This document shows positions 1 to 32,797 of a DNA stretch of 32,797 bases, piece by piece; positions within the stretch are counted from its first letter, which is position 1, and every line of letters begins with the position of its first letter. Origin of the DNA: Candidatus Daviesbacteria bacterium. GTDB taxonomy: Bacteria; Patescibacteriota; Microgenomatia; Daviesbacterales; UBA10151. The translations under genes were made by a program, and so were the position numbers. The DNA lies in the NCBI GenBank assembly GCA_016176405.1, contig JACOXG010000027.1:1-32797 (forward strand). The letters run 5' to 3'. The notes beneath the pieces are model-generated. The model had not been told where the DNA came from. It worked only from the letters and a program-made list of their open reading frames with translations, and ran no database searches.

Positions 1-1017
1 GAGGGTAGTTTACATGAGTTATCTTCAGCTCATGTAGTGATACCTTGGCTTTTAGAATACAGACAACTATTTAAGCTAGTCTCAACTTATGTTGATGCTT
101 TGCCCAAATCTGTAGGAGAAGATGACAGAATTCATTCCACTTTTAATGTGGAAGGATCAGCCACCGGTAGAATCTCCTCCCAGAGCCCCAATTTACAAAA
201 TATTCCTGTTAAAGGTGAGATGGGTGGGGAAATTAGGAAGGCTTTTGTGGCTGATAAGGATAAAATTCTTTTGGCTGCAGATTATTCACAAATTGAACTG
301 AGAATCATGGCCCATCTGGCAGATGATCCGGGATTAAAGAGGGCTTTTAATGAGGGTTTGGATATTCATGCAGCCACTGCTGCCAAGATTTTCAAAGTAC
401 CTCTAGATAAAGTCACAAAGCAGCAAAGAATGGTGGGAAAGACCATGAATTTTGCCACCCTGTATGGTCAGGGAGCCCATGCTCTTTCCCGTCAGTTAGG
501 AGTGGAGTATGAGGTGGCCAGGGTCTACATCCAGGAATATTTTGATGAGTTTCCCTCAGTCAGGGAATGGATGCAGAAAACTTTGGAATTTGGTTATGAG
601 AACGGTTATGTGGAGACTCTCTGGGGCAGAAGAAGATATATTCCAGAACTTAAAGCAGATAATAGGATGATCAAGGCAGCAGGTGAGCGGGCAGCCATCA
701 ATCATCCGGTCCAGGGCACAGCTGCGGATATGATTAAGAAGGCCATGGTGGAAATTGATAGGGAGCTATCAGTCGTCAGTCATCAGTCGTCAGATAGTCT
801 GAAAGCTGACAGCGAGCGAAGCGAACGGTCTGATAGCTGTGGACTGATTTTACAAGTCCATGATGAGCTTTTATTTGAATGCACCCCAAAATCTGTCAAA
901 GAGGTGGCCAAAATGGTCAAGGATAAAATGGAAAATGCTTTAAAATTAGATGTGCCAGTGGTAGTTGATCTAAAGATTGGCAAAAATTGGGGAGAAATGA
1001 GGGCATTAGAAGTATAA
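1..1017 (+). CDS. polA: DNA polymerase I, C-terminal polymerase domain (5' end outside window)
   Basis: This is the polymerase (palm/fingers) part of a family A DNA polymerase, which fills gaps in repair and Okazaki-fragment processing. The frame is open from the first base, so the gene enters from the left. Counting from base 1, motif A (DYSQIELR) lies near residues 94-101, motif B (KTMNFATLYG, with the Phe that discriminates ddNTPs) near 147-156, and motif C (HDE) near 287-289, so all catalytic elements are present. Between motifs B and C there is an extra Ser-rich stretch (about residues 256-280) encoded by a palindromic repeat inserted in frame. The residues just before motif C are otherwise normal for the family. 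The identity is secure; only the N-terminal exonuclease regions are unseen. Confidence 0.96.
   Translation, partial: EGSLHELSSAHVVIPWLLEYRQLFKLVSTYVDALPKSVGEDDRIHSTFNVEGSATGRISSQSPNLQNIPVKGEMGGEIRKAFVADKDKILLAADYSQIELRIMAHLADDPGLKRAFNEGLDIHAATAAKIFKVPLDKVTKQQRMVGKTMNFATLYGQGAHALSRQLGVEYEVARVYIQEYFDEFPSVREWMQKTLEFGYENGYVETLWGRRRYIPELKADNRMIKAAGERAAINHPVQGTAADMIKKAMVEIDRELSVVSHQSSDSLKADSERSERSDSCGLILQVHDELLFECTPKSVKEVAKMVKDKMENALKLDVPVVVDLKIGKNWGEMRALEV
764..838. repeat. Palindromic repeat inserted in frame in polA
   Basis: The arms AGCTATCAG (764-772) and CTGATAGCT (830-838) are perfect inverted repeats. Between them lie smaller repeats of the GTCAGTCATCAG type and the motif GAGCGAAGCGAAC. 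The element is about 75 bp, a multiple of three, and adds about 25 residues to the polymerase without breaking it. Exact borders cannot be fixed without a repeat-free homologue. Confidence 0.7.
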
Positions 1018-1037
1018 CGCGCCTCGTCTGATCAAAA

Positions 1038-1167
1038 AGCACCACTCGACTAGTAATTCTAAATCATTCAGTATATGCTCTAGTCTCGTTATGGGAAAGT
1101 TTTGTGACGGATAACTGCACACAAAACTTTCTAATTGCTTTTATGATCTAGACTTCGGCGCTTTTCT
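1038..1167 (+). repeat. Dispersed structured repeat, copy 1
   Basis: This ~125-bp sequence lies between the convergent polA and the 1167-2105 gene and is repeated at 2903-3031. Shared blocks include CGACTAGTAATTCT, CTCTAGTCTC, TATGGGAAAGTTTT and AACTTTCTAATTGCTTTTAT. It can fold into two hairpins: GACTAG (1048-1053) with CTAGTC (1080-1085), and a perfect 12-bp stem GAAAGTTTTGTG (1095-1106) with CACAAAACTTTC (1120-1131) around a 13-nt loop. The sequence is directional (plus orientation in both copies). It could be a non-coding RNA, a mobile palindromic element or a 3'-end processing signal. Confidence 0.75.
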
Positions 1168-2105
1168 TAGATTACCATCTTTTTTACTGGTCTTTGTTCT
1201 ATTTCAAATCTGATATATCTTGTTTTTTCTAAAATATAAAAAATTATCCAAAGCAGGGGATAAATTAACAGATTTAAAAATGAGGTTATAGAGAGTAGGG
1301 TTAGGAAAAATAGGCCAGCCAAAAAGAGGGGAATTAATCCCAAATACGGGTCGATCATTTTTTGAAATTGATCTTTCAGAGTCTGCTTTAAAAGTTGCTG
1401 AGTAGTATTGGGAGACTCTTTCTCGTCTGATGGCTGCTGATTGAGACTATCCAAGAGGTTGGGATCTATACCATACTGCTGAAGAAGTTGGGGATTTTGT
1501 TTTAATAGCTCTATTTGTTCGGCAGTTAAAGGTGGCGGGGTTGGTTTAACCTCTCTATCCAGCTCTGCCAGTTCACTCTGAGATTGAGGAGTTAATTTTA
1601 AGGCTGTCTCAATTAAAGAATCAGGAATTTCAAAACCATTTTCCTGGATAGATTGATTAATAGAAAAAAAGTAAGTCACCGAGATAATTATCACCAAAAA
1701 GGTGCTTAAATGCCTAATTGATGGTCCCAGAATGGAGGATGGCTCAAAAGTTAAATAACTTTTTAATCTCCCCTCTAAAGTTAGGAAGGTTAGAAGAATA
1801 CTGACAAAGATCCCCACTGATAAAACTAACCCCAACCCTGGATTAAAAAAGACCAGCGGAAAAATTGAGGCTACCAGCCCAGTAGGTATTAGCAGTCTCC
1901 AGTCTTGTGATAGTGTGGCAAACAGACTGAATAGGAAACTTACTATAAGGATTAAAGTAGATATCAGAATAAATTGAATCAAACTACTCATAGATAGAGA
2001 AAAGATCAGATCAGTTGAGGAAAACAAAGGTTTTAATAAAAAAATTAATAAAGCTAAGATTAATAAAAAGAGTGGTGCAAATGATAATTTTTTAATCCAG
2101 ATCAT
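1167..2105 (-). CDS. Polytopic membrane protein of unknown function
   Basis: I do not recognise the family. The 312-residue product has about four hydrophobic segments in its first half and one more before a polar central region. That region is rich in Gln, Pro and Glu (includes KPTPPPLTAEQIELLKQNPQ), and two further membrane segments lie near the C-terminus. The start is placed at the ATG giving MIWIKKLSF, because a TATGAT box (2121-2116 on this strand) sits 10 nt upstream and this avoids overlap with the divergent 2124 gene. An upstream ATG at 2120 is also possible. No catalytic motif was seen. It lies convergent to polA, with the repeat copy between them. Confidence 0.75.
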   Translation of the reverse strand: MIWIKKLSFAPLFLLILALLIFLLKPLFSSTDLIFSLSMSSLIQFILISTLILIVSFLFSLFATLSQDWRLLIPTGLVASIFPLVFFNPGLGLVLSVGIFVSILLTFLTLEGRLKSYLTFEPSSILGPSIRHLSTFLVIIISVTYFFSINQSIQENGFEIPDSLIETALKLTPQSQSELAELDREVKPTPPPLTAEQIELLKQNPQLLQQYGIDPNLLDSLNQQPSDEKESPNTTQQLLKQTLKDQFQKMIDPYLGLIPLFLAGLFFLTLLSITSFLNLLIYPLLWIIFYILEKTRYIRFEIEQRPVKKMVI

Positions 2106-2107
2106 GC

Positions 2108-2121
2108 TATACTTCATCATA
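2108..2121. promoter_or_regulatory. Compact divergent leaderless promoter pair
   Basis: The plus-strand box TATACT (2108-2113) is 10 nt before ATG 2124. The minus-strand box TATGAT (2121-2116) is 10 nt before the ATG at 2105. Only 18 bp separate the two start codons, leaving no space for leaders or Shine-Dalgarno sequences. No good -35 was seen for either direction. Confidence 0.5.
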
Positions 2122-2123
2122 TC

Positions 2124-2918
2124 ATGAAGACTTTGATTACCCATATCAATCCACATTTAGATGATATTTGTGCTATTTGGCTATTTAAAAAATTTCATCC
2201 GCAGTTTAGGGAGGCTCAGGTGGAGTTTTTATCTGCTGCTAAAGATGGGGTGACCTGGCAAGATAAGGCAGTTGATTCTGATCCTGAGGTGGTTCATTTT
2301 GGGATTGGTAGAGGGAAATATGATGAGCATAAGGGGGATTTGAATCAATCAGCGGCATCTTTGGTTTGGCAAGATATTAAAAATAGTGGGCTAGTCAAAG
2401 ATGAATTAGAACAAAAAGCTTTAGATGAGCTAATTTCTTGGAATACCTTAATTGATACAGGTCAAGCTCCTGATTATGAGTTTTCCGAATTTTCCGTTCA
2501 ATCATTTTTAAGGCCACTTGATTCCAAAAAAGAAACCTCCCAAAAGGCAATTAATTTGGGATCAGAGATTTTAGATCGGATTTTAGAGGTATTAAAGAGA
2601 AAACAACAATCCATAAGGGATTGGGATAAAAAAATTGAGTTTAGCTCCAAATTTGGCAAATCTTATGCCATATCCTCAGAAACAGTCGATCGATCTTTTT
2701 GCAAGAGAATGGGAGGAGATTTATTTATTATTTATAATCCCAAATATAGATCAGTCCAGTTTTTCACTCCCTCGCAAAATATAGATTTAGCTCCCATTTA
2801 TGAAAAAGTGAAAAGTCTGGATTCAGAGGCAGATTGGTATTTACATCAATCTCACCACATCATCATTTGTGGTTCCCATACTGCCCCTGATTCCAAACCC
2901 ACAGCACCGTTCGACTAG
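2124..2918 (+). CDS. DHH/MYG1-like putative phosphohydrolase, C-terminus supplied by a repeat
   Basis: The N-terminus MKTLITHINPHLDD and the later segment HFGIGRGKYDEHK resemble the metal-binding Asp/His motifs of the DHH and MYG1-type nuclease/phosphohydrolase families. Function is otherwise unknown and the assignment is tentative. The 264-residue protein is soluble, with no signal peptide. Its last codons and stop come from repeat copy 2: the TAG stop (2916-2918) is inside the repeat motif GACTAG. The C-terminus is therefore probably shortened or altered relative to relatives. Translation is likely leaderless from a TATACT box 10 nt upstream. It is divergent from the 2105 membrane gene. Confidence 0.6.
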   Translation: MKTLITHINPHLDDICAIWLFKKFHPQFREAQVEFLSAAKDGVTWQDKAVDSDPEVVHFGIGRGKYDEHKGDLNQSAASLVWQDIKNSGLVKDELEQKALDELISWNTLIDTGQAPDYEFSEFSVQSFLRPLDSKKETSQKAINLGSEILDRILEVLKRKQQSIRDWDKKIEFSSKFGKSYAISSETVDRSFCKRMGGDLFIIYNPKYRSVQFFTPSQNIDLAPIYEKVKSLDSEADWYLHQSHHIIICGSHTAPDSKPTAPFD

Positions 2919-3031
2919 TAATTCTGAAACATTAAGTTTAATCCTCTAGTCTCACTATGGGAAAGTTTTATGACGAGCAAATAACACATAAAACTTTCTA
3001 ATTGCTTTTATACTTGTGACTTCGCTCCTTT
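2903..3031 (+). repeat. Dispersed structured repeat, copy 2
   Basis: Second copy of the element at 1038-1167. GACTAG (2913-2918) can pair with CTAGTC (2946-2951). GAAAGTTTTATG (2961-2972) pairs perfectly with CATAAAACTTTC (2987-2998). Compared with copy 1, one G-C pair (1104/1122) has become A-T (2970/2989), a compensatory change that keeps the 12-bp stem. The element begins inside the 3' end of the 2124 gene and provides its stop codon. Confidence 0.75.
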
Positions 3032-3072
3032 CTAATATCGCTTTCTGCATCAATGTAATTAATAAAATGAGT

Positions 3073-3078
3073 TATACT
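3073..3078 (+). promoter_or_regulatory. -10 box (TATACT) for leaderless gene at 3085
   Basis: TATACT ends 6 nt before ATG 3085, the spacing expected when transcription starts at or next to the start codon. No Shine-Dalgarno is present. Confidence 0.5.
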
Positions 3079-3084
3079 GAATAT

Positions 3085-3630
3085 ATGAACCTAGGATTAG
3101 TCCTAAATGTTCTTATCAGATTATCAATTCTTTATTTTTTAGGTGAAGTGATTTTAAATCCTGATGATCCCAGATTTGCTGGCAAGGCCATTCCAATTAG
3201 AAATTTAATTATTGTCATTTCATTCAGCTTACTTTTTCCCATTTTATATTTTTGGAAAAAGAAATGGAGGAGGTATCCTTTTTGGTGGGACAATTTATAT
3301 TTATCTATTTTTGCCTTAGATATGGCAGGAAATTCCTTTAATTTATATGACTCCTATTTTTTCTTTGATTTAGTGCCTCATTTTCACTCCACAGCTGCTT
3401 TAGCCGCAGTCCTTTTAGGAGCTTTTTCTTTGCCTTTTTGGAGTGGGGTAGGACTGGCCAATATTATTCATATGGTCTTGGAAGCACAGGAATATTACAC
3501 CGATGTGTTTTTAGGGACTCACAACGTCCGGGGACTTTTTGATACAGTCAATGATTTAACAGTGGGAGTTTTGGGCACCATCATCTATGGATTGATCTAT
3601 CTTTACTTTACAAAATGGCGTAAGAGATGA
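3085..3630 (+). CDS. Small polytopic membrane protein, YjdF/DUF2238-like
   Basis: The 181-residue product has about five hydrophobic segments. The segments DNLYLSIFALDMAGNSFNLY, HFHSTAALAAVLL and FDTVNDLTVGVLGT recall small membrane proteins of the YjdF/DUF2238 type, which have no established function, so the call is tentative. In-frame starts at 3016 and 3067 exist, but the first lies within the repeat. The TATACT box 6 nt before ATG 3085 favours MNLGLVLN as the N-terminus. The stop overlaps the next start by 4 bp (ATGA), so it is probably co-transcribed with and coupled to the hydrolase gene. Confidence 0.65.
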   Translation: MNLGLVLNVLIRLSILYFLGEVILNPDDPRFAGKAIPIRNLIIVISFSLLFPILYFWKKKWRRYPFWWDNLYLSIFALDMAGNSFNLYDSYFFFDLVPHFHSTAALAAVLLGAFSLPFWSGVGLANIIHMVLEAQEYYTDVFLGTHNVRGLFDTVNDLTVGVLGTIIYGLIYLYFTKWRKR

Positions 3631-4655
3631 AGAAGAAAATATTTATCTTGATAGCCCTCTTAGTTTTGATATTGGTTGTTATTCTTCAAAAACCGTTAGC
3701 TACTCATTTTAAGATTGCCTTATTTATTACAGAGGAATTTCCCCAAATTCCCATTAAACCTTTAGGGTTAGTCACTGGTCAGCCCAATCATCAAAGGATA
3801 GAGTTGGATTCTTCAAATGGCAAGGTGGTGGCAGATTTATATTTGCCTAGGGGTGGGGACCAAAAGTCAGCCATTATTGTGGCCATGGGAGTCCGAACGC
3901 AGGAAAAAGATAAGCCCTTAATTAGGAAATTTTCTGACACCATGGCCAGATTAGGCTACGTGGTGTTTTGGCCAAGATTGGACAGTTTGGACAGGGGAGA
4001 ATCCTTACCTGAAGAGTCAGAGACATTTATAGAAGGATTTAAATATTTACAAACTCAACCATTGGTGAATTCAGATAGGATTTCCTCTATGGGGTTTTCC
4101 GTAGGATCCTCAACAGCCTTAGTAGCAGCCTCTGATCCACAGATTGCCAAAGATGTTTATAGTCTGATTTTCTTTGGCGGACAGTTTGATATTTTTGAAT
4201 ATCTGAGGAGTTTGGCCTCTAAAAATTATCAAGTTGATGGACAGACAATTTCTTGGAACGCAGCTGATGATGCCAGAAATCATGCCAAGAGTTTACTTTT
4301 GGCCAAAGAGGCCACTGAAACTGCCAAAATCTTTGAGGAATCTGAGAAGGATAAGATAGACAAAATTTTAAGTGAGGCTCCTGATGAAGAGAAGGAACGT
4401 TTAAAAAAATATTCTCCCAAAGAATATGTGGGTCAATTTAAAGGCAGACTTTTTATCATGCATGATAAAGCAGATCATTATGTTCCCTATGTGGAATCAG
4501 TTAAATTAAATCAAGCCTTTGCCAACCAGGTGGAAGCTTTTGTCATTACCGATCTTTTTGAACACGTTCAGCCTAATAGACCACTGAATGGGCAAACTTT
4601 AGGTGAACTATTCAAACTCTATGGATTTTTATATCAGGTCTTAAACTACTTATAA
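3627..4655 (+). CDS. Membrane-anchored alpha/beta hydrolase
   Basis: This is a 342-residue alpha/beta-hydrolase of the dienelactone-hydrolase/prolyl-oligopeptidase style. An N-terminal hydrophobic segment (residues about 4-21) should anchor it with the domain outside the membrane. The nucleophile elbow is GFSVG with Ser158. A likely acid and base are the Asp of HDKADHYVP and the His of LFEHVQP near the C-terminus, in the expected order. The substrate cannot be told. It overlaps the preceding gene by 4 bp. A charged insertion (about residues 235-275, rich in Lys/Glu) precedes the final strands and could be a lid. Confidence 0.75.
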   Translation: MKKKIFILIALLVLILVVILQKPLATHFKIALFITEEFPQIPIKPLGLVTGQPNHQRIELDSSNGKVVADLYLPRGGDQKSAIIVAMGVRTQEKDKPLIRKFSDTMARLGYVVFWPRLDSLDRGESLPEESETFIEGFKYLQTQPLVNSDRISSMGFSVGSSTALVAASDPQIAKDVYSLIFFGGQFDIFEYLRSLASKNYQVDGQTISWNAADDARNHAKSLLLAKEATETAKIFEESEKDKIDKILSEAPDEEKERLKKYSPKEYVGQFKGRLFIMHDKADHYVPYVESVKLNQAFANQVEAFVITDLFEHVQPNRPLNGQTLGELFKLYGFLYQVLNYL

Positions 4656-4674
4656 TGGTATGGTAATGGGGTGG

Positions 4675-4680
4675 TATAAT
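4675..4680 (+). promoter_or_regulatory. -10 box (TATAAT) for leaderless gene at 4689
   Basis: A consensus TATAAT ends 8 nt before ATG 4689, and no Shine-Dalgarno lies between them. Confidence 0.55.
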
Positions 4681-4688
4681 AGCTCTCC

Positions 4689-5222
4689 ATGTTTATTGCC
4701 GTAGCTATTTTAATACTCGTAGTATCTATTGTGGCTGCTAGACAAATAGATATAAAAACCACTACAGAAAAGCAAGATGTAAAAGGAGAGCAGGTTGAAT
4801 CTCCATCCCCATCTCCAACCCCTAGCTTAAGTCCATCACCTTCTCCTTCTTCAATTCCAAAACCTTCATCTTCATCAACTAATTCATCTGTAACTATCAC
4901 TCAAGATGTTAAAGATGACTCACTATCTAATCAAAACTTTAATTTGTCAGATTTTAAATACTCCTCATCTAGTCAAATTAATAGTAGTCAAAATAACTTA
5001 AAGTTAGAAAGTACAGATGATCCGAAAAAGATCACTGATTGGTATAAAGAAAAAATTACCTCTTTAGGTTTTAAAACTAAATCTTTTGTGCAAACTAATA
5101 CTAATGATTATATTTTAAATAAATTGGTGGGAGCCTCAGGTAATGTCCAAGTTAAAGTGGATATTGAAAAGCAGCCGGATGCATCAAAGACTACTATCAA
5201 CATCACCCTAGATGCCAGTTAG
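4689..5222 (+). CDS. Anchored secreted protein with Ser/Pro linker, unknown
   Basis: I do not recognise this family. The 177-residue product starts with a hydrophobic segment (residues 2-18), probably an uncleaved signal anchor. A Ser/Pro-rich linker follows (residues about 40-75; SPSPSPTPSLSPSPSPSS), then Ser/Asn-rich sequence. A C-terminal domain of about 80 residues contains DWYKEKITSLGFKTKSF and alternating strand-like segments ending in TTINITLDAS. The arrangement suggests a small extracellular domain on a flexible stalk. A start at 4689 fits the TATAAT box 8 nt upstream. The antisense frame here is a shadow. Confidence 0.75.
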   Translation: MFIAVAILILVVSIVAARQIDIKTTTEKQDVKGEQVESPSPSPTPSLSPSPSPSSIPKPSSSSTNSSVTITQDVKDDSLSNQNFNLSDFKYSSSSQINSSQNNLKLESTDDPKKITDWYKEKITSLGFKTKSFVQTNTNDYILNKLVGASGNVQVKVDIEKQPDASKTTINITLDAS

Positions 5223-5226
5223 TATC

Positions 5227-5256
5227 TTGACATATCGAGTGGGGATTTGCTAGTAT
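5227..5256 (+). promoter_or_regulatory. Sigma-70-like promoter upstream of 5304 gene
   Basis: TTGACA (5227-5232), an 18-bp spacer, then TAGTAT (5251-5256). This would give a leader of about 40 nt before ATG 5304. Confidence 0.45.
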
Positions 5257-5303
5257 GCCTTCACTTCTGCTCATTACTGCCTTAAGTTGACAAACCATAA
5301 ATT

Positions 5304-5909
5304 ATGTTTATCAACCCCTCAATTGGCAGTATCAGAATTAAACCTACCTTACTTCCTAGAAAAAAATTGATACTTATTGTATTGGGTGCAATCTTATTGA
5401 CAATTATAGCTTCTCTCCTGTTTAAAAATTCTCTTACCTCTAAAACTTCAAATTTAACCAATCAAGATGTTAGATTTGAGCTGCCTCCACCTAAAGCCAG
5501 AGTAGATATTAATAGAGAATTCACCTTTCCTATCAAAGATAGTAAAGGTGAAGAAGTAGGTAATATCAAATATTCTGTTCTAAATGCAGAACTACAAGAT
5601 CAAATTATCTCCAAAAGTAAAAAATATACCACTGTTAAAGGTAGGACCATTTTAGTTTTAAATCTAAAAATTACCAATGAGTTTGCCAAATCGATTCAGA
5701 TTAATACCAAAGACTATATCAGATTATCTACCAGCAGTAACACAGAACTTTTGGCAGCAGATATTCATAACGATCCTGTGTCAATTCAGGCCATTTCCAC
5801 CAAATTTACCAGACTGGCTTTCCCAATATATGATACTGATAAAAATTTAAAACTTTTAGTTGGGGAAATAGGTGGAGCTAAAGAAGAAGTAAAGATAAAT
5901 TTTAATTAA
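5304..5909 (+). CDS. Anchored extracellular protein with DUF4352-like domain
   Basis: The 201-residue product has a basic N-terminus, one membrane segment (residues about 21-40) and an extracellular beta-rich domain. The segment KGRTILVLNLKITNEFAKSI followed by DYIRLSTSSNTELLAADIHN resembles the immunoglobulin-like DUF4352/TRF2-type fold common in secreted proteins of bacteria with one membrane. That is a fold-level guess; function is unknown. It has its own promoter candidate at 5227-5256 and is followed 13 bp later by the DUF2292 gene, so the two may form an operon. Confidence 0.65.
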   Translation: MFINPSIGSIRIKPTLLPRKKLILIVLGAILLTIIASLLFKNSLTSKTSNLTNQDVRFELPPPKARVDINREFTFPIKDSKGEEVGNIKYSVLNAELQDQIISKSKKYTTVKGRTILVLNLKITNEFAKSIQINTKDYIRLSTSSNTELLAADIHNDPVSIQAISTKFTRLAFPIYDTDKNLKLLVGEIGGAKEEVKINFN

Positions 5910-5922
5910 CAATACCAAAGTT

Positions 5923-6111
5923 ATGATGTATAAAACTCTTTATCGGGATTTAATAAAAATACTAACTCATGTGGTTGATAATAATATTTATGGTAGTGTG
6001 GAGATCTTTTTTGAAAAGGGGAGAGTGACTCAGATTACTCAAAGAATTATCAAAAAGGTGCAGCAGCCAGATAGCGCTAATAAAAATTATGGGTCGCCGA
6101 CCATAGATTGA
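5923..6111 (+). CDS. DUF2292 (YezD-like) small protein
   Basis: The 62-residue product carries the DUF2292 signature: a helix followed by YGSVEIFFEKGRVTQITQ, equivalent to the family pattern yGSv.i..q.GrV.qI. The family is widespread, small, cytoplasmic and of unknown function. Two consecutive ATGs (5923 and 5926) could each be the start. It lies 13 bp after the 5304 gene. The last residues (SANKNYGSPTID) are outside the conserved part. Confidence 0.7.
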   Translation: MMYKTLYRDLIKILTHVVDNNIYGSVEIFFEKGRVTQITQRIIKKVQQPDSANKNYGSPTID

Positions 6112-6123
6112 TTTAACTGCCCC

Positions 6124-6153
6124 TTGACAAGCTAAATTAATCTATAGTATTAA
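6124..6153 (+). promoter_or_regulatory. Promoter for surface-repeat gene leader
   Basis: A perfect TTGACA (6124-6129) is followed after 18 bp by TATTAA (6148-6153). Transcription would start near 6160, giving a long leader (~165 nt) before ATG 6325 that contains the terminator-like hairpin at 6187-6239. The same TTGACAAGCT string occurs in the argG promoter at 26145. Confidence 0.45.
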
Positions 6154-6186
6154 ATTAAGATTAGGTAATAAAGATAGACCGACCGC

Positions 6187-6239
6187 AAACGGAGGCTATC
6201 ACGTTAAGTTTTACATTAACGTGAAGGCCTCCGTTTTTT
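6187..6239 (+). terminator. Intrinsic terminator / attenuator in the leader of the 6325 gene
   Basis: AAACGGAGGC (6187-6196) pairs with GCCTCCGTTT (6227-6236). Inside it, CACGTTAA (6200-6207) pairs with TTAACGTG (6216-6223), and T residues run to 6239. It could end transcription of the 5304-6111 genes, but a promoter at 6124 lies before it. It may therefore define an ~80-nt RNA or an attenuator for the surface gene. Confidence 0.75.
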
Positions 6240-6278
6240 AGTGCTTTCTTTTGAAAGATAAAAAGCGGTCATGAAGTG

Positions 6279-6320
6279 TCCCCGCCAAAGGCGGGGGATC
6301 TTAAGAAAGAAAGGGGGTGA
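6279..6320 (+). promoter_or_regulatory. GC hairpin and strong Shine-Dalgarno before 6325
   Basis: CCCCGCC (6280-6286), AAA, GGCGGGG (6290-6296) forms a short hairpin. The Shine-Dalgarno AGGGGGTGA (6312-6320) follows, 4 nt before ATG 6325. The ribosome-binding site decides for start 6325 over the in-frame ATG at 6271. Confidence 0.6.
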
Positions 6321-6324
6321 AAAA

Positions 6325-7581
6325 ATGGAAATAAAAAGAAAAATTGCCGCAGCAGTGACAGCAGGTACTTTATTGTTTTCTTCATTTGCCCAAGTGGCAT
6401 TTGCAGGTACAACAATAGAAATTTCTGGTAATGGTACTAATTCTGATAATGATGCCACTATTACCACCACCAATACCACTACTGTGGTGCAAGATAATAA
6501 TGCCAATATAACAAACAAAGTTGATGTCGACGCAGATACTGGACACAACGATGCCAATGACAACACAGGTGGAGATGTTTCAATTAAGACCGGTGATGTT
6601 GATAGTGAGGTAACTGTTTCCAACACCCTCAATGTCAATTCAGCCAATGTTGATTGTTGCCCGGTAGGAGACACTGAAGTAACAATTTCTGGAAATGGAT
6701 CTAACTCAGATAACACTGCTACCTTAGATCAAACCAATAAAACAGAAGTTTACCAGGACAACAACGCCTATGTTTACAACAATGTTAAAGCTAATGGAAA
6801 CACAGGTGAAAACGATGCTGAAGACAATACCGGTGGAAGTGTCACAATAGAAACCGGTGATGTTGATACTAAGGTATCAGTCTCTACATCCGGAAATGTC
6901 AACTCCGCTCAAGTCGGAGATGGCAGTGGTGAAGGTTCCTCAGTCAGCGTATGGATCACTGATAATGGGACCAACTCTGATAATGATGTGGATCTTGATT
7001 TAAGTAACACCACATCTGTGGTTCAAGATAACAATGCCAACATCAAAAACAAGGTTGATGTCGACGCAGATACTGGACACAACGATGCCAATGACAACAC
7101 AGGTGGAGATGTATTAATTGACACTGGTGATGTTGACACTGAAGTGACTGTTGACAATATGGTCAACTTCAATGTGGCAGATGTAGACTGCCTCTGTCTC
7201 TTGTCAGATATTTTGGCAAAAATCTCTGGAAATGGTTCTGACTCTGATAATACTATCAAGGCAGAATTAGATGAGACTTTGGAAGTCTTCCAGGGTAACT
7301 GTGACGACGATGAAGGTTGGTACGGGAAATGTGCAACAGAGAATAATGTTGATGTTGATGGAGACACAGGTGAAAACGATGCTGAAGACAACACTGGTGA
7401 GCCAGAAGGGGATCCTTCTGTAGAAACCGGTGATGTTGATACAACCGTTGATCTTGAGAATTCAGGCAATGTCAACCTTTACGGTGACGAAGATCTAGGC
7501 TCTGATTTTGATTTTGACTTTGATCTAGATATTTCTCTGGATCTATCAGATCTATTAGATGCACTGCTAGATCTAGTTTAA
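6325..7581 (+). CDS. Secreted Asn/Asp/Gly-rich repeat surface protein A
   Basis: A signal peptide (MEIKRKIAAAVTAGTLLF.., probable cleavage after AFA) precedes four repeats of roughly 95 residues. Each opens with ISGNGSNSDN, continues through an N-rich DNNANI-type strand to TGxNDAxDNTGG, and closes with ETGDVDTxVxV...NVN. The pattern suggests a stacked beta structure. Repeat 1 ends in DCCP and repeat 3 in DCLC, while repeat 2 has no Cys. The C-terminus is an acidic (DF/DL)-rich tail ending SDLLDALLDLV, with no sorting signal or membrane segment, so attachment to the cell is unclear. The family is not known to me by name. A strong Shine-Dalgarno and a structured leader mark high, possibly regulated, expression. 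Confidence 0.85.
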   Translation: MEIKRKIAAAVTAGTLLFSSFAQVAFAGTTIEISGNGTNSDNDATITTTNTTTVVQDNNANITNKVDVDADTGHNDANDNTGGDVSIKTGDVDSEVTVSNTLNVNSANVDCCPVGDTEVTISGNGSNSDNTATLDQTNKTEVYQDNNAYVYNNVKANGNTGENDAEDNTGGSVTIETGDVDTKVSVSTSGNVNSAQVGDGSGEGSSVSVWITDNGTNSDNDVDLDLSNTTSVVQDNNANIKNKVDVDADTGHNDANDNTGGDVLIDTGDVDTEVTVDNMVNFNVADVDCLCLLSDILAKISGNGSDSDNTIKAELDETLEVFQGNCDDDEGWYGKCATENNVDVDGDTGENDAEDNTGEPEGDPSVETGDVDTTVDLENSGNVNLYGDEDLGSDFDFDFDLDISLDLSDLLDALLDLV

Positions 7582-7595
7582 TTTAATTTTGGGTT

Positions 7596-7636
7596 AGGGT
7601 GGTCAATATACTAGCACTTCGGTAAAAGACCACCCT
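7596..7636 (+). terminator. Hairpin between surface genes A and B
   Basis: AGGGTGGTC (7596-7604) pairs perfectly with GACCACCCT (7628-7636) around a 23-nt loop. No T-run follows, so it is a weak terminator at best. It may act as an mRNA stabiliser or processing site between genes A and B. The loop contains TATACT (7607-7612), which could be a promoter. Confidence 0.4.
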
Positions 7637-7678
7637 CCCAAAAGAAGTAAGAATTTAGAATTAAGAATTAAGGAAAAA

Positions 7679-9901
7679 ATGTTAGAAAAGTTTAGAAAAA
7701 TATTAACAATAATAACCATCATAGGATTACTCTTTTTAAGAGTAAGTCCTGCTTTGGCGCTAGAAGCACCTACTGCCCCCACCCCTCCTCCTGAACCTAC
7801 TCCACCTCCCACAGAGGTAGTTGTTTCCACCCCTCCTCCTGAACCTACTCCACCTCCTGAACCCACACTGGAAGATCCTGTTGTTAATAATGAAGACACA
7901 AATACTAATAATGATGAAACTGATGAAGATAATGAGGATGGTGATGGAGACGAGATGGATAATTCCATTTCTGCACCTCCTGGTTCATCTAATGACAACA
8001 GTTCTTCATCAGGTAATCAAACTGGCAATCAAACAGCTGATGGTCAGGTTGGGACTACCGTCATTGATACAGGTGATGCCACCAATAATGCCGGAGTGAC
8101 CACCATTGTCAATACCAATACTTCAGCTGGAATAGGGGGGACAGATACAGGTAGTATTTCAGTGATCAATTCTGACAATGGTTCAAATTCGCAAAATTCT
8201 GGCTCAGTGGAGTTTACTGATGATAATACTACCATTCAAAACAATAGCGCCACAGTCACCAATGATTTAAATCAAACCACCAATACTGGTGAAAACTCAG
8301 CTTCACAAAATGTGGGTGACTCAGAAATTAGCACAGGAGATGCCAATACTTCTGGAACTGTGGTAACCATAGTCAACACCAATATAGATGGATTGGGAAT
8401 TGCCGAATTTAGTGTGATTGATGATCATGTTGGAGATATTATCTTAGATTTTTCTGCAGGATGTGTTTATGGTTGTGAGGGGGATAGCTTATCTGCAACA
8501 AACAGTGACAACGGCACATCTTCTGATAATAACGCCTCAATTGATCAAGAAACCAACAATACCACCACCCAAACTAATGATGCAGTCATTGAAAGCAATC
8601 TCACCCTTTCATCCAATACTGGAGACAATAGCGCCGATCAAAACACCGGCGGTGATTCAACTATTAATACAGGGGATGCCAATGTGGCTGGTAATTCGGT
8701 CACACTAGCAAACAACAATATTGAGGGAGAAGTTTATATTACTTTTGTCTATATTTATGGAGATTTGGTAGGCGATATCATCTTACCTGATGACTATCTT
8801 TCAGATACTTCGTGCTCATCTTGTGGTAGTGACATTACGGCTGAAAATTCCTCTAATGGTTCAGGTTCAACCAATAATGCATCAGTTAATCAAGAAACCA
8901 ACAATACCATTATCCAATACAATGAGGTAGATATTGAAAATAATCTGATTTTAGAAGCCTCAACCGGTGATAACCAGACCAGCCAAAATACTGGTGGAGA
9001 CTCATCAATCTCAACAGGCGATACCAATGTTGAGGCCTCTGTCTTAAATGTTGCCAACACCAATACCTCAGGAGGGGATTGGTGGTTGGTATTGATCAAT
9101 GAGGCTGGAAATTGGGTTGGTCAGATTTTTGGAACAACTGACGGGGAAAATTACTCCGGATCAGAGGAGTGGGAGTTTTTGGTGGATGAAAATGGCGCAA
9201 TTACCGCTGTCAACTCCGGTAATGGCTCAGATTCTCAAAATAATGCCAATGTGTCAGAAACCACCAATAATACCACCACTCAAACCAATACAGCCACCAT
9301 TACCAATAATCTTGATTTATCTGCCAATACTGGAGGCAATTCTGCCAGTCAAAATACTGGTGGTGACTCGTCAATTGAGACAGGAGATGCCAATGTGATT
9401 GCTTCGATTATAAATTTGGTTAATAACAATATTACCGGTGGGGGGACCTTATTTGTGGTGGTGATAGATGTTTTTGGCTCCTGGGTGGGTAATTTTATTG
9501 GTCCAGGATATGAAAAAGAAGTGTTAACTGATTCTCAGAATCTGGATGAAACCACGAGTACAACTGATCCTCAAGGAGGTACAACTCCGCCGTCAGAAAG
9601 CTCTAATCAACAACAAACTACCACCACGAGCAGTAATAACAATGATGATGGAGAAGTTACGATTACCGTCTCATCAAACAGATCCTTAGGTAATATTTTA
9701 ACTGCTGGTTTGATCCAAGTGGCTGGATTTTCTCAGACAGAAAATCCCCCAAGTGCCAATGTTTTGTCTGATATGACCCAGATGAGTGTGGGAAGCAAAA
9801 AAACCATCAAGATTAATCTGGCCTGGTTAATTTTGGCAGTGCCATTTGTCCCGTTGATTTTTGTGATTAGAAGAAAGCTTCGCAAGTTTCAAACTGCCTA
9901 A
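7679..9901 (+). CDS. Large anchored Asn/Thr/Gly-rich repeat surface protein B
   Basis: The 740-residue product has a signal peptide (to about residue 28), a Pro-rich stalk (PTPPPEPTPPP repeated) and an acidic DTNTNNDETDEDNEDGDGDE segment. About five copies follow of the same repeat as its neighbours (NSDNGSNSQN .. TNTGENSASQN .. STGDANTSG). Repeats are separated by hydrophobic inserts with a recurring VG(D/Q/N)(I/F)I pattern (such as YGDLVGDIIL and FGSWVGNFIG), which the other family members lack. Two inserts carry Cys pairs (GCVYGC, CSSC). The C-terminus is a membrane segment (AWLILAVPFVPLIFV) followed by RRKLRKFQ, a stop-transfer anchor without an LPxTG motif. AAGGA 4 nt upstream serves as ribosome-binding site. 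Confidence 0.85.
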   Translation: MLEKFRKILTIITIIGLLFLRVSPALALEAPTAPTPPPEPTPPPTEVVVSTPPPEPTPPPEPTLEDPVVNNEDTNTNNDETDEDNEDGDGDEMDNSISAPPGSSNDNSSSSGNQTGNQTADGQVGTTVIDTGDATNNAGVTTIVNTNTSAGIGGTDTGSISVINSDNGSNSQNSGSVEFTDDNTTIQNNSATVTNDLNQTTNTGENSASQNVGDSEISTGDANTSGTVVTIVNTNIDGLGIAEFSVIDDHVGDIILDFSAGCVYGCEGDSLSATNSDNGTSSDNNASIDQETNNTTTQTNDAVIESNLTLSSNTGDNSADQNTGGDSTINTGDANVAGNSVTLANNNIEGEVYITFVYIYGDLVGDIILPDDYLSDTSCSSCGSDITAENSSNGSGSTNNASVNQETNNTIIQYNEVDIENNLILEASTGDNQTSQNTGGDSSISTGDTNVEASVLNVANTNTSGGDWWLVLINEAGNWVGQIFGTTDGENYSGSEEWEFLVDENGAITAVNSGNGSDSQNNANVSETTNNTTTQTNTATITNNLDLSANTGGNSASQNTGGDSSIETGDANVIASIINLVNNNITGGGTLFVVVIDVFGSWVGNFIGPGYEKEVLTDSQNLDETTSTTDPQGGTTPPSESSNQQQTTTTSSNNNDDGEVTITVSSNRSLGNILTAGLIQVAGFSQTENPPSANVLSDMTQMSVGSKKTIKINLAWLILAVPFVPLIFVIRRKLRKFQTA
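7780..7857. repeat. 30-bp direct repeat encoding the Pro stalk
   Basis: Two identical 30-bp units (7780-7809 and 7828-7857) encode TPPPEPTPPP-type sequence. Identity at DNA level points to recent duplication or slippage, so stalk length may vary between strains. Confidence 0.7.
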
Positions 9902-9943
9902 AGATCTGCCTCAAATAGCTGTCCGCAAAATATAGAAGAAATC

Positions 9944-11092
9944 ATGAAAGTCTTTATTTTTACATTGATATTGATTCTATTCGTACTAGCTCAGCCAAGC
10001 TATGCTGATGAATTGGTGATTTCTGGTAATGGCTCAGATTCCGAAAGCCAAATCTCCATCACTTCCACTTCAGAGACTAATGTGACTCAAACTAATGAGG
10101 CCAATATAGACAATAATGTTAATTTAGATGCCAATACCGGAGGAAATAGCGCCTCAGGTAATAATGGAGACGTAGAAATTACCACCGGTGATATTAACAG
10201 CCAAACCACCATTGAAAATAGTGCCAATACTTCTAATGTCTCATTAAGTTGTTGTCCTGATTCAAATCTGACTGTAGAGATTTCTGGTAATGGAGAAGAT
10301 TCCCAAAATAGTGTGGATTTGGATCAAACTTCAGATACTCAAATTAATGTTAATCAATCAGCCAATATCAAAAATAGTATTAATGGTAGTGCTAATACTG
10401 GTGGAAACAGCGCCAATGATAATAGCGGGGGAAATGTGTCTATCACAACTGGCAATATTAATGTGACAGATGAGATAAGAAATGAAAATATTAATCTGAC
10501 TAAAATTTCAGCACCCCAGGGAGATGGTAGTATTACTATCAAAATTTGGGGTAATGGATCTGATTCTCAAAATGCTGTCATTGTTAATTGGGATAATAAT
10601 TTAAATATTGATGTTAATAATAATGCGGATATTTTTAATAGTTTAGTTTGGTATTTGAATACTGGAGAAAATTCAGCTTCAGGTAATAACGGTGATGTGT
10701 CTATCTCAACCGGTGATATTAATTATTATGCCGAAATTATTAATGGGCCGATCAATCTAGTCGATATTGATATTCCTTGTTGTGTTGAAGATGGTGGCGG
10801 TCCGGGAGATGGAGATGGTGATGAAAATGAAGACGGAGATGGTGACGGTGATGGGGGTGGGGATGGGGATAATCCTCCGCCACCGAGCTCTCCGTCAAAT
10901 CCACCAAGCAATGGTGGAGGTGGGAATGGAGGTCAAGCTCAAGGAGCAGCTATAGCAGCGGTAGGACAAATCTTACCAGCCACAGGTAGTCTTTGGTTAA
11001 TTTTATTAACTTTGATAGCCATGTTAATGTTTATTTTGGGACTCTATCTGCGTCTACACCCTGGTCGTGACCCCAACCTCAAGATGAGGTAA
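9944..11092 (+). CDS. Repeat surface protein C with LPATG sortase sorting signal
   Basis: The 382-residue product has a signal peptide (cleavage near SYA/DE) and three repeats of the ISGNGSDSES .. ANTGGNSASGNNGDVEITTGD type. A Gly/Asp-rich then Pro/Ser/Gly-rich linker leads to a classical cell-wall sorting signal: LPATG (residues 344-348), a hydrophobic stretch (SLWLILLTLIAMLMFILGLYL) and a basic tail. Repeats 1 and 3 end in Cys pairs (SCCPD, PCCVED); repeat 2 does not. The next gene is a sortase, so this protein is its likely substrate, linked to a cell-wall or surface acceptor. The stop codon TAA is part of the TAAAAT box for that sortase. Confidence 0.88.
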   Translation: MKVFIFTLILILFVLAQPSYADELVISGNGSDSESQISITSTSETNVTQTNEANIDNNVNLDANTGGNSASGNNGDVEITTGDINSQTTIENSANTSNVSLSCCPDSNLTVEISGNGEDSQNSVDLDQTSDTQINVNQSANIKNSINGSANTGGNSANDNSGGNVSITTGNINVTDEIRNENINLTKISAPQGDGSITIKIWGNGSDSQNAVIVNWDNNLNIDVNNNADIFNSLVWYLNTGENSASGNNGDVSISTGDINYYAEIINGPINLVDIDIPCCVEDGGGPGDGDGDENEDGDGDGDGGGDGDNPPPPSSPSNPPSNGGGGNGGQAQGAAIAAVGQILPATGSLWLILLTLIAMLMFILGLYLRLHPGRDPNLKMR

Positions 11093-11095
11093 AAT
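11090..11095 (+). promoter_or_regulatory. -10 box (TAAAAT) overlapping the stop of gene C, for the sortase
   Basis: TAAAAT begins with the TAA stop of the LPATG gene and ends 7 nt before ATG 11103. This suggests a leaderless sortase transcript in addition to any read-through. Confidence 0.4.
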
Positions 11096-11102
11096 TCTCC
11101 TG

Positions 11103-11612
11103 ATGAGAAGGCAACTAAGTAGTTTGTTAATAATTTCTTCGCTAATACTACTCATTTTTATTTATCTGCCATTTTTAAGCGCATATTTTCCCAGCCAAAT
11201 CAACATTCCCAAAAACAGCGATTATATTGAAATTCCCAAAATTGGGGCTAAGGCGCTGATTATAGATAATGTGGATCCTTGGAATCGAGGAGAGTATGAA
11301 AAAGCCTTGGAAAAGGGAGTGGCCAAAGCTAAAGGCTTTGATAATTTTTTCTTTGCTCATTCATCTCTACCGCCTTGGAAAATGACCAGGACCAATACTG
11401 CCTTTTTAAGATTGGGAGAGCTTAAAATAGGGGATCAAATTATTATTCATCAAGATGGCACTGATTTTATCCATCAGGTAATAGATAAAAAAGAGGTTTG
11501 GCCAAATGAGGTAGATAAACTTATCACCGATCAAGATGTACTAATCCTGCAAACTTGTACCCCTTTGGGTACAGATTTTAAAAGATTGCTAATTTTCGCC
11601 AAGCCTACTTGA
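11103..11612 (+). CDS. Sortase (membrane-anchored transpeptidase)
   Basis: The 169-residue protein has an N-terminal membrane segment (residues about 7-29) and a sortase domain. That domain opens with IEIPKIGAKALI and has a catalytic His86 (FFFAHSS), Cys152 (LILQTCTP, the TLxTC-type motif) and Arg161 (FKRLLIFA), all in the expected order and spacing. Sortases cut LPxTG-type signals after Thr and join the protein to an amine acceptor. The gene lies 10 bp after an LPATG protein, so that is the obvious substrate. Length and single N-terminal anchor resemble class D/E or CPR sortases; the exact class is unsure. A stem-loop with T-tract follows. Confidence 0.9.
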   Translation: MRRQLSSLLIISSLILLIFIYLPFLSAYFPSQINIPKNSDYIEIPKIGAKALIIDNVDPWNRGEYEKALEKGVAKAKGFDNFFFAHSSLPPWKMTRTNTAFLRLGELKIGDQIIIHQDGTDFIHQVIDKKEVWPNEVDKLITDQDVLILQTCTPLGTDFKRLLIFAKPT

Positions 11613-11656
11613 TGAGGATCACCCTGGGACCTAAAGCTCAGGGTGATCCTCATTTT
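11612..11656 (+). terminator. Strong terminator between sortase and convergent gene D
   Basis: ATGAGGATCACCCTG (11612-11626) pairs perfectly over 15 bp with CAGGGTGATCCTCAT (11639-11653), followed by a short T-run (11653-11656). It closes the sortase operon. On the minus strand no T-run follows the stem, so it mainly serves plus-strand transcripts. Confidence 0.75.
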
Positions 11657-11665
11657 AAAAAGTGT

Positions 11666-12274
11666 TTATGGACTGAGCGTATTGACTCCTCCAGTTACAC
11701 TCACATCAACTGTGGTCTCGGCATTACCTGTGTCAATGGTGGTTGTACCACCAGTATTATTTCTGGCTCTATTTTTACCAGTTTTAGAGCGGGCAGAAAG
11801 GACTGATGTGGCATTGGTATCAGCCTTCTGCTTGATCTTAGAACTTTTATTTTTACTAACCACGATGGTGTTATTAGAATTGGCACCATTTTCAGAAATA
11901 GAGGCAGAAGTGGAAGCCTCGTCGCACTCACTCTCACAGCAACAAGGATTGGTGGCTGTATTTGATCCACCGGTCACACTGACAGTGACTGTGGTAGTGG
12001 CATCACCAGTATTGATTGAGACATCTCCTCCGGTATTGCCTGAGGCAGTATTCCCTCCGGTTGAGGAGGAAGCTGAGACAACGGTTGTGGCATTGGTATT
12101 ACTTTGTTGGTCAACTTCACAATTATTATTGGAGCTAACTGAAATGGTATTGTCTGAATTAACACCATTTCCGGAAATTTCCAAAGTTGTATCAGCAGAT
12201 GCCACTCCTGTTGCGAGCAGGGTAACTAAGGTAGCTGCTGCCAAAGCTGAAGCAGCTCGATATGCAATTGTCAT
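11666..12274 (-). CDS. Small secreted repeat surface protein D
   Basis: The 202-residue product has a signal peptide (MTIAYRAASALAAATLVTLL.., cleavage near ASA) and two repeats of the same kind as genes A-C (LEISGNGVNSDN .. SSTGGNTASGNTGGDVSINTGDA). Repeat 1 ends in NPCCCESECDE and repeat 2 has no Cys, matching the alternation in A and C. There is no sorting signal or anchor. The second repeat is Lys/Arg-rich (KNKSSKIKQKAD, RSKTGKNRARN), unlike the acidic relatives, so charge pairing with them is conceivable. The Shine-Dalgarno GGAGGAGGTG (12292-12283) is very strong. A long opposite frame overlaps but is a shadow. Confidence 0.85.
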   Translation of the reverse strand: MTIAYRAASALAAATLVTLLATGVASADTTLEISGNGVNSDNTISVSSNNNCEVDQQSNTNATTVVSASSSTGGNTASGNTGGDVSINTGDATTTVTVSVTGGSNTATNPCCCESECDEASTSASISENGANSNNTIVVSKNKSSKIKQKADTNATSVLSARSKTGKNRARNNTGGTTTIDTGNAETTVDVSVTGGVNTLSP

Positions 12275-12304
12275 TTTTTTCTCACCTCCTCCCTGTTTTA
12301 CTCA

Positions 12305-12338
12305 CTAAAAAACCACCTCAAAAAAGTCTGAGGTGGTT
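12305..12338 (-). terminator. Terminator-like hairpin in the leader of gene D
   Basis: Read on the minus strand, AACCACCTCA (12338-12329) pairs perfectly over 10 bp with TGAGGTGGTT (12320-12311), followed by TTTTTT. No minus-strand gene lies upstream before the plus-strand 12503 gene. The hairpin therefore sits in gene D's own leader. Its CACCTC arm is also complementary to GAGGTG in gene D's Shine-Dalgarno. Confidence 0.65.
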
Positions 12339-12343
12339 AATAA

Positions 12344-12442
12344 ATAAATGGTTTAGGACAGCATAAAGGCAGTACCATATTAGGGGCAGACGGAAGTGGT
12401 ATTAGATTAAAAGATATTGAAGAAACTATCAAGAGGGTATAA
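12344..12442 (+). pseudogene. Possible gene remnant (C-terminal coding fragment)
   Basis: A 32-codon open stretch with protein-like composition (.. KGSTILGADGSGIRLKDIEE ..) ends in TAA at 12440-12442 but has no start codon and is preceded by TAA at 12341. It may be the tail of a deleted gene. It could equally be chance, since the region is also the leader or promoter of gene D and of the 12503 gene. Confidence 0.25.
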
Positions 12443-12486
12443 ATGGATTAAATTAATATAAACTATGCTATAGGGATTATTTATGT

Positions 12487-12492
12487 TAGAAT
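12487..12492 (+). promoter_or_regulatory. -10 box (TAGAAT) for leaderless MBL gene
   Basis: TAGAAT ends 10 nt before ATG 12503 and no Shine-Dalgarno is visible. Confidence 0.35.
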
Positions 12493-12502
12493 TTTTTGAT
12501 AA

Positions 12503-13141
12503 ATGAAAATTAAAAAATATCCCCAGTCACATCTTTTAATTAGTGGTCAAAATACCAAAATTATTATCGATCCAGGCTATATCACTTTTGAAAAAGGTTA
12601 TAAAGTAGAAGAATTTCAAGGTATGGATGGCTATTTAATTACTCATCAACATGCTGATCATCTGGGACCAGAGACTATTAAGGGAATAGCGGAAAGGGGA
12701 AAGGGAAAAGTCTATGGGAACTCTGATGTGGTGGCAAAACTTAAAGAGGTGGGGGTTGAAGCACAAATTGTTTATGAGAGACAACCCTTTCAAGTAGGAG
12801 AATTTGAGATAATGCCTGTAAATTTACCTCACTGCAAGATGCAGGATGGATCTGATGGACCACCCAATACAGGTTATTTAATTAATGGGATATTATTTCT
12901 TCCTGGAGATGGAGATAAAAATCCTGGCATTACAGCTGATAATTTTGCCTTACCAATTGCCGGTCCCTCAATTACTTATGATGGAGCCTTACAGTTTGCC
13001 CAAGATATCAGAGCCAAACTAGTCATTCCCATCCATTATGACTCCAGATTTCCAGCTGATCCTGATGAGTTTGCCAAAAAAGCCTCTGAAGTTGGGATTG
13101 AGGTCAGAATTTTAGGGCATGGTGAGGAAACTACTATTTGA
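12503..13141 (+). CDS. Metallo-beta-lactamase-fold hydrolase
   Basis: The 212-residue soluble protein has the MBL metal-binding motif THQHADH (His48, His50, Asp52, His53), a later His (NLPHCKM), the Asp of LPGDGD and a final His (IPIHYDS). This is a complete two-metal site. It resembles the UPF0173-like or L-ascorbate-6-phosphate-lactonase-like branch of small MBL proteins; the substrate is unknown. It has no signal peptide and so is cytoplasmic. The gene appears monocistronic or followed 33 bp later by the anchored-protein gene at 13175. Confidence 0.85.
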   Translation: MKIKKYPQSHLLISGQNTKIIIDPGYITFEKGYKVEEFQGMDGYLITHQHADHLGPETIKGIAERGKGKVYGNSDVVAKLKEVGVEAQIVYERQPFQVGEFEIMPVNLPHCKMQDGSDGPPNTGYLINGILFLPGDGDKNPGITADNFALPIAGPSITYDGALQFAQDIRAKLVIPIHYDSRFPADPDEFAKKASEVGIEVRILGHGEETTI

Positions 13142-13174
13142 CAAGAACCTAAGAAATCATCTTAAATTAAATTA

Positions 13175-14194
13175 ATGGGTATAAATCAAAAGGGCTCGCC
13201 TCGCGAAGTCCCGCCGAAGGCGGGCGAAGCGGGCGCAGTTCATCTTCTATTACCAGTAGCCATTGTAGTAGCTGTAGTTTTGATCAGTGCCAATGTCCAA
13301 ACTACCACTCAAGATGATAATAATATCCAGGGAGTTTTGATTGCTAAAGACGGGGAAGATAATGGTAATAGTGGTTCTTCCGGTAAGGGATCATCAAATT
13401 CAGAAAGTTCCAATAACTCTGGTTCTAATAGCAATTCTGGATCTGGAAAAAGTCAGGGAGGTCCTTCAGAGGAAGTCAGAATTAAACAGGAGATCAGGAC
13501 TTCTGATGAGAGAATCAAAACAGAAATTAGAGAGGATCTAACCAGAATAGATGTTTATCAAGGAAATACCAAGACCAGAATCCAGCAAAAGGGTAATGAG
13601 GTGATCATTAAAACTGAAATAGAGATGGAAGATGATGAAGCTAGTGAGTCTGGTGAGGAAGAAGCTAGTGGTTCAGCTGATGAAGGTGAAATTGTTCAGG
13701 AGTTAAGAGCTATCTCGAAATTTCCCTTAAGAATTGATCTTTCCACAAATCAGTTGATCATGACGAAAAATGGGGTAGAGCGAGTTTTGACTGTTTTGCC
13801 AGCCAAAGCTGTCCAAAATATGCTAAGGGCTCATCTGAAAAAAGGTCTAGGACCCAAGTTTTTCCAGGGGGCCACACCCTCTGCCACTCCTGAAGGTACT
13901 CCTTCTGCCACAGCCACTCCCTCCGGCGAACCTACCTCCACTCCTTCAGCTTCTCCTACTGAGGAGCCAATTGCCACTGAATCAGCCCAGCTGACTATTT
14001 TAGAGAGTCAAATCAGCCTTGAAGAAGATCAGGGACAAATTGTCTATAAAATTCCCGCCAAAAAACATCTTAAGGTTTTTGGTTTAATTCCAATTACCAC
14101 TGATCTGACCGGTTTTGTCTCAGCAGAAACAGGAGCATTACTTAGAGAACAGGAATCACTACTGGCCAGACTTTTGGATCTGCTCTCTCCTTAA
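13175..14194 (+). CDS. Anchored protein with Ser/Gly and Pro/Thr linkers, in-frame repeat at N-terminus
   Basis: This 339-residue protein belongs to no family I recognise. The N-terminus is MGINQKG, then 14 residues encoded by a GC-rich palindrome, then a membrane segment (VHLLLPVAIVVAVVLI). A Ser/Asn/Gly linker follows, then a charged segment with alternating pattern (EVRIKQEIRTSDERIKTEIR .. RIQQKGNEVIIKTEIEMED) that looks like an extended beta or helical repeat. After this come an acidic patch, a PTSTPSASPT linker and a C-terminal domain (KKHLKVFGLIPITTDLTGFV). The QKG-hydrophobic start matches the proteins at 23854 and 24846. It overlaps the convergent cupin gene by 4 bp. Confidence 0.75.
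   Translation: MGINQKGSPREVPPKAGEAGAVHLLLPVAIVVAVVLISANVQTTTQDDNNIQGVLIAKDGEDNGNSGSSGKGSSNSESSNNSGSNSNSGSGKSQGGPSEEVRIKQEIRTSDERIKTEIREDLTRIDVYQGNTKTRIQQKGNEVIIKTEIEMEDDEASESGEEEASGSADEGEIVQELRAISKFPLRIDLSTNQLIMTKNGVERVLTVLPAKAVQNMLRAHLKKGLGPKFFQGATPSATPEGTPSATATPSGEPTSTPSASPTEEPIATESAQLTILESQISLEEDQGQIVYKIPAKKHLKVFGLIPITTDLTGFVSAETGALLREQESLLARLLDLLSP
13196..13237. repeat. GC-rich palindrome inserted in frame near the start of the 13175 gene
   Basis: The core CCCGCC-GAA-GGCGGG (13210-13224) is a perfect hairpin flanked by TCGCGAAG and CGAAGCGGGC. The insert is 42 bp and adds SPREVPPKAGEAGA between QKG and the membrane segment. The borders are inferred by comparison with the paralogous N-termini at 23854 and 24846. 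Confidence 0.65.
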
Positions 14195-14571
14195 ATATTG
14201 ATGGTTTTACCACCTTCAGAGGTAACTATGCCCATGGCAAAATAGTTAACATCCTGATTGGAAATATTTTCAAAAGTATGAACTTGGTCCTCTTTGACAA
14301 TGAGCATGTCTCCTTTTTCTAAAATAGCTTCCTCATGATCAACTTTGACTTTCACTTTGCCATTCATAATGATAAAAACTTCAATCATTTTTTCATGGTA
14401 GTGAGGGGAAAAAGTTTTATGCCGAGGAATTTTGGCCCAATTAATCATTTGAATTCTGCCGGCAGGCAAATCATCTCTTTTAAGTAAAATCTTTTTAAAA
14501 GCCCCAGGATTTTTGGGATTCTCATGACTGGCTGGAATAAATTTTAGATCATTGAATCGAACAATCTGCAT
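14191..14571 (-). CDS. Cupin-domain protein
   Basis: This is a 126-residue single-domain cupin. Motif 1 is HYHEKMIE (His57, His59, Glu64) and motif 2 is GDMLIVKEDQVHTF (His98), so the usual three-His/one-Glu metal site is present. Such proteins are sugar isomerases, dioxygenases or small-molecule sensors; nothing here tells which. It shares a perfectly palindromic intergenic region with the divergent 14590 gene, with a TATAAT box 8 nt before its ATG. Its 3' end overlaps the 13175 gene by 4 bp. Confidence 0.85.
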   Translation of the reverse strand: MQIVRFNDLKFIPASHENPKNPGAFKKILLKRDDLPAGRIQMINWAKIPRHKTFSPHYHEKMIEVFIIMNGKVKVKVDHEEAILEKGDMLIVKEDQVHTFENISNQDVNYFAMGIVTSEGGKTINI

Positions 14572-14590
14572 AGGATATAATTATATCCTA
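14571..14590. promoter_or_regulatory. Perfect 20-bp palindrome: bidirectional leaderless promoter
   Basis: TAGGATATAATTATATCCTA is a perfect palindrome whose two outermost bases are the first base of each start codon (14571 minus, 14590 plus). Each strand carries TATAAT (14576-14581 plus; 14585-14580 minus), ending 8 nt before its ATG. The two boxes overlap by two bases. Transcription could fire only one way at a time. The palindrome could also be an operator. Confidence 0.7.
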
Positions 14591-14760
14591 TGTGTTACAA
14601 CTGTGGCTGTGGTATGCCGGATGATAATATGGGAGATCCCAGAAATATTACTGAGGAAACTATCAAAAAAGCGGCTGAGGCTTCTGGGCAAACTGTAGAG
14701 GATGCCAAGAAAAATATGTTAGAGATGCTCCAAAAACAGGCTAAGCAATCAAAAAGTTAA
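14590..14760 (+). CDS. Small Cys-containing protein (MCYNCGCGMPDD type)
   Basis: This 56-residue gene begins MCYNCGCGMPDDNMGDP, with three closely spaced Cys, and continues with ITEETIKKAAEASGQTVEDA and an amphipathic helix ending KQAKQSKS. From memory, very similar small proteins recur in Patescibacteria genomes. Function is unknown; the CxxCxC cluster could bind zinc or an iron-sulphur centre, and the rest is a helical hairpin. Coding nature is supported by the start exactly at the edge of the bidirectional promoter and by sensible codon use. It lies 22 bp before the glycosyltransferase, which has its own -10 box. Confidence 0.8.
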   Translation: MCYNCGCGMPDDNMGDPRNITEETIKKAAEASGQTVEDAKKNMLEMLQKQAKQSKS

Positions 14761-14770
14761 CCCTTTCTGC

Positions 14771-14776
14771 TACAAT
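14771..14776 (+). promoter_or_regulatory. -10 box (TACAAT) for leaderless glycosyltransferase gene
   Basis: TACAAT ends 6 nt before ATG 14783, with no Shine-Dalgarno. Confidence 0.5.
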
Positions 14777-14782
14777 TGACCC

Positions 14783-15985
14783 ATGCGGGTTGCTTTGATT
14801 CATGATTATTTAAAGGAATATGGAGGAGCTGAGCGGGTTTTGGAGGCTTTACATGAAATCTGGCCTAAAGCCCCTGTTTATGTGGCCTACTTTGATCCTA
14901 ATAGTTTAGGTCCGCATGCAGATAGGATCAAAAAATGGCAAATTAAGACTTCCTGGTTTCAAAAGTTCCCATTTGCCTCGCAATTGTTGTCTCCTTTCAG
15001 GTTATTTGCTCCCTTAATGTTTGAAAGCTTTGATTTATCTGAATATGATCTGGTAATTTCCTCCTGTAGCATTTATTTTTCCAAGGCTGTCATAGTTAAG
15101 CCGGAAGCTTTGCATATTAGTTATATTCATACTCCGCCCAGATATTTATATGGTTATACCACTAGCTTTAACTATAAGAAAAATCTAGTTACCAGAATTT
15201 TAGGGGAGTTAGCCAATCATATTTTAAGAATCTATGATTTTGAAGCCTCCCAAAGGCCGGATATTTTGGTAGCTAATTCCAAAGAAGTGCAAGGGAGGAT
15301 TAAAAAGTTTTATAGGAGGGATAGTATAGTGATATATCCACCAGTTTCCCTTCCTGTCATTCCGAGCGGAGCGAGGAATCTCAAGATTAAATCTAGAGAT
15401 CCTTCGTTAATCACTCAGGATGACAAAAGAACAAAAGGCTATTTTCTGTCAGTTGGAAGACTAGTTAGAGGAAAGGGGATAGATGTAATTGTTGAGGCAT
15501 GTAGTAGGTTGGGATTACCACTGAAGATAGTAGGGACAGGACCAGAAAAGAAGAATCTAGAGTCTAGAATCAAGAATCTAGGATCAAAAAACATAGAATT
15601 TTTGGGACAAGTAGAAGATAGTGAGTTACCAAAATTATATGCTGGAGCCAAAGCCACTATTGTGGCTTCAGAGGATGAAGATTTTGGCATAGTGCCGGTG
15701 GAATCTATGGCCTGCGGAACTCCGGTGATTGCCCCTAAAGCTGGTGGATTTTTGGAAACAGTCATAGATGGTCCGCCTTCGCATAAAGCTTCGGCGGGAC
15801 AAGGTAAAACTGGAATATTTTATGGTGGACTTGGACAAGTGAGTGTGGAAAGTTTAATTGAGGTGCTGAAAAACTTTGATCCAGAGAAGTTTAATCCAGA
15901 AGATTGTAGAAAACAAGCTGAAAAATTTTCCAAAAAACTATTTAAGGAGGAGATTTTGCAATTAGTGGAGAAAAATTTGACATAA
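14783..15985 (+). CDS. GT4-family glycosyltransferase with two in-frame repeat inserts
   Basis: This 400-residue GT-B fold enzyme is of the family 4 type, transferring a sugar from a nucleotide sugar to a lipid or polysaccharide at the cytoplasmic face. The N-terminal domain opens MRVALIHDYLKEYGGAERVL. The C-terminal domain opens FLSVGRLVRGKGIDVIVEA and has the E-x7-E motif (Glu299, Glu307 in EDEDFGIVPVESMACG). Two palindromic repeats interrupt it in frame: about residues 189-216 in the interdomain linker (VIPSGARNL ..), and residues 331-341 within the conserved DGKTG loop (DG-PPSHKASAGQG-KTG). Both are at surface positions and the frame is kept, so activity may survive. The acceptor is unknown. 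Confidence 0.88.
   Translation: MRVALIHDYLKEYGGAERVLEALHEIWPKAPVYVAYFDPNSLGPHADRIKKWQIKTSWFQKFPFASQLLSPFRLFAPLMFESFDLSEYDLVISSCSIYFSKAVIVKPEALHISYIHTPPRYLYGYTTSFNYKKNLVTRILGELANHILRIYDFEASQRPDILVANSKEVQGRIKKFYRRDSIVIYPPVSLPVIPSGARNLKIKSRDPSLITQDDKRTKGYFLSVGRLVRGKGIDVIVEACSRLGLPLKIVGTGPEKKNLESRIKNLGSKNIEFLGQVEDSELPKLYAGAKATIVASEDEDFGIVPVESMACGTPVIAPKAGGFLETVIDGPPSHKASAGQGKTGIFYGGLGQVSVESLIEVLKNFDPEKFNPEDCRKQAEKFSKKLFKEEILQLVEKNLT
15355..15426. repeat. Palindromic repeat (GTCATTCCGAGCGgAGCGAGGAATC type) in the glycosyltransferase
   Basis: The left arm TGTCATTCCGAGCGGAGCGA with GGAATCTC faces the right arm GAGATCCTTCG .. CAGGATGACA as an imperfect inverted repeat. The sequence type is a widespread intergenic palindrome of bacteria, here read through in frame. 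Borders are approximate. Confidence 0.7.
15771..15800. repeat. Short palindromic insert splitting the DGKTG loop of the glycosyltransferase
   Basis: GTCCGCCTTCG and CTTCGGCGGGAC (within 15771-15800) form a hairpin with a short AT-rich loop. Eleven codons separate DG from KTG, which are adjacent in family relatives, and GGT occurs on both sides like a small target duplication. Confidence 0.65.
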
Positions 15986-15988
15986 AGG

Positions 15989-15994
15989 TATAAT
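15989..15994 (+). promoter_or_regulatory. -10 box (TATAAT) for leaderless small gene at 16002
   Basis: A perfect TATAAT ends 7 nt before ATG 16002. A TTGACA string at 15977-15982 is too close (6 bp) to be its -35. Confidence 0.5.
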
Positions 15995-16001
15995 GTAAAT
16001 T

Positions 16002-16205
16002 ATGTTCCATGAATTTATTCCTGGTACTAGTAATAGCTTAATAGAGGATCAAGCTTTAATTGCTGCTTTAAATTTGAGAGACAAATTACAAGAAGGAGCA
16101 CAGCCTGCAGAATCAAAAAAGCAGCCATCAAGAACTGGCAATAGAAACCCTCTACTCACTTCTTTATGGCGACAAGTGACACATAAACTTAAACTATCTC
16201 ACTAG
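16002..16205 (+). CDS. Small hypothetical protein (67 aa)
   Basis: I do not recognise this protein. It is 67 residues, soluble, with a helical first half (SNSLIEDQALIAALNLRDKL), a polar Gln/Pro/Ser linker and a basic C-terminus (LWRQVTHKLKLSH). The consensus TATAAT 7 nt upstream, and the clean fit between the glycosyltransferase and the ABC gene with its own promoter, support it as a real gene. It could be a small regulator or a remnant. Confidence 0.55.
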   Translation: MFHEFIPGTSNSLIEDQALIAALNLRDKLQEGAQPAESKKQPSRTGNRNPLLTSLWRQVTHKLKLSH

Positions 16206-16226
16206 TCAGATTTACCTCATTTGAGC

Positions 16227-16232
16227 TACAAT
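16227..16232 (+). promoter_or_regulatory. -10 box (TACAAT) for the ABC transporter genes
   Basis: TACAAT ends 10 nt before ATG 16243; the leader would be only a few bases. Confidence 0.45.
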
Positions 16233-16242
16233 AGATCTTCAT

Positions 16243-16998
16243 ATGTCCAAACCTATTTTAGAGGTAAAAAATTTAAGGAAAAATTTTGACTCATTTGTGG
16301 CCATTGATAATATCTCTTTTTCTTTAGAGGAGGGGGAAATTTTGGGTTTTTTAGGTCCAAATGGAGCAGGCAAATCCACTACTATTTATTGTATTTTAGG
16401 TTTGATTGATCCAGAGGTAGGTGAGATCAATATTTTTGGTAAGAGTATTAAAAAAGATAGATCTGAAATATTTAAAAAAGTCAATTATGCCTCAGCTGAA
16501 TTTAATCTGCCTTGGAACTTAAGTTTATGGGAAAGTTTGCTGGTATACAGCAGATTATATGAACTTTCTGATGCCAAAATTAGAATCAGTGAGCTTTTGG
16601 AGATTTTTGAAATGACTCATCTGAAAAATACTCCTATTCGTGATCTGTCTTTAGGACTTAGGGCCAGAGGTAATTTATGTAAAGCCCTACTTAATAGACC
16701 AAAACTGCTGCTTTTAGATGAACCAATGGCTTCCATGGATCCGGATGTGGTGGATAAAGGTATTAATTTGCTTAGACAGATTCAGAAAGAGGACAAGATC
16801 TCCATCCTTTATACCTCCCACAATATGTGGGAAATAGAAGAGGTGGCCTCAAACGTAATTTTTATTAATCATGGCCAGATTGTAGCTTCCGGTACTCCTT
16901 TAGAGCTGACTCAAAAGGTCTTAAAATTAGAATCAGGTGAACCAAATTTGCGTGACGTATTTATTCACTTATCAAGGGCAAAAAATGAATCTAAGTAG
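16243..16998 (+). CDS. ABC transporter ATP-binding protein
   Basis: This is a 251-residue ABC ATPase. Walker A is GPNGAGKST (residues 38-46), the signature is the divergent LSLGLRARGN, Walker B is LLLLDEP with the catalytic Glu, the D-loop is SMD and the H-loop is TSHNM. The Q-loop lies in the region ASAEFNLPWNLS. It pairs with the ABC-2 type permease that begins inside its 3' end (14-bp overlap), together an exporter of the drug, polysaccharide or lipid type. The nearby glycosyltransferase hints at a cell-envelope substrate, but that is only context. Confidence 0.92.
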   Translation: MSKPILEVKNLRKNFDSFVAIDNISFSLEEGEILGFLGPNGAGKSTTIYCILGLIDPEVGEINIFGKSIKKDRSEIFKKVNYASAEFNLPWNLSLWESLLVYSRLYELSDAKIRISELLEIFEMTHLKNTPIRDLSLGLRARGNLCKALLNRPKLLLLDEPMASMDPDVVDKGINLLRQIQKEDKISILYTSHNMWEIEEVASNVIFINHGQIVASGTPLELTQKVLKLESGEPNLRDVFIHLSRAKNESK

Positions 16999-17767
16999 AA
17001 TTTCTGCCGTTATTTTAAGACATTATTTCTTGGGTATCCATCAGATGGAGAGATTTTTTGATATGTTTATCTCTCCTATTCTGATGATTGTTCTTTGGGG
17101 ATTTTTGACAAAGTATGTGCAAGGCTTGGAAGCATCTACACTGGCTGCATTTTTGCTAGGAGGAATTATACTTTGGGCCATTTTTGAAAAAGTGGGAACA
17201 GATATTGGGGTAAATTTCATGTTTGATATTTGGGATAGAAATTTAATCCCACTTTTAGCCACCCCCATTACCTTTTTGGAATATCTAACAGGACTAATTT
17301 CAATTAGCTTAATCAAAATATTATTTTCTTTTGTAGCCATGTGGATTATGGCCTCAATTTTTTATGGTTTTCAGATCACTTCTTTAGGTTTTGGACTGGC
17401 CCTTTTTGGATTAAATCTATTTATCTTTGCTTCAGCTTTTGGTATTTTTAATATTTCACTGGTTCTAAGATTTGGTCATCAGATGGGGCCCTTAACTTGG
17501 ATTTTGCCATTTTTTGTCCAGCCTTTTGCGGCAGTCTTTTATCCAGTATCTGTGTTACCCCCGTTTTTTCAAAAAGTATCTTACTTTATTCCCATTTCTC
17601 ATGTGTTTGAGGGAATGAGAGAGGTTTTAAGGAGCGGACAGTTTAGTGCAGAACTGTTTTGGACGGCCTTTATTTTAAATATAGTCTATTTGGCTGCCTC
17701 CATTTCCTTTTTTGCCTATATTTTAAGAAATATTTTAAAAAGCGGCAGATTAGTTAAAGTAATTTAA
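16985..17767 (+). CDS. ABC-2 type transporter permease
   Basis: The product of about 260 residues has six hydrophobic segments and the general architecture of ABC-2 permeases. The N-terminal amphipathic stretch (MNLSRISAVILRHYFLGIHQ) leads into the first membrane helix, and a conserved region near FFVQPFAAVFYPVSVLPPFF and HVFEGMREVL precedes the last helices. The start at 16985 is preferred over the in-frame 16937, because the latter lies deep in the ATPase gene and gives an atypical N-terminus. It is coupled to the ATPase by overlap. Its stop TAA is immediately abutted by the duplicated EamA start region. Confidence 0.88.
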   Translation: MNLSRISAVILRHYFLGIHQMERFFDMFISPILMIVLWGFLTKYVQGLEASTLAAFLLGGIILWAIFEKVGTDIGVNFMFDIWDRNLIPLLATPITFLEYLTGLISISLIKILFSFVAMWIMASIFYGFQITSLGFGLALFGLNLFIFASAFGIFNISLVLRFGHQMGPLTWILPFFVQPFAAVFYPVSVLPPFFQKVSYFIPISHVFEGMREVLRSGQFSAELFWTAFILNIVYLAASISFFAYILRNILKSGRLVKVI

Positions 17768-17792
17768 TGGAAGCCATTTAATGGAAGCCATT
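17766..17792. repeat. 14-bp tandem duplication around the EamA start
   Basis: ATGGAAGCCATTTA (17767-17780) is followed by ATGGAAGCCATT (17781-17792). The first ATG now opens a four-codon frame (MEAI, stop) whose TAA overlaps the second ATG. The original TAATG stop-start overlap with the permease has thus been copied. Confidence 0.75.
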
Positions 17793-18644
17793 ATTTTTGC
17801 TCTAATTACATATTTTGCTTGGGGAATTGGAATTTTCTTTGAGGCTATTGTTGCCAGGAAATTAAATCCATATTCATTTGCTTTCTGGGCATTTCTACTA
17901 AGTGTAGTAGTAATGAGTTTTTATGCGCCTTTTATATTGGATGATCTTAGTGGTTTAACCGTTAACCTATTTTTATTAAATATTACTTTGTCAATAATTG
18001 CTCTATTTCTGGGATCAATTTCCTATTATGAAGCATTAAAAATAACCAATCGTGCTCTGGTGGGAACTATTGCTTCATCTTTTCCATTAGTTACAGTGAT
18101 TCTTTCCATGCTTTTTTTGGGTGAAAAAGTCTCCTCACAGCAGGGAATAGCAATAGTGATAATTTTTTTAGGATTATTTCTGGCAATGTTTAATATCAAC
18201 ATGATTAGTGGTAAATTTTTGAATAGTAAAGGTATTTTGTTTGCTTTGTTAACAATGCTAAGTTGGGGAGCTTATTTTGCCTTTATTAAAATTCTGGTAG
18301 AACAAATTGGTTGGTTTTGGCCGACTTATTTCAGCTTTTTGATTTTTCCTTTAATCTACTTTTACATGAAGATCAAGAAAATAAAGCTTGAGAGACCAAC
18401 TTTAAATGGTGCAATAAAGGCATTGATTATATCAACTATTCTAGTTCGTATTGCAGAATTAAGCTTCAATCTTGGAATAAGCAAAGGATTGGTATCAATT
18501 GTTGCTCCTATAGCAGGAGCAAACCCTACTCTTTTTGTAGTTTTGGCTTTCTTAATCTTTAAAGACCCCATTACCAGACAACAAATTTTGGGAATAATTA
18601 CTACTTTAGTAGGTATAGTGCTTCTGTCTATATTTAGTGTGTAG
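17781..18644 (+). CDS. EamA (drug/metabolite transporter superfamily) transporter
   Basis: The 287-residue protein has ten hydrophobic segments in two EamA halves of five each. The first half begins MEAIIFALITYFAWGIGIFF and includes SYYEALKITNRALVGTIASS; the second includes LFALLTMLSWGAYFAFIKIL. Members export or import small metabolites; the substrate is unknown. It is joined to the ABC permease gene by a 14-bp duplicated start (see the repeat entry), so initiation may depend on re-initiation after a four-codon frame. A decayed relative lies at 19008-19129. Confidence 0.88.
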   Translation: MEAIIFALITYFAWGIGIFFEAIVARKLNPYSFAFWAFLLSVVVMSFYAPFILDDLSGLTVNLFLLNITLSIIALFLGSISYYEALKITNRALVGTIASSFPLVTVILSMLFLGEKVSSQQGIAIVIIFLGLFLAMFNINMISGKFLNSKGILFALLTMLSWGAYFAFIKILVEQIGWFWPTYFSFLIFPLIYFYMKIKKIKLERPTLNGAIKALIISTILVRIAELSFNLGISKGLVSIVAPIAGANPTLFVVLAFLIFKDPITRQQILGIITTLVGIVLLSIFSV

Positions 18645-18676
18645 TACTAGTTTTAGTGGTTAAATAATATCAGCAC

Positions 18677-18958
18677 TCATTGAGGATGCTTTAATTCTCT
18701 AACAACCTCTGTCAGCTGTGAAAACTCAGATCCTGATAAGAGATAGTAATTTTTCTTAGCAGGGTTTCTTCTAAACTCAAACACTGTTTGGATATCTCTT
18801 CTTAATGTAGCATCCCCAATATGCAGTAACTTGCATAGACTATATGGAGATATTGATACTAATGCATTTGGGTCTTCAAATTGCTGCCGTAAAATTGCCA
18901 GCTGTCTCTTCTGTCTTTCTTGATTTGTTAAAGATTTTTCAGGTTGTGCTTCAACCAT
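18677..18958 (-). CDS. Small HTH protein, DeoR-like helix-turn-helix
   Basis: The product of about 93 residues has a helical N-terminal part rich in Gln/Arg and a region SPYSLCKLLHIGDATLRRDI that matches the helix-turn-helix of DeoR-type winged-helix regulators (the ..tlRRDl.. element). A strand-like end (KKNYYLLSGSEF) could be the wing. It is therefore a putative DNA-binding regulator without an effector domain. The start at 18958 (MVEAQPEKSL) is preferred because the upstream in-frame ATG overlaps the TATAAT box at 18976-18971. It sits between an intact EamA gene and an EamA remnant. Confidence 0.65.
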   Translation of the reverse strand: MVEAQPEKSLTNQERQKRQLAILRQQFEDPNALVSISPYSLCKLLHIGDATLRRDIQTVFEFRRNPAKKNYYLLSGSEFSQLTEVVRELKHPQ

Positions 18959-18970
18959 AATTAATCTTGC

Positions 18971-18976
18971 ATTATA
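18971..18976 (-). promoter_or_regulatory. -10 box (TATAAT) for the HTH gene
   Basis: A perfect TATAAT on the minus strand ends 12 nt before the ATG at 18958. The leader would be about 5 nt. Confidence 0.5.
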
Positions 18977-19007
18977 CAAAAAACAGAATAAAAGTTAAAA
19001 TAAATTC

Positions 19008-19129
19008 ATGCCAGCCATAGTTTTTGCCCTAATTTCATATTTTACTTTAGGAACAGAAGTTTTTAGTTGAGAATATTGTATTAAGAAAGTTGAGTTCTTA
19101 TTAGCTTGCTTTCTATATTTAGTGTTTAA
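19008..19129 (+). pseudogene. Internally deleted remnant of an EamA transporter gene
   Basis: The first 14 codons read MPAIVFALISYFTL, clearly related to MEAIIFALITYFAW of the intact gene at 17781. After a one-base frame shift the next stretch reads FLVENIVLRKLSSY, matching FFEAIVARKLNPYS. The final codons read LLSIFSV followed by TAA (19106-19129), the same last residues as the intact protein. Nearly the whole middle is missing. This is the N-terminus and C-terminus of an EamA paralogue joined by a large deletion. Confidence 0.8.
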
Positions 19130-19135
19130 TATAAT
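19130..19135 (+). promoter_or_regulatory. -10 box (TATAAT) for leaderless gene at 19144
   Basis: TATAAT directly follows the TAA of the EamA remnant and ends 8 nt before ATG 19144. A weak TTGCTT (19106-19111) lies 18 bp upstream. Confidence 0.5.
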
Positions 19136-19143
19136 CCATTTCT

Positions 19144-19452
19144 ATGAGTGAACGAGGGGATCATAGTGAGTACAATCCAAATGAGCAGGACAAAGATTTC
19201 CCTTTAGAGCCACAATCATTATCCCAGCAAGGGCGTTTTGATCGGCAGAGGTTGGCAAAAAATGTCATTACTGGAGTTATTGGAACAATTTTTCTTGTTA
19301 CAGGAGCTACAATTCTTTATTTAGATTATCAAAGGGGTATTGAGCAAAGCAGTTTGGTTCCCACCAGCCTCACAATGGCCTTTACTGTGCTTGGTGGAGG
19401 ACTGACTCTTGGTTCAGTAATAGATATAGTTAGGATGTTAGGGAAAAAATAA
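19144..19452 (+). CDS. Small membrane protein, two membrane segments
   Basis: I do not recognise this 102-residue protein. It has a polar, acidic N-terminus (GDHSEYNPNEQDKDFPLEP) and two hydrophobic segments (ITGVIGTIFLVTGATILYL and LTMAFTVLGGGLTLGSVIDI) around a short loop, so both ends should be on the same side. It is 2 bp upstream of fpg and probably co-transcribed with it. Arg codons include CGA, CGT and CGG, which are rare in the neighbouring genes. Confidence 0.65.
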   Translation: MSERGDHSEYNPNEQDKDFPLEPQSLSQQGRFDRQRLAKNVITGVIGTIFLVTGATILYLDYQRGIEQSSLVPTSLTMAFTVLGGGLTLGSVIDIVRMLGKK

Positions 19453-19454
19453 TT

Positions 19455-20330
19455 ATGCCAGAGTTACCAGAAGTAGAGACAATTAAGTTGGGGTTACAAA
19501 AAAGAATTGTTGGGTTAAAAATAACCAAAATTCAGATTTTATCCCCCAAAACTTTCATTGGAAACCCTAATAAAGTACAGGGACAAAAAGTACTCAAAAT
19601 AGAAAGATTTGCTAAGCTTTTAAGCATCAGTTTATCTTCGGATATTACCTTACTAATTCATCTTAAAATGACAGGACAGCTAATATGGAAAGGGGAAAGC
19701 GGAAAGGGTAAAGGGGAAAGTCTAATTGGAGGACATCCCACTCCGGATATGGTGGGACCAATGCCCAACTCTCATACCAGAGTAATTTTTTCCTTTTCAG
19801 ATGGATCGCATTTATATTTTAATGACCAGAGACTGTTTGGATGGGTTAGGGTAGTAGACAGTGAACAGGTTACAGTGGACAGTTTATTAAAAGGACTAGG
19901 ACCAGAGCCACTGGAGAAAGAATTTACATGGGAAATATTAAAAAAGAATCTTTTAAAACACAAATCCATGCCCATTAAAGTGGCCGTAATGGACCAAGCA
20001 GTGGTTTCAGGAGTAGGTAATATTTATTCTAATGAGGCTTGTTTTAATGCTAAGTTGGATCCGCGTAAGAAAGTGGGAGATCTGAAAGATAGGGAGTTTC
20101 AATCCTTATACCATGGGATAATCAAAGCACTCCAAGATGGCATCAAGTATGGTGGTTCTACCAGAGCTCATTTTGTAGACGCAGAAGGTCACAAAGGCTA
20201 TTTTCTAGATTATGCCTTTGTTTATGGCCGTGATAAGCATAAATGTAAAGTGTGTGGTACAGAGATTAAAAAGATTAGTTTAGGAGGCCGTGGTACATAC
20301 TTTTGCCCCAAATGCCAAAAGGCCGTATAA
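19455..20330 (+). CDS. mutM: Formamidopyrimidine-DNA glycosylase
   Basis: This is a complete 291-residue Fpg/MutM, which removes 8-oxoguanine and formamidopyrimidines and nicks the strand. The mature N-terminus PELPEVET supplies the catalytic Pro and Glu. The conserved Lys is in LIHLKMTGQL, the helix-two-turn-helix is near AVVSGVGNIYSNEACF, and the C-terminal zinc finger is CKVCG .. CPKC. A Gly/Lys-rich insertion (WKGESGKGKGES) after the Lys loop is encoded by repetitive GGGGAAAG sequence. Its stop codon TAA is embedded in the TATAAT box of the next gene. Confidence 0.95.
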   Translation: MPELPEVETIKLGLQKRIVGLKITKIQILSPKTFIGNPNKVQGQKVLKIERFAKLLSISLSSDITLLIHLKMTGQLIWKGESGKGKGESLIGGHPTPDMVGPMPNSHTRVIFSFSDGSHLYFNDQRLFGWVRVVDSEQVTVDSLLKGLGPEPLEKEFTWEILKKNLLKHKSMPIKVAVMDQAVVSGVGNIYSNEACFNAKLDPRKKVGDLKDREFQSLYHGIIKALQDGIKYGGSTRAHFVDAEGHKGYFLDYAFVYGRDKHKCKVCGTEIKKISLGGRGTYFCPKCQKAV

Positions 20331-20331
20331 T
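20326..20331 (+). promoter_or_regulatory. -10 box (TATAAT) overlapping the fpg stop, for the MFS gene
   Basis: TATAAT contains the fpg stop codon TAA (20328-20330) and ends 11 nt before ATG 20343 (5 nt before an alternative TTG at 20337). Confidence 0.5.
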
Positions 20332-20342
20332 AACCATTGCTT

Positions 20343-21716
20343 ATGGTTGAAAAAGTCAGTTTTACCTCGGTTTTAAAAAACCGGGGATTTTTAAATCTTT
20401 GGATCAATCAAATTTTGGTTCAGCTCTCCTATAATGCCTTAAATTTTACCTTAATTATTTGGGTTTTTAATCTGACTAATTCCACCACTGCTGTTTCAGG
20501 TCTTTTACTCTCAATTTATTTGCCTGCTGTAATTTTAGGTTTATTTTCCGGGGTATTGGTGGATTTGATGGATCGAAAGAAAATCATCATGATGATCAAT
20601 ATCTCACTAGTTCTTTGTTTTTCCAGCCTGATATTTTTTAAAGATTATTATATTTTGATTTTAATAGTTGCCTTTTTGGCCAATGCCTTAGGCCAGTTCT
20701 ATGCCCCAGCTGAGGCTTCTGCAATTCCCTTGATTGTTAAAAAGAGTCAACTGATGACTGCCAATGCCATTTTCTCAGCCACTCTGTATTCCTGTTTCTT
20801 ATTAGGTTTTGGTTTGGCTGGCCCTTTAATTACTCAATTTGGCATAAACTTTATTTTTATTTTTGGAACAGCCTTATTAAGCCTAGCATTCATTCTGTCT
20901 TCCTTTTTTCCCACCATTTTTACCACCCCTGATACTCAAGGAAAAAAATTGGTTTCAGCTATAATTCAAAGGGATTATCAGAGTATTAAAAACATTGGAC
21001 TTCTAGAAATTTTAGAAACCATCAGGTTGATCAGAGGGAAATTGTCGGTTTTGACTTCCATTATGATTTTGGCAGGATTGCAGATGGTGATTGGAATTTT
21101 GGCCACTTTAATGCCAGCTTTTTTGGAGAGAATTTTACAAATTAAGGCAGAGGATGCCTCATATATTTTAATTATTCCCTTGGGAGTGGGAGTAGTTTTT
21201 GGGGGTTTGATTTTGGGTAAATTGGGTCAGAGTTTAATAAAAAGAGTGCTGGTGTCAAGATCTATTCTTTTTGCAGGACTATTATTTCTGATCATGGGTA
21301 TTTCTCCCTTAATGTCACCTGCTATTCAGCATTTTGGCAGACCCAAGCCTTTGCCATTTTTCTATCAAGTGCCACTGTCAACAGTATTTATTTTTGGCTC
21401 ATTTTTGTTAGGACTTTGCTTGGTTTCTATTTTGGTGCCTTCTCAGACAGTGTTACAGCAAAATTCTCCTAAGGAGGATAGAGGTAAGGTTTTTGCTGTA
21501 TTAGGAGTGGCTATGGCTGGTTTGTCTTTAATTCCAGTTCTAATGGCTGGGATTTTGGCAGATCTTTTTGGGACCATCCCCATTTTTATTGGTTTAGGGG
21601 CAATTATAATACTCATTGGTTTATTTGGTCTTAAACCTAACCTATTTTTTAAAAAAGCAGAGCTACCGTATAATTTAAGAGAGTTTTTAGGATTAGGACA
21701 CTGGTCGGGTAAGTAA
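20343..21716 (+). CDS. Major facilitator superfamily transporter
   Basis: This protein of about 457 residues has twelve hydrophobic segments and the MFS motif A (GVLVDLMDRKKIIMM) between helices 2 and 3. It is of the EntS/MFS_3 type of efflux proteins. The central loop is longer than usual, with IQRDYQSIKNIGLLEILETI. The substrate is unknown. The start is taken as ATG 20343 (MVEKVSFTSVL); TTG 20337 is in frame but less likely. It is probably leaderless from the box inside the end of fpg. Confidence 0.85.
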   Translation: MVEKVSFTSVLKNRGFLNLWINQILVQLSYNALNFTLIIWVFNLTNSTTAVSGLLLSIYLPAVILGLFSGVLVDLMDRKKIIMMINISLVLCFSSLIFFKDYYILILIVAFLANALGQFYAPAEASAIPLIVKKSQLMTANAIFSATLYSCFLLGFGLAGPLITQFGINFIFIFGTALLSLAFILSSFFPTIFTTPDTQGKKLVSAIIQRDYQSIKNIGLLEILETIRLIRGKLSVLTSIMILAGLQMVIGILATLMPAFLERILQIKAEDASYILIIPLGVGVVFGGLILGKLGQSLIKRVLVSRSILFAGLLFLIMGISPLMSPAIQHFGRPKPLPFFYQVPLSTVFIFGSFLLGLCLVSILVPSQTVLQQNSPKEDRGKVFAVLGVAMAGLSLIPVLMAGILADLFGTIPIFIGLGAIIILIGLFGLKPNLFFKKAELPYNLREFLGLGHWSGK

Positions 21717-21720
21717 TAGA

Positions 21721-21832
21721 TGTGAGAAGTTAGAAGTGGGAAGATGGATTATTGAAATGAGAAGTGAGATTAATCACACCTCACACTTCATTATCCATAT
21801 TCACACATCCCACCTCTCATTTCTTATATGTG
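21721..21832. repeat. Long imperfect palindrome between MFS and recF genes
   Basis: The left arm (GTGAGAAGTTAGAAGTGGGA .. GGATTATTGAAATGAGAAGTGA) and right arm (.. CTCACACTTCATTATCC .. CACATCCCACCTCTCATTTC) form an imperfect hairpin centred at GATTAATC (21768-21775). It resembles the GAAGTGAGAAG-type intergenic palindromes. The region can be read through into recF but the product would be repeat-derived. TGTGACTTCG at its right edge recalls the end of the 2903-3031 repeat. Confidence 0.65.
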
Positions 21833-21853
21833 ACTTCGCCACTCTTAAACAAT

Positions 21854-22909
21854 ATGTTTTTAAAAAGTTTAAATCTAACGAATTTTAGAAATTATCCTGC
21901 TCTTAAATTACAATTTGACCAAAGGCCTACCATCTTGGTTGGTAATAATGCGGCTGGAAAATCCAATCTTTTGGAAGCAATCTACCTTTTATCAACTGCT
22001 AAATCAATCAGAGTGGAGAATGAGGATGAGCTAATTAAAGAGGGAGAGGAGTTTTTAAGAGTGGAGGGTTTTTTAACTGAGCCGGAAACTGAGCTTTTGG
22101 TGATTATAAATAAGCCCACTCAGCAGGTTATATTTAGAAAAAAGGTTTTGGTTAATGGCATTTCCAGAAGAACAGTTGATTTTATTGGCAATTTACCAGC
22201 AGTAATTTTTTATCCATCAGATATAAATATGGTGACAGGAGCTCCATCTTTGCGAAGATGGCATTTGGATTTGGCTTTAGCTCAAATAGATTTGGATTAT
22301 AAGAAGTCTTTGACTTTATATGAACAATTTTTAATAGCCAGAAATAGAGTGTTAAAGTCAATTAGAGAGGGAAAAGGAAGGCTGAATGAGCTGGATTACT
22401 GGACAGAAGAATTAGTGGGTAAGGGAAAAGTGATCAGTGAAAAGAGGAAGACATTTTTTGAATTCATTAATAATTTAGAAAAACCTTTAGGAGAATTTTT
22501 ATTTTATTACAAAGGAAGTGAGATCACACATGAGAAGTTGGTGGAAACCAATGGTCGGGAAGTGGCTGCAGCTGCTACCCTGATTGGACCACATAGGGAT
22601 GATTTTGTGGTGATGCTAGAAGGAAGACATCTATCTCACTTTGGTTCCAGAGGAGAACAGCGAACAGCAACTTTAGCTTTTAAATTAGCTCAGTTGGAAT
22701 ATATGGCCAAAATTTTAGGAAAAAGACCAATTTTACTTCTAGATGACGTATTCTCAGAACTTGATGCAAACCATAGAGCTCATGTAGTAGAAGTGGTGGG
22801 TAAACAACAAACCATAATAGCTACAGTGGAGCTTGAAAATATCCCCAAATCATTCCTAGATTCCTCCAGAATTTTACAAGTAGAAAATGGAAAAATAAGA
22901 GAAGATTAA
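21854..22909 (+). CDS. recF: DNA replication and repair protein RecF
   Basis: This is a 351-residue SMC-like ATPase that helps load RecA at gaps with RecO and RecR. The N-terminus MFLKSLNLTNFRNYPALKL is typical. Walker A is GNNAAGKS (residues 30-37), the signature is SRGEQR (followed by TATLAFKLAQ) and Walker B with D-loop is RPILLLDDVFSELD. The start is ATG 21854. An in-frame frame opens further upstream at 21764, but its extra residues come from the palindromic repeat. No Shine-Dalgarno was seen. It is convergent with the minus-strand tandem paralogues, with only one base between them. Confidence 0.94.
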   Translation: MFLKSLNLTNFRNYPALKLQFDQRPTILVGNNAAGKSNLLEAIYLLSTAKSIRVENEDELIKEGEEFLRVEGFLTEPETELLVIINKPTQQVIFRKKVLVNGISRRTVDFIGNLPAVIFYPSDINMVTGAPSLRRWHLDLALAQIDLDYKKSLTLYEQFLIARNRVLKSIREGKGRLNELDYWTEELVGKGKVISEKRKTFFEFINNLEKPLGEFLFYYKGSEITHEKLVETNGREVAAAATLIGPHRDDFVVMLEGRHLSHFGSRGEQRTATLAFKLAQLEYMAKILGKRPILLLDDVFSELDANHRAHVVEVVGKQQTIIATVELENIPKSFLDSSRILQVENGKIRED

Positions 22910-23661
22910 GTTATGGTCTGTAGTGTTCCACTACTTTTTTGGCCACATCTATTCTTTTTTCAGAACACTCACTATCATATTGAGGAGAGACAAAGATCAC
23001 TATAGCATCTGGAGAGTTGGCTGAACCGTCGGCAATTGAATCAATGTATTTGATGACAGACTCTGCGCTGGTGCAGCGGTTAGGAGGTGGATTAACAGAA
23101 ACTTGAACCCGAACTTTCTGTTGGCCAATATATGGTCTAATTTTTCCAATTAGATCTTTAACAGTGGAGGCATACTCATCCACACTTAGGGAATCCTGAT
23201 ACCTTTGAGTTTGATAGGCAATAATATCTGCATTTCTCACTAAGGCATAATCAGAATATGCATATTTATCCTCAAGTTGTCTACCAGTGGGTCCAAAGGT
23301 AAAAGTTAAGCCGCGATCTTTAGCCATCTGATATTGTTCTTTTTGCTCAGAGATCACATAATCAATGTCATTGTCCTCAATATTGGAGGTAACTGTCCAA
23401 CCATTGGTCTTGGCAGTATCCATACTTTTGGTGGGATTATTAGGATCTATGAATAAAACTCTAGTTCCCTTAGCAGAACTGGCAGAATTAAGAATAGAGG
23501 TGTTTCCCAAGACTAAATCAGTATCTTTGGCTCTCTCATTCCACCAAGATATATTAGATGAATCAACAGCCATACCAATGGCAGCTGGACCCCTGACGGA
23601 AGGAGCTGGTGTGGGGGTAGGGGTGGGGGTGGGAGCCGGAGTTGGGGTGGGTGGGGGTTTG

Positions 23662-23760
23662 GGAGGTCTTCTCCACCAGGGAGGAATAATTCTTCTGGCA
23701 GCTTCAGAGATTGGTTTGGGAAAAAGTTGAGAGAAGATATTATCTTTAAAGTCAAATAAG
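23662..23760. repeat. 99-bp block identical to 25714-25812
   Basis: Positions 23662-23760 and 25714-25812 are identical base for base, while the flanking coding sequence of paralogues 1 and 3 is clearly diverged. This points to recent gene conversion or recombination. Confidence 0.85.
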
Positions 23761-23768
23761 CAAATAAG
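23753..23768. repeat. 8-bp tandem duplication causing the frameshift
   Basis: CAAATAAG occurs twice in tandem (23753-23760, 23761-23768). Its first copy is the last 8 bp of a 99-bp block identical to paralogue 3. Confidence 0.85.
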
Positions 23769-23871
23769 CCTGAGGCCAAAAGAAATAGGATAATTCCCAC
23801 TGCGGCAATAATAATTAAAGGTGATAACTGGAATATTCCTTTTTGATTATGCATTTTAGAGAGTTTAAAAA

Positions 23872-24846
23872 CTAACGGTAATGATCAACCACTTGTTTCA
23901 TCACATCAACTCTTTTTTCAGAGCATTGAGAGTCATATTCAGAAGAGACAAAGATATTAAGGGCATCAGGAGAGTTGGCAGAGCCATCAAAGATAGAGTC
24001 AATATATTGAATGACTTTTTCTGCTGTGGTACAACGATTAGCTGGAGGATTAACTGAAACTTGGACCCAGACTTGTTTTTTAACAAGATATGGTCTAATT
24101 TTCCCAATCAGATCTTTGACATAGGTAGCATAATCTGAGACAGAAAAACCTGAGTAATCTTGCCGGCGTTGGGTTTGATAGATCATAATGTCTGCATTTC
24201 TAAGTAAGGCATAATCTTGATCTGCATAATCATCCTCCAGCATTCTGCCTGTTGGTCCAAAGATAAAAGTTAAACCGCGATCTTTGGCCATTTGGTAGTG
24301 TTCTTTTTCTTTAGATAAAACATAGTTTAAATCTGGATCTTCAACATTTGTGGTGACCAACCAACCATTGGCTTTGGCTTCATCCATACCAGATACTGGA
24401 TTATCAGGATTAGCAAATAATACCCTGACTCCTTTAGCAGAGCTTAAAGTTTTAAGTGCGCCGGAAGATCCTAAGACTAAATCAGATGAGAGAGCCTTAG
24501 TATTCCACCAGTCTACGTTAGTAGACGAACCAAGACCTGGACCAATAGGGAAGGTACCAGTACTTGGAGGGGCTGTGGGACCAGGAGTAGATGTTGGGAC
24601 GGGAGCGGGAGTTGGGGTAGGAGTTGGTGATGGAGGAGGTCTCCAACGCCGCCACCAAGGATGAATAATTCTTCTGGCTGCTTCAGAGACTTCTTTGGGG
24701 AATATTTTAGCAAATACACTATCTTTAAAATCTCCTGAGGCAGCCAGTAGGATAAAGGCAATCACACCTACTGCGGCAATCAGTATGAGGGGTGATAAAT
24801 GAACTAATCCTTTTTGTCCCAACGAAGTTGGGTTATTTTTCTTCAT
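23872..24846 (-). CDS. Secreted tandem paralogue 2, intact
   Basis: The 324-residue product starts MKKNNPTSLGQKGLVHLSPL with a hydrophobic segment (LILIAAVGVIAFILLAASG), then FKDSVFAKIFPKEVSEAARR and a basic WWRRWRPPPSP stretch. A Pro/Thr linker leads to a ~210-residue domain opening VDWWNTKALSSDLVLG. Recurrent motifs are NVEDPDLNYVL, HYQMAKDRGLTFIFGPTGR, LLRNADIMIYQTQRRQD and VWVQVSVNPPANRCTTAEK. The alternation of strands and helices suggests a TIM-barrel-like, perhaps glycoside-hydrolase-like, fold, but no catalytic pair can be named. The two Cys (NRCT, SQCSEKR) could form a disulphide outside the cell. Confidence 0.75.
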   Translation of the reverse strand: MKKNNPTSLGQKGLVHLSPLILIAAVGVIAFILLAASGDFKDSVFAKIFPKEVSEAARRIIHPWWRRWRPPPSPTPTPTPAPVPTSTPGPTAPPSTGTFPIGPGLGSSTNVDWWNTKALSSDLVLGSSGALKTLSSAKGVRVLFANPDNPVSGMDEAKANGWLVTTNVEDPDLNYVLSKEKEHYQMAKDRGLTFIFGPTGRMLEDDYADQDYALLRNADIMIYQTQRRQDYSGFSVSDYATYVKDLIGKIRPYLVKKQVWVQVSVNPPANRCTTAEKVIQYIDSIFDGSANSPDALNIFVSSEYDSQCSEKRVDVMKQVVDHYR

Positions 24847-24851
24847 ATAAA

Positions 24852-25826
24852 CTAACGGTAATGATCAACCACTTGTTTCATCACATCAACTCTAGTTGGT
24901 TGTCCTTTGGAGACACAATTACCGTCACCTTTTCTATCTACTCCACTATCATATTGAGAAGAGACAAAAATGACTATGGTATCAGCATAAGGCTGTGATC
25001 CGCTGACAATAGAATCAATATACTTGATCACTTGATCAGCAGTGGTGCATCTGTTGGCTGGTGGATTGGCTGAAAGTTGAACCCAGACCTTTTGTTGTCC
25101 AATATATGGCTTAATTTTTGATATTAAATCTTTAACTTTAGAAGCAAATGTAGAAGCATATTTGGAGGAATCTGAGGTTCCCAGCTCTGTTGAGTTATCC
25201 TGAAAATGTTGGGCTTGATAGGCAATAATATCTGCATTTCTAACTAAGGCATGATCTTGACCTTGATAAGTATAATCCCATTCATCTTCAAGCTGAATGC
25301 CTGTTGGACCATTGACGAATGTAAGTCCCCGATCTTTGGCCATCTGATATTGTTCTTTTATTCCTATGACAGTATTACCATCCCTGTCAACCCCTCCTCC
25401 AATCACCAGATCAATATTTGGATCTTCAATATTGGCAGTCACATAGCTCCAACCTTTAGATTTGGCAGTATCCATATCAGAGGAGGGATTAGTGGGAGAA
25501 ATCAGCATGACTCTCCCTCCTTTGGCAGAAGAGACAGAACTTAGAGTATAGGAAACTCCTATCACAATATCAGAAGATTGGGCTTTAGAATTCCACCAAT
25601 CTAAGTTGCTTGAATCAACACCTATCACAAGAGGAAATTGGCCTGAGACAGGAGTTGGGGTGGGAGTAGGTGTAGCAGTAGGAGCTGGAGTTGGGCTAGG
25701 TTTAGGACTGGGTGGAGGTCTTCTCCACCAGGGAGGAATAATTCTTCTGGCAGCTTCAGAGATTGGTTTGGGAAAAAGTTGAGAGAAGATATTATCTTTA
25801 AAGTCAAATAAGAGAACATAAAACAA
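24852..25826 (-). CDS. Secreted tandem paralogue 3, N-terminally shortened
   Basis: This has the same domain plan as paralogue 2 (FKDNIFSQLFPKPISEAARR, WWRRPP, PTPTPTP linker, domain opening VDSSNLDWWNSKAQSSDIVI). It has longer loops, including GGGVDRDGNTVIG and STELGTSDSSKYAS, and a lengthened C-terminal Cys loop (GVDRKGDGNCVSKGQ). The QKG-membrane N-terminus of its paralogues is missing. The frame begins at a TTG (25826) with only a few hydrophobic residues (MFYVLLFDF), so export is doubtful. Homology to paralogue 1 stops exactly at CTTATTTG. It is 15 bp after DUF5654 and 5 bp before paralogue 2. Confidence 0.65.
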   Translation of the reverse strand: MFYVLLFDFKDNIFSQLFPKPISEAARRIIPPWWRRPPPSPKPSPTPAPTATPTPTPTPVSGQFPLVIGVDSSNLDWWNSKAQSSDIVIGVSYTLSSVSSAKGGRVMLISPTNPSSDMDTAKSKGWSYVTANIEDPNIDLVIGGGVDRDGNTVIGIKEQYQMAKDRGLTFVNGPTGIQLEDEWDYTYQGQDHALVRNADIIAYQAQHFQDNSTELGTSDSSKYASTFASKVKDLISKIKPYIGQQKVWVQLSANPPANRCTTADQVIKYIDSIVSGSQPYADTIVIFVSSQYDSGVDRKGDGNCVSKGQPTRVDVMKQVVDHYR

Positions 25827-25841
25827 ATATAGTTGTCAAGT

Positions 25842-26108
25842 TTACTTGGCAGAAAACCTGGAGGCCAGTCTGGACAGTTGATAGGTAATTAAAACCGCTA
25901 AAATAGTGATGATTAATGCATAAAGAAATTTGGAAATTACCCCCGACTGATCGGGGTAAAACCTTTGTATATACTCTTTAACAAAAGTTTGGATAGCTTC
26001 ATTCCAAGCTAAAGCAGCCACCAAGCCAAAACCTGAACTTGATAAAGTAATCAGCTGTTCTACTAGCTCTCTTCTGAATGATCTTTCTTTTTGAGAGATT
26101 TGGGCCAT
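25842..26108 (-). CDS. DUF5654 family membrane protein
   Basis: The 88-residue protein has two membrane segments: the conserved GFGLVAALAWNEAIQTFVKE region characteristic of DUF5654 and a second segment, FLYALIITILAVLITYQLS. The family is common in CPR bacteria and some archaea, with no known function. A Shine-Dalgarno GGAGGA (26120-26115) lies 6 nt before the ATG and a TAAAAT box (26140-26135) gives a ~20-nt leader, unlike the leaderless neighbours. It is the first gene of the operon that continues into the three tandem paralogues. Confidence 0.82.
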   Translation of the reverse strand: MAQISQKERSFRRELVEQLITLSSSGFGLVAALAWNEAIQTFVKEYIQRFYPDQSGVISKFLYALIITILAVLITYQLSRLASRFSAK

Positions 26109-26134
26109 AATAGATCCTCCACACCCTTATTGTC

Positions 26135-26140
26135 ATTTTA
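26135..26140 (-). promoter_or_regulatory. -10 box (TAAAAT) for the DUF5654 operon
   Basis: TAAAAT on the minus strand lies 26 nt before ATG 26108, with Shine-Dalgarno GGAGGA (26120-26115) in between. It abuts the divergent argG promoter. Confidence 0.4.
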
Positions 26141-26144
26141 ACAC

Positions 26145-26173
26145 TTGACAAGCTGTTTTGTTACTATTAGACT
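26145..26173 (+). promoter_or_regulatory. argG promoter
   Basis: TTGACA (26145-26150), a 17-bp spacer, then TAGACT (26168-26173). Transcription should start near 26180, giving a leader of about 125 nt before argG. TTGACAAGCT is shared with the promoter at 6124. Confidence 0.5.
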
Positions 26174-26185
26174 TATGTGTGGGTT

Positions 26186-26230
26186 ATGATGAAGGATAGA
26201 GTAAAAGATAAAGTTTTAATAGTTAGGTGA
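26186..26230 (+). CDS. Possible 14-codon leader peptide of argG
   Basis: ATGATG opens MMKDRVKDKVLIVR followed by TGA (26228-26230). It begins a few bases after the predicted transcription start. It includes two rare-type Arg codons (AGA and, as the last codon, AGG) and ends directly at the base of the terminator hairpin. That placement is what ribosome-mediated attenuation by arginine supply would use. There is no Shine-Dalgarno; it may be chance. Confidence 0.3.
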   Translation: MMKDRVKDKVLIVR

Positions 26231-26254
26231 ATCCGCCAGGGGGCGGATTTTTTT
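26231..26254 (+). terminator. Intrinsic terminator in the argG leader
   Basis: ATCCGCC (26231-26237), a 4-base loop, GGCGGAT (26242-26248) and seven T (26248-26254). No plus-strand gene lies upstream between it and recF, and the argG promoter is before it. It must therefore act as an attenuator for argG or as the end of a small RNA. Confidence 0.75.
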
Positions 26255-26304
26255 AATCGGACCGAGGGAGATTGACAAGGGAAAGCTGAAGACGGAGGAA
26301 ATAC

Positions 26305-27927
26305 ATGCAAAAGAAAGAATATGTCAAGGTAGCCTCATACGAAGCTAAAAAGGGCGAAGTTAAAAAGGTGGTGCTACTTTACTCAGGGGGATTAGATACC
26401 TCGGTGATGATCAAATGGATTCAGCAGGAATATGATGCTTCTGTCATAGCCTTAACCATTGATATTGGCCAGCAGGCAGATGATCTGGAAGTAATCAGAA
26501 AAAAGGCCTTAAAATTGGGGGCCATTAAAGCCATAGTGGTAGATGCTAAGGATGAGTTTGCCATGGAATATATTGCTAAAGGAATTAAAGCCAATGCCAA
26601 CTATCAACAAGGATATAGGTTGGCCACAGCCATTGGCAGACCACTTCTTGCCAAATGGGCAGTTAAGCTGGCTATGGAAGAGGGAGCAGATTGTATTGCG
26701 CACGGTTGTACTGGTAAAGGTAATGACCAAGTCAGAATTGAAGGTACAGCACTGGCTCTCAATCCAGATATTAAAATTATAGCTCCAGTTAGAGAGTGGT
26801 CTATGGGTAGAGATGAGGAGATTGAATATGCCAGAAAACACCACATTCCTGTTATTACTACCAAAGAAAAACCATACTCTTATGATGATAATATGTGGGG
26901 AGTTTCTGGAGAGGGGGGAGAAATAGAAGATCCGTCTTTAATTCCACCCTTAGAAAAAATCTTACAAGTTTGCACTTTACCTGAAAATTCTCCTGAAGAA
27001 GGGGAATATTTGGAGGTTGAGTTTGTCAAAGGTTTACCTGTTGCCTTAAATGGTAAACAGATGAAGTTATCAGATCTAATTATGAAACTTAATCAGATTG
27101 GAGCAAAACATGGTGTGGGGATTAATATCCACATTGAAGATAGAGTAGTGGGTCTTAAGATTAGAGATGTTTTTGAAGCCCCGGCAGCAGAAATTATTGT
27201 CAGTGCCCACAAAAGTTTGGAATATTATGTTTGTACCAGACTAGAAAATGAATTTAAGAGTGAGGTAGATACTAAATGGGCATATCTTTGTTACGGTGGG
27301 TTGTGGTATGAACCTTTGATGGATGATATAAATGCCTACATTGATAATGTTAATAGAAAAGTCACCGGCAAGGTTACTCTAAAGCTCTACAAAGGGGTGG
27401 CAACAGTAGTAGCTTTGGAAACTCCCAATACCATTTTTGAGGAGAAACTGGCCACCTTTATGGCCTCTGATGCTTTCAACCAAAATGCCGCAGCCTCCTT
27501 CATTGAACTTTATACCCTGCAAATGAGGCTGGCTCAAAGATCTGAGAGGACTGTGCTTTTATCAATTGGTCAAATCGCCAACAAGAAAAAGCTACTTCCA
27601 TCTGTCAAGCTTTTATACAAAGATGGTTATAAACTCTATGCCACTGAAAAAACTCATCAGTTTTTAAAAGGTCACAAAATTCCCTCCATTTTGGTCTATA
27701 AAATTTCCCAACCGGATCAAATACCAAATCTAAAAGATATGCTGGAAGTCAAAAGGTTTGATTTTATCATCAATATTCCCGGTGCACCCAACGGTAATCA
27801 AAAAGAAAAAACTGATGGTCAAGTTATTCGGGAAATGGCTGTTTCCACCAATACTCATCTGATTACCTCAGTGTCTGTGGCCCAAGATTTTGTGGAGAAA
27901 TTACATAAAGAACATTTTAGAGCTTGA
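26305..27927 (+). CDS. argG: Argininosuccinate synthase fused to an MGS-like domain
   Basis: The 540-residue protein has an argininosuccinate synthase at residues 1-415. The ATP-binding SGGLDTS is at 27-33; AHGCTGKGNDQVR and GVSGEGGEIEDPSLIPP are also present. This joins citrulline and aspartate using ATP. Normal synthases are about 400-450 residues. Residues about 418-530 add an MGS-like domain like the regulatory C-terminus of carbamoyl-phosphate synthase large chains: LLSIGQIANKKKLLPSVKLL, GYKLYATEKTHQFLK, FDFIINIPG, TDGQVIREMAV. In carbamoyl-phosphate synthase this domain binds ornithine and nucleotides, so allosteric control is the natural inference. GGAGG lies 6 nt before ATG, after an attenuator-like leader. 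Confidence 0.9.
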   Translation: MQKKEYVKVASYEAKKGEVKKVVLLYSGGLDTSVMIKWIQQEYDASVIALTIDIGQQADDLEVIRKKALKLGAIKAIVVDAKDEFAMEYIAKGIKANANYQQGYRLATAIGRPLLAKWAVKLAMEEGADCIAHGCTGKGNDQVRIEGTALALNPDIKIIAPVREWSMGRDEEIEYARKHHIPVITTKEKPYSYDDNMWGVSGEGGEIEDPSLIPPLEKILQVCTLPENSPEEGEYLEVEFVKGLPVALNGKQMKLSDLIMKLNQIGAKHGVGINIHIEDRVVGLKIRDVFEAPAAEIIVSAHKSLEYYVCTRLENEFKSEVDTKWAYLCYGGLWYEPLMDDINAYIDNVNRKVTGKVTLKLYKGVATVVALETPNTIFEEKLATFMASDAFNQNAAASFIELYTLQMRLAQRSERTVLLSIGQIANKKKLLPSVKLLYKDGYKLYATEKTHQFLKGHKIPSILVYKISQPDQIPNLKDMLEVKRFDFIINIPGAPNGNQKEKTDGQVIREMAVSTNTHLITSVSVAQDFVEKLHKEHFRA

Positions 27928-27938
27928 GTGGTTGAGTT

Positions 27939-28754
27939 ATGAAAAATAGGATAGTATTGGAAGTATTGATGTGTCGCCCCACCTACTATTCCATTTCCTA
28001 TACTATTAATCCCTGGATGATTCCCGGTTCAGAAAATAAAAATATGGCGCAAATCCAATGGGAAAATTTGGTGGCCACATATCGCAGTTTAGGAATTAAA
28101 GTCAACTTTTTGGATCAGCAACAGGGTTTGCCAGATATGGTTTTTTCAACAGATGAGGGGATAGTCTTTAAAAAAAAGGTGGTGGTGTCTAATTTTAGAT
28201 ATCCCCAAAGGAGAAGGGAGAGAAGTCCGTATTTGGAGTGGTTTGAGAAACATGGGTTTAAACCCACTTTTTTGCCAAAAGGCATATTTTTTGAAGGCAG
28301 TGGGGACTGCCTTTTTTTTAACCATTTGGCTTTTGTAGGAACCGGCTTTAGAACTTCTAAAAAAGCTGCTGAATTTTTATCTGCCAAATTAGATATCGAA
28401 GTTTTTCCACTTCAATTAATTAATCCTTACTTTTTTCATCTAGATACAGCTTGCTTCCCTCTAAATAGTGAGACCGCTTTTTATTATCCAGAGGCTTTTG
28501 ATGAAAAATCCCAAAAAATTTTAAAAAAAGTGGTGCCAAATTTGATTGCCTTAACTGCCTTTGAAGCCAGGAACTTTGCTGCCAACTCAGTGGTGACAGA
28601 TCATCAGGTGATTATCAATAGAAATTTGCCCACCTTTGCCAATACCTTAGCTAAGTTGGGATACTTGCCAATTGAAGTTGATTTAAATGAGTTTAAAAAG
28701 GCTGGTGGCGCAGCCCATTGTTTAACTAATGTATTGAAAGAAGTGGAGAAATAA
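27939..28754 (+). CDS. Guanidino-group hydrolase (DDAH/arginine deiminase-like)
   Basis: This 271-residue member of the amidinotransferase/DDAH superfamily attacks guanidino carbons through a Cys. Landmarks are CRPTYYSISYTINPWM, GLPDMVFSTDEGIVF, FEGSGDCLFF (Glu119, Asp123), YFFHLDTACFPL (His167, Asp169) and GGAAHCLTN (Cys261), so the catalytic set is complete. Superfamily members make citrulline from arginine or methylarginine, or ornithine from arginine. Being 11 bp after argG, whose substrate is citrulline, this one may feed or recycle that pathway. Exact substrate is not readable from sequence. Confidence 0.85.
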   Translation: MKNRIVLEVLMCRPTYYSISYTINPWMIPGSENKNMAQIQWENLVATYRSLGIKVNFLDQQQGLPDMVFSTDEGIVFKKKVVVSNFRYPQRRRERSPYLEWFEKHGFKPTFLPKGIFFEGSGDCLFFNHLAFVGTGFRTSKKAAEFLSAKLDIEVFPLQLINPYFFHLDTACFPLNSETAFYYPEAFDEKSQKILKKVVPNLIALTAFEARNFAANSVVTDHQVIINRNLPTFANTLAKLGYLPIEVDLNEFKKAGGAAHCLTNVLKEVEK

Positions 28755-28757
28755 GAA

Positions 28758-29114
28758 ATGGGCGCAGAAATGAAAGTAGAAGGTGGTTGGTTATTACGTC
28801 GTGGTGGATTTGGATTACAGGAGAATATTCCCCACGATGGGATCATCATTCCATCAGGAGAAGCTGTTAATGCTGGTCCTGTGCGTGGCTTTGAATTTTG
28901 TGTGATCTCATATCCTTCCCATACGGAGGTAGTACGTTCTCTCGGACGCTTACGTTATAGAGTTGAGTGCACTGGAGATGTTAAAAGAAAAAGGGTACGA
29001 CGAGGAAAAATAGTAATGTATACGTTAAATGGATCAGATACTGTTCTTCAAATTAAAAGAGGGAGGGGAAGGTTAATGGTTACTAACTTACCAGAGGAGC
29101 TAGTTGATTCCTAA
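28758..29114 (+). CDS. Hypothetical protein (118 aa), third gene after argG
   Basis: I do not recognise this protein. It is 118 residues, soluble and beta-rich in appearance (EGGWLLRRGGFGLQ, VRGFEFCVISYPSHTEVVRS, YRVECTGDVKRKRVRRGKIV, GRLMVTNLPEEL). It starts 3 bp after the hydrolase gene, so it is probably in the argG operon. Seven of its 13 arginines use CGN codons while neighbours use almost only AGA/AGG, a sign of different origin. The 3' end overlaps the convergent amidohydrolase by 15 bp. Confidence 0.6.
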   Translation: MGAEMKVEGGWLLRRGGFGLQENIPHDGIIIPSGEAVNAGPVRGFEFCVISYPSHTEVVRSLGRLRYRVECTGDVKRKRVRRGKIVMYTLNGSDTVLQIKRGRGRLMVTNLPEELVDS

Positions 29115-30062
29115 GACTTCTCTGCCATTAACTGTGGCAATTTTAACTAATTCATCAATATCATAAAGTCTATTCATTTCCATTAAAGCTCTTAAATCAT
29201 TCCATAAAATTCCATCATTGTAAGGCATCATTAAATCAGCAATATTATCTGTACCCAAAGCTACTAAGATTCCATAAGGTAATAACTCATCAACCGGGGT
29301 TGAAGGATTATGAATGGGTGAGGGTTCCTCACTTCTTCTTGAGTTAATCCAGGACATAGGACAAGCAATCATCATAAGTTTTGCTTTTTTCATTAGTTTG
29401 TAAAGCTCTTCACGATATTTTTTAGGATGGGCATTTATAGAAATACCATGTATCCCCACAACTTTACCCTCCATTTTATATTCAATAGTTTTTTTAGCTA
29501 AAAGTTCTGTCTCAAACTCACCAGGCAAATTTAACTCATCTACATGAATATGAACCATTTTCTTTTTATCTTTGGCAGTCTGAAGAATTATTTCTAGATG
29601 TTCGACTTCTCTTCCTTGATCAGTTTTCATATTACTTCCTATAATATCTGCAAACTCGGCTCCGACTTCAAACCAAAATCTTGATTCTTTTGGGAGGATT
29701 CCATAACTTGGTAGATTAATAAATTTAAAAGTAATTGATGATTTATATCTATCTTTTAATTTTTGAGCAGCCTTAATTGCTTTATCTTTTGTATCTGGAT
29801 CAACATCAATAAAAGTACCAATTGCCGAAACACCCTGAGCAATCATCAGTTCTGTGGCTTTAGCCATCCGATCATAAATTTGGGCAATAGTGGAATTTCT
29901 TCTAACGCCTGAATTCAATTTCCACTTCTCGTGCCGGTAAGCATTAGCTAGCTTGTATAACTTTTCATCAACTGTGTATGCTCTATCAAGATGGGCATGC
30001 GTGTTAACCCAACCCCCATTAGTTTTAATTTTGTCTAAAATTATTTGTTTAGGATCAAACAT
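29100..30062 (-). CDS. Amidohydrolase, cytosine-deaminase-like
   Basis: This is a 320-residue metal-dependent amidohydrolase. The metal ligands are recognisable as THAHLDR (His22, His24), HIHVDE (His173 with the catalytic-type Glu176), GIHG (His205) and LGTDN (Asp272). The HxxE pattern in strand 5 is that of cytosine deaminase and related deaminases that release ammonia from cyclic amidines. The substrate is unknown; next to guanidino enzymes a nitrogen-salvage role is plausible but only contextual. It has no signal peptide and starts 12 bp from the divergent DedA gene. Confidence 0.82.
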   Translation of the reverse strand: MFDPKQIILDKIKTNGGWVNTHAHLDRAYTVDEKLYKLANAYRHEKWKLNSGVRRNSTIAQIYDRMAKATELMIAQGVSAIGTFIDVDPDTKDKAIKAAQKLKDRYKSSITFKFINLPSYGILPKESRFWFEVGAEFADIIGSNMKTDQGREVEHLEIILQTAKDKKKMVHIHVDELNLPGEFETELLAKKTIEYKMEGKVVGIHGISINAHPKKYREELYKLMKKAKLMMIACPMSWINSRRSEEPSPIHNPSTPVDELLPYGILVALGTDNIADLMMPYNDGILWNDLRALMEMNRLYDIDELVKIATVNGREVLGIN

Positions 30063-30074
30063 TACAGGTCAATT

Positions 30075-30785
30075 ATGGCATTTTTGCGGGAAATGTGCAA
30101 AAATTGGAGAGTGAGTAAGTTCAAACCCTTAATTTTATCAGTCATTTTGATCAGTTTTTATATTAGTTTCTTAATTTTTGTGAGAAGATCATTTCCTACA
30201 TCAGAGGAACTTTTATCTGCTGTCTCTTCATTTTATGGCAGTTTTGGCTATGAGATCATCTTTTTGGCCTCTATGCTGGAGGCACTTATTTTGATTAATT
30301 TATTTGTACCAGGGGCAGTGGCAGTGGGGTTGGGAGCTGTTTTTGCCCGCTCAGGTGAGCTTGATTTAACAGTGGGGATTATTTTGGCTGTGACTGGGGC
30401 ACTGTTAGGTTATCTAATAGATTTTGCCTTAGGTTTTTTTGGCTTTTCGGAAATTGTCAAAAGTTTAGGCTGGGAAAGGGGTTTGGAAAAGGTCAGAGTT
30501 CAACTCCAATCATCTTCGGTCAGAAGTTTTAGTTTGGGCTTTATTCATCCTAATATCGGAGCTCTGGTAGCTGTGGCAGCAGGCACACTCAGAATGAATT
30601 TTGTCAAATTTCTCTCTTTATCAGCTCTATCAACTTTAATTTGGTATAGTCTTTGGGCCATTTTGGGTTTTGCCTTAGGGGGAATTTTCTTAACTATTTT
30701 AACCAGATATGCCTTTATCATCATGCTTTTGGTTTTATCAATTTGGATTCTTACTATTTTATACGGTAGATGGGGGAAAAGGTAA
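30075..30785 (+). CDS. DedA/VTT-domain membrane protein
   Basis: This protein of about 236 residues has an N-terminal membrane segment and a VTT (SNARE-associated/DedA) domain. Typical features are the re-entrant-like region LEALILINLFVPGAVAVGLG, the segment GFIHPNIGALVAVAAGTLRM and the final LIWYSLWAILGFALGG. DedA proteins are lipid scramblases or flippases, linked to undecaprenyl-phosphate recycling and proton-motive-force homeostasis. The usual Arg in the segment G-R-F corresponds here to G-F-I-H, so the conserved basic residue appears shifted. The start at 30075 is chosen to avoid overlap with the divergent gene; 30093 is possible. Confidence 0.8.
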   Translation: MAFLREMCKNWRVSKFKPLILSVILISFYISFLIFVRRSFPTSEELLSAVSSFYGSFGYEIIFLASMLEALILINLFVPGAVAVGLGAVFARSGELDLTVGIILAVTGALLGYLIDFALGFFGFSEIVKSLGWERGLEKVRVQLQSSSVRSFSLGFIHPNIGALVAVAAGTLRMNFVKFLSLSALSTLIWYSLWAILGFALGGIFLTILTRYAFIIMLLVLSIWILTILYGRWGKR

Positions 30786-30787
30786 CT

Positions 30788-31864
30788 ATGTTCATACCTA
30801 AATACAATATAACTAACCAGATTTTGAAAAACGTTGGTATAGTTGAGGCTGCCAGAGAGATCATTATGAATGCTCCTTTGGTGCCTGCTTGGGAAGCTAA
30901 GTTTAGAAAGGAGGCCATGGAGAGAACTGTTCATCATGGCACACACCTGGAAGGTAATCCTTTGTCTGAGGAGGAAGTTAAAGATGTGCTAGATGGACAA
31001 GAGGTAATTGCCAGAGATCGGGATATTCAGGAGATTTTAAATTATCGCAATGTTTTAAAGTTCATTGATGGCATTCAGATTCAGATTGGTACTTCTGGTA
31101 ATTATAATTTTACTCTAGAAACTATTTTGGAAATACACAGACTAACCACAGAAAAAATTATGCCTCCGGAGTCTGCTGGCAACTTTAGAGTGCGCCAAGT
31201 AGTAGTCCGAAATACCAAAACTGGACAAATTTCGTATACACCTCCTCCGGCAGTGGAAGTGCCATATTTGGTGGAAGATTTAGTCAATTGGATTAATTCA
31301 GATGAGGCTAAAGCCATGCATCCGATCATTAAAGCAGGAATTATTCATTATGAACTGGCTAGAATTCATCCATTTGTTGATGGAAATGGGCGGGTGGCCA
31401 GAGCTGTTGCCACCTTAGTGATGTTTTTGGATGGCTATGATATTAGAAAATTTTTCTCATTTGAGGAATATTTTGATGAAAATCCCATGGATTATTATTT
31501 AACTTTGCAAGCTGTCTCCAATCAGCTGGTCTTGGATACTCACGAGAGGGATATTACTCCTTGGCTGGAGTATTTTACCCAAGGAGTGGCTATTGAGCTA
31601 AATAGAGTCAAAGAAAAAGTGCAAAGAATTTCCACTGATGTGATGATTAAAGATAGACTGGGGGAGCAGGTGGCTTTGAATGAAAGACAGATGGCTATAA
31701 TGGAGTATCTTCACAGGCACAAAAGTATGATGAATAAAGATTTTAGAAAGATTTTTCCGGATTATTCAGATGATACTGTTCTTAGAGAACTTAAGTTTTT
31801 AAAGCAAAAGGGATTGGTTAAAAAAATAGGCGGCACCAAAAAAGCTACATATGTATTAAAATAA
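30788..31864 (+). CDS. Fic-domain protein with C-terminal winged helix
   Basis: This protein of about 358 residues has an N-terminal Fic-associated segment, a Fic core with the complete motif HPFVDGNGRVAR (His194 from this start), and a C-terminal winged-helix (ERQMAIMEYLHRHKSMMNKD .. DDTVLRELKFLKQKGLVKKI). Fic proteins transfer AMP or similar groups from nucleotides to protein hydroxyls. The candidate inhibitory helix is HGTHLEGNPLSEEEV, where the Ser/Thr usually four residues before Glu is Gly. It may self-regulate transcription. The start is ATG 30788 with AAAAGG upstream, 2 bp after the DedA stop. Confidence 0.87.
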   Translation: MFIPKYNITNQILKNVGIVEAAREIIMNAPLVPAWEAKFRKEAMERTVHHGTHLEGNPLSEEEVKDVLDGQEVIARDRDIQEILNYRNVLKFIDGIQIQIGTSGNYNFTLETILEIHRLTTEKIMPPESAGNFRVRQVVVRNTKTGQISYTPPPAVEVPYLVEDLVNWINSDEAKAMHPIIKAGIIHYELARIHPFVDGNGRVARAVATLVMFLDGYDIRKFFSFEEYFDENPMDYYLTLQAVSNQLVLDTHERDITPWLEYFTQGVAIELNRVKEKVQRISTDVMIKDRLGEQVALNERQMAIMEYLHRHKSMMNKDFRKIFPDYSDDTVLRELKFLKQKGLVKKIGGTKKATYVLK

Positions 31865-31865
31865 A

Positions 31866-32549
31866 TTAAGAAGGGCTCGGTGGTCTAAAGCTTGAATGAC
31901 GGATTATAATATTTTTCGATTGCTTGGCTTCATAAAGGGCCTCATCAGCACGGCTACGTAAACTTTTTGGACTGTCAATTTCTTCCAGTGGGGCTATTCC
32001 AATACTAATGGTTTGCTCCCATCCTAAATCAGGGAAAACATCTTTTATGGTTTTAAGAGTGGTTGCTCTGATCCTCTTTGCCACGTCTTCTGCATCTGCT
32101 TGATCGCAGGCTACTAAATAGACAGCCAGTTCATCTCCTCCTAGACGGCCTAAAATATCTGTTCCCCGGGTTTGTTTTTGAATAACGTCTGCGTATGTTT
32201 TAAGTAGCTCGTCTCCCTTAGGATGACCGAAAGTATCATTAAAACGCTTAAACTGATCCACATCTAAAGCTAAAAGTGAACCTGCAAGTTCTGGTCTTCT
32301 TTTGGCAAGGTCAATTGCCCTATCAAGCTCTTTCAAAAACCCGCTACTATTATAGAACTCAGTTAATAACCCATCATGATCAGCTCGTTTTTCCAAGGCT
32401 TTTCGTTCCGTTGTTAATTGGTTTGCAAAATCTGCCTTAGAGATTTCACCTCTTGCCAACTTTTCAGCTAATTCCGAATAATACCTAAGCAGATATTCGG
32501 TATGAGGATCTTGCTCGGAATGTTCTGATTCTGGTGTGCTGTCTGCCAT
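31866..32549 (-). CDS. Diguanylate cyclase (GGDEF domain, GGDEL variant)
   Basis: The 227-residue product has an acidic N-terminal helical region (SEHSEQDPHTEYLLRYYSEL .. EKLARGEISKADFANQ) and a GGDEF domain: LDVDQFKRFNDTFGHPKGDE, then RLGGDELAVYL. GGDEL is an accepted active-site variant. The RGTD five residues before it matches the inhibitory I-site RxxD. It should make cyclic di-GMP in the cytoplasm. No membrane or sensor domain is present. The start is ATG 32549, 7 nt after TAAAAT (32562-32557), rather than the longer frame at 32576. It is convergent with the Fic gene. Confidence 0.87.
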   Translation of the reverse strand: MADSTPESEHSEQDPHTEYLLRYYSELAEKLARGEISKADFANQLTTERKALEKRADHDGLLTEFYNSSGFLKELDRAIDLAKRRPELAGSLLALDVDQFKRFNDTFGHPKGDELLKTYADVIQKQTRGTDILGRLGGDELAVYLVACDQADAEDVAKRIRATTLKTIKDVFPDLGWEQTISIGIAPLEEIDSPKSLRSRADEALYEAKQSKNIIIRHSSFRPPSPS

Positions 32550-32556
32550 AAAATAT

Positions 32557-32562
32557 ATTTTA
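32557..32562 (-). promoter_or_regulatory. -10 box (TAAAAT) for leaderless diguanylate cyclase gene
   Basis: TAAAAT on the minus strand ends 7 nt before the ATG at 32549. Confidence 0.45.
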
Positions 32563-32603
32563 CAATATGAGCCCAATCTATTACAATTCCTTTATCTCAA
32601 ATT

Positions 32604-32797
32604 ATGACTTTTTCCAAGCTATCAGAATATTTTGAAAAACTGGAATCTACCTCATCAAGATTAGCCCTGATTGATATTCTGTCTGAACTTTTTTCTAAAG
32701 TTAAATTCGATGAGATTGGGCATGTCAGTTACTTGCTACAAGGCAGAGTTGCTCCATTTTATGAACCTTTAGAGATTGGCATGAGTGAGAAACTGGT
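32604..32797 (+). CDS. ATP-dependent DNA ligase, N-terminal part (runs off the window)
   Basis: The frame from ATG 32604 is open to the last base and reads MTFSKLSEYFEKLESTSSRL, continuing LALIDILSELFSKVKFDEIG. It then reaches HVSYLLQGRVAPFYEPLEIG, the typical N-terminal DNA-binding domain of archaeal-type ATP-dependent DNA ligases. The catalytic KxDG lies beyond the window. TACAAT at 32582-32587 is a possible -10 box, giving a leader of about 9 nt. A ligase of this class beside bacterial repair genes is one reason to suspect a Microgenomates-like host. Confidence 0.82.
   Translation, partial: MTFSKLSEYFEKLESTSSRLALIDILSELFSKVKFDEIGHVSYLLQGRVAPFYEPLEIGMSEKL

Follow-up and report, generated by a model that had tools for sequence, protein, structure and literature searches.

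A symmetric site between two divergent start codons, probably a minimal bidirectional promoter of near-leaderless genes, recurs within its bacterial class

We analyzed a stretch of 32,797 nucleotides (the window), which is contig C9 in a 953-kb genome of Candidatus Daviesbacteria, and found that only 18 bp separate the start codons of two divergent genes in it. These 18 bp probably form a minimal bidirectional promoter of the sigma-70 type, near-leaderless in both directions and recurrent in the class. A first-pass annotation had described a symmetric bidirectional promoter serving two leaderless genes. Comparison of genomes supports such a promoter for two leaderless or near-leaderless genes, as the core and its spacing are kept in all three relatives that carry the gene pair and the arrangement recurs elsewhere.

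The site lies between a cupin gene (Cupin_2, 126 aa; 14191-14571, minus strand), whose start codon occupies 14571-14569, and a gene for a Cys-rich small protein of 56 aa (MCYNCGCG...; 14590-14760, plus strand). A GT4-type glycosyltransferase gene (14783-15985, plus strand) is next downstream of the Cys-rich gene. For the Cys-rich protein, no Pfam family scored above its cut-off, and NCBIfam gave no match. In a cupin scan of genome contigs (21 loci), the nearest relatives with named records belonged to Candidatus Daviesbacteria, Patescibacteria, and the viral contigs scanned with the cupin alignment yielded no relative. Two other gene groups of the window were recorded. Four adjacent genes at 6271-12274 (three on the plus strand, one on the minus strand) carry long repeats of the GNGSxSDN...NTGxNxAxxNTGG type; an LPATG-like motif lies close to the end of the third, after which comes, at 11103-11612, a gene that we take to be sortase-like. 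At 22911-25826, three similar consecutive minus-strand genes encode a proline-rich linker and then a domain with NPPxNRCT-like motifs, and look like tandem duplicates.

The perfect palindrome at the site is 24 bp long (CATAGGATATAATTATATCCTATG, 14569-14592) and contains both ATG codons. It had been described as a 20-bp palindrome running between the first bases of the two ATGs; that 20-mer, TAGGATATAATTATATCCTA, is indeed present at 14571-14590, and the symmetry extends beyond it. The window contains no other match to the 20-mer with up to 3 mismatches (shuffles expect 0). Each strand has, as had also been noted, a TATAAT 8 nt 5' of its ATG, at 14576-14581 (plus strand, Cys-rich gene) and 14580-14585 (minus strand, cupin gene). 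The two putative -10 boxes have bases 14580-14581 in common, which are the last two of each TATAAT, on opposite strands. The 18 bp between the ATGs thus consist of a 10-bp core, TATAATTATA (14576-14585), and 4 bases on each side. The TAA contained in TATAAT shares the frame of the ATG on both strands, their first bases lying 12 nt apart, and an upstream start is therefore impossible for either reading frame. A Shine-Dalgarno sequence is absent before the Cys-rich ATG, and the cupin side is identical by symmetry. A promoter scan gave a candidate -35 element, TTGAAT, at 14552-14557 in the plus direction, with an 18-bp spacer and within the cupin reading frame. Its TTGAA is kept in all four orthologous loci, which is weak evidence for a -35 element because the position is in coding sequence. 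No recognisable -35 element was found in the cupin direction.

In the mechanism we propose, an RNA polymerase of the sigma-70 type would recognise either box, open the AT-rich core and face either way. In each direction, the first transcribed base would be the A of the ATG or one no more than about 2 nt away. With boxes overlapping in this way, the predicted start sites are 15 bp apart by the standard box-to-start distance, or 19 bp apart if both are at the ATG. The mRNAs would be leaderless, one encoding the cupin and the other the Cys-rich protein, with the glycosyltransferase next downstream. Firing in both directions, the start sites and leaderless translation are what we infer from the sequence. 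Two polymerases would not be able to occupy the site together.

To follow the site in related genomes, as the first-pass annotation had advised, we searched the family with the pattern of the site, allowing two mismatches. Matches were found in 13 of 45 genomes (the order-level genome set comprises the same 45), and only the four cupin/Cys-rich loci were kept as divergent pairs. Five matches (L017, L018, L022, L026 and L029) were dropped as background, being one single coding stretch, presumably an SbcC-like gene, and not a divergent pair. Also dropped were L020 and L023, which lie within another coding stretch, and L019, L024 and L025, where no more than one side opens a long frame. The Cys-rich gene itself was found in 14 of the 45 genomes. 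The cupin and Cys-rich genes are divergent, with ATGs exactly 18 nt apart, in four of them (G000, G042, G043 and G027); the search thus located three relatives with the pair and the 18-nt gap. These four loci, from three genera, are all the orthologous loci in the data.

Across the four loci, none of the 10 core positions varied and 4 of the 8 flanking positions did (the chance of all four variable sites falling in the flanks is 0.02). In the neighbouring codons, third positions varied at 17 of 24 sites in the cupin gene and 7 of 13 in the Cys-rich gene. All four outer pairs are symmetric at the locus of the window; in the three orthologues, 3, 3 and 2 of the 4 pairs are. The expectation that symmetry would be conserved in orthologous regions holds for the core, its spacing and the ATGs, and fails for the outer bases. 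The kept unit comprises the two boxes, the way they overlap and the spacing that separates them from both ATGs; it does not include the perfect outer palindrome. With half of the eight flanking bases variable, the perfect outer symmetry is mostly incidental, and a strict palindrome as the conserved unit is ruled out.

We then examined how genes start in these genomes, using parts of seven genomes, five from the family and two from family f5, with 1595 genes in all. Gene calls were crude for this sample and for the -35, pyrimidine, palindrome and compact-pair statistics below, taking the longest open reading frames of at least 210 bases (240 in one of the analyses) from their first ATG. A -10-like hexamer was found 5-10 nt 5' of the ATG in 395 of the 1595 genes, about a quarter, and an SD-like motif in 195; both were present in 13. 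Among the 342 genes from the genome of the window, exact TATAAT occurred 28 times at 6-9 nt before the ATG versus 7 times over the twenty positions 20-39. The 8-nt distance on each side of the site is within this peak. With a set of twelve hexamers, the reversed-hexamer control was also raised at 6-9 nt (44 vs 75), which indicates that AT-rich composition makes part of the peak and that exact TATAAT and the -35 test are cleaner measures. In the latter, a TTGACA-like sequence (at least 4 of 6 matches) at a 17-bp spacer was found in 66 of 321 leaderless-type promoters versus 9 for the reversed hexamer. When promoters at distance 8 were taken by themselves, the -35 signal was weak (7 vs 4 of 57). 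Relative to the box, T at -5, T at -3 and G at -2 were enriched in the 321 promoters, and similarly in those without a CAT nearby. A pyrimidine directly preceded the ATG in 224 of 303 leaderless-like genes, compared with 55 of 111 genes with a Shine-Dalgarno sequence (Fisher test, 6e-6) and 703 of 1086 genes with neither (0.003). Such a preference would be expected of transcripts that begin with the A of the ATG.

The first-pass annotation knew of no symmetric divergent promoter reduced to this limit. The site is not a one-off, and its geometry occurs at six gene pairs in the class. The pattern CAT-N4-TATAATTATA-N4-ATG was present in 13 of 373 class genomes; the backward-pattern control gave 8 matches, all of them in 2 genomes. 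Twelve of the 13 matches were exactly between two divergent open reading frames of at least 55 aa, and these 12 loci represent six unrelated gene pairs. Besides cupin/Cys-rich, the pairs, as assigned by Pfam, are DHH/nucleoside-kinase-like, TIM/UvrD, alanyl-tRNA synthetase (AlaRS)/NAD(P)H-hydrate dehydratase, transaldolase with a partner that has no Pfam match, and HD/HicB-like. Pfam supported 9 of the 10 non-cupin partners scanned. Of the 72 genomes of family f5, 9 have the geometry; the ninth, G405, again has a UvrD-like/TIM-like pair, as judged by eye. The thirteenth class match, in G137, was one-sided, with frames of 91 aa and 21 aa, and was not counted. The match at that locus (L140, 1501-1524), CATATGTTATAATTATAACATATG, lies before the 91-aa gene and is itself a perfect 24-bp palindrome, the second with this core and spacing, and a divergent 350-aa gene begins about 70 nt farther off.

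Compact divergent pairs are not limited to this geometry. In the seven genome samples, 50 of 247 divergent pairs could be drawn with 8-45 nt between the ATGs and with many box offsets, a count that favours short gaps because the closest ATG pair was picked. The window has one more such site, chosen in the same way, at 2105-2124 (no strand assigned). Its ATGs are also 18 nt apart, and TATACT (plus strand) and TATGAT (minus strand) are each 10 nt from their ATG. The boxes face each other across a 2-bp gap, and the site is not palindromic.

Other spacings between core and start codons were searched as well. With 2 bases on each side (2/2) the core occurred in none of the 373 class genomes, and spacings of 3/3 and 5/5 occurred in none of the 72 genomes of family f5. 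Within f5, the 3/4 spacing was found in 3 of 72 genomes, two of which represent one gene pair, and the 4/5 spacing in 2 of 72. One of the two 4/5 matches, L191, was rejected as one-sided, having a 15-aa frame on one side. Counted by gene pair, family f5 has five pairs with 4/4, two with 3/4, one with 4/5 and none with 3/3 or 5/5. These counts are small, and 4/4 was the starting pattern, but five of its six pairs were found only after it had been chosen. The commonest box-to-ATG distance of single promoters is 6 nt, yet the matching 2/2 spacing is absent; the expectation that 2/2 would be at least as frequent as 4/4 is contradicted by its 0 of 373.

In the 4/4 arrangement, the T of each CAT is five bases 5' of the opposite box, a position at which 57% of leaderless promoters carry a T, and a 3/3 arrangement would set it where T is rare (20%). 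A T at promoter position -17 is a possible reason for the favoured 4/4 spacing. This idea accounts for the poor showing of 3/3 and does not account for the absent 2/2. A more far-reaching proposal, which we offer tentatively and think somewhat unlikely, is that the start codons belong to the promoter. The T of each CAT, at the T-preferred position -17, would aid the opposite promoter, and the 18-nt geometry would be selected as one unit, arising repeatedly between unrelated genes and making up a distinct promoter class in these bacteria.

A different explanation is that the palindrome mainly binds a dimeric regulator overlying the promoter and that its symmetry is kept for that protein. A perfect 24-bp palindrome over two promoters has the look of a classic operator, the outer pairs are kept at 3-4 of 4 in G000, G042 and G043, and all four orthologues retain, on both strands, the G two bases 5' of TATAAT. 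That conserved G also fits a G at -2 in 47% of the 321 leaderless promoters, and this general preference may explain part of the outer symmetry. The outer arms vary at 4 of 8 positions around an invariant core. With one representative taken for each of the five other gene pairs, 4 of 20 outer pairs were symmetric versus 5.3 expected, which is chance level and shows that a strict palindrome is not what recurs. Nor were repeats of a regulon seen: in 361 kb of the genome, the closest other site has 3 mismatches. The arms are thus not conserved beyond what the promoters need, and we consider a regulator-binding role as the main function of the palindrome unlikely.

Length alone says little about the palindrome. 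Four perfect palindromes of at least 24 bp were found in 360,936 bases sampled from the genome of the window, versus 0.04 expected for independent bases, so the length is not unique and proves little. Among the listed palindromes of at least 18 bp in these approximately 361 kb, only 14569-14592 is centred on TATAATTATA. Once the two boxes and two start codons are taken as given, 4 base pairs of symmetry remain, with a chance of about 0.005. A perfect palindrome of 34 bp, CACCTCCGAGGTGTGAGCTCACACCTCGGAGGTG, with an SD-like GGAGGTG, was seen at L047 (7137-7170, G000).

Alternatively, a single direction could use the site, the other gene having a leader and a promoter inside the neighbouring frame. 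The candidate -35 element, present in the plus direction only, would fit this. Against it, neither ATG has a Shine-Dalgarno sequence before it, all six gene pairs have a perfect TATAAT box at the same distance on each side, and promoter-like sites near the locus are not in excess (3 found in the scan vs 2.4 expected). The Cys-rich copies also speak against it, as a near -10 box takes the place of the Shine-Dalgarno sequence in some of them. In 9 of the 14 copies a Shine-Dalgarno sequence is present and there is no -10 box at leaderless distance; in the other 5, TATAAT is located 7-8 nt 5' of the ATG and there is no Shine-Dalgarno sequence. These five are the four divergent copies with the 18-nt gap and the copy in G017, which has a divergent open reading frame 39 nt away. 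In G001 and G018, the Shine-Dalgarno sequence is retained despite a divergent open reading frame 40 and 62 nt away, respectively, which argues against a simple rule of either Shine-Dalgarno or -10. We therefore judge use in one direction to be improbable, about as much so as the regulator-binding role. That an AT-rich spacer became palindromic by accident is highly improbable: long perfect palindromes do occur, as the four in 361 kb attest, but core and spacing are conserved in 4 of 4 loci and the geometry is found at other gene starts, the 13 of 373 genomes standing against 0 for 2/2.

Returning to a bidirectional promoter, we compared 29 cupin loci. The start was missing for L069, L070, L075 and L076, the frame of L063 was not a cupin, and none of these was used in the argument. 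In G005, G028, G033 and G015, the cupin gene is directly divergent from the glycosyltransferase gene, with no Cys-rich gene between them. The gap between the two in G033 is 22 nt, with ATGATATCAT at its centre, 6 nt from each ATG. This sequence contains symmetric overlapping TATCAT boxes that have their first two bases in common. One cupin thus has two differently built, compact and symmetric putative promoters in sister lineages. Two further loci were recorded alongside these. Upstream of the cupin gene at L054 (G028), about 28 bases, tcctgagcgaccgaagggagtcgaagga, which look like an inserted repeat, separate the cupin promoter from the glycosyltransferase start. At L105 (17394-17430, G041), a 35-nt divergent gap contains CACCTCCGAGGTG, with GAGGTG, a motif resembling a ribosome site, on both strands; it is perhaps the Shine-Dalgarno counterpart of the shared symmetric site.

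Bidirectional promoters have been described by Warman, Forrest, Wade, Grainger and colleagues in E. coli, Salmonella and other bacteria as pseudo-symmetric DNA in which reciprocally overlapping -10 elements drive divergent transcription (PMC10268837 and PMC12825309, both in excerpt). In the excerpt of PMC10268837 they are defined by start sites 7-25 bp apart; in that of PMC12825309 the spacing is most often 18 bp, also 10 and 23, with small variation allowed. The present site is similar in that TATAAT boxes on opposite strands overlap reciprocally, here by 2 bp, and its start codons, 19 bp apart, are compatible with the 7-25 bp range. Its predicted 15-bp configuration by the standard distance falls outside the E. 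coli optima of 18, 10 and 23 and speaks against the reading to some degree, although the value would be 19 bp if both starts were at the ATG. Only the last two bases of the boxes overlap. It also differs from these promoters in that both products are protein-coding, the start codons are at the expected transcription starts and the whole intergenic region is 18 bp. The first-pass annotation had further proposed that the two genes are transcribed in a mutually exclusive manner. At most a steric form of exclusion would apply here: for five E. coli bidirectional promoters, the excerpted text of PMC12825309 reports that competition does not arise because basal activity is too low, and that interference is limited to strong activation of one direction. 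A switch by mutual exclusion is not supported and should not be assumed for this site.

Leaderless genes with an adjacent -10 element have been reported, in the portions of the papers at hand, for Deinococcus-Thermus (PMC12340547), many bacteria (PMC3160421) and, among actinobacteria, M. tuberculosis (PMC3898074). In Deinococcus-Thermus, the -10 motif lies approximately 6-7 bp before the open reading frame and is subject to spacing requirements, the Shine-Dalgarno sequence is absent and a -35 element is optional but enhancing (PMC12340547, in part). The site described here is alike in that, on both sides, a -10 box precedes the start codon by a few bp, a distance typical of the genome, and a Shine-Dalgarno sequence is absent. 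A figure legend in the M. tuberculosis study refers to juxtaposed divergent promoters and to a divergent pair, prpD/Rv1129c, whose two mRNAs are leaderless (PMC3898074). The leaderless elements in these portions are one-directional or separate divergent promoters; here, by contrast, two appear to be fused in one core. The word "leaderless" does not occur in PMC12825309 (0 occurrences), and neither "bidirectional" nor "divergent" is present in the text of PMC12340547. Among the matches listed, by title, for leaderless with bidirectional or divergent promoters, or with Patescibacteria or the Candidate Phyla Radiation, none was on fused leaderless pairs in this group. The site is best read as the known bidirectional promoter in a minimal, leaderless form that recurs in this class.

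Read in this way, the site joins bidirectional promoters and leaderless genes at the lower limit of size. Almost all that is required for starting two genes should fit in its 18 bp, which leave no space for leaders or ribosome sites. Its recurrence between unrelated genes in Patescibacteria offers a natural series in which to ask what minimum of DNA a promoter pair needs and why one spacing is favoured. It also bears on how divergent housekeeping genes share RNA polymerase in tiny genomes, a setting in which transcription has received little study.

Follow-up and report, generated by a model that had tools for sequence, protein, structure and literature searches.

To our knowledge, the textbook account has de novo UMP synthesis begin with carbamoyl phosphate everywhere. 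In Thermococcus kodakarensis and other Thermococcales that lack carbamoyl-phosphate synthase (CPS), the carbamoyl phosphate for pyrimidines is derived from arginine, in T. kodakarensis through the arginine synthetase ArcE together with ArcB (PMC13260591). The system described here, encoded in a stretch of 32,797 nucleotides (the window) from the tiny genome of a Candidatus Daviesbacteria bacterium and in other genomes, resembles that route in being CPS-less and in its proposed use of arginine or citrulline as the carbamoyl source for UMP. However, T. kodakarensis forms carbamoyl phosphate via OTCase for use by ATCase, whereas none of these appears to be needed here.

At the center of the system is an argininosuccinate synthase (ArgG) that carries a C-terminal MGS domain (ArgG-MGS). 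It shares with ordinary ArgG both domains, the catalytic motifs, the ATP, aspartate and citrulline residues and the fold, but differs in its extra domain, its pyrimidine-gene partners and the frequent absence of the lyase. The MGS domain of CarB is likewise C-terminal, with the same fold and nucleotide-site residues, and regulation of the pyrimidine entry step would be common to both; here, however, the domain sits on an unrelated synthetase and is without the ornithine half-site. The amidohydrolase PRK06886 has the mononuclear metal-site pattern of AtzC and cytosine deaminase, but constitutes a separate family, and is proposed to act on argininosuccinate or a cyclic form of it. A guanidine-modifying hydrolase (27939-28754) shares the fold family, the catalytic Cys/His and the Glu of ArgZ/AgrE and dimethylargininase, but falls below both equivalog cut-offs, has Asp in place of ArgZ Asn71 and lacks the ornithine cyclodeaminase domain.

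No prior report of ArgG-MGS, of ATCase-MGS or of an argininosuccinate route to UMP was found in the open-access literature, subscription journals and preprints being outside the scope of the search. The reading favored here, with moderate confidence, gives ArgG-MGS the committed step, under nucleotide control, in a variant route of de novo pyrimidine synthesis that does without CPS, ATCase and the classical dihydroorotase. If so, the orotate pathway would have a second biological opening, without carbamoyl phosphate, and such a CPS- and ATCase-independent opening would explain pyrimidine synthesis in some Patescibacteria and a proteobacterium in which the pathway seems broken. Functions would also follow for the PRK06886 family and the linked guanidine hydrolase, and the regulatory domain would be seen to track control of the pathway from one enzyme to another.

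The ArgG-MGS Fusion Protein

The argG-MGS gene lies on the forward strand at 26305-27927, a single frame that begins with ATG, is open throughout and encodes 540 amino acids. A first-pass annotation, made from the sequence alone, had read residues 1-415 as a complete ArgG and residues ~418-530 as MGS-like, and domain searches, a structural model and a fold search bear out both assignments. The ArgG part extends over residues ~20-412, with the N-terminal HUP (ATP-binding) domain at residues 21-182 (26365-26850; PF00764, Arginosuc_synth, 223 bits) and the C-terminal domain at residues 191-409 (26875-27531; PF20979, Arginosuc_syn_C, 216 bits), and the protein scores 510 bits against NF001770 (ArgG), for which the cut-off is 334. 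The CPS-type MGS part extends over residues ~414-535, of which residues 430-521 (27592-27867) are matched by PF02142. PF02142 (cut-off 24) gave 49 bits with the whole protein and 53 bits (E=4e-14) in a search of the tail alone, as the annotation had suggested, and the MGS motifs that it quoted are present in the ORF. Searched against NCBIfam and the PDB, the tail came closest to CPS large subunits. CPS models matched and no MgsA model did, so a methylglyoxal synthase role for the tail was rejected.

Structural modeling, likewise suggested in the annotation, recovered the folds of both parts. An AlphaFold2 model built from 69 sequences, used in place of one built from 9 sequences only (pLDDT 59), reached a mean pLDDT of 92.8. 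Foldseek matched its first 400 residues to ArgG (4xfj, target TM 0.94) and its tail to the MGS domain of human CPS (2yvq, target TM 0.74, E=1e-6).

A survey for the same architecture revealed the uninterrupted frame, with the same junction, in 9 of 138 relatives and in 10 of 380 genomes sampled from the phylum as a whole (4 of these common to the set of relatives). With named records from Roizmanbacteria, Magasanikbacteria and one 'Proteobacteria' MAG, the total is about 18 genomes, window genome included. Because the same fusion recurs at the same junction in these genomes, it is no artefact: a merge of two genes near residue 415 by sequencing error, against which the annotation had warned, or in a chimeric MAG, is refuted and retains a negligible probability. 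The fusion is real and old. A further candidate, in G065, was rejected as a contig-edge piece of CarB.

Catalytic and Regulatory Sites

The residues of the ArgG substrate sites, and their roles, are those that we take from ArgG structures, in T. thermophilus numbering. In the alignment, the ATP and aspartate residues and most of the citrulline residues are kept in ArgG-MGS, as in the plain ArgGs of the phylum. Within the aspartate/citrulline site, Y84, N120, D121, R124, S172 and E257 are conserved, S181 is Ser or Thr, S89 is changed as it is in the ordinary ArgGs of the phylum, and Tyr269 is replaced by Phe in the window copy only. Lost citrulline binding or a new substrate (Ser89 to Ala and Tyr269 to Phe in the window) was considered and rejected, since relatives keep Tyr269 and ordinary ArgGs share the Ser89 change. 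The ArgG part is complete and apparently competent.

In the MGS domain, window residues T447, T450, K466 and N490 correspond, in alignments and the model, to T974, T977, K993 and N1015 of E. coli CPS, and the matching residues are kept in all ArgG-MGS rows. In CPS, T974 and N1015 are placed around the phosphate of the nucleotide-regulatory site. T977 and K993 are needed for inhibition by UMP and its binding, and ornithine binds CPS where the MGS domain meets the carbamoyl-phosphate domain (PMC6245113). The latter domain is absent from ArgG-MGS, and the CPS ornithine half-site was not found there; Ile or Val replaces CPS Asp1041, the neighbor of the ornithine-contacting Thr1042, in most alignment rows. 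Because of these two differences, the ornithine sensing that the annotation had carried over from CPS is unlikely. Judged by residue conservation, the part of the CPS regulatory domain that is kept is the UMP/IMP nucleotide site, and UMP would be expected to bind there. The MGS domain probably gives ArgG-MGS allosteric control.

Pyrimidine Operons and Partner Proteins

In relatives, argG-MGS was observed in operons with pyrimidine genes. Overlapping genes run argG-MGS, PRK06886, pyrD, pyrE and pyrF in G072; argG-MGS, PRK06886 and pyrD are followed by pyrE and pyrF in G105; G051 has argG-MGS, PRK06886 and pyrD, and the 'Proteobacteria' MAG (locus L072, 9854-14523; genome G489) has argG-MGS, PRK06886, pyrD and pyrE. 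The order is PRK06886, argG-MGS and pyrD in G150, PRK06886, argG-MGS, an aspartase-like gene, pyrD and a pyrE/F fusion in G389, and PRK06886, argH, argG-MGS, pyrD, pyrK, pyrE and pyrF in Magasanikbacteria (L073). In G276, argG-MGS, the hydrolase gene and PRK06886 stand in this order beside pyrD and pyrF, while G192 groups PRK06886, argG-MGS, an AsnRS-like-MGS gene, pyrD and pyrK. Classical pyrimidine genes stand next to argG-MGS in G339, with no PRK06886 seen at that locus.

PRK06886 is present in 7 of 9 ArgG-MGS genomes among the relatives versus 2 of 129 others (p=8e-9, shared ancestry ignored), and in the two without it (G053 and G113) an 8-oxoguanine-deaminase-like amidohydrolase adjoins argG-MGS. 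PyrD was likewise matched in 7 of the 9, with no match in G053 and G113; in the window genome (G000), a PyrD-like protein is encoded on contig C11 beside PyrF. The loci of G113 and G053 (L035:2778-7103 and L037:9223-11813) also encode a Cys-rich, possibly radical-SAM-like protein with no Pfam match, and PRTase-like genes come next in G113. This arrangement is possibly a further variant.

Within the window, the guanidine-modifying hydrolase, by profile matches a relative of arginine dihydrolase and dimethylargininase, lies 11 bp downstream of argG-MGS on the same strand. An ORF of 118 aa (28758-29114, forward strand), 3 bp past the hydrolase, matched no family above cut-off, and its membership in the system is uncertain. 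PRK06886 (NF005365, 410 bits against a cut-off of 340), a cytosine-deaminase/AtzC-like amidohydrolase, is encoded on the reverse strand at 29100-30062 and is convergent to argG-MGS, not co-directional.

The guanidine hydrolase adjoins argG-MGS in five genomes (window, G113, G276, G156 and G339); the window protein scores 219 bits against an ArgZ equivalog cut-off of 450. In ArgZ, Asn71 governs the second hydrolysis. At the alignment position that we take to be this site, the hydrolases linked to argG-MGS have Asp, four unlinked homologues have Asn and one PDB variant sequence has Ser. Because of the Asp replacement, the linked hydrolases may stop at citrulline, and the window protein is proposed to be an arginine deiminase yielding citrulline. 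A citrulline source was not found in G050, G051, G053, G072 and G105.

The metal site of PRK06886 is kept, its HxH, H173, H205 and D272 being invariant in the alignment, and the catalytic Glu of cytosine deaminase is Gln in most rows. Among solved structures, PRK06886 is closest to AtzC, an enzyme that frees isopropylamine (an alkylamine) from a ring carbon; cytosine deaminase comes second. A tblastn search of PRK06886 against plasmids gave no match.

Gene Absences

Neither the CPS large subunit (PF02787) nor the classical dihydroorotase PyrC (TIGR00857) was found in any of the 9 ArgG-MGS relatives, window genome included, and the ATCase/OTCase fold (PF02729), absent from the window genome, was found in one of them (G051); the absences rest partly on incomplete MAGs, the window genome being 94% complete, and the same searches matched in 14 of 14 cases in control genomes. 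CPS was present in 8 of 11 relatives with ordinary ArgG (p=0.0014 versus ArgG-MGS, shared ancestry ignored). Among 9 further ArgG-MGS genomes, it was absent from 7 and present in G339 and the proteobacterial G489. At a separate locus, in G042 (L051:1944-8175), carA-carB have PRK06886 as a neighbor at the place that pyrB and pyrC occupy in close relatives; this genome, 83% complete, yielded no PyrC and no second OTCase/ATCase-fold gene as PyrB.

No ArgH above cut-off was detected in 5 of the 9 relatives (window genome, G051, G053, G072 and G105), the best match in the window genome being a weak lyase-superfamily hit of 56 bits against a cut-off of 279.5, and G050 and G113 have a second, plain ArgG (no MGS) beside ArgH. 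From the ArgH absences and the separate ArgG/ArgH pairs, it was concluded that pyrimidine synthesis, not arginine synthesis, is the common denominator of ArgG-MGS genomes. Participation of ArgG-MGS in pyrimidine synthesis is strongly supported.

A Proposed Route to UMP and Its Alternatives

A more specific proposal, for which belief and doubt are about equal, is that the carbamoyl group of citrulline is passed to aspartate via argininosuccinate, that the AtzC-like amidohydrolase frees ornithine to leave dihydroorotate, and that the CPS regulatory domain is a portable pyrimidine feedback module, carried also by ATCase and an AsnRS-like protein. We infer the reactions as follows. The guanidine hydrolase encoded next to argG-MGS would turn arginine, probably scavenged, into citrulline; alternatively, the cell would import citrulline. 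ArgG-MGS would combine citrulline and aspartate at the expense of ATP to form argininosuccinate, in which the guanidino carbon would already carry pyrimidine C2, N3 and the aspartate N. Argininosuccinate is well known to form cyclic anhydrides. Their routine measurement has been mentioned (PMC11016166). A six-membered cyclic form would amount to dihydroorotate bearing an ornithyl-amino substituent at C2, from which PRK06886 would hydrolyze ornithine to give dihydroorotate, the substrate of PyrD; in a linear version, N-carbamoyl-aspartate and ornithine would be formed first. PyrD, PyrE and PyrF would then complete UMP, which would bind the MGS domain and inhibit ArgG-MGS, as with CPS. The net effect would be an ATP-driven movement of the carbamoyl group of citrulline to aspartate. 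Such a route would account for a gene set that goes from ArgG-MGS and PRK06886 directly to PyrD. Several observations speak against it: CPS in G339 and G489, argH at the fused gene in L073, G122 and G131, five genomes with no citrulline source found, two with no PyrD match, the convergent PRK06886 of the window and the Gln in most PRK06886 rows.

The same operon and absence data would be accommodated if ArgG-MGS made N-carbamoyl-aspartate directly, from carbamate or urea and not citrulline, and PRK06886 were a non-homologous dihydroorotase, an idea with which the position of PRK06886 beside carAB in G042, where PyrC was not found, is in line. This is unlikely, as the citrulline-site residues are largely kept, five genomes have a deiminase-type hydrolase gene next to argG-MGS, PRK06886 looks like deaminases and AtzC rather than dihydroorotases, and the second OTCase/ATCase-fold gene that could serve as PyrB is missing from G042.

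The first-pass annotation had instead placed ArgG-MGS in arginine biosynthesis, with the citrulline-consuming step under allosteric control by nucleotides or ornithine. The intact ArgG site agrees with this, as does argH in or near the argG-MGS operon in L073, G122 and G131, where argininosuccinate could go to arginine. Nevertheless, arginine synthesis as the controlled pathway is improbable given the lack of ArgH in five genomes, that of the window included, the separate plain ArgG and ArgH in two, operons that continue into pyrD, pyrE and pyrF, and the missing ornithine half-site; what survives of the claim is the probable allosteric control of a complete ArgG by a CPS-type regulatory domain. 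Still harder to credit is that ArgG-MGS serves citrulline/arginine cycling for energy or nitrogen, its proximity to pyr genes being due to chance and the MGS domain being a general nucleotide sensor: an arginine-deiminase-type gene does adjoin argG-MGS and some genomes have ArgH, but one and the same set of pyr genes, with the same amidohydrolase, is found again in families far apart and in a proteobacterium. The pyrimidine route through argininosuccinate is preferred.

Evolution and Other Carriers of the MGS Domain

The ArgG tree unites 17 ArgG-MGS proteins in a single clade (SH-aLRT 98, by a quick method with no bootstrap), and the ArgG domain of G105 falls among plain ArgGs, so that the fusion label needs two changes on this tree and MGS is found on ArgGs from two separate lineages. 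In the MGS tree, the domains carried by ArgG, by ATCase and by the AsnRS-like protein are separated from those of CPS (85/95), the G105 domain pairs with that of ArgG-MGS from G053, and the domain of the G192 AsnRS-like protein joins that of the neighboring ArgG (98/92). The module appears to have been handed between pyrimidine enzymes. Within the ArgG tree, the ArgG-MGS of the proteobacterial MAG branches from inside the Patescibacteria, which suggests horizontal transfer of the L072 operon.

An ATCase with a C-terminal MGS domain occurs in one Patescibacteria family (G155, G174 and G191; L181:5862-7181, L182:7120-8457 and L183:2220-3530), among pyr genes and in genomes that also have CPS. 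The idea that loss of CPS is a precondition for movement of the MGS domain was rejected, since these genomes, G339 and the genome of L072 have CPS. In G155, genes for carbamate kinase and for an OTCase with an N-terminal extension lie near ATCase-MGS; a fusion of arginine deiminase to the L181 OTCase was rejected, as its N-terminal part matched no family.

Proteins that join an AsnRS catalytic-domain-like part to MGS occur in further pyr operons (L032:5903-7405, L033:2633-4099, L031:10180-11598, L034:6911-8398 and L177:10471-11970). Because G097 and G091 encode such a protein with no matches to CPS, the OTCase/ATCase fold, PyrC or ArgG-MGS, it may be yet another pyrimidine entry enzyme. An MGS-less AsnRS-like protein is encoded in a classical pyr operon (L186:6397-8922).

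Other Observations

A distant ArgG-like subfamily (L022-L027, 33-38% identity), found in several Patescibacteria genomes beside long OTCase-like genes and ArgH, perhaps belongs to an acetylated arginine route. Elsewhere in the window, genes for large secreted proteins of repetitive sequence (NTGxN/xTGD repeats) cluster at positions 6271-12274 on both strands, together with a sortase-like ORF (11103-11612) and an ORF ending in an LPATG-like tail (9944-11092). Three tandem paralogues (VDSSNxxWWN proteins), apparently duplicated recently, occupy 22911-25826 on the reverse strand.
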